Source: a virus. Taken from it: a DNA stretch of 64,000 nt. Positions 1 through 64,000 of the stretch are shown here, in pieces (within the stretch, counting starts at the first letter, position 1; every line of letters starts with the position of its first letter). The position numbers and the translations under genes were made by a program. The DNA is taken from positions 46,490 through 110,489 of IMG/VR virus record IMGVR_UViG_3300042569_002782; one strand, 5' to 3'. Under the pieces are notes generated by a model. That model saw only the letters and a list, made by a program, of their open reading frames with translations, was not told the origin of the DNA and made no database searches.

Positions 1-1455
1 GGCCTTAATGTGGAAGCTTCTCTTCGTAGGATCCATCCTAACATTATTAGGATCTAACGCAATATATGAGTCGTAATTGGCAATTGTATTGGTCCAAGTT
101 TTAGGGCCTGAATTATACTTCTGCCAACAGCTTAAGTCCCTCTGCAAACTAACTCCAGTAAACTGAGCTGTAACCATGGATTTAAATCCAGTCACATCAT
201 TACCGTCAGCATTGATACCGCAAAGACCATAGGCCGACCGTACAGAGCAGTTGAAGATGTACGGAGACGCCCCCATGATGCCATCTGTATCTTGTTCTGG
301 AGTGCCTGGTGGTTGAGGTGCAACAATCTCTGTTTCCCCGGGATTGACAGGAACGTCAGGGTAGGACTGAGCGAAAATTGTCTGAACTTTTGCATAGTAA
401 TCGTCCAAATCCGTATCAGAAACGAACGAAAAACAATCTAGGAGGTGATGACTATCGGAAAGACCTTCCTGGTCCTTGAAAGTGAAGTTAAAGAAGAATC
501 CCCCACCAGTAATCCTTAGGATAGACCCCCGATCGGTATCAATATCCCCCGTCTTTGGCGGGACGTATAGGGGTCTGATCACAGTTTTCCTCAGATCTTC
601 ACCGATGACTGATACGCCCCTAGGAAGAATAACACCGGGGTAATTCACGCTATTCATGGCCCTTAATTGGGCGTCAGACGGAATGGTATCGTTTACCCAG
701 GCTGAAACGGACGCGCTACCAATGGCATTATCAATCAATGCAACCCCTGCAGCACACTTAATCACAAAACGATCGAATGACTGAGAATCCTGACCTAGGC
801 CATTTTGAATTCTAGCTACTTCTAACGCAGCTCTTTGGAGGGTTTTGAAGGGTTTTTGAGCAGTGTAGCCAGCCTGCGTCATTTGGTTGGTGACAACTGG
901 TGTTGCAGTACCGTCGTAAATTCCGGTTACATAGATATCACTCCCGATTTGAGAGTTCACGTAGAGAGTATAAGTTCCTGTGAGAAGGGCTTCGTTTAGG
1001 TCAGCAGGGCCATAGGATGTCTGGGTCCAATTGCCACCGTAATTTATAAATAGATTACCATTCTCACTGTTCCAATATAAACCACCTTCTGGGGCTCCCC
1101 CTAAGCTTGTTCCGATAACCGGGTTAGTAATGGAAATAGGCAATGCGGCTTTGAGGTTAGAAGCGTTAGTACCGTCCTCCACTAAGCCAAAGCCAGGGAC
1201 CCTGCCCCAGGATAAATTATTGCCACTCCTAAAAACTAGTTGGCCATTGACCAGTGGGGAATTGGGCCATTTATATGAATTAAATGCCGTAAGACTATTG
1301 GTCTTCACAACTCCCACGGACGAATCAGATGAGAAATTTATGGTACCATCAGGTAAAATCTCAACTCCTACGCCTGCTTTAACACCTTGGACTTGGTCCT
1401 CAAGAACCTCACCCTGGCTTGCATCCCCAGCTATGTATTGGGCTCTGGTTAACAT
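1..1455 (-). CDS. Tail-fibre or baseplate-type structural protein (partial, C-terminus beyond window)
   Basis: The frame is open from the ATG at 1455 to the window edge, giving at least 485 residues starting MLTRAQYIAGD. Residues about 270-330 carry the block PRGVSVIGEDLRKTVIRP, followed by YVPPKTGDI and a glycine/phenylalanine-rich strand. The upstream neighbour has the matching block PSGISIVGLDLRKCVV, so the two are paralogs. In phage proteins this kind of block often opens a beta-helical fibre or baseplate module; that is family knowledge, not a search result. A second ATG 13 bases upstream is in another frame and closes. The gene is the last one in the window and lies 44 nt after the preceding stop codon, with a GGGTAAAA motif in the gap. 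The exact virion role is unknown. Confidence 0.8.
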   Translation of the reverse strand, partial: MLTRAQYIAGDASQGEVLEDQVQGVKAGVGVEILPDGTINFSSDSSVGVVKTNSLTAFNSYKWPNSPLVNGQLVFRSGNNLSWGRVPGFGLVEDGTNASNLKAALPISITNPVIGTSLGGAPEGGLYWNSENGNLFINYGGNWTQTSYGPADLNEALLTGTYTLYVNSQIGSDIYVTGIYDGTATPVVTNQMTQAGYTAQKPFKTLQRAALEVARIQNGLGQDSQSFDRFVIKCAAGVALIDNAIGSASVSAWVNDTIPSDAQLRAMNSVNYPGVILPRGVSVIGEDLRKTVIRPLYVPPKTGDIDTDRGSILRITGGGFFFNFTFKDQEGLSDSHHLLDCFSFVSDTDLDDYYAKVQTIFAQSYPDVPVNPGETEIVAPQPPGTPEQDTDGIMGASPYIFNCSVRSAYGLCGINADGNDVTGFKSMVTAQFTGVSLQRDLSCWQKYNSGPKTWTNTIANYDSYIALDPNNVRMDPTKRSFHIKA

Positions 1456-1480
1456 CTGATTTTTTCATCTAGTATGGTTA

Positions 1481-1488
1481 TTTTACCC
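1481..1488 (-). promoter_or_regulatory. GGGTAAAA intergenic motif (candidate late promoter element)
   Basis: The motif reads CGGGTAAAAT on the minus strand and ends 25 nt before the ATG at 1455. It fills most of the 44-nt gap between two structural genes. Its role is inferred from recurrence, not from a known promoter. Confidence 0.45.
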
Positions 1489-1499
1489 GCACCGGGTGT

Positions 1500-4400
1500 T
1501 TACTGTATGATACCAGCACCATCAGCAAGTTCTAGAACAATGCTGGGACCCCATTTCAAGAACGAGGGAGCACCATATTTACCTGACGGGCAAGTTATAA
1601 ACTCAGCGTTAGTTATGACCCTGATGTTTATTGTGGTGCCTTCTGCGGGGCCTTCGGTGAATATTATTTTAGATCCCTCCACCCGGTATGAGTAGGCACT
1701 TTCGGGCGCACCTGGGAAATAAGGTATCTGCATAGCCCCACCTAAACTCACCATGATACCCTGAGAACTCACCGAAGCAGCATTAACGGGTCTTGGCAAA
1801 GTTTCCCCAACATCAAAATATCCATAAGTCAAGTCAAACTCGGTTTTTACACCATTGAATTGACTAGAGATTGAATTTAAAGAATATACTTGAACGGGGT
1901 AAACCGATTGAATAGCCCAGAAAGAGGAGGTACAAACAGTTCTAACATCGAATATAGTACCAACTGCAAGAGCCTCAGAGAAGGTAATCTCCATCTCCGA
2001 ACCAGAAAGCCTGGTCATGGTGTAGGAATAGGGCTCCAAGGGGCCAACAGTCGTAAGAGGCAATTGCTCGGTACCACCTAAGAATACAAAAGTATTATTG
2101 GCATTGATGTCAAATGGGGTCAAATTAATTGTAGGATCTTTTGATACCAGAGTAAAGGAGAACCTGACGCCATCAATTTGTTGACCATCTTTAATCTTCA
2201 GGGGCACCATTTGCAAGGTTCTATTGTCGTCATCAGATGTAATGATTCTGATGTCACTTACTGCCCCCGGTAAAGGGGCTTCACTGAAGGTTATTTGATT
2301 ACCATTAACTGTATAGTTATTGCCGGGCACTTGGGTGACAGCACCCAGGATTGCAAAAATAGAGTTAGCCGAAAGCTGAGATGGGGGAATAGGTACTCCA
2401 CCTTTAGTTAAAGTGAAGGTTGTTGTTGTACCGTTGAATAGAGACGTAATCGAATCCGCTGAATATACGGTAACTTGCCCAGGAAACTCCACGAATGGCT
2501 GTTGCTCGTAAATCTGTTGATTTATTGGGTTTGCGGAAGGATTGATTTGTTCGAAGTAGTTGGCTGTGAGGGCCTGTCTTTGGGGGCCAAAAATGATGAT
2601 CTCACCCTTATCGTTAACACCCGTAATTGTCAACCTGCCACTCCACAAAGTAGTTGCTTGAAAGTCAGCCGCTAATTTTCTTGAGATGTCATTTGTTTGG
2701 AATTTAGGTAAGCCACGGGAATAGTTATAGTGCCCAGTGTATGCCCACGTATGGGTATTAGCTATGACTATAGAGGGTTGATTGAACTCTACAGGCCACC
2801 TGCTGGTAGTTAGAGCGTATCCACCGGCTTCAGGGGTCAACGGTAGAGACCCAATACGCAAGAGCCTTTCTCCCCAATATTTAGGTTGGAGATAAGTCAG
2901 CAAAGACTCCGAGGAATACCCCATAATCTGAAAGAACCTTAGTATTGCCCTCTTGGTGTTGGACCAATTGGGGTCATACAACCCAGGTTCAGGGATTGGA
3001 TTAGTGCTGCAAACTCTAACAGAAGTTTGAATGGGCCAAGGATTTGGAATGGTACCGGAAGTAAAGTAGAAACTATTACCAGAGTTAAGTCTGATGGCCC
3101 TGATTATAGACCCGGAGATGCCTACTACTCGGACAAATTCATGATTGGTGTCATTTCCGATTCTAACGATGGAAACGGTTTGCCTTGGGTTCTGCAAAAC
3201 ACTGGCAGATAAGACAGAAAATTCAACTATTTCAGGTCCGTATCTTTGTGTGGGGCCGGGTAATTGTTCAGTTTGTATGACTTCCAATGGGCTTACTAGG
3301 AAAGTTTCTGGCCCGGTAATAGAGTCCTTGAGGCAAATGCCAAGAGACTCGGACCCATCATCATCGTCGTACTGATTATTAACTGGGTAGGTGGTGTAAG
3401 GATTGGTAGACCCACGGAAGTAAGTAGAATTTGTATAAATGGACGAGTATTCATCAGCAGCATATGACCCCTGGAAAGTCTGACTGACCAAGTCCTGTCT
3501 TTCTAAGGTACTAGTATCGACAAATGGAGAATTGGTTGATGTTGGGGATAGTTTCTCTGGGCCAGATGTGGGCTGGAAGTTACTAGCTTCCCCATAGTAA
3601 ACTGAAGTCCAATAATTATTTTCCGCAGCATACCAGTTTCTATTGGCATATGTGGTGTAGGTTCCCGATGGGTTATCAAAGGTAAGATAACTACCGCTAT
3701 CAGGGTCATAATTCTGCACCCAGGGCCTATCATAATCGGATGCTGTTATTGTAACGTAATATTCTATGTCCTGATTACCGTCCCCAATCAAATAATTAAA
3801 CTGAGGTGAGGACCCTAAAATTCCAGTCTCTACTGCATCAACAGTAAATATGCGGCCCCATCCCCCCAGTACCCCTGGGTCAAATTGGACATTTGGCCTT
3901 AAACTCGATGACCCGAGAATCTGACTGCTTTGGTTGAGACGTAGAACATCACCTATTTGAGGGGAGATGGCATTAGATGATGTATTACTTAGCACCATAC
4001 TGTAGGACTTCTCAATGTCACTACGTGGGTCATGGAATCGTCTAATATAGGGTACTCCTAAAACGGGAATCAAATTAACATCAGTCGGTATGGTACTATC
4101 TGATGACCTAATTCTTAACTGGGCAAATCTAGCTGGGTCGTCCTGACCGGTATTAACTGTGGGACCACCGTCTGTGGCCAGGAAACCACGGTATGTGCAT
4201 TCCTCCGTCTCCACCCAAATTGCACTGCCCGGCTTCAAAGAATAAGGTAGTAAATACCGTGGATCAAAATCCGCACTCAACTCGACTAGCTGAATTTCGG
4301 TATTAGTTGGATCGATGTAGGAGCTTACTACTCTGGATCCTAGAGAAAGAATCTTTTTGTTTTCTGACTTCTCAACTTGACCGATAGTTAAAGCTAGGGG

Positions 4401-6323
4401 CCTCTGGATGCCCTCGAAGACAAATCCTTGAGCGTTATTTTGTGCCCCACTTATTGTATTAATACCAAGGAAACCCTCAGCTTTAAAAGCTACGGACCCG
4501 AAGTTACTTGTGCTGTTAGTTAGGCTGGTGATTCCCCCATTTAGTGACCATACACCAATTGCTGGACCAACGGTGTACACAGATTGTAGTTGAGCATAGG
4601 CTCCGTTCCTCACTCTGAACCCAAAATGTCTAAAGTCTGTGTCTATGTCTACTATCCCCAGGCTAAGATTATCAGCTGTTTTCAGGTTCTGGTAGTAATA
4701 GCGTATGTTATTAATGGGTACTGAGTTTAATTCCTGAAGTTGGTCTTCAATGGTAACATCTACTATAGATGCGGGCCTTTGCGATAGGGGCTTGGATAGA
4801 TATGTATACTCAGTTAACGACCACCACTTCTGTTCAGACTCTAGAGTTGTATAAACCTCGTATGCCGTTGGGTCATTTTGTAAACTGACAGATGTGCAAG
4901 AATTAACAATGACGGACTTAAACCCAAGGATGTTAGATCCGTTAAAATCATTAAAGCACATTCCGTAATCGGACTTTAAATTTACTTGATTGACATAGGA
5001 GGATGAATTTTTTGTAGTATTTGAATTGATATTGTTCGGGAAAGCCGTATCTGTGGGGCCCACGATGACAAAATCACCTGAATTAACCAATAAATTGCCG
5101 TCAGTGACTTTACCACCGAAGAATACAGGGAAAGCCCTTTGAACCTTAGTGTAATACTCGGCTAAGTCATTTTTAGATGCCTCTTCAACTACTCTTAGTC
5201 TGTGGGCTGACCTCAAGGTGAGAGAACAGTTGAAAATTACTGCCCTGGAATTAACATTAAGTGGAATTGATGTAAATGCAACACTGGGTGCCCCACCAAA
5301 TGGCAATTGCTTTTCTGTGGATAACTGAAAAGTATATGTTGTTATGGGGATGGCATAGTATTCACCAGCAGAAAAGGATCCGGTGCTTTGGTCTATGCCA
5401 GTCGAGTACTGGGTGTCAACTAAATCATTCAATTCTAACCCATGCGGCCTCTTAGATCTAAATAACGCATAGGAATCCTGGTTGGTAACTTCGACCACTT
5501 CGATGTAGTTTACTTTGTCATTAATTGAGAAGTTGGAAAGGGACGAGTTGCCTGATAGTTTAAAAATAGAAGTTGCAGGTTGATTAACTCCTGCCAATGC
5601 AGTGGGGAAAGTATGATTACGGTATGATGGTACATATGAAGGGCAAACTACGCACTTTCTCAAATCCAAGCCGACAATAGAGATGCCGGATGGCACTATA
5701 ATGGACCCGCTCTCAGTGTTAAATTTGCTTAAATCAGATGTGGAAATATCTCCCGTTCCATAATTTGACAGGTTAAGAGAAAAATCCGATAGGCTTTGCC
5801 CAGGGCCATTATTGGCAGTGAATCTTGACGACGCCAAAAAGATTGTGTACCTATTAGATTCACTCTTCTGGGATAAACCAGCCAGTACGTTGCTGATATA
5901 AATTTTCGATAGCTCCAGGATAGCCCTTGTTAATGTCTGGTAGGGCAATGCTTGTCCATCATTGGCAATGGCATCCGAGGAGAACTGAAATTCCGGGGCT
6001 ACAAATACCACGTTACCATTACCCCCAAGAAAAGGCGCTGCGATAGACCTCCATGACCTTACAGCATCGCCTACATTCAAAGTACCGTCAACGGTATTCA
6101 ACCAGGATTCACCCCTCTCTGGGGTGCTTGTAGGGGCATCTGGTAGAACTGCCGTAGGACCAACTTTAATTACTCTTCCATCTGTTGTTCCAAAGAATAA
6201 TCCCGGTTCTTGGCTATTGGTGTTCAAACCGATTTCGCCGGGTTGCAGTTGGTTGGTAGGACGCTTACCCAGGAGACTGGATTTTGCGAAAATAATTTTG
6301 TTTGCTGATTGTTCTCTGGTCAT
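1500..6323 (-). CDS. Very large tail-fibre/baseplate structural protein, 1607 aa
   Basis: An uninterrupted 1607-residue protein starting MTREQSANKIIFAKS. The N-terminal part has the phrase QLQPGEIGLNTNSQEPGLFFG, typical of phage fibre attachment regions. Residues about 120-230 contain the module QALPYQTLTRAILEL ... PSGISIVGLDLRKCVV shared with the downstream paralog. The middle is rich in Ser, Thr, Asn and Tyr, as expected of beta-structured virion proteins. The last 300 residues hold three tandem copies of a domain of about 100 residues, each with SI.S.FNG..T.F.LT, then a phrase around LGG..Q.P, then I.FSEAP..G....IR. I infer a receptor-facing or peripheral baseplate protein. It is the largest gene in the window and lies just downstream of the effector-like genes. 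Confidence 0.85.
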   Translation of the reverse strand: MTREQSANKIIFAKSSLLGKRPTNQLQPGEIGLNTNSQEPGLFFGTTDGRVIKVGPTAVLPDAPTSTPERGESWLNTVDGTLNVGDAVRSWRSIAAPFLGGNGNVVFVAPEFQFSSDAIANDGQALPYQTLTRAILELSKIYISNVLAGLSQKSESNRYTIFLASSRFTANNGPGQSLSDFSLNLSNYGTGDISTSDLSKFNTESGSIIVPSGISIVGLDLRKCVVCPSYVPSYRNHTFPTALAGVNQPATSIFKLSGNSSLSNFSINDKVNYIEVVEVTNQDSYALFRSKRPHGLELNDLVDTQYSTGIDQSTGSFSAGEYYAIPITTYTFQLSTEKQLPFGGAPSVAFTSIPLNVNSRAVIFNCSLTLRSAHRLRVVEEASKNDLAEYYTKVQRAFPVFFGGKVTDGNLLVNSGDFVIVGPTDTAFPNNINSNTTKNSSSYVNQVNLKSDYGMCFNDFNGSNILGFKSVIVNSCTSVSLQNDPTAYEVYTTLESEQKWWSLTEYTYLSKPLSQRPASIVDVTIEDQLQELNSVPINNIRYYYQNLKTADNLSLGIVDIDTDFRHFGFRVRNGAYAQLQSVYTVGPAIGVWSLNGGITSLTNSTSNFGSVAFKAEGFLGINTISGAQNNAQGFVFEGIQRPLALTIGQVEKSENKKILSLGSRVVSSYIDPTNTEIQLVELSADFDPRYLLPYSLKPGSAIWVETEECTYRGFLATDGGPTVNTGQDDPARFAQLRIRSSDSTIPTDVNLIPVLGVPYIRRFHDPRSDIEKSYSMVLSNTSSNAISPQIGDVLRLNQSSQILGSSSLRPNVQFDPGVLGGWGRIFTVDAVETGILGSSPQFNYLIGDGNQDIEYYVTITASDYDRPWVQNYDPDSGSYLTFDNPSGTYTTYANRNWYAAENNYWTSVYYGEASNFQPTSGPEKLSPTSTNSPFVDTSTLERQDLVSQTFQGSYAADEYSSIYTNSTYFRGSTNPYTTYPVNNQYDDDDGSESLGICLKDSITGPETFLVSPLEVIQTEQLPGPTQRYGPEIVEFSVLSASVLQNPRQTVSIVRIGNDTNHEFVRVVGISGSIIRAIRLNSGNSFYFTSGTIPNPWPIQTSVRVCSTNPIPEPGLYDPNWSNTKRAILRFFQIMGYSSESLLTYLQPKYWGERLLRIGSLPLTPEAGGYALTTSRWPVEFNQPSIVIANTHTWAYTGHYNYSRGLPKFQTNDISRKLAADFQATTLWSGRLTITGVNDKGEIIIFGPQRQALTANYFEQINPSANPINQQIYEQQPFVEFPGQVTVYSADSITSLFNGTTTTFTLTKGGVPIPPSQLSANSIFAILGAVTQVPGNNYTVNGNQITFSEAPLPGAVSDIRIITSDDDNRTLQMVPLKIKDGQQIDGVRFSFTLVSKDPTINLTPFDINANNTFVFLGGTEQLPLTTVGPLEPYSYTMTRLSGSEMEITFSEALAVGTIFDVRTVCTSSFWAIQSVYPVQVYSLNSISSQFNGVKTEFDLTYGYFDVGETLPRPVNAASVSSQGIMVSLGGAMQIPYFPGAPESAYSYRVEGSKIIFTEGPAEGTTINIRVITNAEFITCPSGKYGAPSFLKWGPSIVLELADGAGIIQ

Positions 6324-6371
6324 TGCTAAAGAGCTTTCTATTTGAGCGCAAAGGCGCCCCTATTCTTACCC

Positions 6372-7569
6372 TTAATCCTTAGAGTAGTCTTTGACTCCGT
6401 CATACAAAATGTCGATAACTTTGGCAGCGTCCTTGTTTGATAGCTTGGCCCATGGGCCTTTCTCGTATGACTTCAGGGGCTGCCCAACCCGGGACACAAT
6501 CATCTGGGTAATTTCGTTGTTAGAGATGCCGTGACTCCTGAGCGCGTCGTAGACTTTGGGTAAATTATCTCTCATTTTTAATAGATTTTGAGGGGCATCT
6601 CTCTTGATTGACCCTTTATACGTCCCCATTTGGGGGTCTGTTTTTGATCTATGGTCCCCAGAAGTCAAGGGATCGGTTTTTCTAAGGTCGAAAGTCGAAC
6701 TTTTTGGCAAAAACGCTTTATTAGTAAAAACCCCTAGTGCTTCAGATAACGCGGCTTTAACGCTTTGCTGAGATAAGCCCATATCAACAAACCTGGACTT
6801 ACCGTTTTTATCGATTAAGACATTATCTCTATGGGCATCATTGTGGGCTATTCCGAGTTTATGAATCCGTGATCTCAGGAACCAGTAAGCGTCCCCTATA
6901 GTGGTTTTTCCAACTTTGTCTGAAGACTTACTAAAGTTACCATAACTCTCACCTGGCACCAGGCCCATAACTATACGACCATTTATGATGTAAACACCAC
7001 CCTCTGCCTTTGGTTTGCCTTTGGCTATTTCCCCCATATATCAGTTTAGGGCCTAGACCGGCTTTCCCTAAGATTTGAGTTATTTCCGCTTCCGTTGTAC
7101 TTACCTGGCCACGTTTAACGGCATAGCTCGGGTTTCCCTTTATCAAGAGCACAGTACCAAACCCACCTTCCCCTAATTTGGTTCCTTTACTTAGGGACCC
7201 CGACCAGTCAAATTGATCCTTAGTACCATTAATGACCCTGCCTACCTTGAAACTAGAGTCAAAATCAGAAGCATCATCTCTGGCCCATTGTGTGTTGCCA
7301 GTAATTATTTTTCCTGGCTTCTTGATTGACTCTTGATTTACTTTGGGTACAGATTTTGTGCTTGCTTTTGTGTTTGGTTCCACCCTCGCCAAGTAGTCTT
7401 CCAGACTTTCCTTGGCATCATCGATGAAACTAGCATCAATAGACCCGGATATACGGTCAATAGATTTAGATATGTCATCCCCAAAATCAACCCTACAAAC
7501 CTTTAGTCGGGCTATACATGTTGACCCGCATGATTTTCCTATATCACACCTATCCCCTTTACCAAACAC
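6372..7569 (-). CDS. Kinase-like protein with N-terminal Cys motif, interrupted by a +1 frame break
   Basis: The first part (GTG at 7569, MFGKGDRCDIGKSCGSTCIA) has a glycine loop GEGGFGTV and a lysine in SYAVKRG. The second part, in the next frame, has the catalytic loop HNDAHRDN and the metal motif VDMGLS. The two frames meet at a G5 run (7031-7035), and removing one G joins GPKLIY to MGEIAKG. The intact relative at 11457-12656 runs straight through the same point. The HxDxHxxN loop resembles Bud32/RIO and aminoglycoside kinase families more than standard Ser/Thr kinases. Substrate unknown. It could be a pseudogene, a sequencing error or a product of recoding. It follows the 7574-8008 gene by 4 nt. 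Confidence 0.7.
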
Positions 7570-7573
7570 GGAC

Positions 7574-8008
7574 TCAGCCCCCGTTTAGTAAAGTCTCTAG
7601 TCTAGCGATTCGGTTTGATACTGTGTCTATCTTTTCGGAATACGACAATTCTTCACCCGTGGCGATTCGGTGATCATCGGTATTCTTTCTGGCTAGGTCC
7701 AAGGTAGCCATCTTGGCATCAATGTCTTCGCGCTTCTTGACTAGTTCCTTAACTTGCTTCATTTGTTCTTGCAAGGATTGAAACGCACCCCTCTGACGGG
7801 AGATTTTCATTTTCTCGTTTAGGGACTCTATTTGGCTGGTTAAATCCGTATGCTTTTTCCCAAGGTCTCCATACTCGCTATAACTAGGTCGAAGGCCCAG
7901 GACTACTGTAGGCTCCATTACGGTACCTTTGGCATAATCTGTGGGCTTATGGGAATAAGCTTGGATCGCCTTATCGTATGCTTCTTTTGAGATTTTATCT
8001 TTTCTCAT
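7574..8008 (-). CDS. Small coiled-coil protein, 144 aa, unknown function
   Basis: I do not recognise a family. The sequence is highly charged and mostly helical. Residues about 50-100 look like a coiled coil, with heptad-like leucines in LTSQIESLNEKMK and MKQVKELVKKREDID. There is no signal peptide, membrane segment or cysteine pair. The stop is separated from the next gene (kinase-like) by only 4 nt, and the start lies about 22 nt after a GGGTAAAA motif. Its place among small late genes suggests a minor virion or assembly protein, which is inference only. Confidence 0.65.
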   Translation of the reverse strand: MRKDKISKEAYDKAIQAYSHKPTDYAKGTVMEPTVVLGLRPSYSEYGDLGKKHTDLTSQIESLNEKMKISRQRGAFQSLQEQMKQVKELVKKREDIDAKMATLDLARKNTDDHRIATGEELSYSEKIDTVSNRIARLETLLNGG

Positions 8009-8030
8009 TTTAAGAGTCCATTATGTTTTC

Positions 8031-8038
8031 TTTTACCC
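8031..8038 (-). promoter_or_regulatory. GGGTAAAA motif before 8008 gene
   Basis: AGGGTAAAAG lies 22 nt before the ATG at 8008 and touches the TAG stop (8038-8040) of the preceding reading frame. Confidence 0.4.
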
Positions 8039-8428
8039 TAATTGAAGTCGATGTTTTTTCTGGCCATAATGTCCATGGCTTCATTCCATTTAAATCGATT
8101 CGACCACCAGGAAGACGATGATGGTCCTTTAGCAATATTTTTTGCGTGACGGGCTTTGAATTTTTTACGCTTCATCTTCATGCGTTCAGATTCACCTTCT
8201 TTAGGTGACCCAGCGGTTTCTGCGCCCTTTTGGCCAAATTTTTTTCAATTCTTCCTCACCATCATGGCACCATTTGACCACATGGCTTTTATCATCGCCA
8301 GGTTTTGTGGGGCGAGGTTTATTACAAGCCATTTTAGACTTATCGTAAGTCTCCCCAAACTGCTCAGCAAACATGTTATAGAATGCCTCTAGGGCTTCAT
8401 CGCTGAAATTTGCACTACCGTAAAGCAT
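8038..8428 (-). CDS. Basic hypothetical protein split by a frame break at an A7 run
   Basis: The frame beginning MLYGSANFSDEALEAFYNM ends at 8201 with WVT. A second frame, open from the A7 run at 8239-8245 down to a TAG at 8038, reads FGQKGAETAGSPKEG and ends ARKNIDFN. Skipping one base at the A7 run joins EEELKK to FGQKG. The result is a protein of about 129 residues that fills the gap up to the next gene, which is otherwise empty. The C-terminal half is rich in Lys/Arg and has SSSSWW. The start overlaps the upstream stop as TAATG. No family recognised; the longer version is favoured by packing and composition, not proven. Confidence 0.55.
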
Positions 8429-8844
8429 TACTCTTTCTCTCCATGTTTCAAATAGTCTGCAATTGCTGTTAAACTGTGGGAAGCTTCTGAAATTTTTGAT
8501 GCTATCCAGGGGTCTGAGTTGCTATTGGGGGTGATCATTCCTAAGGAAGTGGCGATACTATCCTGCATTGATTTTAACTGGGCAATTAGCATACCGCCAT
8601 TAGGTTCGAAATCAGCGTCCCCTTCCCCCATGGTAAAAGTCGATGGTTTTGTGATGGGTTCTTTTTCCATACCAGGGGCAATGGCCATCTTATCCATTGG
8701 GGTAAGGTTGGGCTTTTGACCCCCTGATGCTTCACCAGATCTAGTCGCCCTGGAACCTTTAGCACCTTTGGCAGCATTCTCCACAAAATTCAAGTCAAAG
8801 CCCAAACCTTGGAGACGTTTCCAATCGTACTCAGAAATAGTCAT
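8428..8844 (-). CDS. Hypothetical protein with YDWxRLQGLGFDL N-terminal motif, 138 aa
   Basis: The N-terminus YDWKRLQGLGFDLNFVENA nearly repeats that of the 9668-10168 gene (YDWNRLQGLGFDLQFVEMA), after which the two proteins diverge. The remainder has a Gly/Ser/Lys-rich linker and a helical C-terminus (SISEASHSLTAIADYLKH-like). No catalytic motif is visible. The stop overlaps the next start (TAATG). A shared N-terminal tag on two neighbouring but otherwise different proteins suggests a common docking or targeting role. That is inference; function unknown. Confidence 0.65.
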   Translation of the reverse strand: MTISEYDWKRLQGLGFDLNFVENAAKGAKGSRATRSGEASGGQKPNLTPMDKMAIAPGMEKEPITKPSTFTMGEGDADFEPNGGMLIAQLKSMQDSIATSLGMITPNSNSDPWIASKISEASHSLTAIADYLKHGEKE

Positions 8845-8934
8845 TTTATCTCAGGAAGTAATTAATGTTACCCTGTGCGCGACAAGGATGCAATGCCAGG
8901 GGGCTCAATTAACATAAAAAATACCGTGGGTCAC

Positions 8935-9654
8935 CTAGCGAGGCCACCATTTAAATAATTTCCGGAGCGGTGATGGCTGAATGAACCGTGTCCTCATAAT
9001 TTCAGAAATCTCTAAGTATAGGCCCTCCAATGTGTCCTTATTGCTTTTTATTGTTAAATCAAATTTATTCCTCTCTTCAGTACCATACTGAACTGACAAG
9101 ATTCCAATTGGCAAATTACCCACTTTAACCATCCTATTATAGAAACAGTCAATCCCATTCCTAGACAGATAGTCCTTACAAGCTTGGGGCAACTCCTCAC
9201 TAAATTTCACAGTCAACCAATCATTTTCCTTAATCATGGCTTCAATTTCCCTTATGAAACTGCCTATTTGAATATCCTTTACCGGAGAAGCCATAGCAGC
9301 GCTATCTTTAGCTGTGTAGGTATTGGTGGTGGACATTTTTTGGAGGTGGTACCCCGTAAAATCAACTTGTCCATTATGGAAGGAACACAAAATAACCCTA
9401 GAAGCATTAGTTATGATACCAATTTGAGCCAAACAAGTGTTGATTTCCTTTTCTTTCTCGATATGATTTAGAAAGACATCCAGTTTATTTATAGTCCTAG
9501 GGGCAATCACCTTAGTAACAAGGGCCCAAAGGGCAAACCCAAGGAACAACACGGAATCGCCGGTAAAAGTGAAATTGACTGGGGCTTGGGGGGCAGGTTG
9601 AGGAGCAGGTTGCGGAGCAGGGGCTCCTTGTCTGATATTGGTTAGAGTGGTCAT
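8935..9654 (-). CDS. Single-pass membrane protein with GAF-like C-terminal domain
   Basis: I place the start at the ATG at 9654 (MTTLTNIRQGAP), 13 nt after the preceding stop, rather than at an earlier codon inside the upstream gene. A proline/alanine/glutamine-rich repeat follows (PAPQPAPQPAPQ). Then comes one hydrophobic segment (SVLFLGFALWALVTKVIA), a short helix, and a domain of about 150 residues with SRVILCSFHNGQ and LPIGILSVQYG. That strand and helix pattern resembles GAF-type sensor domains. Such a topology would put the GAF-like domain on one side of a membrane. Ligand and role are unknown. Odd for a stretch of small virion genes. Confidence 0.6.
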   Translation of the reverse strand: MTTLTNIRQGAPAPQPAPQPAPQAPVNFTFTGDSVLFLGFALWALVTKVIAPRTINKLDVFLNHIEKEKEINTCLAQIGIITNASRVILCSFHNGQVDFTGYHLQKMSTTNTYTAKDSAAMASPVKDIQIGSFIREIEAMIKENDWLTVKFSEELPQACKDYLSRNGIDCFYNRMVKVGNLPIGILSVQYGTEERNKFDLTIKSNKDTLEGLYLEISEIMRTRFIQPSPLRKLFKWWPR

Positions 9655-9667
9655 AGAATTTGGTAAA

Positions 9668-10168
9668 TTATTTGGTTTGAGAGTGCTTTTTCCAAAGGTC
9701 GTTATCAGCCTGGCGAGCCTTACCAACTCCTGTAATAAATGAATTCACTCTGGCTAATGCCCATTGCTGCGGGGATACTCCGGGTCGGTGGCCGGAACGC
9801 CATGCTGCGATCCCCCTACTGTATACTTCTCCCAGAATACTAGTAGAAATGCCAGACTTTTCCGATTTTGCTTTTAGTGCTTTGCTAGACCCCTCTGAAT
9901 ACTTATCATCGAAGGCTTTAGTTGCGGGGGATTCAGGGATTTTTTTGTTTCTTTTTCTGAACTTATCGTCAGATTCCCAATCTTTGTATAGGTCTTTGGG
10001 TGATACTCTAGGGTCTTTAGCCTTTTGCATTGTATCTTTGGCTTCTTCCTTGGCGATTGTTTGTTCCTTAGGGGTCAATCCTTTTTTATACCTGGCGGGT
10101 AGGGCCATCTCTACAAACTGCAAATCAAAGCCAAGACCTTGTAGGCGGTTCCAGTCGTATTCCATCAA
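9668..10168 (-). CDS. DUF5824-like protein, 166 aa
   Basis: Starts MMEYDWNRLQGLGFDLQ, the tag shared with the 8428-8844 gene, followed by LPARYKKGLTPKEQ. The C-terminal half has ISTSILGEVYSRGIAAWRSG, then HRPGVSPQQWALARVNSF, then a GxGKARxxDxDLW tail. I recognise this pattern from phage and giant-virus proteins of unknown function (DUF5824 family as I remember it). The start codon overlaps the upstream stop by 4 nt (ATGA), indicating translational coupling. Biochemical role unknown. Confidence 0.65.
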   Translation of the reverse strand: MMEYDWNRLQGLGFDLQFVEMALPARYKKGLTPKEQTIAKEEAKDTMQKAKDPRVSPKDLYKDWESDDKFRKRNKKIPESPATKAFDDKYSEGSSKALKAKSEKSGISTSILGEVYSRGIAAWRSGHRPGVSPQQWALARVNSFITGVGKARQADNDLWKKHSQTK

Positions 10169-10881
10169 TTGCCATCCGGTAAACCACTACCACCATTTTC
10201 AAGCCTTTGCCTGACAGTTTCCGGTAAACCAGATTCCCATTTGTTTTTGATCGCGATGCGGATGATAGCAGCCATGACTTTACGTGGATCAGCAGTGCGA
10301 CCTACGGATGACCATGCAGCAGCGACATCTTGGGGACTGGCAATTGGGAAAGACATTCCGGGGCCTGCGAATTCCCCCTTTGTTTTTTCTGCCTTTAGTT
10401 TTTCCCTGGACTCAGCATCCCATTCCCTGAATTTTGCTGAATTGCCTGATTTCGCGTTACATGAGCTACATTTACAATTACCCGATTGGCAAGACTTGCA
10501 TCCGCCTTCTTTGAACGGTTGGGGGATTGACATCAGTTCAGTATCGTCTGCAAAATTATATTCTTTTCTTTTAAGTTCTTTGAAAGAATCCATTCTAGCT
10601 TTGCGGCGACCCATGATTTCCTTCATGGCATCAGCTCCGTCAGCGTGGCTATCATAGTCCCTATTGACTAGGTTGGCCCTCCGTTCTCTGATGGCCTTAT
10701 TGCCCTTTAGAATAGCCTCCTTGTGCATCGACAAGCCACCTTCAGGAGTGGGGGACCATTTACGGCCGATTTTATTCCTTTTCATCAACTGATCAGTAGA
10801 AATGGCATTACTGGCATTTAACTGTCCCCCGACACCCGGCAAGAGTACAGAGGAGAAATCCATGTGTTCTCCGTAAGGCAT
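10165..10881 (-). CDS. Cysteine-cluster structural or maturation protein, 238 aa
   Basis: Residues about 125-145 hold a dense cysteine cluster, CKSCQSGNCKCSSC, that could bind zinc or iron, after a basic helical stretch. The C-terminal region reads FPIASPQDVAAAWSSVGRT and RKVMAAIIRIAIKNKW. This resembles a short FPI..xDV..A..  domain often attached to phage head-maturation or structural proteins. The gene overlaps the next start by 4 nt and follows a GGGTAAAA motif at 23 nt. Function not assigned. Confidence 0.6.
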   Translation of the reverse strand: MPYGEHMDFSSVLLPGVGGQLNASNAISTDQLMKRNKIGRKWSPTPEGGLSMHKEAILKGNKAIRERRANLVNRDYDSHADGADAMKEIMGRRKARMDSFKELKRKEYNFADDTELMSIPQPFKEGGCKSCQSGNCKCSSCNAKSGNSAKFREWDAESREKLKAEKTKGEFAGPGMSFPIASPQDVAAAWSSVGRTADPRKVMAAIIRIAIKNKWESGLPETVRQRLENGGSGLPDGN

Positions 10882-10904
10882 AAGAGTAGTTAGAAACTTA
10901 TTTC

Positions 10905-10912
10905 TTTTACCC
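10905..10912 (-). promoter_or_regulatory. GGGTAAAA motif before 10881 gene
   Basis: AAAGGGTAAAAG ends 23 nt before the ATG at 10881. It overlaps the GGG TAA end of the preceding gene, so coding constraint alone could explain part of it. Confidence 0.35.
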
Positions 10913-11227
10913 TTTGCCTTCGGTATTTGTATCTGAGTTGCTATCTAAACTATTGTCCTTATTGTTTGACTTACCGGAACTCCCCCTGGCAGCCATTCCC
11001 AAAGCAGCAGCGGGTACTAGCAACGCTAAAAAGACATTGGCTGCGGATTTGGCAGTTTCGGAGAAACTATCGGATATTCCTAAGCAAAAAGCTGAGTAGG
11101 AGTCATTTGGTGATTTCCTTAGGTTATTGCGGCACGATATATTTTCATACCCTATCATGGCAATTTGTGCTACAAAAATAGCCACCAAAGCTTTAACTAA
11201 AAATGCCCTCTCGTTGAATTCTTTCAT
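10907..11227 (-). CDS. Small two-helix membrane protein (holin-like candidate), 106 aa
   Basis: Two hydrophobic segments are visible, LVKALVAIFVAQIAMIGY (about residues 9-26) and VFLALLVPAAALGMAARG (about 63-80), joined by a polar loop with two cysteines. The C-terminal tail is hydrophilic and rich in Ser, Asn and Asp. Size, two membrane spans and a charged tail fit a class II holin or another small phage membrane protein. No endolysin is adjacent, so holin is only a suggestion. A GGGTAAA motif lies 24 nt before the start. Confidence 0.6.
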   Translation of the reverse strand: MKEFNERAFLVKALVAIFVAQIAMIGYENISCRNNLRKSPNDSYSAFCLGISDSFSETAKSAANVFLALLVPAAALGMAARGSSGKSNNKDNSLDSNSDTNTEGKG

Positions 11228-11251
11228 TGCCCTACAGCGAATCTACTTAGA

Positions 11252-11258
11252 TTTACCC
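11252..11258 (-). promoter_or_regulatory. GGGTAAA motif before the small membrane protein gene
   Basis: AAGGGTAAATC lies between the stop at 11278 and the ATG at 11227, ending 24 nt before that start. Confidence 0.4.
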
Positions 11259-11277
11259 TTTGCTGACTGGTTAATTC

Positions 11278-11457
11278 TCAAAGATAGCGCATCCCTTCGA
11301 TTACTTCGGGTGATACTTTACCTGAACTCTTTAATTCTTGGGCTGCCTTAAGGAGGGTTTGAGCCTTTCCTAAATCAGCAGGGTCTCTGCGGGCGACTTT
11401 ATAAGCCCCCATTAATTTTTGGTATTTTTTATCGGATTCAGACATTTTACTTGCCAT
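11278..11457 (-). CDS. Short helical protein, about 59 aa, unknown
   Basis: ATG at 11457 shares its A with the TGA stop of the kinase-like gene (TGATG), a coupled start. The product begins MASKMSESDKKYQKLMGAYK and ends EVIEGMRYL. It is charged and predicted helical, with no cysteines or membrane segment. The stretch would otherwise be a 229-nt gap in a densely packed operon, and codon use matches the neighbours. Function unknown. Confidence 0.6.
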   Translation of the reverse strand: MASKMSESDKKYQKLMGAYKVARRDPADLGKAQTLLKAAQELKSSGKVSPEVIEGMRYL

Positions 11458-12656
11458 CAGACCCCATCATATAGAAGGTCAATGTATTTCTTAGCCTGTA
11501 TGTCAGAGATTTTTGACCAGGATGAGTTGGTATTGAAATACTCATCTTTTTGCCTAATGTTGGTATTTTGAAATTTTCTAACGTCAGAATCTGACAAACT
11601 ATCGGCTTTCATGGCTTCTACTACTGTTCTGATATTTGAACTAATTAAGTTAAAAATTTTTCCCCTACCATAGGCATCCAATTGTCGTTCAGCTTCAAAG
11701 TCTGCCCCCGTCCTACTAGCACCACCTAAAGCCTCTGCAAGAGCTGCTTTACGGGAAACCTGGGCTAGCCCTAAGTCAACGAATCTTGCCACACCCTTAC
11801 TATCAATCATCGTATTACCACCGTGGGTATCATTATGGGCTACACCCAACCTGTGAATTTTAGCCCTAGCTGTCCAGTAAGCGTCCCTTGTCTCTATGCC
11901 ATTGACGACGTTGGGGGACTTGCCAAGCCGGGTCCCTTGTACCACCCCCATCGCGATTCTGCCTGTGGCCACCATGTATTTTCCAGCCCCGAACTCTCCG
12001 TGCTGGGCAGCAATAAATTTAGGTCCCATGTTAGCTTTGCCGACAATCTTGAGAGCTTCTGCTTCATGGAGACCTATTTCCCCAGCCTTAATACCTACAT
12101 TCCTACCTAACGCACCGTTCGGAACTTTGAAGAACGCTCCAAACATGCCCTCACCCATTTGAACTGCATTAGGGTTACCTACGGCGTTCCAATCAATGGA
12201 TTTAGCTGCTTTACTACCGTCAACGTCCCTAAGTTTGAAACCAGGGGCGTCTATTACGTCGTAGACTTCTTTAGCTTTTGCGGGGAGGTTAACTACGGGG
12301 GCCTTAGCCGTGGGTTTTGCTACTTGGACTTCTGCTGCGGGCTTTGCCATGGGGGCCTTAGCCGCCGGAACCTTCGCTACCGGTTTTGCTACTTGGACTT
12401 CTGCTGCGGGGGGGCCCACTAGTGGTAACTTACGTTGGGCCAATATCTGATTAGCAACCTTAGTAATCACGGGGTTTAAAGCCCAAGGGATATCAACCAT
12501 ACAAACATGGTAGCCAGGGATACAGGACGCCCCGCAAGATTTACCCATCTTGCACTTTTTTTTCTTTAATTTAGGCAAATCAGAGCCACCTAGCCTAGCT
12601 ATTTGGCCCCTCTTAGCGGCATTAATTTGAGCTTCTGTTCTTCCTAGGACTGCCAT
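11457..12656 (-). CDS. Bud32/RIO-like kinase domain protein with N-terminal Cys motif, 399 aa
   Basis: The N-terminus has a basic segment and the motif CKMGKSCGASCIPGYHVCMV. Then comes a proline/alanine/lysine-rich spacer with imperfect repeats of VAKPxAxxP (residues about 85-125). The kinase-like domain follows: GEGMFGAFF, the lysine in VGIKAGE, the acidic ..EAEAL helix, the catalytic loop HNDTHGGN and the metal motif VDLGLA. It is the intact paralog of the broken gene at 6372-7569. A kinase in the virion-gene block may be packaged and injected to modify host proteins; that is inference. Substrate unknown. Downstream overlap TGATG couples it to the 59-aa gene. Confidence 0.75.
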   Translation of the reverse strand: MAVLGRTEAQINAAKRGQIARLGGSDLPKLKKKKCKMGKSCGASCIPGYHVCMVDIPWALNPVITKVANQILAQRKLPLVGPPAAEVQVAKPVAKVPAAKAPMAKPAAEVQVAKPTAKAPVVNLPAKAKEVYDVIDAPGFKLRDVDGSKAAKSIDWNAVGNPNAVQMGEGMFGAFFKVPNGALGRNVGIKAGEIGLHEAEALKIVGKANMGPKFIAAQHGEFGAGKYMVATGRIAMGVVQGTRLGKSPNVVNGIETRDAYWTARAKIHRLGVAHNDTHGGNTMIDSKGVARFVDLGLAQVSRKAALAEALGGASRTGADFEAERQLDAYGRGKIFNLISSNIRTVVEAMKADSLSDSDVRKFQNTNIRQKDEYFNTNSSWSKISDIQAKKYIDLLYDGV

Positions 12657-12682
12657 TGAAATTAGGGTATTTATGCTTTAAA

Positions 12683-12689
12683 TTTACCC
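12683..12689 (-). promoter_or_regulatory. GGGTAAA motif before kinase-like gene
   Basis: TTGGGTAAATTT ends 26 nt before the ATG at 12656. Its TAA is also the stop of the 12684-13316 gene. Confidence 0.35.
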
Positions 12690-13316
12690 AATTTGCTCTT
12701 TGTCGTTGTATTCCCCGTCTTCATCTTCATCATCTTCATCATCATCGTCGTCCTCATCATCATTACCGTCTTCATCACTACCTTCGCTAAGGATCTCATC
12801 GATTAGGGTATCAATTTCATCTTCATTTAGTTCTTCTTCCCCTTCGACTTCGGACTCCCCATAAGGGTCTTCTTCGTATTGAGTTTCGTTGTCGTTGTCG
12901 TCAGAGTCACTTTCTGCGTCATCGTCAGAATCGCCCTCATCCGAACCCCAAATCTCTTCAGAAAGGCGTTCAAATTCTTCATCGGTTAGGAATGTTGAGT
13001 TTTCATCTGAATCTTTAATATCATCGGCATCTTCGGCATCGTCATCAACTTCACCGGCACCATCGTCTGGGCTAGCCGGAAAATAATCGTCGGGATTGAA
13101 TGGCTGGTTGGGTTTAAAGTCACGGGACATACCATCATTAGCCTTCCAAAGCCCGGTATGCTGAATCCAGGGAGAGGTATTATGGACTACGTTAGTTGGC
13201 AACCCATTAATAGGGTCAATTTCGTGATCTTCAGGGTTTGACAATTGAGCTGCATAAGCTGCGCGGAAAGCTTCAATGGCATCCTGTTCAAAATCGCCGT
13301 TGATTCTATTCGTCAT
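12684..13316 (-). CDS. Acidic protein with Asp/Glu-rich C-terminal half, 210 aa
   Basis: The first 85 residues look globular (NGDFEQDAIEAFRAAYAAQL, then a WIQHTGLWKAND stretch). From about residue 90 the chain is dominated by Asp and Glu, with only scattered hydrophobic residues. The tail ends with runs of Asp near the C-terminus. Such acidic regions occur in nucleic-acid mimics, scaffold-like proteins and virion proteins. No family recognised. A low-complexity gap of 171 nt with C-runs lies upstream (13317-13487), in which I see no gene. Confidence 0.65.
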   Translation of the reverse strand: MTNRINGDFEQDAIEAFRAAYAAQLSNPEDHEIDPINGLPTNVVHNTSPWIQHTGLWKANDGMSRDFKPNQPFNPDDYFPASPDDGAGEVDDDAEDADDIKDSDENSTFLTDEEFERLSEEIWGSDEGDSDDDAESDSDDNDNETQYEEDPYGESEVEGEEELNEDEIDTLIDEILSEGSDEDGNDDEDDDDDEDDEDEDGEYNDKEQIG

Positions 13317-13487
13317 TTGTTTGAGGGGGTCGGTATTGGGGAGTTTAAGTGTTGGGGGGGGGTGTTGGGGGTGTTGGGCCCTGGTCCATTCAGCTTTCAG
13401 TTTTTAGGCTTATTTCAGCAAATGTTGAAAGTGTACCCCGAGACATACTTAGACCAATGATTATTACCCATCGTGCTGGCGGTGGGG

Positions 13488-13847
13488 TCACCACTTTTCA
13501 ATTTTACCAGAGATATCTTGCAATAACTTGCTATTGCCTTGGAGTTTCTCTTCATATTGCCTTATGGTGGCCTTGACTTCGGCCTTTAATTTACCCTCTT
13601 TAATGAGACGTTCCTTTCTCTCATCGTCGGTTTCTTCCTTTTCAGCATGATTTCCGTCAGCATCATGATTTCCGTCGGCATTGTCAGCATCATCAATAAC
13701 CACGGGGTGAATCTCATGAGTTAACCTATCTAGGAGTTTATCCATAGAGTCTTTCAAGCCTTTCCTACATACGGAATCGGCAGAAATTTCCATGGGGCCG
13801 CAAGGAATCCTGTATAAGTCTCTAATTTTAGCCTCAGTTTTGTCCAT
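13488..13847 (-). CDS. Small helical protein with His/Asp-rich linker, 119 aa
   Basis: The N-terminal third includes CGPMEISADSVCRKGL, with two cysteines. It is followed by helix (MDKLLDRLTHEIHPVV), an Asp/Asn/His-rich linker with the duplicated phrase DADGNH, and a long charged helix ending KIEKW. It lies one base from the next gene upstream. No known family; likely a small virion or assembly protein by context. Confidence 0.6.
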   Translation of the reverse strand: MDKTEAKIRDLYRIPCGPMEISADSVCRKGLKDSMDKLLDRLTHEIHPVVIDDADNADGNHDADGNHAEKEETDDERKERLIKEGKLKAEVKATIRQYEEKLQGNSKLLQDISGKIEKW

Positions 13848-13848
13848 G

Positions 13849-14184
13849 TCAAGCCCCTTCTCTAGGTTTTAAAATCCATTCATTTTCGTAATCCGTGTAA
13901 TGGATACCTTTTCTTTTTTCTAATCTCCTGGCAGGGTCTTTCTTGTTGGCTTCCCTCATACCGTTTACCATGGTGTCCCTCATGGCCCTAAGTTTTTCCT
14001 TAGGCACTTCACAGTGTGGGCTGTCCCTGTAGCTTCTATACCATTTACAAACTTCTGAGGGGTCATCAGATTGCAACATCATGTTCCAGATTCCCATTTC
14101 TTGATTGCCCGATAATGTATTGGGAGGTAGTTTTCCTTCTAGGTCTTCACGGGGCGGTCTATTAAATCTTGTGTCTCTTCTCAT
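13849..14184 (-). CDS. Hypothetical protein, 111 aa
   Basis: Starts MRRDTRFNRPPREDLEG, rich in Arg, Lys and Trp, with two cysteines (VCKWYRSYRDSPHC). No motif identifies a family. The start overlaps the upstream stop by 4 nt, and the stop is one base before the next ORF, so it sits in a translationally coupled cluster of small genes. Function unknown. Confidence 0.6.
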   Translation of the reverse strand: MRRDTRFNRPPREDLEGKLPPNTLSGNQEMGIWNMMLQSDDPSEVCKWYRSYRDSPHCEVPKEKLRAMRDTMVNGMREANKKDPARRLEKRKGIHYTDYENEWILKPREGA

Positions 14185-14363
14185 TGGGTAGCTACCAGTA
14201 GGGCTTCCATTAGTTCATTTTTGATAAACTCAGATGATTCCATGTCCCCTCTTTTTCTCTCTAAATCGGATAAGGCAGACAGGGCTTTTGCATATTTATC
14301 GAAGTTTTCTTTATCGGAAGGTGCCTTACGAATTAAGACCTGGGCTTTTTCGATGCTATCCAT
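14181..14363 (-). CDS. Small helical protein, 60 aa
   Basis: MDSIEKAQVLIRKAPSD followed by two amphipathic helices; entirely polar and helical in composition. It lies 3 nt after the metalloprotease-like gene and overlaps the next start by 4 nt. Function unknown; the small size lowers confidence, but the overlaps at both ends support it. Confidence 0.55.
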   Translation of the reverse strand: MDSIEKAQVLIRKAPSDKENFDKYAKALSALSDLERKRGDMESSEFIKNELMEALLVATQ

Positions 14364-14366
14364 AGT

Positions 14367-15248
14367 TTATCTCAGTAAGTTCCCTTCCCTTAGAACAGAC
14401 TCCACCAGTTCATATTCTGCTGGAAAAAGTTTTTTCATTTTGGGTCCAGCGAATATGTAACTTGAGAATAGCTCAGCATAGTGCTCTAGTTGATTTGTTT
14501 TACTGTACGTGCTAACTCTTTTGAAGCTATCGGGAATTCCAACTTCTTTCGCTTTGAAGTGGGCGTGGTGCCCTAGTTCGTGAACTAATGTCACCAGTGT
14601 ATTATTGCTGGCTGACCCTGGAGCTTTACCCATAGTATGTGGCAGTTCTTTACCTTGGGCGGCACTGGATAAATGCTTTTCGGCAGTGGCCTTGATTTTC
14701 TTTACTTGTGGGGTAAACCCTGGAGCTGACCGAATAACTGTGACCCCTTCTTTATACGCTAACCCGCCCCAAGTCTTATTGTAGATTTTCTGCGAGATGG
14801 TGAAATCTGGGTTTTTGAAGTACCCCGAAAATGCGCTTCTGAAGGCTTCTTTGTTGCCTGCAATGTCCTTCCAGTCCATGAATAGGGTCTTAGTCTTATT
14901 GAAAATCCTCTGGAGAACTTCTACTCTGCGAGGGGCGTCTGGGTCCAGGTTTTTTAAATCCCGGATGGCGCCCATGATGGAGTTCCTGTTAAAGTCTATC
15001 TTTAGGTCGGGGTGAGCTTTTACTTCGCCACTTCTCATTAGCTTGATGAATTTCCCAAGGGAATCTGCAATATATGGGCTTAATTCAACTCTGCAAACTA
15101 AACCCCGTTGAATGCAAGTTGAGCGACAAGATTTCCCTAAAGAACATCTTTTCTTCCCGGACCCCCCCCATCTCTGGGGTGCGCCTAGGTGCTGAATAGT
15201 TCCAGCAATTGCAAAATCAAATTCTTTAGGGTTATCTATTTCGATCAT
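14367..15248 (-). CDS. HExxH metalloprotease-like protein with N-terminal Cys motif, 293 aa
   Basis: The N-terminus carries CSLGKSCRSTCIQRGLVCRV, the same module as in the two kinase-like proteins. The C-terminal third has LVHELGHHAHFKA, a zincin HExxH motif, with downstream acidic residues (HYAELF) that could supply the third ligand. The middle region resembles no family I can name. Such a domain would hydrolyse peptide bonds using zinc. The context (PhoH upstream, small virion genes downstream) suggests a late or injected protein. Whether it is an active protease is unproven. Confidence 0.65.
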   Translation of the reverse strand: MIEIDNPKEFDFAIAGTIQHLGAPQRWGGSGKKRCSLGKSCRSTCIQRGLVCRVELSPYIADSLGKFIKLMRSGEVKAHPDLKIDFNRNSIMGAIRDLKNLDPDAPRRVEVLQRIFNKTKTLFMDWKDIAGNKEAFRSAFSGYFKNPDFTISQKIYNKTWGGLAYKEGVTVIRSAPGFTPQVKKIKATAEKHLSSAAQGKELPHTMGKAPGSASNNTLVTLVHELGHHAHFKAKEVGIPDSFKRVSTYSKTNQLEHYAELFSSYIFAGPKMKKLFPAEYELVESVLREGNLLR

Positions 15249-15347
15249 TAGTCCTCGTACCTGCCTATGGGGAATTTAATAGATGACGGGGTATATAGTA
15301 GTCTATGAATAAGATTTACCCAGAGTCACACTAACTCCCCCCACCCA

Positions 15348-16169
15348 TTAAGCTTCGTATGCCTCCAAGATTTCTGCTATGATGCCGTTCCTGACGATGT
15401 CCCCTCTTTCAAATTTAACTCTCCCCACCCCTCTAATGGAGGAAAGCCGGTGATAGCAATCTAAAAGTCCATTTTCAGGTTTAAATACATCTAAGTCAAT
15501 TTGCCTTGTGTCACCTGTAATGACAACTTTCGAGTCTTTTCCAACCCTACTGAGGACGGTTTTAACATTTTCTGGTAATGAGTTTTGGGCCTCATCAAAA
15601 AGAATTAGGCACTCATTTAGTGATCTCCCCCTCAAATCCTCTAGGAGTGTGGGTTCTACAATCTTTTTATCTACAAGGTAATCCGCAGCCCCCTTGCTTC
15701 TAGTCATTACAACCAAATTGTCATAAACAGGTCCCACCAGTGGCTTCATTTTTTCTTCCAGGGTTCCAGGAAGAGCCCCCCTATTTCTTTGGTGAGAACA
15801 GCCTACGTCACTTCTAATGTAATAAATTTTTTGAATGTTACCCTTAGAAATTTCACTTAATCCCCACCATAGCGCCACTAAGGTTTTTCCAACTCCTGAT
15901 GGGCCTATAGCAATGGTGACTGTATTCTTATTTAAAGAAGACCACAAGTCCTCCTGATGGTTTGTTTTCGGGTAAAAGGGTAGAACATCCATTCCCCTAT
16001 AAGAGTGCTCAACCATTTGGGCGGACTCTGCGCGGCGCGATTTGCGCTTGTCTTTTGATCTCAACATTTGGTAAAGAGGGTTAATGACAACTGTGGATAA
16101 CGTGTATGCTTCGTTGCTAATTTGGATTACATGGTCCTCACCCCCTTCTAAACTAATAGGCAGAGTCAT
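15348..16169 (-). CDS. phoH: PhoH-like ATPase
   Basis: A P-loop is visible as AIGPSGVGKTLVALWWGL, and a Walker B as CLILFDEAQNSLPENVKTVL, followed by VVITGDTRQIDL, the sensor motif of PhoH proteins. The end GIIAEILEAYEA also matches the family. At 273 residues it is close to phage PhoH length, with a short N-terminal extension. PhoH proteins are common in phages of marine and freshwater bacteria; their role (RNA metabolism or phosphate stress) is not settled. It lies between the packaging genes and the effector-like genes, after a terminator and a GGGTAAAA motif, so it may have its own promoter. Confidence 0.88.
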   Translation of the reverse strand: MTLPISLEGGEDHVIQISNEAYTLSTVVINPLYQMLRSKDKRKSRRAESAQMVEHSYRGMDVLPFYPKTNHQEDLWSSLNKNTVTIAIGPSGVGKTLVALWWGLSEISKGNIQKIYYIRSDVGCSHQRNRGALPGTLEEKMKPLVGPVYDNLVVMTRSKGAADYLVDKKIVEPTLLEDLRGRSLNECLILFDEAQNSLPENVKTVLSRVGKDSKVVITGDTRQIDLDVFKPENGLLDCYHRLSSIRGVGRVKFERGDIVRNGIIAEILEAYEA

Positions 16170-16196
16170 TTGTGAAAGGGAACTCTACGACCTTAT

Positions 16197-16204
16197 TTTA
16201 CCCT
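16197..16204 (-). promoter_or_regulatory. GGGTAAAA motif before phoH-like gene
   Basis: CAGGGTAAAATAAGG lies between a terminator hairpin and the phoH-like gene, ending 27 nt before its ATG. This placement after a terminator is one of the better arguments that the motif is a promoter. Confidence 0.5.
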
Positions 16205-16214
16205 GCCCCCTGGC

Positions 16215-16236
16215 AAAAAGCCCCCGTTAGAGGGCT
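16215..16236 (-). terminator. Rho-independent terminator
   Basis: On the minus strand AGCCC pairs with GGGCT around a short loop, followed by TTTTT. It lies 7 nt after the stop at 16243. Confidence 0.7.
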
Positions 16237-16242
16237 AATGCA

Positions 16243-16492
16243 TCAGAGAGACCACCATTTATCGTGGTTGAGCAACCACTCTATGTACTCATTCATGGAC
16301 CCTTTCGACGAATAAGTCAAATCCATTAGCGCCACCACACCATCGGGAGTAGGAGTCTTTCGGGATTGTGTATTGGGGTCTTTTTTTCGCTTGATCAAGG
16401 TACTTATCCGAGGCAAGGTCTGTAATGAGGCAACGAGTGCCGTGAAGCTCCTGCATGATAGCAGGGTTTTTGTCAGTTGGTGAAATAGCCAT
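16243..16492 (-). CDS. Small hypothetical protein split by a frame break at an A7 run
   Basis: The first frame (MAISPTDKNPAIMQELHG) ends at 16289. A second frame, open after the A7 run at 16381-16387, reads DPNTQSRKTPTPDGVV and ends HDKWWSL just before the terminator. Dropping one A joins QAKK to DPNTQ and gives about 82 residues. The joined product uses the space up to the terminator, which the first frame does not. No family recognised. It follows the large terminase by 58 nt. Confidence 0.5.
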
Positions 16493-16550
16493 TTTGATAC
16501 TGTTGGTAACAACAGCAACTTTTTATGCGGTTGCGAATCGCAATTTGCCA

Positions 16551-17969
16551 TCATGTGACGGTGGGTAGTAGTTGACTGTAGCTAACTAAGATTGCACATA
16601 GGGTGTCGGACGGGGGCCCCAATGGAATCTGGGGGTCATCACATCTATTCAAAGTGCTTTGGATATTGGGATTGGAAGATTTCACTCTCCCTGAGTCTAG
16701 CATATGGGAGATAGCGTTTAATGTGGGTTGCCTCGGCTTGCTACCTACGCAAACCTCTAACCCCAAACCCCGTAGGTACACAGTCCAAGCTGCACTTGCC
16801 ATGGCGGATTCAAGTACAATTTCTTCCGCTCCGTATGCCTTAACTGCTAGACTTAGGATTACTCCGACAGTTTTCAAGTCCCAATTGCCTTCGTAAGTGT
16901 CAAGAACATACATGTAGTCTCTTCCCCTTGTAACCCCTGCGATGCAAATACCCGTTTTATCAATGTTGTCGGCACTGAAAGCAGGATCAACAGAAATAAT
17001 TACTTTATCTAATGGAGGGATTTCTGGTGTCGGTGAGCATCCCTTATAGAGCCAGGAGAACTTTTCATCTCCTATGTTTCTTTTGAGGTCTTTCAAATTT
17101 TCGGGGGACTGGTATTGGTTGGCATTTCCTAAGGTTCCCCCAATGGGCCTGCCCAGAATGTCAGCCTCTGCCTCTTCTTTACTTTCAATAATTGCTGACA
17201 GATTAATGTGGACGGCTCCTTTTGGGTTTGATACGGGGTCAAAGACACCGAATTTATCTAAGAAGTAGCCGAAAATGTCTTCATCACCCCATCTTGACCC
17301 AAGAACAACAATGGCACTGTTTTGGTGGCGCCGGGTCATAATTTCCTCTTCTATCCAATCTTTATTCACTGTTATATCCGAGGACTTGTGATAGTCATCG
17401 ATCAACCAGACCCCAGGCACTTTAGAATCGGGATTGATGTTCCCATAAGCAAACCCACATACAGAGCCCCCAGGAGCAGACGGCACGACATGATAAGGAT
17501 CCAGGTCAATTTTAGAAAAAATTTCCTCAAAAAGTGGATTATTAACCTCTTGCTTCACCCTATTTGCCGTCACCTTTGCAAGACTTTGGTTGTAAGAAGT
17601 TACGAAATTATTAGTATAAGGATCTTTCCCCAGGAGCCAAGACAGAAATAGGGAGCCCAATGTAGACTTCCCAGTACGAGGAGGCATCGATACTAAGAGG
17701 ATTGGGTACCTGCCTTCGGCAATGTCTTCAAAGGCGGACCCCAAGACTTCATAAGTTTCCCAGTTCAGCAGGGAGCCAAACTTTACTTGAGCGGAACGAG
17801 ACAAATAGGCAGGAAAACTATATTGGGCGCACTCTTTAATGTAGTCATTAATTATTTCCTTAGTCGCGCCTCTCATTACAAGTTCAAGAAGTCCCCTCCT
17901 ATACTTTCTCCAGCTTGAATGTTCCGATAGCTGGGAAGAGTGTGTTATTTTTGGGTGTTTTGGTGTCAT
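16551..17969 (-). CDS. terL: Terminase large subunit paralog 1, 472 aa
   Basis: ATPase motifs: Walker A MPPRTGKSTLGSLFLSW, Walker B VWLIDDYHK. Nuclease-domain motif I is VIISVDPAFSADNID and motif II is EIVLESAMAS; the C-terminal acidic motif is weaker (PPSDTLCAI) than in its neighbour. Large terminases pump DNA into proheads and cut concatemers. The N-terminus (SSQLSEHSSWRKYRRGL) closely matches that of the adjacent 576-aa terminase, so the two arose by duplication or one was acquired from a relative. It is about 100 residues shorter at the C-terminus. Confidence 0.85.
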   Translation of the reverse strand: MTPKHPKITHSSQLSEHSSWRKYRRGLLELVMRGATKEIINDYIKECAQYSFPAYLSRSAQVKFGSLLNWETYEVLGSAFEDIAEGRYPILLVSMPPRTGKSTLGSLFLSWLLGKDPYTNNFVTSYNQSLAKVTANRVKQEVNNPLFEEIFSKIDLDPYHVVPSAPGGSVCGFAYGNINPDSKVPGVWLIDDYHKSSDITVNKDWIEEEIMTRRHQNSAIVVLGSRWGDEDIFGYFLDKFGVFDPVSNPKGAVHINLSAIIESKEEAEADILGRPIGGTLGNANQYQSPENLKDLKRNIGDEKFSWLYKGCSPTPEIPPLDKVIISVDPAFSADNIDKTGICIAGVTRGRDYMYVLDTYEGNWDLKTVGVILSLAVKAYGAEEIVLESAMASAAWTVYLRGLGLEVCVGSKPRQPTLNAISHMLDSGRVKSSNPNIQSTLNRCDDPQIPLGPPSDTLCAILVSYSQLLPTVT

Positions 17970-18024
17970 TTTAGTTAAGATTTTGTTGGCTTGTGTTGGC
18001 TTGTGTTGATTTTTTTACCGGGGG

Positions 18025-19755
18025 TCAGAGCGATAACCCATAACCAGTGTCATCCCTGTTGAGGCGAGGTCTGGAAAAAGAGTCTGGACCGATAAAACCA
18101 GAACCAGAATCTAAATTATTGTAAAGTCCAGCCGAGGGTAAATTCCTCCCTACTCTACCAGTAGGTAAATTCGAATCACCCAGGAATGGCCTTCTGTTTC
18201 CTCCGTTCCACCTCCTCGCTTGTATTATAGCATCTTGTACCCCACGGTCAACGGTGTCTAGCTTCATCGCATAGTACGTCAGGGACCACACAAACGCATC
18301 CACCGAGTCATCGTGCTTAACGAAGGGGAATCCTGTTAGCTCCTTAATAAAACTATCCACCCATAACCCCTCAACGAGTTTAACCCTATCATTCTCTAGA
18401 AGTGGACAAACAGCTTCGAGTCTAACCGTTTTTGACCTAAGGGGTCTCATTTCTTCTACAGGTATTTTTGTTTCCCGTCTCAACATTTGTATCAAAGATT
18501 GGCCGGATGCTGCCTTTTCGATACAGATTACTTTTGGTTTGTAGAAGGAATGTAGTTGCTTAATAGATGCAATCAAATCAGGGAAGCCCCATCTCCCTTT
18601 AACGATTTCCCTAATGTAAACAGTTCGGGGGTCCCTAGTTGAAATGCCAGCCACACAGACCGCAGTTTCGTCTGCACCTTCTTTTTCAGAAAATGCACAG
18701 TCTACACCTAGCCATACTACATCTAGTGGTGGGCACTTTTCTTCTTCTATCCTAACTATCCACCCAGCCTTTACAATTTGACCTTCTGCTGCAGTTGGAG
18801 TCCCTTGATAAAGGGCCGCAAATTTGGAACTGCCCATAGTTTTCTTTTGGGCTTCCAGCATATCAACCGAGAATGCCGGGTTATCAGGCCAATGGGACTC
18901 ACCGATTTGCCTGCCTAAGGGGTCATCGACAGGGTCTTCACACAGGCCCGCAATATTCACCCATCTCCAACCTTCTGGGTTTTCTTCCTCATCATAGCTA
19001 CCGTCCGATTCTAAAACCTGGCCATGCAAATCATTGGCATGAAACCTGGTCGCAATAATTAGACGGCAATAATTGTTAGTTTTACGTGTCGATGCCTCTT
19101 CTTGCCACCACGTTTGGAGACTCTCAAAAGCCCTGGCAGAAGCTGAGCTTTTCAGTGGGTCGTCGATTACCATGGCCCCCACACCTGGGCTAATAATGTT
19201 TACAGACCCTGCCGTATGGCCAGTCAACACACCACCGACAGAAGTAGGCAGGATGTATCCGCCACTAAGCATCTCAAATTTAGAGTCCCTAGCAAAACCT
19301 TTCCAATCAGGGAAGATTTTCTTAAAGACAGGTGTCTTCAACATGCCGATAACTTCCTTATGGAACTTATTGGACAGTGATAAACCATAAGAGGCAATAA
19401 CGTGTTGAGTTTCTTGATCTCTTCCTAGTAACCAAGCCACAAACATCGACGCCAGCATTGATTTACCAGATCGAGGGGGACAGGATACGATCAAGTTATG
19501 GTAGCGTTTATTTGCTAGATCCTCAAAACCACTGGCAATAATTTCATGGAAATCCGCGACTTTTAACGCACCACCCTTCATCAAGTCTGCAAAGGCCAGG
19601 AAACAATACCTGGAAGACTCAAACATGTAGTTCTGAATGACAGAGTTTGGTGCTTCTAAGACATTAAGATGATGTAAACCCCTAATGTAATGGCGCCATG
19701 AGCTGTGTTCATCTAGTTGACTAGCGTGGTTTATTATCGGCCGTGGGAGTGTCAT
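18025..19755 (-). CDS. terL: Terminase large subunit paralog 2, 576 aa
   Basis: Walker A CPPRSGKSMLASMFVAW and Walker B GAMVIDDPLK mark the ATPase. The RNase H-like nuclease shows WLGVDCAFSEKEGADETAV, VICIEKAASGQS and KHDDSVDAFVWSL, the full acidic set. The C-terminal tail is Gly/Asn/Arg-rich. Its start overlaps the stop of the upstream small gene by 4 nt, consistent with a small-large terminase pair. I take this as the main packaging motor because all catalytic motifs are complete. The neighbour at 16551-17969 is a shorter paralog. Confidence 0.9.
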   Translation of the reverse strand: MTLPRPIINHASQLDEHSSWRHYIRGLHHLNVLEAPNSVIQNYMFESSRYCFLAFADLMKGGALKVADFHEIIASGFEDLANKRYHNLIVSCPPRSGKSMLASMFVAWLLGRDQETQHVIASYGLSLSNKFHKEVIGMLKTPVFKKIFPDWKGFARDSKFEMLSGGYILPTSVGGVLTGHTAGSVNIISPGVGAMVIDDPLKSSASARAFESLQTWWQEEASTRKTNNYCRLIIATRFHANDLHGQVLESDGSYDEEENPEGWRWVNIAGLCEDPVDDPLGRQIGESHWPDNPAFSVDMLEAQKKTMGSSKFAALYQGTPTAAEGQIVKAGWIVRIEEEKCPPLDVVWLGVDCAFSEKEGADETAVCVAGISTRDPRTVYIREIVKGRWGFPDLIASIKQLHSFYKPKVICIEKAASGQSLIQMLRRETKIPVEEMRPLRSKTVRLEAVCPLLENDRVKLVEGLWVDSFIKELTGFPFVKHDDSVDAFVWSLTYYAMKLDTVDRGVQDAIIQARRWNGGNRRPFLGDSNLPTGRVGRNLPSAGLYNNLDSGSGFIGPDSFSRPRLNRDDTGYGLSL

Positions 19756-20033
19756 ACTTGAGGTTTAAACTTCTTAATGAGTTCAGCCGCAGTACCTATA
19801 TACTCCTTAGTGAGTTCCTTCTCAGACTTACTTTCACCTTCTGTCAAAGCAGCCGTATCGGAAATGAAATCCCTATGGGCTTTAACGGAAAAGTTAAAAA
19901 TTTTCACTAAATCGTCAGTACTACACTCCTCCAAAGAAGCCTGGATAATGGTCAAGGAGTCCTCAGCTACTTGTAAAGTCCTGAGAGCTAGCTTTTCCTT
20001 TTGACGTAGAATTTTTTCATTTTGATTCATCAT
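19752..20033 (-). CDS. Helical protein, possible terminase small subunit, 93 aa
   Basis: Almost entirely helical and charged (LRTLQVAEDSLTIIQASL, KAHRDFISDTAAL), ending LIKKFKPQV. The position directly upstream of the large terminase with a 4-nt overlap is the classic place for a small terminase. Size is at the low end. No helix-turn-helix is obvious by eye, so the assignment rests on context. Confidence 0.5.
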   Translation of the reverse strand: MMNQNEKILRQKEKLALRTLQVAEDSLTIIQASLEECSTDDLVKIFNFSVKAHRDFISDTAALTEGESKSEKELTKEYIGTAAELIKKFKPQV

Positions 20034-20182
20034 CTGAATCTCCTATTACAACTTGAGCAACCCTGTGGTTTAGGGGTAGATTTGTAAGAGTGCAATCTTC
20101 TTAGCAGGGTTTCAGCTAGTTTGTTATCGCCGGATTTAACTGCCGTATGGTACTGAGCCCATAGGGATCTTGGAGTTTCCAT
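20030..20182 (-). CDS. Tiny protein with CxxC near its C-terminus, about 50 aa
   Basis: The ATG at 20182 directly follows a TAA stop (TAAATG), and the TGA overlaps the next start. The product METPRSLWAQYHTAVKSG... ends QGCSSCNRRFR, with one CxxC pair. It could bind zinc as a dimer. Tight packing at both ends supports that it is a gene; function unknown. Confidence 0.55.
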   Translation of the reverse strand: METPRSLWAQYHTAVKSGDNKLAETLLRRLHSYKSTPKPQGCSSCNRRFR

Positions 20183-21518
20183 TTAACAATTAGCAAAGTT
20201 GACAAGGTGTAGAGTTTCCTGCCTGCACATCAGATTGGGAGTTGCCACTTGGATCCCATTTTTACGGAGGCAATCATGGCAATCTTCAACACAGGGCCGT
20301 AGGTTCTGGCCCACCCTGGCAAACCCCACACCCAAGTTTCCACAGGGAATTCATGGAAGCAAGTTCAAATGTACCTTCTAGTAACCAACCTTTCCCTTGA
20401 GGGGATTGACCCACGAAGTAAAATCTTCCCTTAGGCGCTTGAATGAATATATCTGGTTTTACCCCAATTAATGAACCTCCCGCCAGGGTTTGGGTTTTTG
20501 CCTCTGGATTTAGGGGATCTGAGTAGAAAATTTGAAAAGCCCCTTTAACAACTGCAAATTCACCGGTATTCATACCTTGGAAGAAAATAGCCTCTTTGAC
20601 AGAATCGGATGCAATGCCGCTATTGCCATCGGTTGCCCCTTCCAGTGTATTTCTCCATAATTCAACGGCATATCTAGCTAGTTTTTTCCCAGAATCTACA
20701 TAGAAAACTTCCCTCAGTGGCTGCCTAGTTTGAGCGTCCCAAACGGTAACCACTAGGCGACCATCTTCGGTATAGCTATTGTTACTAAGCAAGTAAATAG
20801 GTTGCCCCAGGGGGTCTTCTATGTATACTTCGCTAGGATCGCAGATAAAGACCCAGTCTCCACTTTGGGTTACTTCATTACTCCATCTGATGCCAGATTG
20901 GTTGGAAAACTCATATTCTGACGGATTAGCGCCAGGGTACCATGGGACATAAATACTACCGGAAGCCTCGTCTACTACTCCGCCTAGGGGTAATGTGGTA
21001 GCTACATTAAGTCCTGGGAACAACTGCCTGCAATCTCCCCTTTGGACACAAGGGTCTAATGCGACGTATGGGTAGACTTCCTGGACTGTTACTGTATATA
21101 GTTGGGTGTATGTGTATTGAGATTGATTGGTTACTCCTGTAAATTGGGTCGATGCACAGTGGAACGGCTCAGTAACTTGTACGAAAGAGCCCGACGGCAC
21201 CCCACCTGAAATTGTAATTTCTGAACCCATTAACAACTGGGTGGCAAAATCATGGCCAGAACTGGTTAGGTAATTTTGGCAGGAGAAATTCAATTCGAAT
21301 TGCATCCTCTTATCGTAAATAAGGGGAATTTTATTTGTCACATTAGACGATGCCCCCACAAATCTAACCACAATGTTGTTAGTCTGATTAACCACACCCT
21401 CGTTATCCATGGCATCTGCCAGCCGTAGGACATTGACATTAAGTGGAATTAAAGGTGATGCTATCAAGGAGTCGCATAAGTATTGCTCTATGCGGGTTAT
21501 AGTAGAAAGTTCAGCCAT
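20183..21518 (-). CDS. Virion/neck protein, 410 aa, with a possible +1-frame cysteine-rich extension
   Basis: The main frame starts MAELSTITRIEQYLCDSL and ends at 20286 with PEPTALC. Its composition (many beta-type repeats, YVALDPCVQRGDCRQLFPG) fits a structural protein. From about 20345 the +1 frame is open to a TAA at 20183 that abuts the next ATG. It reads GNLGVGFARVGQNLRPCVED, then CHDCLRKNGIQVATP, a cysteine-rich and plausible protein end. One skipped base would fuse the two. Without it, about 100 nt would be empty. Which form is made is unknown. The next gene upstream is a head-tail connector. Confidence 0.6.
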
Positions 21519-21526
21519 TGTTTACC

Positions 21527-22606
21527 TCATGGGAATATTGTATTTGACCCGCCGATATCGTAACCACCCGCATCATTAGGTTGTATGACTTGTGGGGTGC
21601 CCCCTAGGTCTTCATAATTACTATCTGTTATCCAGTTGGAGTTGGTATTATTTTGTCCCGTGGCGCCATAACCCAATCGGTAATCTGGGGATTGATCCCC
21701 GGCTGGGTCATTATTCCAACCACTCAGACCTTTCCCAGATACACCATTATACCTTTGTGGAATACGCCATGTCCGCATTATGCCGCGTTTAGTATCAATA
21801 GCAGAGTCCCCGTGTCCTGCCCGAATAGCAGTCATTTGCCGTTCGGCATCTAGTTGCTTAAGGGCCTCTACATAATCACTTTTGATGTCATCTCTTTTAC
21901 GGACTGTATCAAGGTAGTATCTAGCAATAATTAATGCGGTCCTTCTGCGACTACTGGTAATTAGTACCTTGCCAGCCTTCCCAGACTGCTCAATGTAAGA
22001 GTCAATTAGAGAATTAGCGTCTTCGATTGCCATCCTAAGTTTGACTATGTTGACACTAGTTGCAGAAGCATCATCGATATTTGTCAGTTGAACGGCTTCC
22101 TTAAGGCCGAAGGCTGTGATGAAATCATCCGGGGATGCGCTACGTGGGTCTGAGCGGTTGGGTGTTAAAACTCCTGAGCGATCCTGATAAGGGAAGCCAT
22201 AGCCGCCGATGGTTTGCCCTAGGTTAGACCCTTTTTGGGTGCCGTCGGTCTTTTCGTCAGGGGCTAACGTATTTTTAACCGCAAACCTATAAAAGGCCCT
22301 GACGGCATTCCTCTTTTTGATTACATCATTTGAACCCGGTGGTATGGGCCCCCTGAGGCATACATTTAGGTCTAGTGGTGGCTCATACGAAACAAAGACT
22401 TCATCCCAAGGGGACAATGCAGAATCTAACCCCAGTGAAATCATCGTATCTGAGGAATACACTATGGTGTTCACCCCGTATTGACCGAAGCATACTGTGA
22501 AGCTGGAGACGGGGACCGGTATGGTGATGTCTAATGGCCCATCAAAGAATAGGACGACATTATTTGGGGTCGTTAAAGTGGATTCCTTTAATTTGGGTAT
22601 TGCCAT
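21527..22606 (-). CDS. Head-tail connector-like protein with DUF1320 (gp36-like) region, 359 aa
   Basis: Residues about 165-265 read FITAFGLKEAVQLTNIDD, then IEDANSLIDSYIEQSG, then ALIIARYYLDTVRKRDDI, YVEALKQL. This alpha-helical pattern is that of DUF1320 / Mu gp36-type neck proteins that join head and tail. The N-terminal part has beta strands (VVLFFDGPLDITIPVPVS), and the C-terminus is Gly/Asn-rich. The region before the terminase with connector genes agrees with a neck role. Confidence 0.7.
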   Translation of the reverse strand: MAIPKLKESTLTTPNNVVLFFDGPLDITIPVPVSSFTVCFGQYGVNTIVYSSDTMISLGLDSALSPWDEVFVSYEPPLDLNVCLRGPIPPGSNDVIKKRNAVRAFYRFAVKNTLAPDEKTDGTQKGSNLGQTIGGYGFPYQDRSGVLTPNRSDPRSASPDDFITAFGLKEAVQLTNIDDASATSVNIVKLRMAIEDANSLIDSYIEQSGKAGKVLITSSRRRTALIIARYYLDTVRKRDDIKSDYVEALKQLDAERQMTAIRAGHGDSAIDTKRGIMRTWRIPQRYNGVSGKGLSGWNNDPAGDQSPDYRLGYGATGQNNTNSNWITDSNYEDLGGTPQVIQPNDAGGYDIGGSNTIFP

Positions 22607-22608
22607 GA

Positions 22609-23022
22609 TTATCTATGGATTAAGAAATCGTCAGGTTCATTGGTTACGGGGAAGAAATTCTCTGATACCCAAAATGGATAGGCATCTCTATTGACTCTGA
22701 CTAGGAAGCCTTTCCCCTCCGGGTACAAGCAATTGACCAATACCTGGGCAGCAAGTCTCAGGGGCCATTCATCTCTCCAGTTAATCTCCCAATGCTCTAC
22801 TGTAATAAGATTACCCACAAGAGTGTAATCGATTCTGGACACAATATAGCCGCCCCCGAAATCAGGTGCAGGGTAGTCAAAAGTTTGCTGCAATGACTCA
22901 TAGGGTTCTCCGTCATATTTACCGAGGATATATCTTCCTTGTTCTGAGCCATTTTCATAGTATAGAAAATCTTGAAAGGCAAATAGGTCTTGACGATAAA
23001 TTGAAGGTCGGCGGATAGCCAT
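22609..23022 (-). CDS. Putative tail-completion or neck protein, 137 aa
   Basis: MAIRRPSIYRQDLFAFQDF is followed by a beta-rich domain with many aromatic residues (YIVSRIDYTLVGNLITVEHW) and RDEWPLRLAAQVLVNCLYP. I recognise no exact family. It lies 2 nt from the DUF1320-like gene and 2 nt from the next, so all three are likely made together as neck/tail joining proteins. Function inferred from context only. Confidence 0.6.
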   Translation of the reverse strand: MAIRRPSIYRQDLFAFQDFLYYENGSEQGRYILGKYDGEPYESLQQTFDYPAPDFGGGYIVSRIDYTLVGNLITVEHWEINWRDEWPLRLAAQVLVNCLYPEGKGFLVRVNRDAYPFWVSENFFPVTNEPDDFLIHR

Positions 23023-23024
23023 TG

Positions 23025-23426
23025 TTAAATCGCAGCGAGTACTGTGAATGTGCCATTCTGGGTTACAATTCTAGTCGGCCTAAACTCTATACCAGCGACA
23101 ATCAGGCGGTCGGTATTTGTAATGTCATTTACCCTAAGGGTTTTTTCGCAGTTTACGGGTTGTTCGCAATTTACTGCCTTAAGAAAGTTAGTTTGGACCC
23201 CGACGCTGAACAAGTCCTTACTAAGCAAGCTATCACCTACAGAAAATGATACATCGGCAAATATGCTTCGAGACGCATAGATTGAATCATAAACCGACAG
23301 ATTATTAACTACACCAAGGGACTGATAAAAAACTGGAGCCAACGGGTTTGTGGCACTTTGGCCGAACCCTTGATAGATTGGGAACCCTGGGTCATAATCA
23401 GCGTTGTAGTTACTTTCGAATGCCAT
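23025..23426 (-). CDS. Small beta-rich structural protein, 133 aa
   Basis: The sequence has alternating polar/hydrophobic strands with Ser, Asp and Asn (SIYASRSIFADVSFSVGD). It also has two short repeats, AVNCEQPVNCEKT, holding two cysteines. The start shares a base with the stop of the baseplate-spike gene. No enzyme motif. Likely a virion component by composition and neighbours. Confidence 0.6.
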   Translation of the reverse strand: MAFESNYNADYDPGFPIYQGFGQSATNPLAPVFYQSLGVVNNLSVYDSIYASRSIFADVSFSVGDSLLSKDLFSVGVQTNFLKAVNCEQPVNCEKTLRVNDITNTDRLIVAGIEFRPTRIVTQNGTFTVLAAI

Positions 23427-24619
23427 TATTTAAAGGGATTTAGTGCGGAAGTCAAGGATGAGTAAACAGTGTTTATAGTACCTTGGGGATTTTGTAGCGT
23501 TTTTAGTATAAAATTAGTTTGAGGGGAATACGATTGTAGGGCCGCCAATGCAGTTGACTGAATAAATGTCGTGGGATCTGATATGATGTTCCTTGCAGCC
23601 TCAGTGATAGAAAGGGCTTTTTGTGCTGTTTTTAAAGCGGTCTCCGCAAAGTTAATGCCAGGTATTGCCGGTAGGGTCGCTGGAATTTGTGGGGTCCATG
23701 CAGTAGTAAAAGAGCCTTTAATTTGGCCTTCTATGTACCCAGCATCCTTCCTCACAAAATCCATCGCAGCACCCATGTCTAGGAGCTTAGGGTCTTCGAA
23801 AGGGAATGGTTGTTTATCGCTCATCGGTGGGGGATTCCAATTAGCATCGACCCCAAATGGGTTACCAGTGGGCGCAGTCCCGAAAGCTGAGTATCTTTTG
23901 CACTGGCCATTGGATGTTGGAAAAGTACAATCACTTACCGTCCCGGCTTGAATGGGGTTTTGCCTATTTCCGGAAGAGTCTGGTGGCTGAATAGAGTCAT
24001 TAGCCCCTGCGTGTCCATGTTGCAAGTCACAATGTCGTACCCAGATGTACTCGCCGTTTCTTTTCAGACAGACGCATACCCAGTCAGAACTCATGGGGCC
24101 ATCTTCTTCTATGACAGAGCAACCACGGTTTTCCTTGCAAGGTGGGGGTAGACCCCCTGAGGGGTAAACTGGGAGGCGAGTCATGGAAGAGTTGTTAGGA
24201 ATTGTCAACCCCCCTGCCGCTTGTTCTGTTAGGTTTTGTGGGTCGTAAAGGGTATCACTCAAGATGGCATAGTGGTATTGGCCATTACTTAGTATGACAT
24301 TTACTCTGGACCCTACCAAGTCCGGGGGCTGCTTACCGACAAATGCAGGAGAAGCGTCAATCCAATGTGAATATGAATTTCCTTTACCGTCCCTTGGACC
24401 CGAAAATAAACCGGCCCCTTCAACCTCAGGTATATCATCCGGGTTCATAGCATCAAATAGTACCCTAACCCTACCGAGATTCTCAGGGTCATCGACATCG
24501 ACTATTTTCCCCCTAACCATCCCCCTAGGTAAACCAGCATACTTAGCATTGGATTCTGCAAATAGCATCAACCTGGCTAAATTGTGAGTTAGCGGTATGC
24601 AACTGAGACTTTGTGCCAT
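23426..24619 (-). CDS. Baseplate spike/hub protein with gp5-like OB fold, 397 aa
   Basis: Residues about 28-130 read GLPRGMVRGKIVDVDDPENL, GRVRVLFDAMNPDD, and later LVGSRVNVILSNGQYHYAIL. This is the OB-fold pattern of T4 gp5/VgrG-type spike proteins, which start the tail tip. A cysteine-rich insert follows (RGCSVIEEDG, DWVCVCLKRN, VRHCDLQHGH). It could be a metal-binding or lysozyme-replacing region. The C-terminus is helical with short repeats. No lysozyme motif is seen. The context among baseplate genes agrees. Confidence 0.72.
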   Translation of the reverse strand: MAQSLSCIPLTHNLARLMLFAESNAKYAGLPRGMVRGKIVDVDDPENLGRVRVLFDAMNPDDIPEVEGAGLFSGPRDGKGNSYSHWIDASPAFVGKQPPDLVGSRVNVILSNGQYHYAILSDTLYDPQNLTEQAAGGLTIPNNSSMTRLPVYPSGGLPPPCKENRGCSVIEEDGPMSSDWVCVCLKRNGEYIWVRHCDLQHGHAGANDSIQPPDSSGNRQNPIQAGTVSDCTFPTSNGQCKRYSAFGTAPTGNPFGVDANWNPPPMSDKQPFPFEDPKLLDMGAAMDFVRKDAGYIEGQIKGSFTTAWTPQIPATLPAIPGINFAETALKTAQKALSITEAARNIISDPTTFIQSTALAALQSYSPQTNFILKTLQNPQGTINTVYSSLTSALNPFK

Positions 24620-24966
24620 TACTTATGCGCTGAGAATCTAGGGGTATTTCTAAGTTGGGTGCGCTTTGGCCGGGGTTTGACTATCTTTTGTTCCTCTTGT
24701 GCCACTTGTGCCACTTGTGTGTCACTAATCGGAAATTGAGTTAATTCATTTTTGTCTAACTCTGCAGTTTCCTCAGGCACTTTTGGTTTAGAGAGGGCTT
24801 TAAGAATTGGGCTTAGTTGCTTGGGGCTTACTTCCAAAATTGGTTCAGGGCTTTCGGGGGTAGCGGGGTTCCCAAGGTTCCCAAGGCCCTCAGCGCTATC
24901 GGAGGTAGCGGGGGTAGCGGGGGTTAAATCCTGAGTCTCATCCAAGTTTTTTCTTTTGGTGGTCAT
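24619..24966 (-). CDS. Pro/Thr/Glu-rich disordered protein, 115 aa
   Basis: Low-complexity and probably unfolded, with phrases such as TPATPATSDS, GNLGNPATPESPEP, and a basic end KPRPKRTQLRNTPRF. Its stop overlaps the next gene start by one base. No family. The GGGTAAAA motif lies 23 nt before the start. Probably a linker or assembly protein of the baseplate cluster. Confidence 0.55.
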   Translation of the reverse strand: MTTKRKNLDETQDLTPATPATSDSAEGLGNLGNPATPESPEPILEVSPKQLSPILKALSKPKVPEETAELDKNELTQFPISDTQVAQVAQEEQKIVKPRPKRTQLRNTPRFSAHK

Positions 24967-24989
24967 AATAATTTGTTTGTATGATAGAT

Positions 24990-24997
24990 TTTTACCC
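24990..24997 (-). promoter_or_regulatory. GGGTAAAA motif before 24966 gene
   Basis: CAGGGTAAAAATC lies in a 53-nt gap, ending 23 nt before the ATG at 24966. Confidence 0.45.
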
Positions 24998-25019
24998 TGA
25001 CTTTAGTGTTACCGGCCAA

Positions 25020-27914
25020 TTATGGACAGTCCGGACATGGGGTCAAATAGAGGGGGGTTCTTTGCGTACATTTTTTCCAAGACGCGGGATTAAATGGGTC
25101 GAAGAAAGTTTCATCAGCGGCCGACAAATCAGCAGCAAAATACGCATAGCCGACCTTATAGTGATTGGCGTCTACTCTGTAAGATTCTTCGTTTATGACA
25201 CAAGTAGTAGGGATCTTATAGATACTGGAATCCCAAAGTGGGGCGTCTATACTTTCGATAATTGAATCCCCCAAGTCATTAGCTAAGTGGCCGGATAGTC
25301 TTCCGCATTCGTCAGCTCTGTAGTAATCTCCTTCCCAATCCCCATAGACTTTATCTGATGTGGCTTCAGTGGTCGCTCTACGGTCGTGGAGGGGGGCATA
25401 TTCCACTATTTTGGGCCCTGAGAAATCATCAAAATCAATGTCCGCACCCGGCAATATGGCGGCATTTAGGTAGTCCTCTTCCAGACCTAGGCCGTACCTT
25501 ACATTGGAATATAAGTAAGATTCAGAATACAGATAAGTAGGACTCGATGGCTCTAGACCGTATAGAAACACATCGTCGTAAATCCTTGGTTGCTCTTGCT
25601 GAGGGGGACACTCCATGTCTTCTGGAGATAAAGGAGACCCCCATAAGCCAAAATCTTGGCAAATCAGGTTTACTTTTTGCCACTCTGGCCCGTTCCTTTG
25701 GTAGGCCGGTGGTAGCCTTAGGAAATAATTCTCCCAGTTTTCATCACCTACTCCTGAGTTTAAATCAGCCACGAGGGCATTGTCATACATATCCAACTCT
25801 GGTACGGAATTGACCACATACAGGGGCTTCGTCTTCCAGATTCTCAAAGAAGTAGAAGCGTCCATTACGTTGGGGGACATGTAGATTTGTAACCCACTGA
25901 ATACCAAGTTGGAGATGTCGTGTCTAAATGTATAAGTCAGCGAATCCGTTATTATTACTGTCGGGAGTTTAACTTTTCCCTCGAAAGTCATTGTGTTGTA
26001 GGAAAAATTAAAAGTCCCATTTAGGCTGTCAACTGTAAAAACTATTTGGAAGTCCTCAGTTTGATACGGAATGGATGGCTCTAGTGGTACATCGTTACAA
26101 AATACCTTAACAGCATCAAAATTGACAGCTGATGATGGGACAGCAGGGGTGAAACTATTGATGTCTACCCAGTCTCCTTGCAGTTCCCATTGGGTGCCTA
26201 CTAACTCCCACCGATTATAATAGAAGATAGATGCCCCCCTTACCTGTGGGTCGGGGTTACTGTAATCCCAAGATAATTCCCCATCTTGTAGCTCATCGCC
26301 AAAGAGACGGGTATCTCCGATGTACCTTAATTTGGACGGAGGTGAAATATACCAAGGACTCCTCGGCTGATTATCCCACCTTGATAAGATCAGGGGGTAA
26401 GGGCCCCCCAGGTTTGCCAATAGGTTGGCAATCACATAGCTACTAGTGGATGGGCTAAGGGATGCCGAATTCTCTAGTTTGATAATTACCCTTGCAGGTA
26501 AAATGGGGGCGTCTATGGAAAAGTTTGCCTCATCAGGGTATACTACAGACTGCAGCTGCCAGTGCCCCTCATCAGATGGTTTGAACAGGTTGATTTGGCA
26601 AGTACCGGATATGACCCCAGACAGACCTATAACTCCATCAGCTTCTGATAGCCCAGTGGCGTCTAAGATCCTAACGACTGCCCCGATTGTAATTGGGTCC
26701 GTATAGCTAGAGAAACTATTATAATCAGGGAATAGGAAATCAGGGATTAAGGGGAAATTACCATCTTCAGGATACTCTATCTCCACCCATGGGCCACAGT
26801 TGAAGCCGCCCCCGTCGTAAACCGAAAATGATCCTGTCTGGCTATTCCACCAGATTTGATTTTGTTTTGGAGACGGGGTAGTAGGGCTTACTGCTGCCTT
26901 CTGGTAGTAAATGAAATTTAAAATGTCATTAAATGGTATCTTTCTTTCCACTAGCGCCAAATACAGGGAGTTTCTCTCATCGAAACCGTGTAAGCTAAGA
27001 CTATCAAATACGAAATTAAATGGTAAAAATCCGCCCTTATTCCCCCAGACCCCTGTAAAATTATCTAAGACGGATTTGCAATTCCAGTCGCTATTGAATG
27101 ACCAGGGCAATACCAAGAAAGTTGAGCTATATTCATCATACTTTAATAGGGCATTAATTCCAAGACCTTCTAATTTTAGATTTGGGGGGATGTCTAGGAA
27201 CCATGACTTTGTTTCAAAACTATAGGTTGGATCTATGGTAACTTCTTCAGAAATGATGAGCTGTACGGGTTTATCAAAGTATAGTCTGGACCCCACATAA
27301 AATATGTTGAATACATACGGTAAAGAGTATTGGTTATCAAAATCTGGGTGGAGGACTATGGAACCAGTCTCATCCACTAGGCTAACCAAAAATGAAGCAT
27401 CAGCAGAGGTGCCTGGAGTCGGCCTGTAGAATGGGGCTGGTCGAGAACTTTCTATATCAATTTTAATTTGACTACCAATAGAATAATCAAGTATGAATTG
27501 ATCATTAAACTCGCTAATAAACAACGATAAGGATTGGCTATTTTTTTGGACGCCCTTTATTTCGTACGAGTAATCACCCAATGTCAAAATTTGACCGATT
27601 TGAATTCTGTTATCAGATTCAACGACAATGGAACCTTCCCAGTTCCTAATTTCTTTGACGGCAGGAAATACAGAGCTATTGTAAACACCGAAAGTGCCAA
27701 CCAAGAGTTGCCGTTTTTGGTCTATGTTTGAAGCAAGACTAAACCAGTATTCATCACCGCTCCAACCTAATAGCTGAGCCAACCAATCTAATTGGTTACT
27801 AACTCTGGTTCCAACTTGTTGGACAGATGTAGCTTGACTTTCTGATAGGAATGGATTAGAATACCCATAGAGTTCGTAGTCGTCTATGTTAAAATTTGGG
27901 TAAATTTTGGTCAT
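25020..27914 (-). CDS. Large baseplate/tail structural protein, 964 aa
   Basis: Starts MTKIYPNFNIDDYELYGYSN. It is aromatic and beta-rich, with a phrase PKQNQIWWNSQTGSFSVYDG that recurs in phage fibre or baseplate proteins, and a C-terminal segment with CGRLSGHLANDLGDS and several cysteines. It starts one base after the preceding stop. No enzyme motif. In a position between gp6-like and gp5-like genes it should be a wedge or peripheral baseplate protein; precise homolog unknown. Confidence 0.7.
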   Translation of the reverse strand: MTKIYPNFNIDDYELYGYSNPFLSESQATSVQQVGTRVSNQLDWLAQLLGWSGDEYWFSLASNIDQKRQLLVGTFGVYNSSVFPAVKEIRNWEGSIVVESDNRIQIGQILTLGDYSYEIKGVQKNSQSLSLFISEFNDQFILDYSIGSQIKIDIESSRPAPFYRPTPGTSADASFLVSLVDETGSIVLHPDFDNQYSLPYVFNIFYVGSRLYFDKPVQLIISEEVTIDPTYSFETKSWFLDIPPNLKLEGLGINALLKYDEYSSTFLVLPWSFNSDWNCKSVLDNFTGVWGNKGGFLPFNFVFDSLSLHGFDERNSLYLALVERKIPFNDILNFIYYQKAAVSPTTPSPKQNQIWWNSQTGSFSVYDGGGFNCGPWVEIEYPEDGNFPLIPDFLFPDYNSFSSYTDPITIGAVVRILDATGLSEADGVIGLSGVISGTCQINLFKPSDEGHWQLQSVVYPDEANFSIDAPILPARVIIKLENSASLSPSTSSYVIANLLANLGGPYPLILSRWDNQPRSPWYISPPSKLRYIGDTRLFGDELQDGELSWDYSNPDPQVRGASIFYYNRWELVGTQWELQGDWVDINSFTPAVPSSAVNFDAVKVFCNDVPLEPSIPYQTEDFQIVFTVDSLNGTFNFSYNTMTFEGKVKLPTVIITDSLTYTFRHDISNLVFSGLQIYMSPNVMDASTSLRIWKTKPLYVVNSVPELDMYDNALVADLNSGVGDENWENYFLRLPPAYQRNGPEWQKVNLICQDFGLWGSPLSPEDMECPPQQEQPRIYDDVFLYGLEPSSPTYLYSESYLYSNVRYGLGLEEDYLNAAILPGADIDFDDFSGPKIVEYAPLHDRRATTEATSDKVYGDWEGDYYRADECGRLSGHLANDLGDSIIESIDAPLWDSSIYKIPTTCVINEESYRVDANHYKVGYAYFAADLSAADETFFDPFNPASWKKCTQRTPLYLTPCPDCP

Positions 27915-27915
27915 T

Positions 27916-29211
27916 TTATTCTACAATGATTAGATCATCAGATAGTGCTAAGTATTCTTGATTCATGCAAGTATCGGGGGTCATCCAAAGGGCCGAATAA
28001 TTATCCACTTGCTCGTATAGGTTAATCAAGTTGTCATCCCATGGCCTTGTAAGCCATTCTGCAATGGGTTGGTAATCTGCATTTACAGACTCTCTGATGT
28101 CAAAAATTTTCTTTACCTCATAACTCGGGGAAATATCAACTTGAGCAAGTTTACAATAGGTGACTGGAACTTCTTCCCCCGCACTATTAATTACTATAGA
28201 TGGCAGACTACCCAGTGGGTGAGCAACAAGAGATACTTCTGATTTACCCGTTGATGGTCCCCTCAGAAGGGAGATAGTCCCTGAAACAGAAACAGATTGT
28301 ATGGAAATTTTGGGGTCTGACCACTCGATCTTCCAACCAGTATTAAAAGTGGGTATTGCAATTTTAAATGTAAAGAATTGACCCGTACTATCCCTACTAA
28401 CTTCCACTGTTTCCACAAAAATCCAATCCGGATCAGGGCAGTATGGGTTATCAGGGTACGGTTGCCCAGGGTTATCAGGATCTTCGTTAAAACAGTTGGT
28501 TATAGATAGGGTGGCGCTACCCGTAATTACAGTGTTAGGTGGGCAACGGAATGTTATCTCAGAAAAAGAAGCCGCCCTGGGGAATTGCCAGTATAAGTAC
28601 GGCGCTCCAGAATAATATGGAAATACCCCATCGTAATTTCTCCATTCTAGGGTCGCATCATTGCAAAAAGCATATTTAGGTACGAACCTCCACCCTACCT
28701 CAGAATCTGTGCCACTGACGACATTCATTTCGTGACCAGATAAGGAATAATTCTCTACAGAATACAAAGCATAGAAGGGGGAATCGTCATAGGTCAATTT
28801 ATAAGCTATCAAATATTGGGAATCAGCCATCCCAACCAATTCTAAATTTATAATGACTGGGCCTATGTAAAGATTACCGTGCTCCCAAACTACGGTTCCA
28901 GGCTTGATGACTAAAAATTTATCGCCCCCTGATGCAACAACTTCTAGGGAATTAGGGCCAAACGGACTTTCCCCAGGCGGTAGATACACATAGGCAGACT
29001 TCCTATCTAGTCCAAAGTCAACATAGTATCGTTCCGATGCGGCAGGTAACCTACCATAAATAGGTCTACCACCTGGTACCCATTCAGTGGGTGTCTCAAA
29101 CAGGTTATTAGCCTCTTGAAACTGGACGGATAATATAGTACCAAATGTAGGATTAGAAGATGTCTGAATTTCCCCCCTACCCCCATTTAAAGGCGTGATA
29201 ATCTGGCTCAT
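27916..29211 (-). CDS. Baseplate structural protein, 431 aa
   Basis: MSQIITPLNGGRGEIQTSS is followed by beta-rich sequence throughout, with cysteine-containing loops (CFNEDPDNPGQPYPDNPYCP). It ends in an acidic stretch. The start overlaps the upstream gp6-like stop by 4 nt, and the stop is one base before the 964-aa gene, so the three are co-translated. No specific family recognised. Confidence 0.65.
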   Translation of the reverse strand: MSQIITPLNGGRGEIQTSSNPTFGTILSVQFQEANNLFETPTEWVPGGRPIYGRLPAASERYYVDFGLDRKSAYVYLPPGESPFGPNSLEVVASGGDKFLVIKPGTVVWEHGNLYIGPVIINLELVGMADSQYLIAYKLTYDDSPFYALYSVENYSLSGHEMNVVSGTDSEVGWRFVPKYAFCNDATLEWRNYDGVFPYYSGAPYLYWQFPRAASFSEITFRCPPNTVITGSATLSITNCFNEDPDNPGQPYPDNPYCPDPDWIFVETVEVSRDSTGQFFTFKIAIPTFNTGWKIEWSDPKISIQSVSVSGTISLLRGPSTGKSEVSLVAHPLGSLPSIVINSAGEEVPVTYCKLAQVDISPSYEVKKIFDIRESVNADYQPIAEWLTRPWDDNLINLYEQVDNYSALWMTPDTCMNQEYLALSDDLIIVE

Positions 29212-32200
29212 AGACTTAAGGTCCCTTCTTTATAGTCAGGCGGTTGGTAGGGGAAAGTAGTCCCAGTATACCAAGAGAGTTGGGGAACATCTGTATTGGA
29301 ACTAGGGTTCTCCCACACATAGGTTATTTTCTGATTAGAGTTAGAAAATCTCCCTGTATTGCGAGGTACTAGTGTTATTTGGGCTACTCCCAATTTAATC
29401 GAGGAGGTCTCCAATCCAAATTGAGAGATAATTTCCTCTTCACACCTGTAAAAAGAGACGTACCTCAGTAGGTTATCGGCAAATTCTTCAAATCTGGCCG
29501 TATTGGTGACTGTCATGTTTGTCCAGTTGGTCACCGTTGTTTGAGGTGTGAATGCTCTCATTACTCTATAGATATTCCTGCCATCCTCTGCTACAAGGGT
29601 GTCCTCTGCGTATTTGATATACTCCGGATTAAAATATGGGATGTATGTCCGGGAGTCAAATTCGTTTGTTCCAGCTTCTGAGGAGTCTATGAAAATACCG
29701 TTTTTGTAGTAAATTGAAAAGTCAAATAAGGGGCTTACGCTAGATGTGGCTGTATAGGATCTTACCGAATTACCATTTCTAAAGTAGGTTCTGTCCCCTC
29801 TGTAGAAAGTAAACATCCTGACAAATGTATTTATTTCCGTCAGCCGGGGGTAAAGAGAGGTTATTTGGATTTGGAAGCCACTGCCGGTGCCGCCCAAGTA
29901 ACTATTATCTATAGTCAGGACATCACCAATCGAGAACCCTCTTCCAAAATCAGATAACTCGTAGGAAATAATTGTATTCCCTGAGACTACCAAGTTAATG
30001 GATCCGTTGACCCCAACCCCATTGATCGGGTTGCCATATATTAAAGGTAGGTTAGTATAGGCACCGTTTCGGTAACCTGACCCCCCGTTGACCAAGTTGG
30101 TCGTCTTTATTCTGCCAGATACGCTATTATCTACTAGGTCGTCTAATTGCGACCTTAGCTCGAATGAAGGTGCAAGGTTGATCACTGAGCCATCATTGAT
30201 TAAGTCCTGAATAGATGTGCTGCTTGGTGTGAAGTACTTGGCGGCAATACAATAGGTAGGGGTCCCCCCTGAAACTTCCCTGTATTCTAAATACTGCCCA
30301 CATTTGAATCTAGGTTTGTATTTGTAAATGGGTAGCCCACCATTGCCATCTAGTACGGACACTTCTTTTATAATGCCTTGCTTTATTAATTCGCTAAAGT
30401 AATCTACGGTTAGTGCCCCATTGGGTTCGTAAGTAAAAGGCGCAATTACATAGGCGTACTTATTGACAGCCCCTTTCGTTACGTCAACATAGTTATAATG
30501 GGGGTCAGAAACAGCATCCGGACCGCTCCCAACCTGTGGTGTGTAAACCCAAGTTCCTGCTAAGTAGGACTGACCTTCAACTAGTTGATTGTAATTATTT
30601 GGCAAGCTAGAATTTAAAGCTGGTCCTATTTTATTTTCAGTCTGGGACCCGGTAATGTCATTCGTAGAAGGGAATAAGATAAAATTCTGAGCTACCAGCC
30701 AAGCTAATCTTCCGACAGTAGTGGTAGGTAGGAACTCACCGTCTGAGTAGTCATACTCAACGATTTCTGGGTCTATTGTTGTCCCCAGTGAATATTGGTA
30801 AGTATTATTTACGACCCATGCAGAATAAGTCTTTGCCGAAGAAATTTTTCCAGCTACAAAGGCACTGGGGATATCTGCTGAAGATCCAATTACTATGTTT
30901 TCAAGGACTACGAATAATTGATTATTGAAGAACACAATGTCCCCCAAACTGTATCTACCGGCAGTAAGTAACTTTATTTGCTTTAAAGCAAGATTACCGT
31001 ACACAGTTTGGTCGAATTTGTTTGTTGAATAGGGGCTATACGCTTCTTCTACTGGGTAGTATAAGGGGTTAGGGTTATTAACTACAATGAGGTCATCGCC
31101 ATTTAAAATAGTATTTACGGGTTCAAAATCATATACATTAGTATAAATAGCAGCGTCTTTACTCAGAAGAACAGGAGTATTGTAAGCTGCGGAGTAGTTA
31201 ATTTGAGGGTCTTTGAACCTACTGATAGAATCAAAAGTATTATAAAAAGCTGCATCAACATCACTTACGGTTGGGTTCGTGTCAGTTGGGAAAACATTTC
31301 CAGGGGTCAGTACTGTGGATAACCTATCCCTAAAATTCAAAGTTACAGGCTGATAATTAGAGCCATAGATACCATTGGCATCAACTTCAAGAGTTATGTT
31401 ATATTGAGTTTGGCTTAGAGTAATAGGGTACAGGTGGGCTTGATTTTCAATGGGGATCGAGAAATTAATTACATTTTGACCCCTTCTTATTTGGTCATCT
31501 GTTAATTCTATACCATTGGGTCCAAGCACAAAGAAAGAAACTTGTCCATTGGGCTTCGTAAAGTCAGACAAATAATTATAACCAAATCTGCTACTTCTAT
31601 TGGGTTGAACAGAAGTCAGAGTCCCTAAACCAAACATATCTATGAAGAAATTCTCCCAGTCTGCCTGGCTAACGGGATTCCTGCGTCGGATTAGGGAGAA
31701 AAATCTTTCTTGAACTTGAGCATATGTTTCTACATCACTGCCCCCTACCGCAGGTTCAGGATTGGTTACTACGGTGCTAGCTTCCCCGAGGTCTGGGGGA
31801 CCAGTAATTGAATTAGCCGGGACATTATAGATGTTACCTACAAATTTAGAATAAACAGGGATTTCAACTTCGGTCTTACCGGCAGGTATTGTGACACTAT
31901 ATGAGCTTACATATTCAAATCCTTGGCCGCCTGATAATTGGGGGTTGGATGTAAATACAGACCCGGATGGTACCGATAAGTCTGAATTTCTTGGTGCTAT
32001 TGACAACCTAACCAAAGCTGTAGCAGGGGTACCTAGTCTCCTTAGGGCGCCTAAAAATGGGCCTATCCATTCGATAAGGATCTTATTTGGTAGTTGATTC
32101 GCCCAAAATAAAAATTCACCTTGAGAAAAAGCCTGCCCCTCTAAAAGAACCGCAAGGGGATTCCCTGCACTGAAGTCATTGAGGGTTTTGTTAGACGCCT

Positions 32201-32288
32201 CGTATACTTTTTGCGCTGCATCTTGAACTAATTGTGCCTCGTTCCTTGGGTCTATTGAAACCGAGGGGAGGGGAGCATATCTTGGCAT
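29208..32288 (-). CDS. Baseplate wedge protein, gp6/gpJ-like, 1026 aa
   Basis: The N-terminal 300 residues show the gp6/gpJ pattern: LVQDAAQKVYEASNKTLNDF, QFLFWANQLP-like helix, ATALVRLSIAPRNSDLSVPS, VTIPAGKTEVEIPVYS, NIYNVPANSITG, and RRRNPVSQADWENFF. This matches the core of T4 gp6 and Mu/P2 gpJ, which build the wedge ring. The C-terminal 600 residues are an extra beta-rich extension without a known name. At 1026 residues it is longer than T4 gp6 (660), by that extension. Confidence 0.78.
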   Translation of the reverse strand: MPRYAPLPSVSIDPRNEAQLVQDAAQKVYEASNKTLNDFSAGNPLAVLLEGQAFSQGEFLFWANQLPNKILIEWIGPFLGALRRLGTPATALVRLSIAPRNSDLSVPSGSVFTSNPQLSGGQGFEYVSSYSVTIPAGKTEVEIPVYSKFVGNIYNVPANSITGPPDLGEASTVVTNPEPAVGGSDVETYAQVQERFFSLIRRRNPVSQADWENFFIDMFGLGTLTSVQPNRSSRFGYNYLSDFTKPNGQVSFFVLGPNGIELTDDQIRRGQNVINFSIPIENQAHLYPITLSQTQYNITLEVDANGIYGSNYQPVTLNFRDRLSTVLTPGNVFPTDTNPTVSDVDAAFYNTFDSISRFKDPQINYSAAYNTPVLLSKDAAIYTNVYDFEPVNTILNGDDLIVVNNPNPLYYPVEEAYSPYSTNKFDQTVYGNLALKQIKLLTAGRYSLGDIVFFNNQLFVVLENIVIGSSADIPSAFVAGKISSAKTYSAWVVNNTYQYSLGTTIDPEIVEYDYSDGEFLPTTTVGRLAWLVAQNFILFPSTNDITGSQTENKIGPALNSSLPNNYNQLVEGQSYLAGTWVYTPQVGSGPDAVSDPHYNYVDVTKGAVNKYAYVIAPFTYEPNGALTVDYFSELIKQGIIKEVSVLDGNGGLPIYKYKPRFKCGQYLEYREVSGGTPTYCIAAKYFTPSSTSIQDLINDGSVINLAPSFELRSQLDDLVDNSVSGRIKTTNLVNGGSGYRNGAYTNLPLIYGNPINGVGVNGSINLVVSGNTIISYELSDFGRGFSIGDVLTIDNSYLGGTGSGFQIQITSLYPRLTEINTFVRMFTFYRGDRTYFRNGNSVRSYTATSSVSPLFDFSIYYKNGIFIDSSEAGTNEFDSRTYIPYFNPEYIKYAEDTLVAEDGRNIYRVMRAFTPQTTVTNWTNMTVTNTARFEEFADNLLRYVSFYRCEEEIISQFGLETSSIKLGVAQITLVPRNTGRFSNSNQKITYVWENPSSNTDVPQLSWYTGTTFPYQPPDYKEGTLSL

Positions 32289-32300
32289 TTAATCCTCTAA

Positions 32301-32792
32301 TCAGTATTCGCCGTTGTCAATGACTAAATTGTTTAGCAAATCGGCTAAGATTTTCTTGGTGATTAAGTCAGCATCATCCAATGACCCGAACTTTTGAGCT
32401 ACTGACGGGTTAGGTGTCCCATTAGCGTAATTATATTTATTGTTTGTCGTATAACTTCTAGGGGCATTTTCTTTGATATTTTCAGGGTTGACATTATTAT
32501 AATTTTCATCCAACAAAGTAGGGAAACCAAACCACCATTTACCTAAGGTAACTTTATTGCCAGTGATAGGGGCTCCAGAAATGAATTCATTTAAGCTAGA
32601 TAGCGTAGGCTGGTTGGTACCTAAAGTCATGTACCGACTATCCAATCCATTCGGACCAGCCGTAACCAGAGAGTTCAATCCGAGGGGGTCATAGTGCCAA
32701 TCTAAATCTTGGCCATCGAAAAATATTTGTTTTGCTCCGTTCAACCATGCACTGGTTACAATGACAGCGGAACTGTAAGTTGTCTTTGCCAT
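32301..32792 (-). CDS. Structural protein, 163 aa
   Basis: MAKTTYSSAVIVTSAWLNGA, then QIFFDGQDLDWHYDPLGLN, a pattern reminiscent of short T4-like neck/fibre proteins that carry an F.G..LDWHY phrase. No enzyme motif. It lies 12 nt upstream of the wedge gene and after a terminator plus a GGGTAAAA motif, so it may be the first gene of the baseplate transcript. Confidence 0.6.
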   Translation of the reverse strand: MAKTTYSSAVIVTSAWLNGAKQIFFDGQDLDWHYDPLGLNSLVTAGPNGLDSRYMTLGTNQPTLSSLNEFISGAPITGNKVTLGKWWFGFPTLLDENYNNVNPENIKENAPRSYTTNNKYNYANGTPNPSVAQKFGSLDDADLITKKILADLLNNLVIDNGEY

Positions 32793-32819
32793 TATCCGTT
32801 GGTAATCCTGTTATGTATG

Positions 32820-32827
32820 TTTTACCC
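32820..32827 (-). promoter_or_regulatory. GGGTAAAA motif at head of baseplate operon
   Basis: CAGGGTAAAACATAC lies 8 nt after a strong terminator and ends 27 nt before the ATG at 32792. The terminator-then-motif order resembles the phoH locus. Confidence 0.5.
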
Positions 32828-32834
32828 TGCCTAC

Positions 32835-32856
32835 AAAAAAGCCCCCTTTCGGGGGC
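32835..32856 (-). terminator. Rho-independent terminator after tail tube gene
   Basis: GCCCCC-GAAA-GGGGGC followed by TTTTTT on the minus strand, 19 nt after the stop at 32875. The GAAA tetraloop and perfect stem make this the strongest terminator in the window. Confidence 0.88.
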
Positions 32857-32874
32857 AATTATTGAACCACAAAA

Positions 32875-33318
32875 TCAAGTTCTGTCCCAAATATTGACGG
32901 TCAGTTCCACTTCAATTTCCTGGACGTTTCCGCTGTCGCGATCAACGTTGGCAGTAGTGATTGATAGGAATTTACAACCGTAGCAGGTGTACGCGCCACC
33001 GGCTGGAGCAGATCCTGTACCAGTACAGTCCCTAGGGGTTACTGTAACGGTAACATCTTGACAATTGTAGTTTAACCAGAAGTTCTCTAATTGCTTGAAG
33101 ATCGTAGGATCATACGGAGCAGTAAGAGTAACATTATCTGCAGTTCGTGGGCCAACGACATGGTACTTTCGGTTTCCAGTGCCATTGGCGTATTCGCTCT
33201 TTTCGGAAGAATCTTTGATACCACTGAATTTTGTGAAAACAGCGATTAAAGACACCCCGTTGGGAGCTACGAACGATACCTCGTATTGCGACTTTGTTAA
33301 AGGTCTGAGAATTGCCAT
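32875..33318 (-). CDS. Tail tube-like protein, 147 aa
   Basis: MAILRPLTKSQYEVSFVAPN, then VYHVVGPRTADNVTL-like strands, FKQLENFWLNYNCQDVTVTV, and SITTANVDRDSGNVQEIEVE. The size and the strand-helix-strand pattern with a late NVDRDSGN.QEIEVEL segment fit gp19/T4-type tube subunits. A good ribosome site (AGAGGTGA) lies 5 nt before the ATG. It follows the capsid gene by 28 nt. A paralog starting with the same MAILRP is at 39862-40278. Confidence 0.65.
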   Translation of the reverse strand: MAILRPLTKSQYEVSFVAPNGVSLIAVFTKFSGIKDSSEKSEYANGTGNRKYHVVGPRTADNVTLTAPYDPTIFKQLENFWLNYNCQDVTVTVTPRDCTGTGSAPAGGAYTCYGCKFLSITTANVDRDSGNVQEIEVELTVNIWDRT

Positions 33319-33346
33319 GGGATCACCTCTTTATTTCCTATCCTTA

Positions 33347-36300
33347 TCAGGACAAGATGTTGGTGATCATAGCGCCAGAACCGATAAGACCAGATGCACC
33401 GAGGCCAACCAAGTTAACCACACGTTCGATGGTGATTTCAGCACGCACGACACGGCGTTCGCGAATGTAGTACTCCAATTTGTTATCGTAAAGGCTCTTT
33501 ATCCCTTGCTTCTGCATGTTTCTATGCAGTTCAGACTATATCATCGTTTTGTAAACAAAACGTCAGGCGCTCGTGGATTGTTCACCTGTTCTAGGCTACT
33601 TAATCTAGTCGTTGGACCTTGCTTTTATCCCTAAAAGCCTTGGCTGCTGATTGCCTTGTGTTTCAAGGAATTCACTCCTGAAACCGTCAGGTTTCCCAGC
33701 AATTCACCTAATTTCTTTTTATGTCAGACCCCAGTAGTTAAGGACGGACAGCGGGTGTTCCTGTGAGTTGATCATTTTTGTTAGCGTGAAGGTTATTTAT
33801 CCTCCACTTCTTCACATTTCTGCAAAGATCAGACTATATCTTCTTCCTTGAAATTCCTTATAAACCTTTGAAGAGTTTTTGACCTAAACCCGTTTTTCTT
33901 TGTGTCCAGATTTAATAATTGACCTAAGAGTATGTCCCCAGGTTTGTTATTTTCAATCCATACTTGTCTAATCTTATCCTTCATTCCCTCCAAGTCTTTA
34001 TTAGAGTTTGGGTGAGCATAACCCCTAGGGGTATTTGAAGAATTTAATCTTGCCTTTGAGATATTCATCCGCCTCTCTGGTGTCAATGATACACCTTTTA
34101 GAGACTCGGCAATACGAAAATTATGGGATTTAGACCTGACATAGTTTTTACGGAGAAATTCGTAGATTCTCTCACCCCCGACTGAACTCATTCTGAATAC
34201 TGCATACCATAGACCTTCATGGTCAAGGTACATTTTATTCAAAAGGCGGTGAAGTATAAAGTGTTGCCTCAAGGTGGGGTAGCACAGATTTTCAGGGTCC
34301 GTTTTACTTCCGCCTAGGCATTTTGGAACTATGTGGTGCTCTTCAGTTTTGTGGGACACAGGACGAGTTTTGGGGCATTGGTAAATTATTTGCCAATACC
34401 ACTTTTCCCATTTATTAAGAAAGTGACATTCAAGGAGTGGGGCGCTCGTGGATGGGTTATTATTTTCGGTATTCACCATCTAGTCGTTGAACCTTTTGAC
34501 TACAACTCTATTATAGCATAGAGTCCGAAATAGTCAACTTGGCTGCTGATTACCATAGCTTTCAAACTCTCGTTTGAAGCCGTAGGCTTCCCAGCAATTC
34601 ACCCCATTGATCTGCGGATCAGGCAGATAATTTGACGTTACCGTCAAACCACGCATTCAACTCGTTTGAAAGAAACGATGTTATTAACATACGTGTAACT
34701 GAAGGACGGAGTCGCAGCATTAGCACCACCCGCAGGCATGATCGAATCAGAAGGGCCGTTGGGGCTGTAGAACAGGAGGATGCCATTGGCGGGGAAGACA
34801 GGCTGCAAGGAGCCGTCGTTGGCCAAATAACGCCCTTCAGCTACGCGCAGGCCACGCTCAAGACCGAAGTAGCGAGCGATGACATCTGTGTCGATGCTAT
34901 CGGCGGAAGTGTACTTGATACGATCAAGGATCGCTTCGTTGGTCAGCAAGAGGTCGAAAACCGAAGTTCCAAGAACAGCGGAGTTCGGACGAATGCCGAT
35001 CTGGTTGGCAACAGCACGCTTCAGAGTCAGGATGTCCTCAATGGGATTAGAGGTTGCACCAGACCATGCGGCAGGGCCAGTGGCTGTGCCATAAGCGGTG
35101 TTGAAGGCGGTCCAGGTTGTAAAACCAAGACCAGTTTGTGAGCCAGGAGTCCCATTGTAGGGCTCGTATGGATTGTAGCTGCCAGTCACTGAAACAGCTT
35201 GAGCAACGGTGTACTCGTAGCTGTTCATCCATTATGTTATCGCGAGGGCTCTTTATCCCTTGCTTCTGCATGTTTCTATGCAGTTCAGACTATATCATCG
35301 TTTTGTAAACAAAACGTCAGGCGCTCGTGTCAGCTTCATTACTGTTCTAGTAGTATGCTGTTAGTCGTTGAACGTTCCGTCAATCCCTTGACGGCTTCGC
35401 TGCTGATTACCATAGCTTTCAAACTCTCGTTTGAAGCCGTAGGCTTCCCAGCAATTCACCCAATTTTCTAAATGAGATCAATCTCATAGGGCCAATGTGT
35501 TTAGCCTAGACATCGCATTGCGAGTCTCGACGGCGCGTAGCATTTGTTAACTCAGCGGCTCTTTATCCACTGATTCATTACCTTGTCGTTGGTAATGTTC
35601 AGACTATATTATTGCCCCACTATGTACACGATTACTGTACTTTGTAAGACATTGGGCGCTCGTGTCAGCTTCATTACTGTTCTAGTAGTATGCTGTTAGT
35701 CGTTGAACGTTCGTTTTCTCCCGAAAACGCTTCGCTGCTGATTGCCCACGCGGGGGTTCCAGCAATTCACCCAATTTAGAGTGGACCTACGCTGCGATCG
35801 AAATCGTTCGTAAAAAATAATCCACTTGTGCAGGACCTTCTCCTGCGTTCTCGATTCAATAATGTTATCGCAAAGGCTCTTTATCCTTTACTTCTCTCTG
35901 TTTCCAGAAAGTTCAGACTATATCTTCACCCTTATCAGGGTGCTGGGCGCTCGTGTCAGCTTCATTACTGTTCTAGTAGTATGCTGTTAGTCGTTGGACC
36001 TTGCTTTTATCCCTAAAAGCCTTGGCTGCTGATTACCATAGCATCAAACTTTCGTTTGAAGCCGTAGGCTTCCCAGCAATTCACCCAGTTTTTCTATCAG
36101 TTTTTCAACTGACGGAGGCTATCGATCTAACCTCTTCCAAGGTTGTTATCACAAAGGCTCTTTATCCTTTGCTTCTGTAAATTTACCATCTTTACAGTTC
36201 AGACTATATCACCACCCATTTTTGAATGATATCCAATCTAAGTCTTTTGAAGGTACCCAACCTTGCTCAAATTTACGAACCATGCGGGACACAGAAGTTG

Positions 36301-39127
36301 ATCTTCTTACTCCCACTAAAGTTGATAGCTTTACTCCACCACATCTATGGTGAAGCCACACATTATAAATTTGATCGGCGATCATCCAAAGATTTTTGGC
36401 TTGTCTACTTGTGGATGTAGCCGTGTTTCTATATGGGGGTATATTATAACCGTGCTTAGAAACAATACTCTTTCCTAAATTAGGGAGCTTTGTGTAAGCT
36501 TTAACTAAATGAGGATGCTTAGTGTTATTCAAAAACCTAGTTATACTTCTAGCTATAAACGGGGTCATTTCCATTTTACCTAATAAAAGATGTAGAATGT
36601 AATGTTCCCTCGGAGTTAAAGTAACTTTCCAGTGTCGATCTATATGCTCCCAGTTTTTGGGAAATAAGCATTCTGGGATGACGTGGTGTTCTTCTACTGA
36701 GCCTTTAAGATAGCTAGACCCGTTGGTCCTTCTTTTTTCGACTTTTTGGATTATACTCCAATACCACTTCTCATATTTACTTGAATAGTGGCAAGTTAGG
36801 TGTTGGGCGCTCGTGGATGGGTTATTATTTTCGGTATTCACCATCTAGTCGTTGAACCTTTTGACTACATTCCCATTATAGCATGGGAACCGAAATAGTC
36901 AACTTGGCTGCTGATTGGCCATTAAGTTGGAGGCTTTCCAGCAATTCACCCTATTATTCTTACCGCGCTAACTAGGCAACGGCAAGGCCCAAAGATTTAG
37001 GCAATTCCCATGCGACCACTTCCTGCTCCAGAGCATAGGGCTCGGAGTCGTAACGGCTTTGGACGTAGGGGATGTTTGTCATTTGTTAACGCAAAGGCTC
37101 TTTATCCCTTGCTTCTACATGTTTCCATGTAGGTCAGACTATATCTTTGCCTTACATTACCATGTAGGGCATTGGGCGCTCGTGGATTGTTCACCTGTTC
37201 TAGGCTACTTAATCTAGTCGTTGAACCTTGCTTTTATCCCTAAAAGCCTTGGCTGCTGATTACCATAGCTTTCAAACTCTCGTTTGAAGCCGTAGGCTTC
37301 CCAGCAATTCACCCAATTTATTTACGGCACAAACTAATTACCGTAAGCACGACGGAAGTCGTTGATAGCAACACCATGTTATCGTAGAGACTCTTTATTC
37401 CCTACCTCTGCATGTTTCTATGCAGTTCAGACTATATCATCGTTTTGTAAACAAAACGTCGGGCGCTCGTGGATTTTTCACCTGTTCTAGGCTACTTAAT
37501 CTAGTCGTTGAACCTTGCTTTTATCCCTAAAAGCCTTGGCTGCTGATTTCCCTCGCCTTTACGTTAGGGGTTCCCAGCAATTCACCCAATTTTACAACAG
37601 CAAGCTATTTACTGTTCCTTCAATTATGTTATCGCAGGGGCTCTTTATCCCTTGCTTCTGCATGTTTCTATGCAGTTCAGACTATATCATCGTTTTGTAA
37701 ACAAAACGTCAGGCGCTCGTGGAGTTTTCATCTGTTCTAGATTACTAACTCTAGTCGTTGAACCTTGCTTTTATCCCTAAAAGCCTTGGCTGCTGATTAC
37801 CATAGCATCAAACTTTCGTTTGAAGCCGTAGGCTTCCCAGCAATTCACCCAATTTTTCATAACCCCTCACGGAGTTAAGCGGCATATGGAATACCGAAGC
37901 GCAGGATACGTCCTGCACGAGTTGGAGTGTCTACCACCGGTGCTATGAATAATATACAAAACTTAACGTTTTGCTCTGCATGTTTCCATGCAGTTTAGAC
38001 TATATCATCATCTTTGCCTAAGCAAAGAGTCGGGCGCTCGTGGAAAGATTATTCTTGGGTCAGTCACTTTCTAGTCGTTGAACCTTCTTACTTCACTCTT
38101 ATTATAGCAACAAGAGACCCGAAGTAAACTTGGCTGCTGATTGCCTCTTTTGCATAGCAAAAGTAAGGTATCCCAGCAGTTCACCCGATTATTCGACAGG
38201 GGTCACCCCCTGAAGGAACCTCATTGATTCGCAATGTTGGTAGACGGTAGCATGAAACCTTGCGCGAGGGTGGTGAGACATTTGTTAACGTAGAGGCTCT
38301 TTATCCCCTACCTCTCTTTGTTTCCAAAGAGTTCAGACTATATCATCGTTTTGTAAACAAAACGCCCGGCGCTCGTGGATTTTTCACCTGTTCTAGGCTA
38401 CTTAATCTAGTCGTTGAACGTTCCGTCAATCCCTTGACGGCTTCGCTGCTGATTACCATAGCATCAAACTTTCGTTTGAAACCGTAGGCTTCCCAGCAAT
38501 TCACCGGATTTTCTTTGTTAAAAACAAAGCCACTCCTTTAAATGGGCAATATGTTATCGCAAAGGCTCTTTATCCTTCACTTCTTTACATTTCTGCAAAG
38601 GTCAGACTATATCATCATCCTTTAACTCCCATGCTGAGGAGTCAAGGAGCTGGGCGCTCGTGGAGTTTTCATCTGTTCTAGATTACTAACTCTAGTCGTT
38701 GGACCTTGCTTTTATCCCTAAAAGCCTTGGCTGCTGATTGCCTCTTTTGCATAGCAAAAGTAAGGTGTCCCAGCAGTTCACCCAGTTTTCTGCCATCATT
38801 AAAATGACAGGGACCCTAATTAATCCACACCTGCGTAGGTCTGTTGTAGCATTATGTTATCGTAAAGGCTCTTTATCCTTCACTTCTTTACATTTCTGCA
38901 AAGATCAGACTATATCATCAACTTGCAAGCAAGTTGTCGGGCGCTCGTGGATTGTTCACCTGTTCTAGGCTACTTAATCTAGTCGTTGAACGTTCGTTTT
39001 CTCCCGAAAACGCTTCGCTGCTGATTACCATAGCATCAAACTTTCGTTTGAAACCGTAGGCTTCCCAGCAATTCACCCGATTTTCATCCCAAGGTTACCC
39101 TTGAGCGGAACCGCCATGATTCATCAT
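33347..39127 (-). CDS. Major capsid protein, 14 exons joined by 13 group I introns, about 363 aa
   Basis: Exons on the minus strand: 39127-39119, 38849-38823, 38546-38542, 38278-38227, 37961-37893, 37620-37611, 37374-37340, 37079-36978 (or 36979), 36137-36130 (or 36129), 35856-35820, 35540-35503, 35229-34691, 33772-33741, 33475-33347. They total 1092 nt. The joined frame has VDPILTTLAQGF, RAGRILRFGKEQ, YALEQEVVAWELP, NPIEDILTLKRAVANQIG, ILDRIKYTSADSID, YFGLERGLRV, ILLFYSPNG and SYTYQLTGTPAVRPEYY. This is the order of motifs in Mu-type (HK97-fold) capsid proteins. The 5' splice sites were taken at the U.G pair of P1 and the 3' sites at the terminal G. A ribosome site (AAAGGA) precedes the ATG. 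The exon 8/9 junction is uncertain by 1 nt. No other capsid gene is in the window. Confidence 0.9.
33476..33740 (-). ncRNA. Group I intron 13 in capsid gene
   Basis: 265 nt. Exon end CCT pairs with GGGG. P3 AGGTG/CGCCT covaries against the other introns. P7 5' side has the variant GGTCCAACGACTA. P6 type C, P7.1 type 1. Ends AATTG. Confidence 0.85.
33773..34690 (-). ncRNA. Group I intron 12 in capsid gene, carries an HNH gene
   Basis: 918 nt. Exon end CACGT pairs with GCGTG around a large hairpin loop (TCGTTT/AAACGA). Two more stems follow (TTTGACG/CGTCAAA and ATCTGC/GCAGAT). P8 holds the HNH gene at 33829-34479. Ends AAAATG. Confidence 0.86.
33829..34479 (-). CDS. HNH homing endonuclease in intron 12, 216 aa
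   Basis: The HNH core is EEHHIVPKCLGGSKTDPENL, then YPTLRQHFILHRLL, with His/Asn ligands in the expected order. A C-terminal part with RIAESLKGVSLTPERR resembles the NUMOD-type DNA-binding helices of phage HNH enzymes. The ATG directly follows the P7 5' strand, so codons for NPSTSAP also form P3. The stop codon follows the P7 3' strand (GATATAGTC TGA). It would nick or cut intronless capsid alleles so that the intron is copied in. It starts with the same MVNTENNNPSTSA as the intron 8 enzyme. Confidence 0.88.
   Translation of the reverse strand: MVNTENNNPSTSAPLLECHFLNKWEKWYWQIIYQCPKTRPVSHKTEEHHIVPKCLGGSKTDPENLCYPTLRQHFILHRLLNKMYLDHEGLWYAVFRMSSVGGERIYEFLRKNYVRSKSHNFRIAESLKGVSLTPERRMNISKARLNSSNTPRGYAHPNSNKDLEGMKDKIRQVWIENNKPGDILLGQLLNLDTKKNGFRSKTLQRFIRNFKEEDIV
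35230..35502 (-). ncRNA. Group I intron 11 in capsid gene
   Basis: 273 nt. Exon end GGCT pairs with GGCC. P2 ATGAGA/TCTCAT, P6 type A, P7.1 type 3, P8 CGTTTTG/CAAAACG. Ends ATAATG. Confidence 0.87.
35541..35819 (-). ncRNA. Group I intron 10 in capsid gene
   Basis: 279 nt. P1 is unusually long-looped: AGTGGAT pairs with GTCCACT across about 34 nt that fold as CGAT-TTCG-ATCG. P6 type B, P7.1 type 3. P7 3' side is in TATAGTC as usual (followed by TGAAC). Ends AAATG. Confidence 0.85.
35857..36129 (-). ncRNA. Group I intron 9 in capsid gene
   Basis: 273 nt. Exon end GAGGT pairs with GCCTC. P2 TCAGTT/AACTGA with GAAA loop, P6 type C, P7.1 type 3. Ends TATTG. Confidence 0.86.
36139..36978 (-). ncRNA. 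Group I intron 8 in capsid gene, carries an HNH gene
   Basis: 840 nt. P1 is long: CTTGCCGT pairs with GCGGTAAG, with U.G at its end. The P8 loop holds the HNH gene at 36209-36844. The 5' site could be 1 nt later. Ends CCTTG. Confidence 0.85.
36209..36844 (-). CDS. HNH homing endonuclease in intron 8, 211 aa
   Basis: The HNH core is VEEHHVIPECLFPKNWEHID, then TLTPREHYILHLLLGKM. The C-terminus has a helical region with WLHHRCGGVKLSTLVGVRRS, which looks like a helix-turn-helix for DNA recognition. The first 13 residues equal those of the intron 12 enzyme, because they are encoded by the shared intron core, while the rest differs widely. The stop lies just before the P7 3' strand. Predicted to spread intron 8 into intronless capsid genes. 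Confidence 0.87.
   Translation of the reverse strand: MVNTENNNPSTSAQHLTCHYSSKYEKWYWSIIQKVEKRRTNGSSYLKGSVEEHHVIPECLFPKNWEHIDRHWKVTLTPREHYILHLLLGKMEMTPFIARSITRFLNNTKHPHLVKAYTKLPNLGKSIVSKHGYNIPPYRNTATSTSRQAKNLWMIADQIYNVWLHHRCGGVKLSTLVGVRRSTSVSRMVRKFEQGWVPSKDLDWISFKNGW
37080..37339 (-). ncRNA. Group I intron 7 in capsid gene
   Basis: 260 nt. Exon end CGGT pairs with GCCG. No clear P2. P6 type C, P7.1 type 1, P8 longer and A/T-rich. Ends AAATG. Confidence 0.86.
37375..37610 (-). ncRNA. Group I intron 6 in capsid gene (shortest)
   Basis: 236 nt. Exon end ACAGT pairs with GCTGT. There is no separate P2. P6 type C, P7.1 type 1, P8 CGTTTTG/CAAAACG. Ends ACATG. Confidence 0.87.
37621..37892 (-). ncRNA. 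Group I intron 5 in capsid gene
   Basis: 272 nt. Exon end CGGT pairs with GCCG (U.G at the splice site). P2 TAACTCC/GGGGTTA, P6 type C, P7.1 type 2, P8 CGTTTTG/CAAAACG. Ends AATTG. Confidence 0.88.
37962..38226 (-). ncRNA. Group I intron 4 in capsid gene, shortened 3' end
   Basis: 265 nt. Exon end GAAT and guide GGTTC are the same as in intron 1. P2 CAGGGG/CCCCTG, P3 TCGGGTG/CGCCCGA. The 3' end ACGTTAAG lacks the stem-loop present before the terminal G in the others. The 3' site was fixed by reading frame. Confidence 0.8.
38279..38541 (-). ncRNA. Group I intron 3 in capsid gene
   Basis: 263 nt. The 5-nt exon CCCAT pairs with GAGTGG using almost its whole length. P3 is CCGGTG/CGCCGG, a covarying pair compared with the other introns. 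P2 CTTTGTT/AACAAAG, P6 type A. Confidence 0.87.
38547..38822 (-). ncRNA. Group I intron 2 in capsid gene
   Basis: 276 nt. Exon end GGAT pairs with GTCC region of the guide with a U.G at the splice site. P2 TCATT/AATGA, P6 type C (AAGGCTTTTAGGG arm), P7.1 type 2. Ends ATATTG. Confidence 0.87.
38850..39118 (-). ncRNA. Group I intron 1 in capsid gene
   Basis: 269 nt. Exon end GAAT pairs with guide GGTTC; a P2 stem CTCAAGG/CCTTGGG follows. P4, P7 and P3 (GGGTG/CGCCC) are intact, P8 is AACTTGC/GCAAGTT and P6 is type B (GCGTTTTC arm). Ends ATAATG. Confidence 0.88.
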
Positions 39128-39249
39128 AATAGATGATTTCCTTTTCTAGGTTGACTTCAAAGATTGCCTTGGCAATCTAACCCCAAAAGTTCGAAAACTC
39201 TAGGGTCACTGTAGTTATACCCACACTTTGCTAATGGAAGCCTAACCAT

Positions 39250-39276
39250 AAAAAAAGGAGCCCTTTTCGGAGCCCC
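39250..39276 (-). terminator. Rho-independent terminator before capsid gene
   Basis: GGGGCTC and GGGCTCC pair (one G.U and one U.G) around CGAAAA, followed by seven T on the minus strand. It lies 23 nt after the stop at 39299. It separates the decoration-like gene from the capsid leader (39128-39249), which contains an ATTGCC/GGCAAT hairpin but no gene. Confidence 0.75.
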
Positions 39277-39298
39277 ATAGTAAAAATTCAATCAGCAA

Positions 39299-39772
39299 TC
39301 AGTTGAAGGTTGCAATAACCAAGGTACGACGACCGATCGTAACAATCTCACGAATGAGTGGGGTGGTACCATCTAGGGTAACGTTCACACCGCTGTTGGC
39401 GGTTGGGAGTGCTTTACCGTCGGTACCAACAGAAAGGCGGCTACCAATGGTAAAAGCAGCGACAGCCGAAGCGCTTACTTCGACGATCAAAGAGCCGCTA
39501 CTAGCGACACTAACTTGACGGGCAGTTTGAGGTTGGGATAGTGCAGTCGGGATATAAGACTGGCTAACACCTACGATGGCCCCGGTAAAGGATGTTAAAT
39601 TACCAGGGGAGCAGACTAGATTAGCTCCGGCATAGGTTGCTTGAGCGACAACCGAAAATTCGGGGATTTCGACTACGCCAATACTACCAGCTTGGTTGTC
39701 GGTAGCGGCTTGCCAGGTGGAAGCATATCGGATGTACTGTTTTGCGTAAACGGGTGCAATGTTTAGACTCAT
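39299..39772 (-). CDS. Capsid decoration/cement-like protein, 157 aa
   Basis: MSLNIAPVYAKQYIRYASTW, with AGANLVCSPGNLTSFTGAIV, then SGSLIVEVSASAVAAFTIGS, RLSVGTDGKALP and TIGRRTLVIATFN. The Gly/Ala/Val-rich strands with a GT-DGKA turn resemble DUF2190-type or other head decoration proteins. It is placed directly before the capsid gene, the usual site for such proteins. Its own terminator follows. Confidence 0.65.
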   Translation of the reverse strand: MSLNIAPVYAKQYIRYASTWQAATDNQAGSIGVVEIPEFSVVAQATYAGANLVCSPGNLTSFTGAIVGVSQSYIPTALSQPQTARQVSVASSGSLIVEVSASAVAAFTIGSRLSVGTDGKALPTANSGVNVTLDGTTPLIREIVTIGRRTLVIATFN

Positions 39773-39848
39773 GATCTTTTTCTTAATATGTGTTGACTTT
39801 TGGTTTACTCTAGGACTTGTTTTTCACCTAGCTGATGTGATAATTGGT

Positions 39849-39856
39849 TTTTACCC
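39849..39856 (-). promoter_or_regulatory. GGGTAAAA motif before decoration-like gene
   Basis: CTGGGTAAAAACC lies in the 89-nt gap, ending 76 nt before the ATG at 39772, farther than usual. Confidence 0.4.
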
Positions 39857-39861
39857 AGCCT

Positions 39862-40278
39862 TTAGGTTAGGAGTTTTGATACTCTGGATGGCTGGAAGGT
39901 AAGGCTGAATTGGGCTACCTCTCCACTATCACGACTGAATTTTGGTAAGGAATAGCCAATTAGTTGGCACCCGGTGAGTCGATATTGGGAGGTTACTTCT
40001 ATGCCATCCGTTGGGGTGATCCCAAACTCTAGTGTGAAGGAATCTTCGGACCCCTTCTTAGTACCAAGGTGTTCTACACAGTAGTTAATAAGATCTTTAT
40101 AGTAAATCGGGTCAAAGCATGATCCAATCGTGATAGGGTCATATGACACTGTTGTGCCAATCTTGTGGGCCTTTAATTCAGATGCAGTTATAAAACTTGC
40201 CCTATAATTCATTTCCCCGACATCCTGTGACAGGGAGATTTCTATGTGACATTCTGCAATTGGTCTAAGGATGGCCAT
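39862..40278 (-). CDS. Tail tube-like paralog, 138 aa
   Basis: I choose the ATG at 40278 (MAILRPIAECHIEISLSQ) because the frame upstream would run into the preceding gene and MAILRP matches the tube-like protein at 32875-33318. The end KFSRDSGEVAQFSLTFQ matches the other's VDRDSGNVQEIEVE. The two are paralogs on either side of the capsid gene. One may be the tube and the other a tube terminator or initiator; which is which cannot be told. Confidence 0.62.
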   Translation of the reverse strand: MAILRPIAECHIEISLSQDVGEMNYRASFITASELKAHKIGTTVSYDPITIGSCFDPIYYKDLINYCVEHLGTKKGSEDSFTLEFGITPTDGIEVTSQYRLTGCQLIGYSLPKFSRDSGEVAQFSLTFQPSRVSKLLT

Positions 40279-40309
40279 TTTAGTTCTCTTTTTGTAAATT
40301 TGTGTAAAA

Positions 40310-41071
40310 TCAACGGTAATCAACGATACAGCGGCATCTGTCATAGCATCTGCATCTTTGTCCAGGAAGTGGTAAGGAACCGATTGGTTGCCAACCTAAC
40401 TTCTCATATTCTTTGCAATCTCTGCAAGTTTTCTTATCTTTTTTGGCAACTCGCATCATTTCTTTATGGCCTTGTTCTTCCTTAACTAGGTAATCCCCCA
40501 GTTGGAAAAATGCGTAAGCTGGGGTAACAAGGTAGCGAGAAACCCTAGAAAAAACCCCTTGCCAGGTTTGCCCCACACCGGAATCAATCGAATTCTGTAT
40601 GGCATTCTGGACCTCGGGATCCTCCGAATCGTAATCAGGATCCTCTAAAATATCCCAATCATAGTCGCCAGATGGACCTTTGGAGGCAAAATCCATTTCG
40701 TTACCAACGATGGAGATTACATTACTATCAAATCGAGCCTTTGTCACATCGAGGAATTTAAGTAATGGTGGCACCAATTGTCCAACAACTGTTGGCCATG
40801 CTTTTTCCAATTTTGCTTTAGGCTTCGATGATGCTGACCCAAGGTAGACTCCTGCTAAAGATGCCTCTAAGGTTTTGTCAACCATGGCACGAGAAAACTC
40901 GTCCCACTTTATGTCTTTGTCCTTCAGAGACTTAACTAAAAGCTTAGAATCCTTAAGCATCATACTCTCTAGGTTCCCGATGGTTTTAGCTTTTTTGGCC
41001 AGGGATTCGGCATTAGAGAAAAAATCTCCCCTCCTTTTAGTGACAGAGCCAATCAGGGAGAGGAGATCCAT
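40310..41071 (-). CDS. Mu-F-like minor head protein, 253 aa
   Basis: Helical N-terminal 130 residues, then a typical C-terminus: KDKKTCRDCKEYEKLGWQPI, then LPLPGQRCRCYDRCRCIVDY. The C..C and G.CRC..CRC pattern is that of SPP1 gp7/Mu F-type minor head proteins, which sit near the portal and assist head assembly. Position directly after the protease/scaffold gene supports it. The N-terminal part is not one I can name. Confidence 0.72.
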   Translation of the reverse strand: MDLLSLIGSVTKRRGDFFSNAESLAKKAKTIGNLESMMLKDSKLLVKSLKDKDIKWDEFSRAMVDKTLEASLAGVYLGSASSKPKAKLEKAWPTVVGQLVPPLLKFLDVTKARFDSNVISIVGNEMDFASKGPSGDYDWDILEDPDYDSEDPEVQNAIQNSIDSGVGQTWQGVFSRVSRYLVTPAYAFFQLGDYLVKEEQGHKEMMRVAKKDKKTCRDCKEYEKLGWQPIGSLPLPGQRCRCYDRCRCIVDYR

Positions 41072-41076
41072 TTAGC

Positions 41077-43647
41077 TCAGTTAGAAGTCCAAAGGCAAGT
41101 TTTGATGGCTTCCAAATAGTCGGAGGCTTCACCGCGTTTTACCATTTCAAGGGCTCTTTCATGGGGATCCATGTTTTCTAAGGTTGCTTCAAATGCTTTG
41201 TCTTCTGGTCCAACAATTTCCCCAAAATGCACCATGCTTGGCAGGCGATTTAAAATTCCAAAAAGTTTGGATGTTGGTGTTTCACCTTCAGAGAATTCCA
41301 AGGTCCCAAATTCTAAACCTTCGCAGAAACTTTGCAGTTCATCTTGCTGAATGATAGCATTGGTCAGTTTGCCGTCGCTATAAAGGTTCTCAACGTAGTG
41401 GGAAATCCTTTGTTTATGGGCATGAACTTTCTGCTCTTCGAATTCCTTCTTGAGCCTATCGTTTTCTTGCTTAAGGGCTTCGATCTCCCTGTAGATTTGG
41501 GCGGGGAACCCAGTCGGGCGGGCTTGACCTGCAGAACCCATTCCGCTATACTTAACTTCTTCTTCCCCGTCAGAACAAGCTCCCATGGAACCCTTGGGCT
41601 CCTTATAAGTCGAACCCTTGCCTGTTACAGTCATTGGGTCTTCCTCCTCCGCTGCCTTTTTACGGCGGGACATTTCACCTTCAGCATGGTTGACGGATGC
41701 CTTCTCACCGGACTTCTGACGAACAACCCGGACCTTATCACTTTGGGTAGCATCCTTTAGGTCAACTGCCATGTCGAGATCATCCGGATCTTCCTCAGAG
41801 CGAGTTGGGAAATCAGTCGGGCCACCCTCGCGGCCACGGGGGGCTTTACCACTGGAAGTCTTGGCGGATTTCGGTTCTCGGACGACCCCCTCTTCATCAG
41901 GCTCACCACCTTCGGCATGGTCGGCAATTGGGCCACCTTTGAGTGGGGCTCTTTTGTCGCTAGATGATTGGTGAATGACGCGAGAAGTTTTGTTACCTTT
42001 AACTGATTTGACATCTACTGCCATGTCGAGATTGTCGGGGTCTTCCTCAGAAAGGTTAGAAACTGGGGTAGGCCCTTCGCTGCGGCCATGGGGATCCTTC
42101 CCATCGGAAGTTCCAGGGCGTTGCTTCTCTGGGTACTTGGTGCTGGCATCGTCATACTGATCGTTGTTTCTATCTTTGGCCATAGTGTCTTGACCGGCCC
42201 AACGACCTTCCTGACTATTGTCACCATCTTCCTCTCTAGCAGTCTTGAGACGGTCCTCGTCTTGTTCGCTATTTTTTGCAGTCTTGAGACGGTCCTCGTC
42301 TTGTTCACCATCGCTGGTTACACCCTCGCGGTCTTCCTCTGGGGCTTTACCAGCCTTTTGACGGGCACCGTAGCTATCATCTTTAGATCGGGCAGTAACT
42401 GAACGGCCAGTAACTTTATCTCCGGTTTCACCTTTGCGGGTACCAAAGGATACTTTCCCATTAGATGCGGTTTTGTGACTAACTTCGTCGTACTCTAGTT
42501 CATTGTACTCTGAATCCTCGTCATCCATTTCCTCTTCGTCCATGTCCGCTTCGTCAACAGGTTGACTGGGGGCTTTCTTTTTCTTGGACTTGGAAACTTC
42601 CTTATGCTGAGAATCGATACCTTCCTCAAATACTTGCTCAACAACCTGAACTTCCTGGCCACCAGCCCCTTTAGAGACACGGCGCTTAATGCCTTCTTCG
42701 AATTCGGTGTCTTGGCGCTCCGTCTCATCCTCAGGGGAGTCCATCATTCTGGACTTTTTGCCACATTCGGTAACTTCCTTGAATTCCCCGTCTTCTTCGG
42801 TATCATCAAGTTTGGCTTCGGGGGAAACTTTTGATTTGGACATTTTTGGCTTGTTTTCTGGTGCTTTGGTTTCTAGATTGGCTACTTCTTGAGTAGACTC
42901 AGTGATTTCAGCGCCTTCGCGCCCCAAGTTCTTTTTCATTTCAGAGAATTGCTGATTAGGGTTATCGGGGTTGGCGTTTTGATCCGCCGAATTTGTGGTT
43001 TCAGGTTGTTGGCCTTGGCCGACATCTGGTTCTGTTTGTTGGTCCTGGTTTTGTTCTAGTTGCTGTAGGGACTGATTGACTTCACTTTTGACTTCATCTA
43101 GTCTTTCTTTTAGCATTTCTAGGGGACTTTTTTCTATAAGCAGCGTCGGTCCTAAGTCCTTATCAAAAATTTGGTCAGGGGACAAGGCTACTGCAAAGTC
43201 GAAAACTCCCTCTTCTTCGCTGAAAGAGAATGGCTCCAAGCCTTTCACAGCTGGGGGTGCAGCTCCGAGTAATGCCAAATGCCTTGCACTCCACTTGCCT
43301 TTGTGTGGGTTAATGGGGGAATCGGGGGAATAGAAGGAAATGGAAACTTTCCTATAATGACCACCTCTAACTAAGTCCTTAGCTACATCCGTAAATTCTA
43401 CATCTGCATATAAGTCATCACCCTTTTGAGAGAATCCTTTAATCCACCCGTAAGCAGGTACGCTGTCGTTATCTCCAGAGTGGCCAATTACAAGGGGGGC
43501 TGAATGGACTTTGGGGTCATATGAGTTTGCAACTTCCTTAAGGTCGTCAGCAGAGAAGTTTCTCTGCACACCCTGTGCGCTAGTTTGGGGGCCAGCTTTA
43601 AATACGTGGACTTTTTTTGAGAACACTTTTTTATCGGATTTACTCAT
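41077..43647 (-). CDS. Prohead protease fused to a long scaffold, Mu-I-like, 856 aa
   Basis: Residues about 30-140 read RNFSADDLKEVANSYDPKVH, APLVIGHSGDNDSVPAYGWI, YRKVSISFYSP and KWSARHLALLGAAPPAVKGL. This is the Mu gpI-type maturation protease pattern. A long acidic, repetitive middle (about 240-720) is a scaffold-like region, with two duplicated blocks EEDPDNLDMAVDVK and EEDPDDLDMAVDLK, and DEDRLKTA twice. The C-terminus has a coiled coil (YREIEALKQENDRLKKEFEE) and a helical domain typical of the fused scaffold. It shapes the prohead and then digests the scaffold. Confidence 0.78.
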   Translation of the reverse strand: MSKSDKKVFSKKVHVFKAGPQTSAQGVQRNFSADDLKEVANSYDPKVHSAPLVIGHSGDNDSVPAYGWIKGFSQKGDDLYADVEFTDVAKDLVRGGHYRKVSISFYSPDSPINPHKGKWSARHLALLGAAPPAVKGLEPFSFSEEEGVFDFAVALSPDQIFDKDLGPTLLIEKSPLEMLKERLDEVKSEVNQSLQQLEQNQDQQTEPDVGQGQQPETTNSADQNANPDNPNQQFSEMKKNLGREGAEITESTQEVANLETKAPENKPKMSKSKVSPEAKLDDTEEDGEFKEVTECGKKSRMMDSPEDETERQDTEFEEGIKRRVSKGAGGQEVQVVEQVFEEGIDSQHKEVSKSKKKKAPSQPVDEADMDEEEMDDEDSEYNELEYDEVSHKTASNGKVSFGTRKGETGDKVTGRSVTARSKDDSYGARQKAGKAPEEDREGVTSDGEQDEDRLKTAKNSEQDEDRLKTAREEDGDNSQEGRWAGQDTMAKDRNNDQYDDASTKYPEKQRPGTSDGKDPHGRSEGPTPVSNLSEEDPDNLDMAVDVKSVKGNKTSRVIHQSSSDKRAPLKGGPIADHAEGGEPDEEGVVREPKSAKTSSGKAPRGREGGPTDFPTRSEEDPDDLDMAVDLKDATQSDKVRVVRQKSGEKASVNHAEGEMSRRKKAAEEEDPMTVTGKGSTYKEPKGSMGACSDGEEEVKYSGMGSAGQARPTGFPAQIYREIEALKQENDRLKKEFEEQKVHAHKQRISHYVENLYSDGKLTNAIIQQDELQSFCEGLEFGTLEFSEGETPTSKLFGILNRLPSMVHFGEIVGPEDKAFEATLENMDPHERALEMVKRGEASDYLEAIKTCLWTSN

Positions 43648-43649
43648 GC

Positions 43650-45467
43650 TTATTTTTTACCCTTGACCTTGTTTTCCATCTCTGATATTATAGAGTCTAA
43701 TTCTCCATCGGAAATTCCACTTGTGGATTCGGCCTCATTTGACCCTTCCTCGGGGAGTTCCCCCGGTTCGGATTCCCCTGGTTCTTCAGCCAATGCAGAG
43801 TCTAAATCGGATAGTAAGGAGTCTAACTCTTTGTTGGCTTTGCTATTTTTCTTTTTTGGTTGCTTTTCTACAGGGGGTTGCTTTGTTGGAGTTTCTTCAT
43901 TCGGAGTCGTCTCATCCGGGGTCTCTTCAGTTGGGGTCATCTCAACCGGAGCCTCTTCATCCAGGGTTTCTTCAGTCGGGGTCGTATCATCCGGGGTTTC
44001 TTCACCCTGAATTCCCTCATCCGGGGCCCCTTCATCTGGGGCCACCTCGTCCGGAGTCATCTCAGCCGGACCCCCTTCAGTAGGGGGAACCTCTGGGACT
44101 TCGCCCTCAGTGGTAGATCCTGGGACCCCTTCAGCATCCCCACCCGAACCATCATCAGGGCCAAAAATTGACTCATATAGGTTCTTATCCTTTTCAGGGT
44201 CAAACGTAGTTTCACCTTCGCTACCCTGTTGGCCCTCAGCAGATTTAGCCTCATCTTCCAGATCAACTCTAAAGTGTCTCTCAATCCATTCTCTACGGGG
44301 TTTGAAACCATTTTGAATCAATAGGGAAACATCAGCGGGTGTCAGTTGGGACTCCTCAATTCTGAACTCCCTAGTTAAAGTCGGAGATGCAACATCAGCA
44401 CCGAAATTTAAATCTACAATCCACCTTACCAAAGTTTGAGTTAGTTGATGACAGATCATTTCTGATATCTCAGATGCCCTCACCACTCGAACTACGTTGG
44501 CAACCATTGACGAAGCCCTGGAACCAGACTCAGCCTGCCCAGCTTCATTTTCACCGCAAATCAGAAGGCTAATGACTTTATCTAGGTAGTCAATCAAGCC
44601 TTTAAATACATCGGGGCTACCTTCAGGGTTTATAAAATCCAATACGAACCCTTCAGGTAAAACCATCGCGGTCTCTTGGGATAAATTTGAGATCATCCCA
44701 TAAATATTATCGATTTCGGCTGTTGATGCACTTAGGGGGGCAGTTGCTACGGTAGTCGGGGTTGCATATCTATCACCATAGAGAACATAAGACTCTAATG
44801 CCCTCCTCCTAAACTTCACCAGGGGGTATAAAATACGACCAATCGAAGAACCATAGGGATCCCCATTATGCTGAGTCCAGTACCTATTGATGATGAATTT
44901 ACGCGCAGGTAGCTCGATACCTTCAAACATCCTGTTGAATGTCAAGCAACGCATTGTAAAACCTGTTTGAGAATCCTCAGCTTCTTGGAAGACAAATCGG
45001 CGCTGGTCTCTAACTCGAACATCAAATGGGATGACACCCCGCTTGGTTTTTTTCCACATTACTTCCGCAACACTGAAACCAACGATTAAGGCTTCGGCTA
45101 AGCCTTTGAAAATATCGTCTATTGGCAACTCTTCTAAAACTTCAGCTACAAAGTCCCTGACGGCTAAGTCTCCGGGTTTATCGCTGTATTCCTGAATATA
45201 CCATGGCCTAGACGTAACTTCCTGGAGCAACTTAGAGTAAGAACCCTGGACTTGTTCATCCAATAGCAACCTTTGGTAAGTTGATAATGCGCGATTACCC
45301 CCCTTTTGGATTAGTAGATCGTCATTAGGGCGAACAATGCTGGAACCAGTCCCCGTAAAAGGAGAGCTGGAACCAAACATGTAAATAGAACTAAGCGCAT
45401 ACGGGTTACTGATGTACGAGCTTATTTCACCGGTTGGGACAGGCGAGGTCTTAAATCTTTTGGCCAT
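43650..45467 (-). CDS. Portal protein, Mu gp29/DUF935-like, 605 aa
   Basis: Residues 60-400 have LSTYQRLLLDEQVQGSYSKL, SRPWYIQEY, GLAEALIVGFSVAEVMWKK, FDVRVRDQRRFVF, LTFNRMFEGIEL, NRYWTQHNGDPYGSSIGRIL and YPLVKFRRRALESYV. These are the recognisable landmarks of the DUF935 portal family. The last 180 residues are an extra tail rich in Glu, Thr and Pro, with repeats of the EETPDETTP type. The portal is the dodecameric DNA gate of the head. It is followed by the protease gene at 2 nt. Confidence 0.85.
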   Translation of the reverse strand: MAKRFKTSPVPTGEISSYISNPYALSSIYMFGSSSPFTGTGSSIVRPNDDLLIQKGGNRALSTYQRLLLDEQVQGSYSKLLQEVTSRPWYIQEYSDKPGDLAVRDFVAEVLEELPIDDIFKGLAEALIVGFSVAEVMWKKTKRGVIPFDVRVRDQRRFVFQEAEDSQTGFTMRCLTFNRMFEGIELPARKFIINRYWTQHNGDPYGSSIGRILYPLVKFRRRALESYVLYGDRYATPTTVATAPLSASTAEIDNIYGMISNLSQETAMVLPEGFVLDFINPEGSPDVFKGLIDYLDKVISLLICGENEAGQAESGSRASSMVANVVRVVRASEISEMICHQLTQTLVRWIVDLNFGADVASPTLTREFRIEESQLTPADVSLLIQNGFKPRREWIERHFRVDLEDEAKSAEGQQGSEGETTFDPEKDKNLYESIFGPDDGSGGDAEGVPGSTTEGEVPEVPPTEGGPAEMTPDEVAPDEGAPDEGIQGEETPDDTTPTEETLDEEAPVEMTPTEETPDETTPNEETPTKQPPVEKQPKKKNSKANKELDSLLSDLDSALAEEPGESEPGELPEEGSNEAESTSGISDGELDSIISEMENKVKGKK

Positions 45468-45526
45468 TGCCTTCCCCCTTGTTGATATGATGTTTGACCA
45501 AGCTACTAAATGTTATGCTGTAGAGG

Positions 45527-45534
45527 TTTTACCC
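45527..45534 (-). promoter_or_regulatory. GGGTAAAA motif before portal gene
   Basis: GGGGTAAAACCTC lies in the 76-nt gap before the portal, ending 59 nt before its ATG. Confidence 0.4.
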
Positions 45535-45543
45535 CGTGGAAAC

Positions 45544-45921
45544 TTAGTTTCCAAGGGAGAATTGAACAGGAGGTTGAGGTATGTTATTGACGGCGTAAGT
45601 AATGGCCACTAAATAAACACCGTCGTCCCCCCTGGTTACCCAGTCCCCATTAACAGAGAGGGAAGTTAAACCTGAAACCTGTGATGATATTGAAGTTTGA
45701 AACTCTGAATTAATTTGCCCAGGGTCCATTACATCTAGAGTATGGTCACCAACCCCATAATCAGCTCTCATCACCCTTTCGAAAAATCTCGTCTCTACTA
45801 CACTTCTGATCTCTTGAGATTTCAATTCAAAATCAGTACTTGTAGCTAAATTACCATTCTTAATTCTTAAAGGGTAAGCTATGCCCCTTACAGTGGGGTA
45901 TGTCGGTTGCGGCACACTCAT
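45544..45921 (-). CDS. Baseplate wedge protein gp25-like, 125 aa
   Basis: Shows the gp25/W pattern: RGIAYPLRIKNGNLATSTDF, SQEIRSVVETRFFERVMRAD, YGVGDHTLDVMDPG, then beta strands. The R..P...P..G motif and RV...YG of lysozyme-like gp25 family members are present. It joins wedge and sheath in contractile tails. The start overlaps the upstream gene stop by 4 nt. Confidence 0.78.
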   Translation of the reverse strand: MSVPQPTYPTVRGIAYPLRIKNGNLATSTDFELKSQEIRSVVETRFFERVMRADYGVGDHTLDVMDPGQINSEFQTSISSQVSGLTSLSVNGDWVTRGDDGVYLVAITYAVNNIPQPPVQFSLGN

Positions 45922-46202
45922 CTATAACACCTTAGAATTTGAAGCTCTAATTGTCTTACCCTCCTTTTTATCTCCTCCGTAGGTAAGTCACTTCCCATGA
46001 CTTTCTTCATTTCTACCCTAATTAGACCATTCGGCAAAGACCCATACAGTGATGGATCAGTCAGTTGTTCTGAAACTCTTTGATTGTCGCTATCTAGCAT
46101 ATAGAGGCAGAATGCTTCTAATGAAACACCCTGCCCCTTAGCTTCTTGCTCTAGCTTAGAAAAAAGAGAGTCAGGAATCTGTAGCTTTAATTCCTTGTTC
46201 AT
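45918..46202 (-). CDS. Ribbon-helix-helix-type small protein, 94 aa
   Basis: MNKELKLQIPDSLFSKLEQE, then GVSLEAFCLYMLDSD, resembles an Arc/CopG-type ribbon-helix-helix: a strand of alternating residues and two helices. The remaining part is helical with RVEMKKVM. If correct it would bind DNA, unusual inside a tail operon. It lies 15 nt after the sheath gene and overlaps gp25 by 4 nt. Confidence 0.5.
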   Translation of the reverse strand: MNKELKLQIPDSLFSKLEQEAKGQGVSLEAFCLYMLDSDNQRVSEQLTDPSLYGSLPNGLIRVEMKKVMGSDLPTEEIKRRVRQLELQILRCYR

Positions 46203-46217
46203 TGACCCTCTTGTAGG

Positions 46218-49200
46218 TTAACCTAAGCCCCTTGATTGAAGTTCATTGCTCATTTGACCAATGGAAACTCTAATCAATCCAACATCGATTCTTTCCATTG
46301 TTGGGACAGGGACATCATAGACTTGGACATTGACGATTCCGTTTTCCAGATCTTCGACCCTGTTGATCCTTTCGTCGCAGATGACTTGGAAAGCATCCGA
46401 AGGCTTAGCGCCATAAAGAGCACCTTCGTTGTAAAGTTGACCCATGACGCTGTTGCCAATGGTGACAATCTGGTTGAAGATAACTCCAAAGCCATCAATT
46501 ACTGAGAAGATTTGATTATCAAATACCCTGCGGAGCGAACCATAAACAACGTTTTGAATGACGCGGGTGTTGACAAATTGGTACTTACGTTGTTCAGGGA
46601 TAGCAGGGTTAATCCTAGTTCTTCCACCCCAGATGAAAATCGCAGAAGAAGCATAACCAGGAAGAGTCCTAGCAACGTTGCAACCCCTGGGGTTTAACAG
46701 GTTCTGTTGAGCAGAGTTGACAGAAAGTTGGGCGCTAATAGCATCGACAAGTTGATACTTAGTGCCAGCTGGAGGGAATTGGAACCCCTCTGAACGATAA
46801 CGCCTTAGTGCAACTCCGGCCACATACGGGGAGAGAGGAATGTACTGACCCGCTGAATTAAGGATGTGTGGGCCATAGTAGGCAATAAATCCAAAAGCGT
46901 TAAAGTAGCGTTGGCTATCCTCTAGCAAGCGTGCTACATTATCGACACCGGCCTCTATGAATACCGCCTCTGGTTCACCTGAATTTCCCACCCCACGTAA
47001 AGCATCATCGATAATCTCAGTGGATGTAATGGCATCAAAGTTCCACAAATTGGTTAATGGTGTTTGCTCTTCGGTTAATACAAGTTCGACTTGTGAGCCA
47101 TGGCACACATGGCCAACCGAAGTAAGATCACCACCAAGGCTATTAGCAGGGACCACAACCCAGTCGTAACTGCCCCCGTTAAGCACTACAGCAATCCGGT
47201 CACCCACTTTAACTGCAGTCATACCGTCTGGTGCCACAGAGTTTGTTGGTGCCGAGGTCACTTGGAAGTAGACACCACCCAAATGGCTGATAGAAGACTG
47301 AATGTTAATGCCTGTGCTGGAAACGGCTAGTCCGCAAGCTACCGCATAAGGAGAAGCTACATCAAGAAGTCCTGTGCCAGCGGTGGTATTAGCCCCGTAG
47401 TCGCCACCGTAGATGGCGTCAATGGCTGGAACTATGAAGGCCTGGGAGGTAAAGTTTTGGTCTGTAGTCGGGGTGCAAATATAGTTTTGAGTTGAACTCT
47501 GCGTTGCACCCGGATTAACTAAAGCCAGGGTAGGCAGCCATCCAGCAGATGTGGTTTCACCATAGGGGAAAATCAACTCCTCACCAAGGATCTTGGAACT
47601 CCTATTAAGATACATGGACACAGTTGGGTTGCCAGCTCCGGGGGCTGGTGCCACCGATGCGTCAGCAGCCTGGCTTGCGATAATACCGCTGTTTAAACCA
47701 TATTTCCGAGCCCTAATTAGGGGGATAGTGGTTAGTTCGGCCAAATTAACAGAAGTCAAGTTACCACCCAGTACCCCGGAGTACAAAATGGTGGGCTTTG
47801 TGGAAATAGAGCCAGATGGGAAAGTAATGTATGAGCCAGACAAATACCCCGTATAGCTAGATGCTAGCAGGATGGTATCATTATCAATGACCTTGGCAAA
47901 GTAAGGATTAATGGAGTTAGCAGTAGTTGCCTTTAGCAAAGTCGTGGTGCCAGCCAAAACAGCTTGCGTGAAGAAGACTTTTTGACCATTGACTAGACCA
48001 TGCTTATTGATGTCTAGTGACGCATGAGCAGTAGTACTACCGGTCATGGTATAAGAATTGATACCCTCAGAAGGGTCAAACAAAGTCCTTGAGATGAAAT
48101 TCAGCCTATAATCTCTGGTTGAATCCTGAAGGGTTGCAGGAAGGTGCAATGTATTAACTCCCTTTGTTTCCCCTGTGATATTTTGAACCAGGTTAGAGGT
48201 TTGCCCCTGAATTTCAACAGGCCAATTCCAGTCAGGTGTGCCGTAAGTGACGACCGCTGTAGATCCGGTTGGGGTGTTAACTACATAAGCTCCATTTGCT
48301 GCAGCTACACCGTTAGCTACAAGGTCAGTGCCCCCAGCAGCCATAACCGCTGTCAACACTGCAGTAGCTTCAGATGCTGTTTCTGTGATGTAGACATATT
48401 GAGTGCTGCTATTAGAAGGATAAGCACAGAACAGATTCTCATCATATGGGGGTGCTACGATATAGACAGTAGCTGAAGTCTCACCCATGCCAAACAATCC
48501 ACCGAAGTCCGCACCAGCGTTGCTGATGGTTACCTCTTGAATCTCTTTCCCAACTGGCCAAACAGCACCATCAACAACGAAAATGCCATTCTGGGCCAAA
48601 CCAGAAACAGACTCCAATGCAAAGACAGCTGGGTCTAAAATGCCAACCTTCTCACCAGCAGCTACAGTTGCTGTAGATTGCAGTACTGCGACCTTTGGGC
48701 TATGGCCAGGGATCATAGATTGGTATGGCAAACGTCTGTAAGTAACGTCATTGCCGATCCATTCGTAAATGGTATTATCAACCAAATACTTCAAGCCCAT
48801 TACCAAATCTTCGGCGGGCTGATGTGGGATGTAGTTTTTATATTTATTGATATCTGTGACTAAGAACGAGCCTCCGTCTGCCAAAGCCAGCCACTTAAAG
48901 TTACCATCTTCGCAATGGGCAGCAGCAGCAGCTCCCACGGCAGTTCTACCTGCAGCATCAAACTGTGCATATGCAGTGGGCGATAGCAGATATCCCTGGT
49001 CTTGTTGTCCGTCAAATGCAGTTCTGATGCACTGAACATAGTCTTGAGGGACCCTTTCCAGGCTAGTCTGGGCACAATCAATAGTTCCGACCACATAGCA
49101 ATCGGTCATTAAGATTTTAGCAGCGCCTACAATGAATTGTTCAGGTACTACTTGGATAGTCCCGTCAAAAGTTGTAGCTGCCAGGACTGCAAATCCGCTT

Positions 49201-49868
49201 TCTGAATTTGTCTCAGGGCAAAGGGTATTTACTAGGCCCGACTCCCTGACATAGGCGGAACTGCTAATGCTAGGATTAGACTCAATTGCAGCAGCAAATG
49301 CGTTGACGATTGCAGATGAAATCTTACGGTTATTTACTTCGTCTCCAACGATATAACTAACGGGGATAGTAACGGGGACACCAAGCCACTCGCCATTGGC
49401 AGTATAACCAGTGGAACCGTCTCCAGCCACTAGCTTTTGGCCATTAAGGGTCATTTGGATATACACCTGGTCACCAGCTTCAAGCTGGGAAGGTAGTCCA
49501 GTGGAATTGATTTTGGTGCCAGAAGGTAGAAACTCGATTTCAGCAATCTGAGTTGGTGTTCCTACTCTGACGACACGAACGTCCCCAACTTGTTGGGCAT
49601 TTAGGAAAAGTTCATTTACACAATTATAGCTAAGAAGGGGGATTTTCTCGGTGGGGACCCCTCCTACTAAGGCCCTATAGTCATTCAGAGAAGTGATGAC
49701 GACAGGGGCATTAAACGGAAAGCGACTTACTGGGACAGTATCCTCAGTTTCTACCAACATGTAAGCGGTGTTAAATGTTGCGATTGGCGCGGCTGTAATA
49801 TTGCCAGCGACTTCGTTTATGAATGTACCAGGGGCCCCAGGAGTGGTGCCAAAAGAGAAAGTTGCCAT
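46218..49868 (-). CDS. Tail sheath protein, 1216 aa
   Basis: The N-terminus GAPGTFINEVAGNITAAPIA and the C-terminal block (VNTRVIQNVVYGSLRRVFDN, DGFGVIFNQIVTIGNSVMGQ, ERINRVEDLENGIVNVQVYD) fit the tail sheath family, including the final subdomain that swaps between rings. At 1216 residues it is nearly double T4 gp18 (659). The extra length lies in a beta-rich middle (about residues 480-950), probably surface-exposed. It contracts to drive DNA delivery. Confidence 0.85.
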   Translation of the reverse strand: MATFSFGTTPGAPGTFINEVAGNITAAPIATFNTAYMLVETEDTVPVSRFPFNAPVVITSLNDYRALVGGVPTEKIPLLSYNCVNELFLNAQQVGDVRVVRVGTPTQIAEIEFLPSGTKINSTGLPSQLEAGDQVYIQMTLNGQKLVAGDGSTGYTANGEWLGVPVTIPVSYIVGDEVNNRKISSAIVNAFAAAIESNPSISSSAYVRESGLVNTLCPETNSESGFAVLAATTFDGTIQVVPEQFIVGAAKILMTDCYVVGTIDCAQTSLERVPQDYVQCIRTAFDGQQDQGYLLSPTAYAQFDAAGRTAVGAAAAAHCEDGNFKWLALADGGSFLVTDINKYKNYIPHQPAEDLVMGLKYLVDNTIYEWIGNDVTYRRLPYQSMIPGHSPKVAVLQSTATVAAGEKVGILDPAVFALESVSGLAQNGIFVVDGAVWPVGKEIQEVTISNAGADFGGLFGMGETSATVYIVAPPYDENLFCAYPSNSSTQYVYITETASEATAVLTAVMAAGGTDLVANGVAAANGAYVVNTPTGSTAVVTYGTPDWNWPVEIQGQTSNLVQNITGETKGVNTLHLPATLQDSTRDYRLNFISRTLFDPSEGINSYTMTGSTTAHASLDINKHGLVNGQKVFFTQAVLAGTTTLLKATTANSINPYFAKVIDNDTILLASSYTGYLSGSYITFPSGSISTKPTILYSGVLGGNLTSVNLAELTTIPLIRARKYGLNSGIIASQAADASVAPAPGAGNPTVSMYLNRSSKILGEELIFPYGETTSAGWLPTLALVNPGATQSSTQNYICTPTTDQNFTSQAFIVPAIDAIYGGDYGANTTAGTGLLDVASPYAVACGLAVSSTGINIQSSISHLGGVYFQVTSAPTNSVAPDGMTAVKVGDRIAVVLNGGSYDWVVVPANSLGGDLTSVGHVCHGSQVELVLTEEQTPLTNLWNFDAITSTEIIDDALRGVGNSGEPEAVFIEAGVDNVARLLEDSQRYFNAFGFIAYYGPHILNSAGQYIPLSPYVAGVALRRYRSEGFQFPPAGTKYQLVDAISAQLSVNSAQQNLLNPRGCNVARTLPGYASSAIFIWGGRTRINPAIPEQRKYQFVNTRVIQNVVYGSLRRVFDNQIFSVIDGFGVIFNQIVTIGNSVMGQLYNEGALYGAKPSDAFQVICDERINRVEDLENGIVNVQVYDVPVPTMERIDVGLIRVSIGQMSNELQSRGLG

Positions 49869-50041
49869 TTTATATTTAGTATTCCCCCTTTACCTAACCC
49901 TCGTACCGGCGGGGATAACTCCGGTGGTGGTGCCCGTAGGCCAAGGATTGTTTATGGACAATTAATATTTACCCACCATTGAATCGACATCCTTTCCGGC
50001 CTGAATGGTGATGCCCCCAGCCAAAGATTAGAGGTTTTATC

Positions 50042-50407
50042 CTATTGGTTGCCAGTATCGGAATGAACACTAGCGGCTGACCAACCGTTGTTTCTTTCTA
50101 CATCTCTTAAAGACAATCTGGTGTATCTCGATAGGGACTCAGCGTAAGACTCTTGAGAAGTGAAAGGGAAGAAGTCTCCAACAGAGTTTGTAACGGATGA
50201 CAGTACAGGGGATTGTTGCGTCAATCCTACAGACATAGCTGGCCCCGAAACACTACCTGGGTTAAGAATTGTCCCTAAAGGGGGATTTTTTACTACGGAC
50301 CATGTGGGGTTATTCTCCAGAACCTCCCTATATGAGAGGGAGTTTGAGTATAGAGCAAAACCTAGCCTCCCCCAGGTTGAACCAGATTGAAAAACTAGGT
50401 TTGCCAT
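50042..50407 (-). CDS. LysM-like/gp53-like tail protein, 121 aa
   Basis: TWGRLGFALYSNSLSYREVL, then NPTW, is the pattern of LysM-like tail proteins (tail protein X, T4 gp53 N-terminus): Y.....S...LL..NP. The rest is Ser/Thr-rich. T4 gp53 lies at the wedge rim. A 173-nt gap follows (49869-50041) without a gene I can see, holding a GGGTAAA copy and a CCGG/CCGG hairpin. Confidence 0.6.
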   Translation of the reverse strand: MANLVFQSGSTWGRLGFALYSNSLSYREVLENNPTWSVVKNPPLGTILNPGSVSGPAMSVGLTQQSPVLSSVTNSVGDFFPFTSQESYAESLSRYTRLSLRDVERNNGWSAASVHSDTGNQ

Positions 50408-50410
50408 CTA

Positions 50411-50860
50411 TCAGGTTCCTCTTTTTGCTTTTGCCATCAGGCGGGCACCAACTTCAGTACCACGAGTTAGGGGGAAGCCATTATCCCTAGAAACTTCCTT
50501 AACCTCATTATTAAGTTGACTGGAAGGTACAAATGGGTCTACTTCCGGGGAGTTTAACCTGTTGGAAAGTTTCTCTTGGATAGACGCCTCGATAGACTCC
50601 TTAGTAGGTTTATCCTTAATGGCGGTGCTCTCTGCTGTTTTAAGGTCGATGACAGAGGGTTCGTGTGATTCGTATGATTCGGACCCTAAACCATGGGTTT
50701 CTGTGGGCTCTGGCGCCATGGCTACGGGGGGCTCAGGGGTTTCTGAATTGGGTGTAATTTCAGCAGCTGGATTTTCTTTCCAGGCTTCATTTACGTCGGG
50801 AGTAGTTGGGTTATCGCCAACAAATTTACCGAGGGGATCTTTAGCGCGTTGTCTTGTCAT
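50411..50860 (-). CDS. Pro/Glu-rich protein, 149 aa, unknown
   Basis: MTRQRAKDPLGKFVGDNPTT is followed by a proline/glutamate-rich, likely disordered region (SETPEPPVAMAPEPTETHGL) and a helical, basic end. It sits 3 nt from the LysM-like gene and 2 nt from the tail-completion gene. No motif. Probably an assembly or linker protein of the tail. Confidence 0.55.
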   Translation of the reverse strand: MTRQRAKDPLGKFVGDNPTTPDVNEAWKENPAAEITPNSETPEPPVAMAPEPTETHGLGSESYESHEPSVIDLKTAESTAIKDKPTKESIEASIQEKLSNRLNSPEVDPFVPSSQLNNEVKEVSRDNGFPLTRGTEVGARLMAKAKRGT

Positions 50861-50862
50861 GG

Positions 50863-51273
50863 TTATTTAAGAATGTGTTTCCAGGCAATGTCAGATAGTT
50901 TGTCAAGGGAGCTATCTGGTACTCCCATCCATGGGCGGGCGGGCATTTTTTCAGTCCCAAATTGGTTGAACACCCCCCACGGAGTCGTATCGACTAAGAA
51001 TCTATTACCCCAAGGTTTAATAGTAGCCGAGTCTTGCATTTCGCCAGTCTGCCTCAAGATTGGGCCAGCTCCAAACCCACTGGAAATTCTTTTCTTTATA
51101 GTGTTGGGGCTTAATTTAATCCATGGTCTCCCTTCGGGGTCTACTTGAGACGGCCAGTTAACCTTATTATCATCTAGAAGGGCAGGGGCCCATTCCACTT
51201 TGGCCGGACCCCACCACCCTAATTTAAAGGGTTGCATAGAACCCGGTTCCTTTAGGGTGACTTTAATTTTCAT
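50863..51273 (-). CDS. Virion morphogenesis/tail completion protein (Mu gpG, P2 gpS-like), 136 aa
   Basis: Reads GRPWIKLSPNTIKKRI, GPILRQTGEMQDSATIKPWG, then VFNQFGTEKMPARPWMGVP. The IL..TG..  ... QFG...MPARPW.G pattern is that of phage virion morphogenesis proteins that complete the tail or neck. The start overlaps the frameshift chaperone stop by 4 nt. Confidence 0.75.
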   Translation of the reverse strand: MKIKVTLKEPGSMQPFKLGWWGPAKVEWAPALLDDNKVNWPSQVDPEGRPWIKLSPNTIKKRISSGFGAGPILRQTGEMQDSATIKPWGNRFLVDTTPWGVFNQFGTEKMPARPWMGVPDSSLDKLSDIAWKHILK

Positions 51274-51991
51274 TTCTTTTTCGTTAGGCTCTCTTGTTCT
51301 TCGGCATATTTTTTATTAACTTCAATCATGGCTCTAATTTTACTCATAGGTTGAGTTTCCAACCAATCGATAGATGAATCCCACCGTTGTTTGCATAAAT
51401 GGAACGCGACTTCAAGCCAATTTTCCACTGACAGGATATTCTCTTGGAAGATAGTCGTCACTGCCCAGTCAATTAATACTTTGAAAATTTTAGACGGGGT
51501 TTCATCGATGGCGTCGGTATTTAAGATCACCCTTAGAAGAAGCGGCAGGAAGCTCTTCTCACCATTTCTGAGGATTTGTGCCTTATAGAAGTCTTTGGGG
51601 GTTATCTCCCTAAGGTGAAATGGCCCCCACCCGTCTATAGTTACAAGATATGAAAAGTCATCTTGATCCTCAATTAAGATTTTGGGTCAACTACAACTTC
51701 CCCCATTGCCTTGCCGACTAACTCACTGATTTTTTTGATGTCTGAAAGACGGAGATCAGCAATTTCGTCAAAGGAAATTTTATCCTCACCGATTGTTAAT
51801 CGTTCGGCCAATAGAAAGCTTTGCTTGGCTTGTTTGAATTCACCAAGTTCTTCTTCTAGGTAAATTAAATCCCTGCCGGTCATTTCCCTAATTGTGAGGG
51901 TTCGGCCGTCAGACAAAGTTTCACTATAAGTCTCAAGCCCAGTGACTGGTGTAGCCTTTACTGTGGTGGTTTCGTTGGATACGGTTCGCAT
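51270..51991 (-). CDS. Tail assembly chaperone long form (GT-type) made by -1 frameshift, about 240 aa
   Basis: The G frame runs from 51991 to GAC CCA AAA TCT TAA, and the heptamer C CCA AAA (51686-51680) fits X XXY YYZ. After a -1 slip the reading continues ILIEDQDDFSYLVTIDGWGP, with no stop until 51270, ending EEQESLTKKK. Before that frame there is no ATG, and the ORF-internal GTG is too far downstream. G/GT pairs of this kind chaperone the tape measure and tail tube in lambda-, Mu- and P2-like phages. The region with sheath and tail genes fits. Confidence 0.85.
51674..51991 (-). CDS. Tail assembly chaperone short form (G-type), 105 aa
   Basis: MRTVSNETTTVKATPVTGLE, then LTIREMTGRDLIYLEEELGE, and SFDEIADLRLSDIKKISELV resemble gpG-type chaperones, with an N-terminal beta region and C-terminal helices. 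It ends with VVVDPKS just after a slippery heptamer, so most ribosomes stop here and a fraction continue into the long form. It overlaps the previous frame by 34 nt. Confidence 0.78.
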   Translation of the reverse strand: MRTVSNETTTVKATPVTGLETYSETLSDGRTLTIREMTGRDLIYLEEELGEFKQAKQSFLLAERLTIGEDKISFDEIADLRLSDIKKISELVGKAMGEVVVDPKS

Positions 51992-52474
51992 TTGGTTTTT
52001 ATTGAGGGATACTCAGTGAGTTTTACCCTACTTGCCACCAGATGCCTTTCCAATTCTGCATCACCTTTCCCAGCAGGAAGTTTGAGATATAGATGGTTAG
52101 CTGTCTGCCAGCTTTTTTCAGCCCCATCTAAATCCCCCATATCGACCCTATCGCCAACATCATCGATCCAACTACGGATAACTTCTTTGCGAAACTGTGG
52201 GTCTAAGGGTAGCGGAAATGGCATGTTGCTGTTTGGGTTGGGACGTAGTAACTTCCACGGGCTTAGTGCCCAATAGTCAGAGGGCCTTAAGCATTTGGAC
52301 AACTTGATCTTCGGAATAGTAAAGAGCATTGTAAGCGCAATCAACTGAAGAAGGGATAAATTTATCTTTTTTATCGAAGGGTTGTGGCATATAGAAAGTA
52401 CCGAGGGATCCGGGATGCGCAATAACGGTGGCAGAAACAGCGCGATTCTTTTTCAGTTTTGGTTGTGTTGACAT
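51958..52474 (-). CDS. Hypothetical protein, two frames joined by a possible +1 shift
   Basis: The first frame (52474-52277) reads MSTQPKLKKNRAVSATVIAH ... SEDQVVQMLKAL and stops. A second frame (open from about 52300 to 51958) reads RPSDYWALSPWKLLRPNP, FRKEVIRSWIDDVGDRVDMG and LKLPAGKGDAELERHLVASR. A +1 shift near CTT AAG GCC (about 52286-52293) gives a single protein of about 171 residues. The second frame has no good start of its own except a TTG, or an ATG inside it at 52224. Function unknown; alternatively two genes. Confidence 0.5.
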
Positions 52475-52515
52475 GGTGTTTTGGTAATTAGTTTGGATTA
52501 AACGTGAGTTGAAGG

Positions 52516-55461
52516 TTAAATGAGACCCTTCCGGATTGAATCATACCGGAAAGTCAACTTATTGACAGCACCCAATTCAAATAGTTGGGTCATTGAGTAT
52601 TCAACCCCGGGTGGTTCATCACCCCCGGACTGATTGGATGGAGTTACCGTATTCTCTTTTGGGGACTTCCGGAGCCTGTCATCAATAGCAACCGAGGAGA
52701 AGAACGCTCGGCTCAATGGTAATTCGGGTATTTCCATCGCATAGTGGAATAAACACCAAGTGAAAAGGTGGGCAATCTGGAATAACACGGCAAACTGCTC
52801 TGCGTATTTTTCCGGTGTCATGAAATGCAGTTCATCATGGATGCTAATTATGAATCGGTAGGGGATCTTAAACTCTTCAGCCAGCCATGCCACGGCAGTT
52901 AGGGTGATAGACAAGATTTCAGACCCAGACGCTTGAATTGCCCAATTTGTCCTACCTGTTTTAAAATCATTGCCGACTGCAGAGGGCATCATGGCCGTTG
53001 ATATTTTTGTACCCAGACAAGGTAACCGGGGTGTACCCGGCCCCATGGAAATTCTTTCCATCATATTGAATGCGCCTGAGTCTGACCCACCTTCGTATTT
53101 ACCGAACCTTAAGACCCCCTTCTTAGACGCAATAGCTTTAAGAGCAAAAGTCTTGACTGCATCCTCATCTTTATTGGGGAAGGTCATCCTGATGGGGTTA
53201 CTAAGGGCTCTGACGCTCCCGCCGTACAAAGTAGCAAATCCTACAATCTTGGCCAGGTCCCTCGTTATTTTGAGCATAGTGTCCTTTTCCTTATCAATTG
53301 GGGACACCCAGTAGCCATCACGGGGATGGCAATCATCGCTGTCTTCAGGTTTTTGCTCATATTTATAGCAGATCCCCAGGGTCTTATCCCAAATTAGACC
53401 TTCATACAGCTCGGGAAAGATGGCTCGGGCCAATGCAGTGTGAGGATCAGTGCCATTCTCTTTAGAACCCGAAAGCACATTGTATCCCATGGGCGAACAC
53501 CCAATGAAACCACCCTCCCATTTATCACTATAGATAGACGCAATCTGCATCTCTTGGCCGTCATAGTCCGCACTAATGATTTTCCACCCCTCAGGGGCCT
53601 GAACACGGGTCTTAAGCTCGGTTCCGATGCGCCAGCTCTTGGTAGAGCACATGGTGGCCATAAGGCTCTCTACGACCCTCCGGGTGACGGTTCCGTGGCA
53701 GATGATCTCTGGAAGGGTAACGAGGTTAGGTTTCCCTAAGGGGTTGGTGGCCCCCATGACAATACGGCTTTTAACCCGGCTGCGAACTGATGTCCAAAAA
53801 CTAATGGCATTGGCGATTTCTAGCGCCCTTTTTGCCTCCGGTAAGTCACTACTTAGTCTTCCAACTTCCATGTGAGTAACGAACTCTTTTGAGAATAGTC
53901 CGCCTACGTTTTCCCCAGGTTTCTTAGGGTGTGGGATTCTATCCAGGGTGCCTTCCCCCGTAGTAAAACACCAACCTTGTCCATCTTCCCAAACGATAGG
54001 GGTGCCTTCCCATTTTAGTTTCAGTAGGAAATGCGATAGTTTGCTTTTAACGCCAATCTCCTTATCAGGGTCCTTCTTATAGGGCCTCATCCAAGTGGGG
54101 ATCCATGCGTAGACACCCTTAATAGACTTCACTTCCCAATCTAATTGGCGAATCCATGGGTCTTTTGATACCCATTTGCTTGCCTCTTTGACCCCGATTT
54201 CCTTTGTTTCGTGGCTGTCTACTATTTCCTTCCATGAATTGAAAGTATCCCATAGCAAAGTCTTACAAAGACCGGTCATTTCCTGGTTATGGCTGTTATA
54301 GACTTCCTCAGCCCCTTGCACCCATTCAAACCAGTTGTCCACTAACGGCACCACAGACCCATTCAGATGGTAATGCCCGCAAAGCCCCACCATTGATGGT
54401 GTGCTATCAAGGTATTTTGGCCATAGAGCCTGGAATAATTCCGAAGTATAATAAGCGTCCTTAATGGCATAATCGACTGTTTCAGCTAGTACCTTATTGA
54501 TTTCGGAAAGCGTATCAGCGGTAACAAAAATGTTCCTAATTTCCTTGTCGGAATCTGATAATGGCTTTACATCGCCATCGTCAAAGAAAAATTCCTTTGC
54601 CCGTTGAACATGAAAGTTGTATGTTTTAACTAGGGAGTTTGTGCTCCCCCTGTCAAGCCATTCTGGGGAGTACTTGAGTTTCCGCTTCTCCTCATCATCA
54701 AGCAGATCAAAGTCCTTTTCAGCCAGGGCATAAAGCCACCTTTGGCCTGATGCTAATCCTGATACGCCAACGTGGGCTGATAGGGTGTCAAAGTAGAAAT
54801 TTTCCGGTTTGGTAAAATCTAGTGAATAACCCTCTTGGGCCCTCACACGGTCATAGGATATATTATGGCCAATAACAAGCCTATCAGTTCCAATTGGAAT
54901 AAGTTTAAATTGATCCCAATCATTTTGGGGAATATCAAGGTTAACAAGCTCGGCGGCTAACCAAATATAGGCGGCCCTATCACTTAGAGCAGTTCCAATA
55001 ATAGGAAAGGCCCCACCTTTAACGAAAGTTTCCGTGTCAAATGTAAATACTTTTTCTTCGGGGTAGGGTACTTCCCTAGTTTGCCACTGTTTGTCAGGGC
55101 CATCGCCGATAAGCTCATACCGCGTCCACCCCGATTGGAATACTAAATCGGTGATTGACGGAATCTTTGGTAGGGTGCATTTGGCAAATTTATTGCCTAG
55201 TTCCTTGTAGCGTCCAACTTGATTTTCTGCAATCTTTTCAAAGTGGTCGCGGATATTGTTGGCCTTTAGGCTAGGCAGGGGGACTGGCCCATCATAGATG
55301 CTTTCGGGATAATCAACTGGGGTCTCAATCCCAAATTTCCTCAAAAGGGAAACGGCCTGATCCTTTTGCTTGCTATTCATTTCGGGCCTGTAATCAGATC
55401 CAAAAATCTTTAGGTGCAAGTCATCGGACAAGACCGGGTAGCCAAGGGCAGTAGTTTTCAT
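52516..55461 (-). CDS. DNA polymerase, family A, Pol-gamma-like, 981 aa
   Basis: An exonuclease-type region shows VFTFDTETFVKGG and RLVIGHNISYDRVRAQEG. The polymerase motifs are WKIISADYDGQEMQIAS (motif A), DLAKIVGFATLYGGSVRAL (motif B, with K and YGG) and FIISIHDELHFMTPE (motif C, HDE). The insertion between exonuclease and palm and the GQEMQIA/HDEL pattern look like mitochondrial Pol-gamma-type enzymes rather than bacterial Pol I. It copies the phage genome, with proofreading if the exonuclease is active. Confidence 0.85.
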   Translation of the reverse strand: MKTTALGYPVLSDDLHLKIFGSDYRPEMNSKQKDQAVSLLRKFGIETPVDYPESIYDGPVPLPSLKANNIRDHFEKIAENQVGRYKELGNKFAKCTLPKIPSITDLVFQSGWTRYELIGDGPDKQWQTREVPYPEEKVFTFDTETFVKGGAFPIIGTALSDRAAYIWLAAELVNLDIPQNDWDQFKLIPIGTDRLVIGHNISYDRVRAQEGYSLDFTKPENFYFDTLSAHVGVSGLASGQRWLYALAEKDFDLLDDEEKRKLKYSPEWLDRGSTNSLVKTYNFHVQRAKEFFFDDGDVKPLSDSDKEIRNIFVTADTLSEINKVLAETVDYAIKDAYYTSELFQALWPKYLDSTPSMVGLCGHYHLNGSVVPLVDNWFEWVQGAEEVYNSHNQEMTGLCKTLLWDTFNSWKEIVDSHETKEIGVKEASKWVSKDPWIRQLDWEVKSIKGVYAWIPTWMRPYKKDPDKEIGVKSKLSHFLLKLKWEGTPIVWEDGQGWCFTTGEGTLDRIPHPKKPGENVGGLFSKEFVTHMEVGRLSSDLPEAKRALEIANAISFWTSVRSRVKSRIVMGATNPLGKPNLVTLPEIICHGTVTRRVVESLMATMCSTKSWRIGTELKTRVQAPEGWKIISADYDGQEMQIASIYSDKWEGGFIGCSPMGYNVLSGSKENGTDPHTALARAIFPELYEGLIWDKTLGICYKYEQKPEDSDDCHPRDGYWVSPIDKEKDTMLKITRDLAKIVGFATLYGGSVRALSNPIRMTFPNKDEDAVKTFALKAIASKKGVLRFGKYEGGSDSGAFNMMERISMGPGTPRLPCLGTKISTAMMPSAVGNDFKTGRTNWAIQASGSEILSITLTAVAWLAEEFKIPYRFIISIHDELHFMTPEKYAEQFAVLFQIAHLFTWCLFHYAMEIPELPLSRAFFSSVAIDDRLRKSPKENTVTPSNQSGGDEPPGVEYSMTQLFELGAVNKLTFRYDSIRKGLI

Positions 55462-55529
55462 CGGCGTTAGGTTGATATGACTGTGGGTTATTTGACTGTG
55501 GGCTATGCGGCTATTTGACTATTCAGCCA

Positions 55530-55853
55530 TTAGGACACTGAGTCCAAAGGTGGTGGCACTAGGCTGTCGGCAACTGGGGAAAGGATTGCGCTGAAACCAT
55601 CGCCAAATATACGTTTTGAAGGCTGCGCCCATCGTGGTTGGTTTTCTGACCAGCTATGGACATAGTAGCTGAATGTGACGGGTCTACCGAGAGTGTCGCT
55701 CGGGGCATTGCCTGATGTGCCCAAGAAGTAACCGGAGTAAAGGTTGCTCCACCCCATGTAAGGCTTGGCTATGATGTTGCCGTATTCACTTACTGACTCC
55801 TCCCCAATAATGTCAGCTACGGCTTTCGCCATTACTACTGTAAGTGGTACCAT
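55530..55853 (-). CDS. Small hypothetical protein, 107 aa
   Basis: I keep the ATG at 55853 because GAGAGGAAGA lies just before it; an ATG at 55832 (MAKAVADIIG) would avoid overlap with the upstream gene. The sequence has two short hydrophobic stretches and an aromatic middle (YMGWSNLYSGYFLGTSG). No family known. It lies between the coiled-coil gene and the polymerase. Confidence 0.5.
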   Translation of the reverse strand: MVPLTVVMAKAVADIIGEESVSEYGNIIAKPYMGWSNLYSGYFLGTSGNAPSDTLGRPVTFSYYVHSWSENQPRWAQPSKRIFGDGFSAILSPVADSLVPPPLDSVS

Positions 55854-56761
55854 TCTTCCTCTCTTTCAATTTCTTCAATTTTACCCCTTACCCAAGTTGA
55901 TTCCGTATCATCATCTAGGTCACCATCTAGTTGGAAATTAATTGATTGATTTAGTTTTTGAAAACTTACTTCAAAATCCTGAAGACCTGAACTTATGTAA
56001 ACATCTTTTCTATTTCTCTTGTAGATGTCAAATACGTCATCAATTTTTGAAAATTCATGGGGGCGGCATTCCGGGTGCTGCTGCCACTTTCTCATTTCGA
56101 AGAATGAAAATGGCTCATCGATTTCCCATGATTTATCTTTACCTTCGAAAAGTCTAATAAGGGCGTCCCTCTTCCACCAATTGCTTACTCTGTCAATATA
56201 ATACTCCCATGCAGTTTCGTCAGTCAAGTAAGTATCACAATCTTTACGGATTGACTCAAGTTCTTTTTTACCGTCGTTTATGACATCCATGGTAGCTTCA
56301 GGGAGCACACCAAATAGGTACTCAGGGCGGCACTCATTGATGCGTTCATACACACTGGGAAACAAAACCGAGTAGCACATTAGCTTATAGTCGTCAGAAT
56401 CTCCACAAATTAAATCTAAGATAGTTTCAAAGATTGATATTGACGTTGCGATTTGCTTTTCCAGGTCTGGCTCGTGCTCTTCTTCCCGGTCTGGCAGTCC
56501 TCTTTCACTTCTAAGATCACGAATTTCACTCATCAACCCCTCAATATCAAGCTTTAGCTTCTTGTTTTCCCTACCCATTTCTCTTTCTAGCCGTGCCTTG
56601 TAAGCCTCCACTTCGTAGAATAGGTTTGTAACTTTTTCTTTTAGATAATCAAGAGATAATGCCGTCTTATTATCTAGTTGGGTGCGAGCATTAAAGTCTT
56701 TTTCAACACTGCGGATACTGGAGAGAACGCTGGTTTTTAATTTGAGAATCGAATCGTTCAC
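55835..56761 (-). CDS. Coiled-coil protein of the replication region, 308 aa
   Basis: Residues about 20-100 are strongly coiled coil (YLKEKVTNLFYEVEAYKARL, EMGRENKKLKLDIEGL, MSEIRDLRSERG). The C-terminal 200 residues look globular, with several tryptophans (AWEYYIDRVSNWWKRDAL). No catalytic motif. Adjacent to polymerase and topoisomerase genes, so a replication accessory role is possible. No family recognised. Confidence 0.6.
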   Translation of the reverse strand: MNDSILKLKTSVLSSIRSVEKDFNARTQLDNKTALSLDYLKEKVTNLFYEVEAYKARLEREMGRENKKLKLDIEGLMSEIRDLRSERGLPDREEEHEPDLEKQIATSISIFETILDLICGDSDDYKLMCYSVLFPSVYERINECRPEYLFGVLPEATMDVINDGKKELESIRKDCDTYLTDETAWEYYIDRVSNWWKRDALIRLFEGKDKSWEIDEPFSFFEMRKWQQHPECRPHEFSKIDDVFDIYKRNRKDVYISSGLQDFEVSFQKLNQSINFQLDGDLDDDTESTWVRGKIEEIEREEEWYHLQ

Positions 56762-56762
56762 G

Positions 56763-57332
56763 TTAAATTGGTTTGATGGTTGCTTTTAGTTTGTTTTCTG
56801 GTTCTCCGGGTTCAGTTGTATCTGATGGCCGGATTATGAAGCTGAATTTCTTTTCAGGGTCTGATAGCAGATGAAAATCACCCATAAAATGTTTGCCTTC
56901 AGAAGATAACAAAAATGAATTACCCGGTGTCGGCGGAGAACACAAGGCAATGTCACCTTCTAAATCGGGGTCAGCCTCTTCGATGGCTATTACTAATTCC
57001 CTGTAAATGGCGGAGGTCTTGGCTAGATCCTCATCAGTGGTTATTTCAGCCCTGACTTCATCCTGTACGGCCTCTAAGCGAGATTCTAGGCCAGTGTCAA
57101 GCTGGATGGTGAAGATAGCTCCGTCATTTTCCGACTCAAACATGACTTCTTCAGGTTCAAATTCACAGTCTTCGGGCTCTTGATCTGTGAAATCAAACTC
57201 CAGAAGCGAGTAGAAAGCTTCTTTAAGTGTGTCACCGTCTGGGCCACCTAGGTAGTTGGCTATGGCATAGAAGATTTTGGGGTTTGCTAACAATCTGGAG
57301 ACAGGGTATACAATTGACATAGTTCGGTCCAT
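56763..57332 (-). CDS. Acidic hypothetical protein, 189 aa
   Basis: MDRTMSIVYPVSRLLANPKI, then a strongly acidic core (TDQEPEDCEFEPEEVMFESE) and a beta-rich C-terminus. No motif recognised. It ends one base before the coiled-coil gene, so they are likely co-translated. A GGGTAAAA copy lies 47 nt before its start. Confidence 0.6.
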   Translation of the reverse strand: MDRTMSIVYPVSRLLANPKIFYAIANYLGGPDGDTLKEAFYSLLEFDFTDQEPEDCEFEPEEVMFESENDGAIFTIQLDTGLESRLEAVQDEVRAEITTDEDLAKTSAIYRELVIAIEEADPDLEGDIALCSPPTPGNSFLLSSEGKHFMGDFHLLSDPEKKFSFIIRPSDTTEPGEPENKLKATIKPI

Positions 57333-57379
57333 CTACTCTTAGTATAGCAGGGAGGCCCCGTAAGTAAACCCCCCTTGTG

Positions 57380-57387
57380 TTTTACCC
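57380..57387 (-). promoter_or_regulatory. GGGTAAAA motif before 57332 gene
   Basis: CAGGGTAAAACAC lies in the 91-nt gap after the topoisomerase gene, ending 47 nt before the ATG at 57332. It is the most upstream copy I see; none was noticed among genes to its right. Confidence 0.4.
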
Positions 57388-57423
57388 TGATTTTTAGGGG
57401 GAAAGTGTTGCATTTAGATTTTT

Positions 57424-59478
57424 TCAAGAGATTGAAGGGAGTTTAATTTCAGTTAAGTTCGCAATTTTAGCCCCTTTCGCACCAGGTTTCCCTAGCTTTA
57501 TGGAAAGGTCAATTTTTGCTGGTTTTTTCTTTGTCGATACCCACTCGATGGTAAATGGTTTCTCCCCAAAATACATAAAGACGGCCCCTTCCGGCAACCA
57601 TTGTTTGCCTGTACTTGTGGTTCTACACAGGGTTTCACCATCCATGGCCATAGCCCTTAGTTGACCATCAACCATGAATACAGCCAGGTATTTGCGTCCC
57701 GAGACGTATGCTTCCGGTTTTGCAAGCACCACAGGTGAATACCCTGTGGAAATTACACCCTTATAGGAAGCAGGCACCTTCTTTAGCATTCCGTCCTCGC
57801 ACACTAGGATTAGCTTGTCGGTAGACCCCATGGCCAGGCAACCCTTGGGACCCTTAGATTGCTCGACGGTACCTTTCTTCATGTCGATTTTCAGGAAGCG
57901 CGGTTTTGCTATCAGGGTAGTGGCTGAGGTGGCAGATTCCCCATTGTCTACTCTAGGGCGAGTTACCGTAGAAACCGGAACATCAATTAAAGGGCTCCTG
58001 CGGGGAACCCCATATTGCTTGTTAATCCTAGCGAGTTCCTCCAACATGTATGTCTTTCGAGCACTGACATTATCGGCTTCGTCCCCCACCAAAGACCCGA
58101 GCCTTTCAATGTCAGCCAGTAGTTCATTCTTTTCGCATACCATCGAATCAAAGTCTAGGCCTGTTAATTGCCGCAACCTCATTTCTAAAATGGCATCAGC
58201 TTGTTGTTCGGTGAATTTAAGCGGCGGTGACATTAGGGATTGCTTGGCTTCAGATTTGTCATTTGCGGCACGAATGCGTTTAATGACTAGGTCCATCCGG
58301 TCAATCGCCTTTAGGAGGCCATCAACGATGTGTAATCTTTTGTTTTTTGCCTCCAGTTCATGTTCAAATTTAACATCAAGCCGACCCAACCTCCATTGGA
58401 CCCATCGTTGGATAATTTGGACCGGTGATAACTCAACGGGCTTAAACCCATCGATAACCAAGGTTTTAGCCGAGTATTTGCAATCAAGGTCCGTATATGT
58501 GTATAGCAACTGCTTTACCAAATTAATATCAGCACCAGGTTTGAGGACCACCACCAGCCTATCCCCACTAATATCACTTTCATCTGTGATCTCGGCTATC
58601 CCCTCAATACGTCCTTTTTCTAACTCACTCTTGATCTGCTCACCAAGTTTCTCTGGATTGGTGCCAGGTGGCAAACAAGTGAAAGTCAAGGTGGATCGAT
58701 CCCTTGATTTTCCGCCCCTTTTCTGAATACCGGACTCAACACGGGCCATACAGCGTATGCCCCCGATTCCAGTACGGGTATAAGCATCTAGTTGCTCGTC
58801 TTGGACGATTTGGGTGCCAGTTGGGAAATCGGGAATTAGAGATAGGCTGGCTTTTTTTATATTATCAAGGTGGGCCTTTTCGGTAGGGGCATCCTTGCAA
58901 ATTAACTTAATGGCTTCTACGATAGAACGTAAGCTGTGGGGAGCCAAACGGGTAGCAAAACCCACGGCAATTCCTGAGTCACCGTTTAGCAAAACGGTTG
59001 GCAAAGAAGTATTAAACCTGATGGCCTCCCGCTTACTGCCATCATAGTTTGATTTAGTTTCCCACACTTCCCGGTCTTGTAAAAGAAGTTCCACTGCGGA
59101 AATTCGTAGTCTATTTTCTAGGTACCTTTCTGCTGAGGGGGAGTCAACTGTGCTTCCAATATTTCCATGACAATCAATCCAAGGGACATTATTGTTCCAG
59201 GGGGTAGCCATGTTAATCAGGGCCCCGTATGCAGAGCCATGGGGATGGTAATAGGCACTAGTTAGGCCCGTAGTTCGGGCACACTTTACATACGGTTTAT
59301 TCGGAAGCAATCCCTCTTCAATCATCGTCTGAAGGATGCGTCTTTGAACTGCCTTTAACCCATCGTAAATGTCCGGTATCGATCTCCCGATAAGCACGGC
59401 CATACTGTAGCTCAAATAGTCTTCCTTGAGCTGATCGACGAGATTGACTTCTGTGATTTTTGGCCTAGTTTTAGTCAT
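57424..59478 (-). CDS. Type IIA topoisomerase subunit A (ParC/GyrA-like), 684 aa
   Basis: N-terminal block LKEDYLSYSMAVLIGRSIPD, IYDGLKAVQRRILQTM; winged-helix region ARTTGLTSAYYHPHGSAYGA; DCHGNIGSTVDSPSAERYLE, where the Y in AERYLE is the DNA-linking tyrosine of the family. The C-terminal part is only a partial pinwheel (PRFLKIDMKKGTVEQ, LAVFMVDGQLRAMAM). At 684 residues it is shorter than bacterial GyrA or ParC. No B subunit is in the window. It rel. cuts both DNA strands during replication. The next gene starts inside its first bases. Confidence 0.85.
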   Translation of the reverse strand: MTKTRPKITEVNLVDQLKEDYLSYSMAVLIGRSIPDIYDGLKAVQRRILQTMIEEGLLPNKPYVKCARTTGLTSAYYHPHGSAYGALINMATPWNNNVPWIDCHGNIGSTVDSPSAERYLENRLRISAVELLLQDREVWETKSNYDGSKREAIRFNTSLPTVLLNGDSGIAVGFATRLAPHSLRSIVEAIKLICKDAPTEKAHLDNIKKASLSLIPDFPTGTQIVQDEQLDAYTRTGIGGIRCMARVESGIQKRGGKSRDRSTLTFTCLPPGTNPEKLGEQIKSELEKGRIEGIAEITDESDISGDRLVVVLKPGADINLVKQLLYTYTDLDCKYSAKTLVIDGFKPVELSPVQIIQRWVQWRLGRLDVKFEHELEAKNKRLHIVDGLLKAIDRMDLVIKRIRAANDKSEAKQSLMSPPLKFTEQQADAILEMRLRQLTGLDFDSMVCEKNELLADIERLGSLVGDEADNVSARKTYMLEELARINKQYGVPRRSPLIDVPVSTVTRPRVDNGESATSATTLIAKPRFLKIDMKKGTVEQSKGPKGCLAMGSTDKLILVCEDGMLKKVPASYKGVISTGYSPVVLAKPEAYVSGRKYLAVFMVDGQLRAMAMDGETLCRTTSTGKQWLPEGAVFMYFGEKPFTIEWVSTKKKPAKIDLSIKLGKPGAKGAKIANLTEIKLPSIS

Positions 59479-60259
59479 TAGTAATTTCTTCCCTTAGCGA
59501 GGGATCAATGCCCCTAGCAGTTTGATATAGAGTGAGGGGACCAGGTGTTGATATTTTCCCAGTCACTAAGCAGCGTACACGCCTAGAATTAATTTTTTTA
59601 GCCATTTCAGAAAAATGCAGGGGATTCTTGGCCAATGTCACACGCGCTGATCGCCTAGCATGATTGCTAAAAAACTCAGGGTCTTTGCTTAGTTTAGTTT
59701 GATTAGCTTTTTCACATGCTTGTTTCCTCTTTTCTGGAGTCATGGCCTTTTTCATCGCCAAATACCTACTTTCTTTTTCTTCAGGGGATAACTTGGCCAT
59801 CGCCGCTCGACCCCCTGCTTGTTTCTGCTCCTGGGTTTGACTAAGTGCCCCCTTTCTAGAAAACTCTGCTTTTTCTTCAGGGGATAACTTGGCCATCGCC
59901 GCTCGACCCCCTGCTTGTTTATGCTCCCGGGTTTCTTCTCTGGGGAGACCGTTCCATCTAATTATTGCGGGAATGGCTTTTACCTTCATCCACTTTCGCC
60001 AAAGAGATAAAATCTCCCCCTCAAGGTAAGATTTCTCCCAACCCCAAATACAAGGGTGGTTACACTCCTCTGACTGCAAAACACCTTGAATAGCGTGGTG
60101 CTCTTTGAGCAGAAGAACGGTATTACTTCCCCCTAGGCATTTTGGGACGGGGTAATGACATGACTCCCAATCCCCATGGCAAGAATTACCAGGTTCCAGC
60201 CGATTGTCAAAATAGTAGTCTTCGCACCACCTTACAAATTGCTCCTGAGTCGGCATCAT
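59471..60259 (-). CDS. Freestanding HNH endonuclease with NUMOD-like repeats, 262 aa
   Basis: I use the ATG at 60259 (MMPTQEQFVRWCEDYYFDNR), just after the kinase stop, not an upstream codon within that gene. The HNH domain reads SCHYPVPKCLGGSNTVLLLK then EHHAIQGVL. Two nearly identical repeats follow, KQAGGRAAMAKLSPEEK, then further helices (NHARRSARVTLAKNPLHFSE). The last part RRVRCLVTGKISTPGPLTLY resembles a DNA-binding end. Such enzymes spread by homing next to replication genes. It is not inside an intron as far as I can see. Confidence 0.75.
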   Translation of the reverse strand: MMPTQEQFVRWCEDYYFDNRLEPGNSCHGDWESCHYPVPKCLGGSNTVLLLKEHHAIQGVLQSEECNHPCIWGWEKSYLEGEILSLWRKWMKVKAIPAIIRWNGLPREETREHKQAGGRAAMAKLSPEEKAEFSRKGALSQTQEQKQAGGRAAMAKLSPEEKESRYLAMKKAMTPEKRKQACEKANQTKLSKDPEFFSNHARRSARVTLAKNPLHFSEMAKKINSRRVRCLVTGKISTPGPLTLYQTARGIDPSLREEITND

Positions 60260-60266
60260 TTTAGCA

Positions 60267-60830
60267 TTAGTCAAGGTAAAAATCCAGATAGTCAAGGATT
60301 GTTTCCTTGGCTTCCGATGCTTTTACCCGAACAGGAGTAAAACTTTTGCCGTACTCAGTTGAAAACGAATTAAGATACTCCTCAAGGTGCCCATCCAAAC
60401 GTAAAGCGTCTTCTTCAGATTCATATCTGCCTTGGGGATCATATGTGAAATCTCTACTTAATAGGAAATTCAAATGCACCACACCGTCATTAGTAGAGTG
60501 GTTTACAAACCCCTTGGCCGCCTCATCGACGTAACTGGATATCACACCGTGGTAATAGGTGGCATAAAACCCGGCAAGCAATACCGGGGAGTCAGTGACG
60601 ATGTACCTCACGGTGCCATACAGGAAGGACTCATAATGGGATTGTTTACCTAGTAGGTACAATTGGTCGTACTTCCCGATTTTCCTCTTTGTGTAAGCCC
60701 AGTGTTTGACATATTCGCGGACAAGTTCTGCGCTTTCGCCTTGTTTCTTGAGTTCACTGTAGATGCCGGGCGCAGCAGTGGATTTACCAGTTCCGGGTCC
60801 ACCAAATAGATTAATTACGGTAGTTTGCAT
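60267..60830 (-). CDS. P-loop nucleotide kinase-like ATPase (AAA_28/NadR-type), 187 aa
   Basis: MQTTVINLFGGPGTGKSTAA is a clear Walker A. REYVKHW and RYIVTDSPVLLAGFYATY, followed by a lid-like DPQGRYESEEDA, resemble the NadR/AAA_28 family that phosphorylates nucleosides or related substrates. The substrate cannot be set from the sequence. It lies with zinc-ribbon, HNH and topoisomerase genes in the early-type region. Confidence 0.68.
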   Translation of the reverse strand: MQTTVINLFGGPGTGKSTAAPGIYSELKKQGESAELVREYVKHWAYTKRKIGKYDQLYLLGKQSHYESFLYGTVRYIVTDSPVLLAGFYATYYHGVISSYVDEAAKGFVNHSTNDGVVHLNFLLSRDFTYDPQGRYESEEDALRLDGHLEEYLNSFSTEYGKSFTPVRVKASEAKETILDYLDFYLD

Positions 60831-60897
60831 TTTGAGTTAGAATGTCAATCAGGGGTATTGTATTAGCCGGAAGTCAAAAGTCAATGGGGGTCGGAGG

Positions 60898-61095
60898 TTA
60901 TGAATGCTTCAGGTAAACATCCTGCAGGCAATCGGGACATTTCCAGCTTACTATTTTATTATCTTCCAGGCATCCAAGTAAGCGCGAATGGAAAGCTCCC
61001 GGTTCGCACGTATCAGGTAAAAGCATTTCGCTTGCTATGAGATTTGTGCAACAATGGGGGCATTGCTTGCAGTGTAGAATGGTGGGATATGGCAT
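60898..61095 (-). CDS. Zinc-ribbon protein, 65 aa
   Basis: Contains CKQCPHCC near the N-terminus and KCPDCLQDVYL near the C-terminus, so two CxxC pairs that could hold one zinc, with two more cysteines between. Such small zinc ribbons are frequent in phage early regions. No known specific role. It precedes the kinase gene by 67 nt. Confidence 0.6.
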   Translation of the reverse strand: MPYPTILHCKQCPHCCTNLIASEMLLPDTCEPGAFHSRLLGCLEDNKIVSWKCPDCLQDVYLKHS

Positions 61096-61167
61096 TAGGG
61101 TTATTAGTGTAGAATAGTGGGGACTAGTATGGGGCTAGTATGGGCTATTTAGACCAACCCCTCAGCA

Positions 61168-61803
61168 TCAAACATCGATGTCAACGTATTCTAATTCACC
61201 TAGGCTAATAATCTCGACGCCGTTGTAAATTTTACGCGAAGATAGATGCCAATGGCCATGGATCCAAAGGTCCGGCTTATGGATTTCAAGCATATTATCG
61301 AAGCAACTGCGAGTTACCGAAGGAATATCATACTTGTGTATTCCTTTTTCATGGCAAATACGGATTATGACCGAATCCGGGCACTCATGGGTGACGACGA
61401 TTTTCGGTTTTATCAACTCATAAGCATCCATTATATTGGACAATTCACCATAGGACAATTCCTCATCGTGCCACCAATCGTAGTTTTCGGTCCGCCGGTC
61501 CCTGTCAATGGAAAAAGCCCCGCCAACACAAAAGATATCGTCGCGGCCAAAGGCAGACCCACCGTCTTTGATCCAGAAGGGGTGTCTCTTGCAAGCTCCG
61601 GGACTATCGTGGTTTCCACGAATGAAGAAGTGCTCCCCCTTGGCCATGTGGTCGTAGGGCGGGTTGCTGTAGGGTTTGTTGGTACGGGGGTTGATGAATC
61701 CGACTCCAAAATCCCCAACTTGCAAGGAACGGTCGCACCCTTTAATGATGTCCTGAAATTTACTCCATTTCGCGTGGACATCTCCAATGAATCTAATTTG
61801 CAT
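61168..61803 (-). CDS. Calcineurin-like metallophosphoesterase, 211 aa
   Basis: Metal ligands in family order: RFIGDVHAKWSKF (DxH), LQVGDFGVGF (GD), FFIRGNHDSPG (GNHD), VVTHECPD (H) and LWIHGHWHLSSR (GHxH). The five motifs and length fit the bis-metal phosphoesterase fold. The substrate (phosphoprotein, nucleotide or 2',3'-cyclic RNA ends) is not predictable. The start overlaps the upstream gene by 11 nt. Confidence 0.85.
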   Translation of the reverse strand: MQIRFIGDVHAKWSKFQDIIKGCDRSLQVGDFGVGFINPRTNKPYSNPPYDHMAKGEHFFIRGNHDSPGACKRHPFWIKDGGSAFGRDDIFCVGGAFSIDRDRRTENYDWWHDEELSYGELSNIMDAYELIKPKIVVTHECPDSVIIRICHEKGIHKYDIPSVTRSCFDNMLEIHKPDLWIHGHWHLSSRKIYNGVEIISLGELEYVDIDV

Positions 61804-62011
61804 TTTGTTTTTTGGCGACTTTGTTTAATTGCCTCACGATAGACTCAGCTTGTGCGGGGCTGTCTACTTCAAGGAGAACAATGGAGATACCCGCAAATAG
61901 GGACATGGCAATCTTCGGTCCATGGGCTATGTAGGTTGCTGTGTCAACTTTTAGGGTATTCCGTAGAATGAAGCTAATTAGGGGGATTTGTGGAATTACC
62001 ATTTTCTCCAT
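61793..62011 (-). CDS. Small hypothetical protein, about 72 aa
   Basis: The ATG at 62011 shares its A with the preceding TGA (TGATG). MEKMVIPQIPLISFILRNTL, then beta-type and helical segments, one hydrophobic stretch (KIAMSLFAGISIVLLEV) and a basic tail. Could be a small membrane-associated protein. No family recognised. Confidence 0.5.
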   Translation of the reverse strand: MEKMVIPQIPLISFILRNTLKVDTATYIAHGPKIAMSLFAGISIVLLEVDSPAQAESIVRQLNKVAKKQNAN

Positions 62012-63060
62012 CACAAAATATTCAAATCGGGATACAAACTCAAAAGCTCCTCCTTCGAAAGAACATCATACTCATCTTCCGGTTGCCAGATAATCTCAAG
62101 GGCGACTAGGTCATCAGGTGTAATAGATCCTAGGGCCACCAGATTTGACTTTAGGCACTCATGTGAGTCAGATGGCCTTAGGTTAAGATCCCCGTTCGTA
62201 ACTACCATGACATTCACAAGGATGTATTCGTTGTCTTGGGTTTTTTCGTGAGCCTTTTCCTTACTCTTTGAGAGACGACCGTCAACGTTCGTCAAAGTTT
62301 CTTCCGACGCTCGGGAACGCTCTTCCATGGAGAACTGGTTAAAGAGATCTTCCGCATTGTCAATGGACTCCCTGTTCTTATCACTCCAAGCGTAGATTAC
62401 CTTATCAGGGTGCCGGAGAAGGGCAAGGGTCGTTTCTTGCAGGATCTTGGCAAGACCGTACGAACTGTCGGTATCTCCTTGTTCGGCCATCCGAATTAGG
62501 TCAGATTGAATATCTTTGGCTGAAGCGAGAAGGGCTACCCGTTGACGCACTACTGTGAGTTTCTTGAATTTTTCTTTTTGGGTGCTTAACCACGGGCTTA
62601 CAAAATCTTCCCAACCCCCAAGCAAGAGAATGACCGCAATAATTACCACACCCATTGAAGCAAGCAGAGTCAAAAGAACCACAGGATTGACAGGTTGTTG
62701 GCTAACTGTGGTCACCCGCGAAGGCAAGGAGTATGGGGTAACCGGTGCAACATTTGGGGTCAAGTCAGGCATGACGATGATGTTAGTGCTTGAATGACTT
62801 GGGGGGTTGTAAGAAGGTCTAGGGGCAGGCAAGGGAGTGTATGTTCTCGGTGCTGAGTAACTATGGCTGGGACTACGACGGCTGTAGCTCGGGGTGCTAG
62901 GACGACTATAGCTCGGCCTACTATAGCTCGGGGAGCTTGAGCGGCTGCGAAAGCTACTACCGCCGATACGACCGGCAGATGCAGCAAAAGCGGGTGATGC
63001 TGTTAGTAGCATCGCAACCGTGAGCGTCAGAATTACTGTCTTGAGTGATTTGGTATTCAT
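62011..63060 (-). CDS. DUF1517-like exported membrane protein of cyanobacterial type, about 349 aa
   Basis: I place the start at the ATG at 63060 (MNTKSLKTVILTLTVAMLLT) because a signal-type hydrophobic segment follows, ending ASPAFAASAG. Then come SAGRIGGSSFRSRSSSPSYS and a Ser/Tyr/Arg/Pro-rich repeat region. One transmembrane segment (VVLLTLLASMGVVIIAVILL) precedes a C-terminal domain with DTDSSYGLAKILQETTLALL. I recognise this architecture as DUF1517 of cyanobacteria and plastids. It points to a host-derived gene. The name comes from memory and should be searched. Confidence 0.7.
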   Translation of the reverse strand: MNTKSLKTVILTLTVAMLLTASPAFAASAGRIGGSSFRSRSSSPSYSRPSYSRPSTPSYSRRSPSHSYSAPRTYTPLPAPRPSYNPPSHSSTNIIVMPDLTPNVAPVTPYSLPSRVTTVSQQPVNPVVLLTLLASMGVVIIAVILLLGGWEDFVSPWLSTQKEKFKKLTVVRQRVALLASAKDIQSDLIRMAEQGDTDSSYGLAKILQETTLALLRHPDKVIYAWSDKNRESIDNAEDLFNQFSMEERSRASEETLTNVDGRLSKSKEKAHEKTQDNEYILVNVMVVTNGDLNLRPSDSHECLKSNLVALGSITPDDLVALEIIWQPEDEYDVLSKEELLSLYPDLNIL

Positions 63061-63064
63061 GGGT

Positions 63065-63349
63065 TTAGTAAAAATTTTCATCTCCGATTAAATTAGCGAG
63101 TTCCTGTATAGTCATTTTACGGATGTCTTCGTACATGATCGTATCGGCTTCGGCTCTCTCTACTCCCATTTTATAGCCGAAGTCGTAACCCTCCTGGTAC
63201 CCTAATCGATGTTTCGGGCCATCTTCCTTATTATGTTTTCTAATAGTACGGAGAGTATCAATGAGGTATTCCACCGTAACTGGGCCAGCTCCATTTTCAG
63301 CATAGATTTCTTTATTGAAATCCTCAAGCAGTTGTTCGTCGTGTGTCAT
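63065..63349 (-). CDS. Small hypothetical protein, 94 aa
   Basis: The ATG at 63349 (MTHDEQLLEDFNKEIY) is preceded by GAAGGAATTCA, a good ribosome site, so I prefer it over the in-frame codon at 63385. The product is acidic and helical, with a GYQEGYDFGYKMGVERAEAD stretch. No family. It ends 4 nt before the DUF1517-like start. Confidence 0.55.
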   Translation of the reverse strand: MTHDEQLLEDFNKEIYAENGAGPVTVEYLIDTLRTIRKHNKEDGPKHRLGYQEGYDFGYKMGVERAEADTIMYEDIRKMTIQELANLIGDENFY

Positions 63350-63417
63350 TGAATTCCTTCTGTAGATTTTAAGTTCATAAGCCAATGATAGCAGCTCTGC
63401 AACGCAGAAACAAGGGT

Positions 63418-63434
63418 GGAAGCCGAAGGCTTCC
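63418..63434 (-). other. Intergenic hairpin, no T-run
   Basis: GGAAGCC/GGCTTCC with a 3-nt loop lies 38 nt after the stop at 63473. It lacks a following T stretch, so it may be an attenuator, processing site or weak terminator. Confidence 0.4.
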
Positions 63435-63472
63435 GTTCGGTTAACCGTCCTTGGGTTTAATCAATCACAGCC

Positions 63473-64000
63473 TTAATCACTACCACAATCAAAGCCGCCA
63501 AAGTCGTGGCCACCGCAATCATGGCCCCCGTAGTCGTGGCTGCTTCCATAGTCATGGCTGCTATGGCTGTGGCCGGAGTCATGACAACTATGGTCGTGGT
63601 TAGAGCCGATATCAGAATGACTAAGGGGGTTAGAGTTAAGATCGTAACCTGCGGCTAATGCTGAGTCCAGGTCATATAGGAAGGTGTAGCTATCTTCGTC
63701 CCCCGTGTTGGGAATATTTATACGATTGTTTCTCGGTGTTTGTGACTTTTTGGCGGTCTTGGTTCCCCGATTGTTTTCATGGTGCTTATTGACCAGAATA
63801 GCAGTAGCTTCACCATAAGAGTTTTTAATGCGACTAAGGAGTATGGGATCTATAGGACCTTTGAAACCTTGATACAGGGCTGAGGGTTCAGGTTTCTCGG
63901 CAGTATCCTCTTTGCGTTTGACTTTGGGGGCTTTTTGAGTTAAGCTCATGCTTGCGGTTAATGCCGTAGTGATTAGGAGAATGGCTATGACTGGTAAAAG
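63473..64000 (-). CDS. Secreted His/Cys/Asp-rich protein, N-terminus beyond window
   Basis: The frame is open past 63949 to the window edge: LLPVIAILLITTALTASMSL, which looks like a signal peptide or membrane anchor, so an internal ATG at 63949 is not the start. The C-terminal 50 residues are rich in His, Asp, Gly and Cys (SNHDHSCHDSGHSHSSHDYG, then GGHDCGGHDFGG). This composition suggests metal binding. No family recognised. With its neighbour it forms a pair of exported proteins, perhaps host-derived. Confidence 0.6.
   Translation of the reverse strand, partial: LLPVIAILLITTALTASMSLTQKAPKVKRKEDTAEKPEPSALYQGFKGPIDPILLSRIKNSYGEATAILVNKHHENNRGTKTAKKSQTPRNNRINIPNTGDEDSYTFLYDLDSALAAGYDLNSNPLSHSDIGSNHDHSCHDSGHSHSSHDYGSSHDYGGHDCGGHDFGGFDCGSD

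Follow-up and report, generated by a model that had tools for sequence, protein, structure and literature searches.

Thirteen group I introns in the putative major capsid gene of a tailed phage

Several intron-rich viral and organellar genes have been described. In the Zeta group of crAss-like phages, the major capsid gene is split into five ORF fragments, that is, by four insertions (PMC7886860). Jug phages of gut Bacteroides carry on average 18.5 group I introns per genome, and splicing of 37 of 76 predicted introns was supported by metatranscriptomes; in the accessible part of that report, the introns are spread over many genes, with terL in two or three fragments, and no single gene comparable to the one presented here was found (PMC12363816). 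Several group I introns per gene, small exons and exon skipping are described for Bastillevirinae genes and for orf142 of Twort (PMC11878797, citing Landthaler and Shub 1999). Faustovirus E12 has a major capsid gene of 13 exons and 12 introns, five of group I and seven spliceosome-like, with endonucleases in two of the introns and a message demonstrated by RNA-seq (PMC6247863), and the mitochondrial cox1 gene of Agaricus bisporus contains 18 group I introns and one group II intron, with exons down to 3 nt (PMC2987802).

The window analyzed here comprises 64,000 nt, corresponding to bases 46490-110489 of a 110,489-base virus record, which is itself a fragment. On its minus strand lies a capsid gene in which 13 group I introns account for 4,725 of 5,781 nt (81.7%), leaving a spliced frame of 1,056 nt and 351 codons without stops (Table 1). 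A first-pass annotation, made from the letters alone, had put a capsid gene with about 81% intron at 33347-39127, and these ends proved exact, with the start codon at 39127 and the stop ending at 33347; the exon join RFG-KEQ was likewise correct. Its single open frame after splicing held, but with 351 rather than about 363 codons and with different first exons.

Compared with the four insertions of the Zeta-group capsid gene, the present gene has 13, with exons of 5-10 nt, and belongs to a phage of another lineage. It resembles the Faustovirus gene in being an intron-rich capsid gene with endonucleases, although that is an amoeba virus of an unrelated lineage. With cox1 of A. bisporus it shares the character of an essential gene serving as a reservoir of group I introns with patchy gain and loss (PMC2987802); cox1, however, is mitochondrial, with introns over 1 kb that mostly carry an endonuclease, whereas the present introns are mostly 240-280 nt long and lack one. 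For the Bastillevirinae, at most three introns per gene are described (PMC11878797), compared with 13 here. No phage gene with more than three to four group I introns was found in the literature searched, which mostly did not include subscription journals. Calling the number exceptional, as the first-pass annotation did, is therefore justified for phages in the searchable literature, with three to four introns per gene, but not for genes at large, given cox1 of A. bisporus and the faustovirus capsid gene. Within this literature search, the novelty is the number of introns per phage gene, well above the reported three to four, and neither the intron type nor homing nor intron-rich viral capsid genes are new. 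The maximum for a single phage gene goes from about 3-4 to 13, in a gene needing large output, and exons as short as 5 nt can probably be accommodated between ribozymes in phage transcripts.

Table 1. Features of the intron-bearing capsid gene and its surroundings (positions in the window)
Feature	Position	Strand	Length	RF00028 (bits)	Remarks
Terminator-like hairpin	39257..39276	-			just upstream of the capsid transcript
Exon 1	39119..39127	-	9 nt		MMN, start codon; matches L013:4177 start; P1 GAAU/GUUC
Intron 1	38850..39118	-	269 nt	98.2	after codon 3; last base G
Exon 2	38823..38849	-	27 nt		LQQTYAGVD
Intron 2	38547..38822	-	276 nt	82.6	after codon 12
Exon 3	38542..38546	-	5 nt		CCCAT; same site used in L003, L034, L036
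Intron 3	38279..38541	-	263 nt	89.6	in codon 14
Exon 4	38227..38278	-	52 nt
Intron 4	37950..38226	-	277 nt	93.7	after codon 31; last base A
Exon 5	37893..37949	-	57 nt
Intron 5	37621..37892	-	272 nt	88.1	after codon 50
Exon 6	37611..37620	-	10 nt		AAGGAACAGT
Intron 6	37372..37610	-	239 nt	89.7	in codon 54
Exon 7	37340..37371	-	32 nt
Intron 7	37080..37339	-	260 nt	93.6	after codon 64
Exon 8	36999..37079	-	81 nt
Intron 8	36138..36998	-	861 nt	46	after codon 91; endonuclease gene inside; below cut-off
Homing endonuclease ORF, intron 8	36209..36844	-	211 aa		phrog_655, E 6e-21
Exon 9	36130..36137	-	8 nt		GAAGAGGT
Intron 9	35857..36129	-	273 nt	101.6	in codon 94
Exon 10	35820..35856	-	37 nt
Intron 10	35541..35819	-	279 nt	57.7	after codon 106
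Exon 11	35503..35540	-	38 nt
Intron 11	35230..35502	-	273 nt	85.7	in codon 119
Exon 12	34691..35229	-	539 nt		holds the Pfam signal and much of the PHROG capsid signal
Intron 12	33773..34690	-	918 nt	57.0	in codon 299; endonuclease gene inside
Homing endonuclease ORF, intron 12	33829..34479	-	216 aa		phrog_655, E 5e-30
Exon 13	33741..33772	-	32 nt
Intron 13	33476..33740	-	265 nt	80.6	after codon 309
Exon 14	33347..33475	-	129 nt		including stop
Terminator-like hairpin	32841..32856	-			follows the tail-tube-like gene (32875-33318) downstream of the capsid gene; the colinearity of L013 stops at the U-run of the hairpin

A search of viral contigs with the single long exon as query gave 80 contigs. 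One of them, L013, contains the capsid gene uninterrupted (1,056 nt, 351 codons), and the spliced gene of the window shows 97.6% nucleotide and 99.1% amino acid identity to it with zero indels. The four short exons of 9, 5, 10 and 8 nt were placed against this homologue, and the same 14 exons were recovered by an unsupervised spliced alignment, whose inputs were the protein, a T before each donor and one intron core per intron. As judged from these alignments, the exons of 5, 8, 9 and 10 nt are real. The N-terminus reads, exon by exon, MMN-LQQTYAGVD-PI-LTTLAQG; a start MAVPL in another frame was dropped, since L013 and Synechococcus phage S-CBWM1 both start with MMN-L. For annotation, the locus is a warning, as gene callers find only one exon and the endonucleases and the capsid is missed.

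The Rfam group I model RF00028 (gathering score 50 bits) revealed 12 matches that exceed this score (57-102 bits, E 8e-12 to 4e-25) and, in an intron interrupted by an endonuclease gene, a 13th of 46 bits (E 1.6e-9 in a 6.7-kb search). All 13 lie on the minus strand, and no other Rfam family came over its cut-off anywhere in the window. The count of 13, for which the first-pass annotation had named such a covariance search as a check, is thus upheld. Helices were counted only in the 11 introns without an endonuclease gene, where P3, P4, P5, P6, P7, P8, P9 and P9.1 show standard pairs in 97.1% of the cells. Double-sided changes occur in 27 of 48 pairs, compared with 13.8 in shuffles and two to four with one strand slid, and none of 500 shuffles reached the observed count. 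The suggested covariation of P3 among copies is seen at three of seven pairs, and covariation is strong in P6, P8, P9 and P9.1; P4 and P7, recognized in the blocks together with P8 from the outset, are invariant among the introns and, as they never vary, carry no information on covariation either way. Between P7 and P3 lies a foldable 35-nt linker with stems that are changed yet paired in the introns, which could be the P7.1/P7.2 element of subgroup IA2.

The exon joins are equally regular. At each of the 13 donors the last base is a U that faces a G of the guide, as expected for the proposed joins at P1 U.G pairs, the guide pairings comprise three to seven pairs (weakest in intron 13), and the guides fit their own exon better than the exons of other sites (0 of 20,000 permutations as good). 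The terminal G that had been assigned to every intron is found in 12 of 13; intron 4 ends in A. This A-end is common to L001, L003 and L034, in three allele types (window/L001, L003 and L034), G is the last base in other introns of this site, and the join there is exact in L013. Joining the exons around intron 4 differently (donor AACAT, acceptor after TTTTG) would give a terminal G and keep the frame; this was rejected because it changes two residues, shows no U.G guide pairing that we could find and conflicts with L013.

The spliced protein matches phrog_1005 from residue 2 to 335 with 181 bits (E 6e-53), the long exon alone with 88 bits, and PF03864 with 33.6 bits. From the Mu/HK97-type capsid assumed at first, the Mu-type profile thus stands over the whole protein, but the HK97 fold is without confirmation: an AlphaFold model of the intron-free capsid with 16 relatives had a pLDDT of 29.6, too poor for use on this question. 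The spliced gene is colinear with the capsid gene of S-CBWM1, an isolated relative, in which it is uninterrupted and annotated as major head protein. The setting is similar in both, with a head maturation protease and portal upstream and a tail-tube-like gene downstream, and the best explanation of the locus is that a tailed phage has here its one major capsid gene. The clade likely infects cyanobacteria, since a photosystem reaction-centre gene (PF00124, E 8.6e-86) is present in G024, a related contig of 277 kb, and the nearest isolate, S-CBWM1, infects Synechococcus; such a host is not shown for the present phage, which is probably a virus of freshwater cyanobacteria with the host inferred. 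Beyond the gene, a 160-aa ORF at 39862-40344 is missing in L003, L013, L034 and L036, which have about 30 bases there; its product is weakly similar (20%) to the tail-tube-like protein.

Among 81 loci, introns occupy 15 common sites, with 0-13 per locus; 45 loci lack introns throughout the stretch covered. The window and L001 have 13 introns, L036 has 12, L003 nine and L034 at least 11, its contig end being reached; L035 has about 11 by hand and 12 RF00028 matches. The core motif differs in L027 and L035, and L027 was parsed again as L084. L005 (introns at sites 3, 13, 93, 101 and 298) and L006 (sites 3, 12, 25, 31, 106 and 298) are identical over 534 nt of the big exon but show 32 nucleotide differences in the final 1,044 nt of the gene. 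Different intron sets beside an identical exon stretch mean that intron content turns over faster than that exon changes, and recombination is probably involved. In the tree, introns group by insertion site (20 label changes compared with 50.4 when shuffled), and introns at sites 3 and 31, which have the target GAAT in common, cluster in L006 and relatives, suggesting that introns now and then move to a new site where the guide target is the same. At sites 12, 13, 25, 64, 106 and 118, the 12-nt exon flanks fully separate intron-bearing (plus) from intron-free (minus) alleles, as predicted for co-conversion of exon flanks with the introns, although this is a correlation without a cross experiment. 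Intron 8 exists in L034 and L036 as a 280-nt form without the endonuclease gene, and relatives have introns of endonuclease size, judged by length only, at 10 of the 15 sites. Active homing with fast intron turnover is inferred from these patterns, the endonuclease activity from knowledge of the family. Both endonuclease ORFs of the window start inside the P7-P3 linker, read through the ribozyme core and have their first residues in common, MVNTENNNPSTSA.

We hold with high confidence that the capsid gene of a tailed phage was invaded by mobile group I introns at 13 sites and is spliced to a 351-codon message, in which the intron structures, the coding frame, its selection, the presence or absence of introns at fixed sites, the endonuclease genes and the intron-linked exon signatures are observed, and the self-splicing chemistry, endonuclease activity and host are inferred. 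The pre-mRNA would fold as 13 separate ribozymes, each pairing the upstream exon end with its internal guide (P1, with U.G at the cut); guanosine would cut, and the joined exons would form the capsid message, a scheme with which the joined junctions of L013 and L025 agree. Introns would be gained and lost through homing between co-infecting phages, with intron-borne HNH endonucleases cutting intron-free alleles and repair copying the intron together with short exon flanks. The family model, the covariation, the uninterrupted near-identical copy and the relatives with other intron sets all support the original reading, in which the record's only capsid gene holds 13 group I introns. Against it stand the A-end of intron 4 and the serial splicing of 13 introns from a highly expressed gene, which looks costly.

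A decaying or defective copy, in which introns piled up while virions use another capsid gene, could explain the one intron without terminal G, and the records are only fragments. No second capsid copy was found in the 110-kb record or in the 279-kb contig behind L001, however, so that the intact capsid gene elsewhere that would have refuted the first-pass annotation did not turn up; a second copy is unlikely but not excluded, because the former is a fragment and the latter is not shown to be complete. The spliced frame, moreover, has no stops, differs from that of L003 (nine introns) by 24 silent and three replacement codons and from that of L004 (six introns) by 107 silent and 12, again without stops in either, a pattern that in sequence comparison demonstrates purifying selection on the spliced frame across intron-bearing alleles. 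As several distinct intron-rich alleles also persist in independent assemblies, we consider decay very unlikely. An assembly artefact, with repeats among similar introns inflating the count, is hardly credible and largely refuted: intron blocks at different places are long and 71-77% identical, which can confuse assemblers, but the 279-kb contig, from another dataset, has the same 13-intron gene and is 100% identical over 16.6 kb, L002, from a third, is 99.98% identical over 4.9 kb, L003, L034 and L036 carry related but different intron sets, and each exon is needed and present once.

Whether the introns are spliced in nature depends mainly on L013 and L025. The flanks of L013 are plus-only at sites 13, 31, 64, 93, 106 and 118 and minus at sites 12, 25, 101, 298 and 309, a mosaic that fits the fully spliced message of a phage carrying six introns or more and does not fit a gene that introns had never entered. 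Each segment of L025 matches L007 at 98.8-100% identity, but introns 31, 106 and 298 are precisely absent while 3, 12 and 25 remain, as would be expected of a partly spliced message. In scans of 2.9 million viral contigs, the joined plus-flank junctions sought at sites 31, 106 and 118 were found in capsid genes only in L013 and L025; the pattern matches L132, L133, L136 and L138-L143 contain no capsid gene. Going by their dataset numbers (IMG 3300012770 and 3300012708), we take both contigs to derive from freshwater metatranscriptomes. They might instead be DNA alleles whose introns were lost when they recombined with spliced cDNA, which is quite conceivable though not likely: their dataset type is without confirmation, L013 runs through the upstream terminator-like hairpin, and the joined plus signature of site 298 is also present in DNA contigs (L021 and, off register, L035). 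Yet the colinear part of L013 stops on a terminator U-run (GGGGGCTTTTTTG) and then jumps, at L013:5743-5837, into a capsid exon (window 35194-35100), which might be a chimera as in cDNA assembly, and L025 starts just after a conserved upstream TATAAC element; terminator-like sites in the region are no commoner than in shuffles. Both contigs look like spliced cDNA, an RNA origin being unproven and resting on the dataset numbers and sequence signs. The precise joins with plus flanks indicate a spliced RNA intermediate even if both are DNA, as precise splicing at the joined sites is needed either way; splicing in nature is therefore strongly suggested by the contigs but not proven, in the absence of RNA or protein of the present phage. 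If L013 is RNA, the A-ending intron is spliced accurately. It is also possible, if clearly unlikely, that only some introns self-splice well and that exon skipping yields several in-frame forms, with the full-length capsid minor or regulated. Introns 4, 7, 10 and 13 have guides that could also pair, in frame, with donors further upstream (exons 1, 2, 5 and 8); intron 10, for instance, makes six pairs with the last bases of exon 2. The skips so predicted would join exon 1 to 5, 2 to 5, 2 to 11, 5 to 8 and 8 to 14, and exon skipping by phage group I introns has been published (PMC11878797, with the Twort work cited there). These guide fits may, however, only mirror shared site codons (AAT, GAT, GGT), L013 has the full-length join, and there is no RNA for skipped forms.

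Returning to invasion of the capsid gene by mobile introns, one extension remains doubtful, namely a turnover hotspot, with introns changing faster than silent mutations, in which shared guide targets lead to in-frame skipping and alternative capsids, together with accurate splicing of the A-ending intron. The loci form a natural allele series, ranging from none to 13 introns over 15 common sites and including alleles whose coding sequence is the same for long stretches, which makes intron cost, homing speed, the route of loss and the splicing order of many ribozymes testable. Outside the window, a DNA primase gene is split by a further three group I introns (L082:2645-3721, record bases 28144-29220), with phrog_25243 halves to either side.
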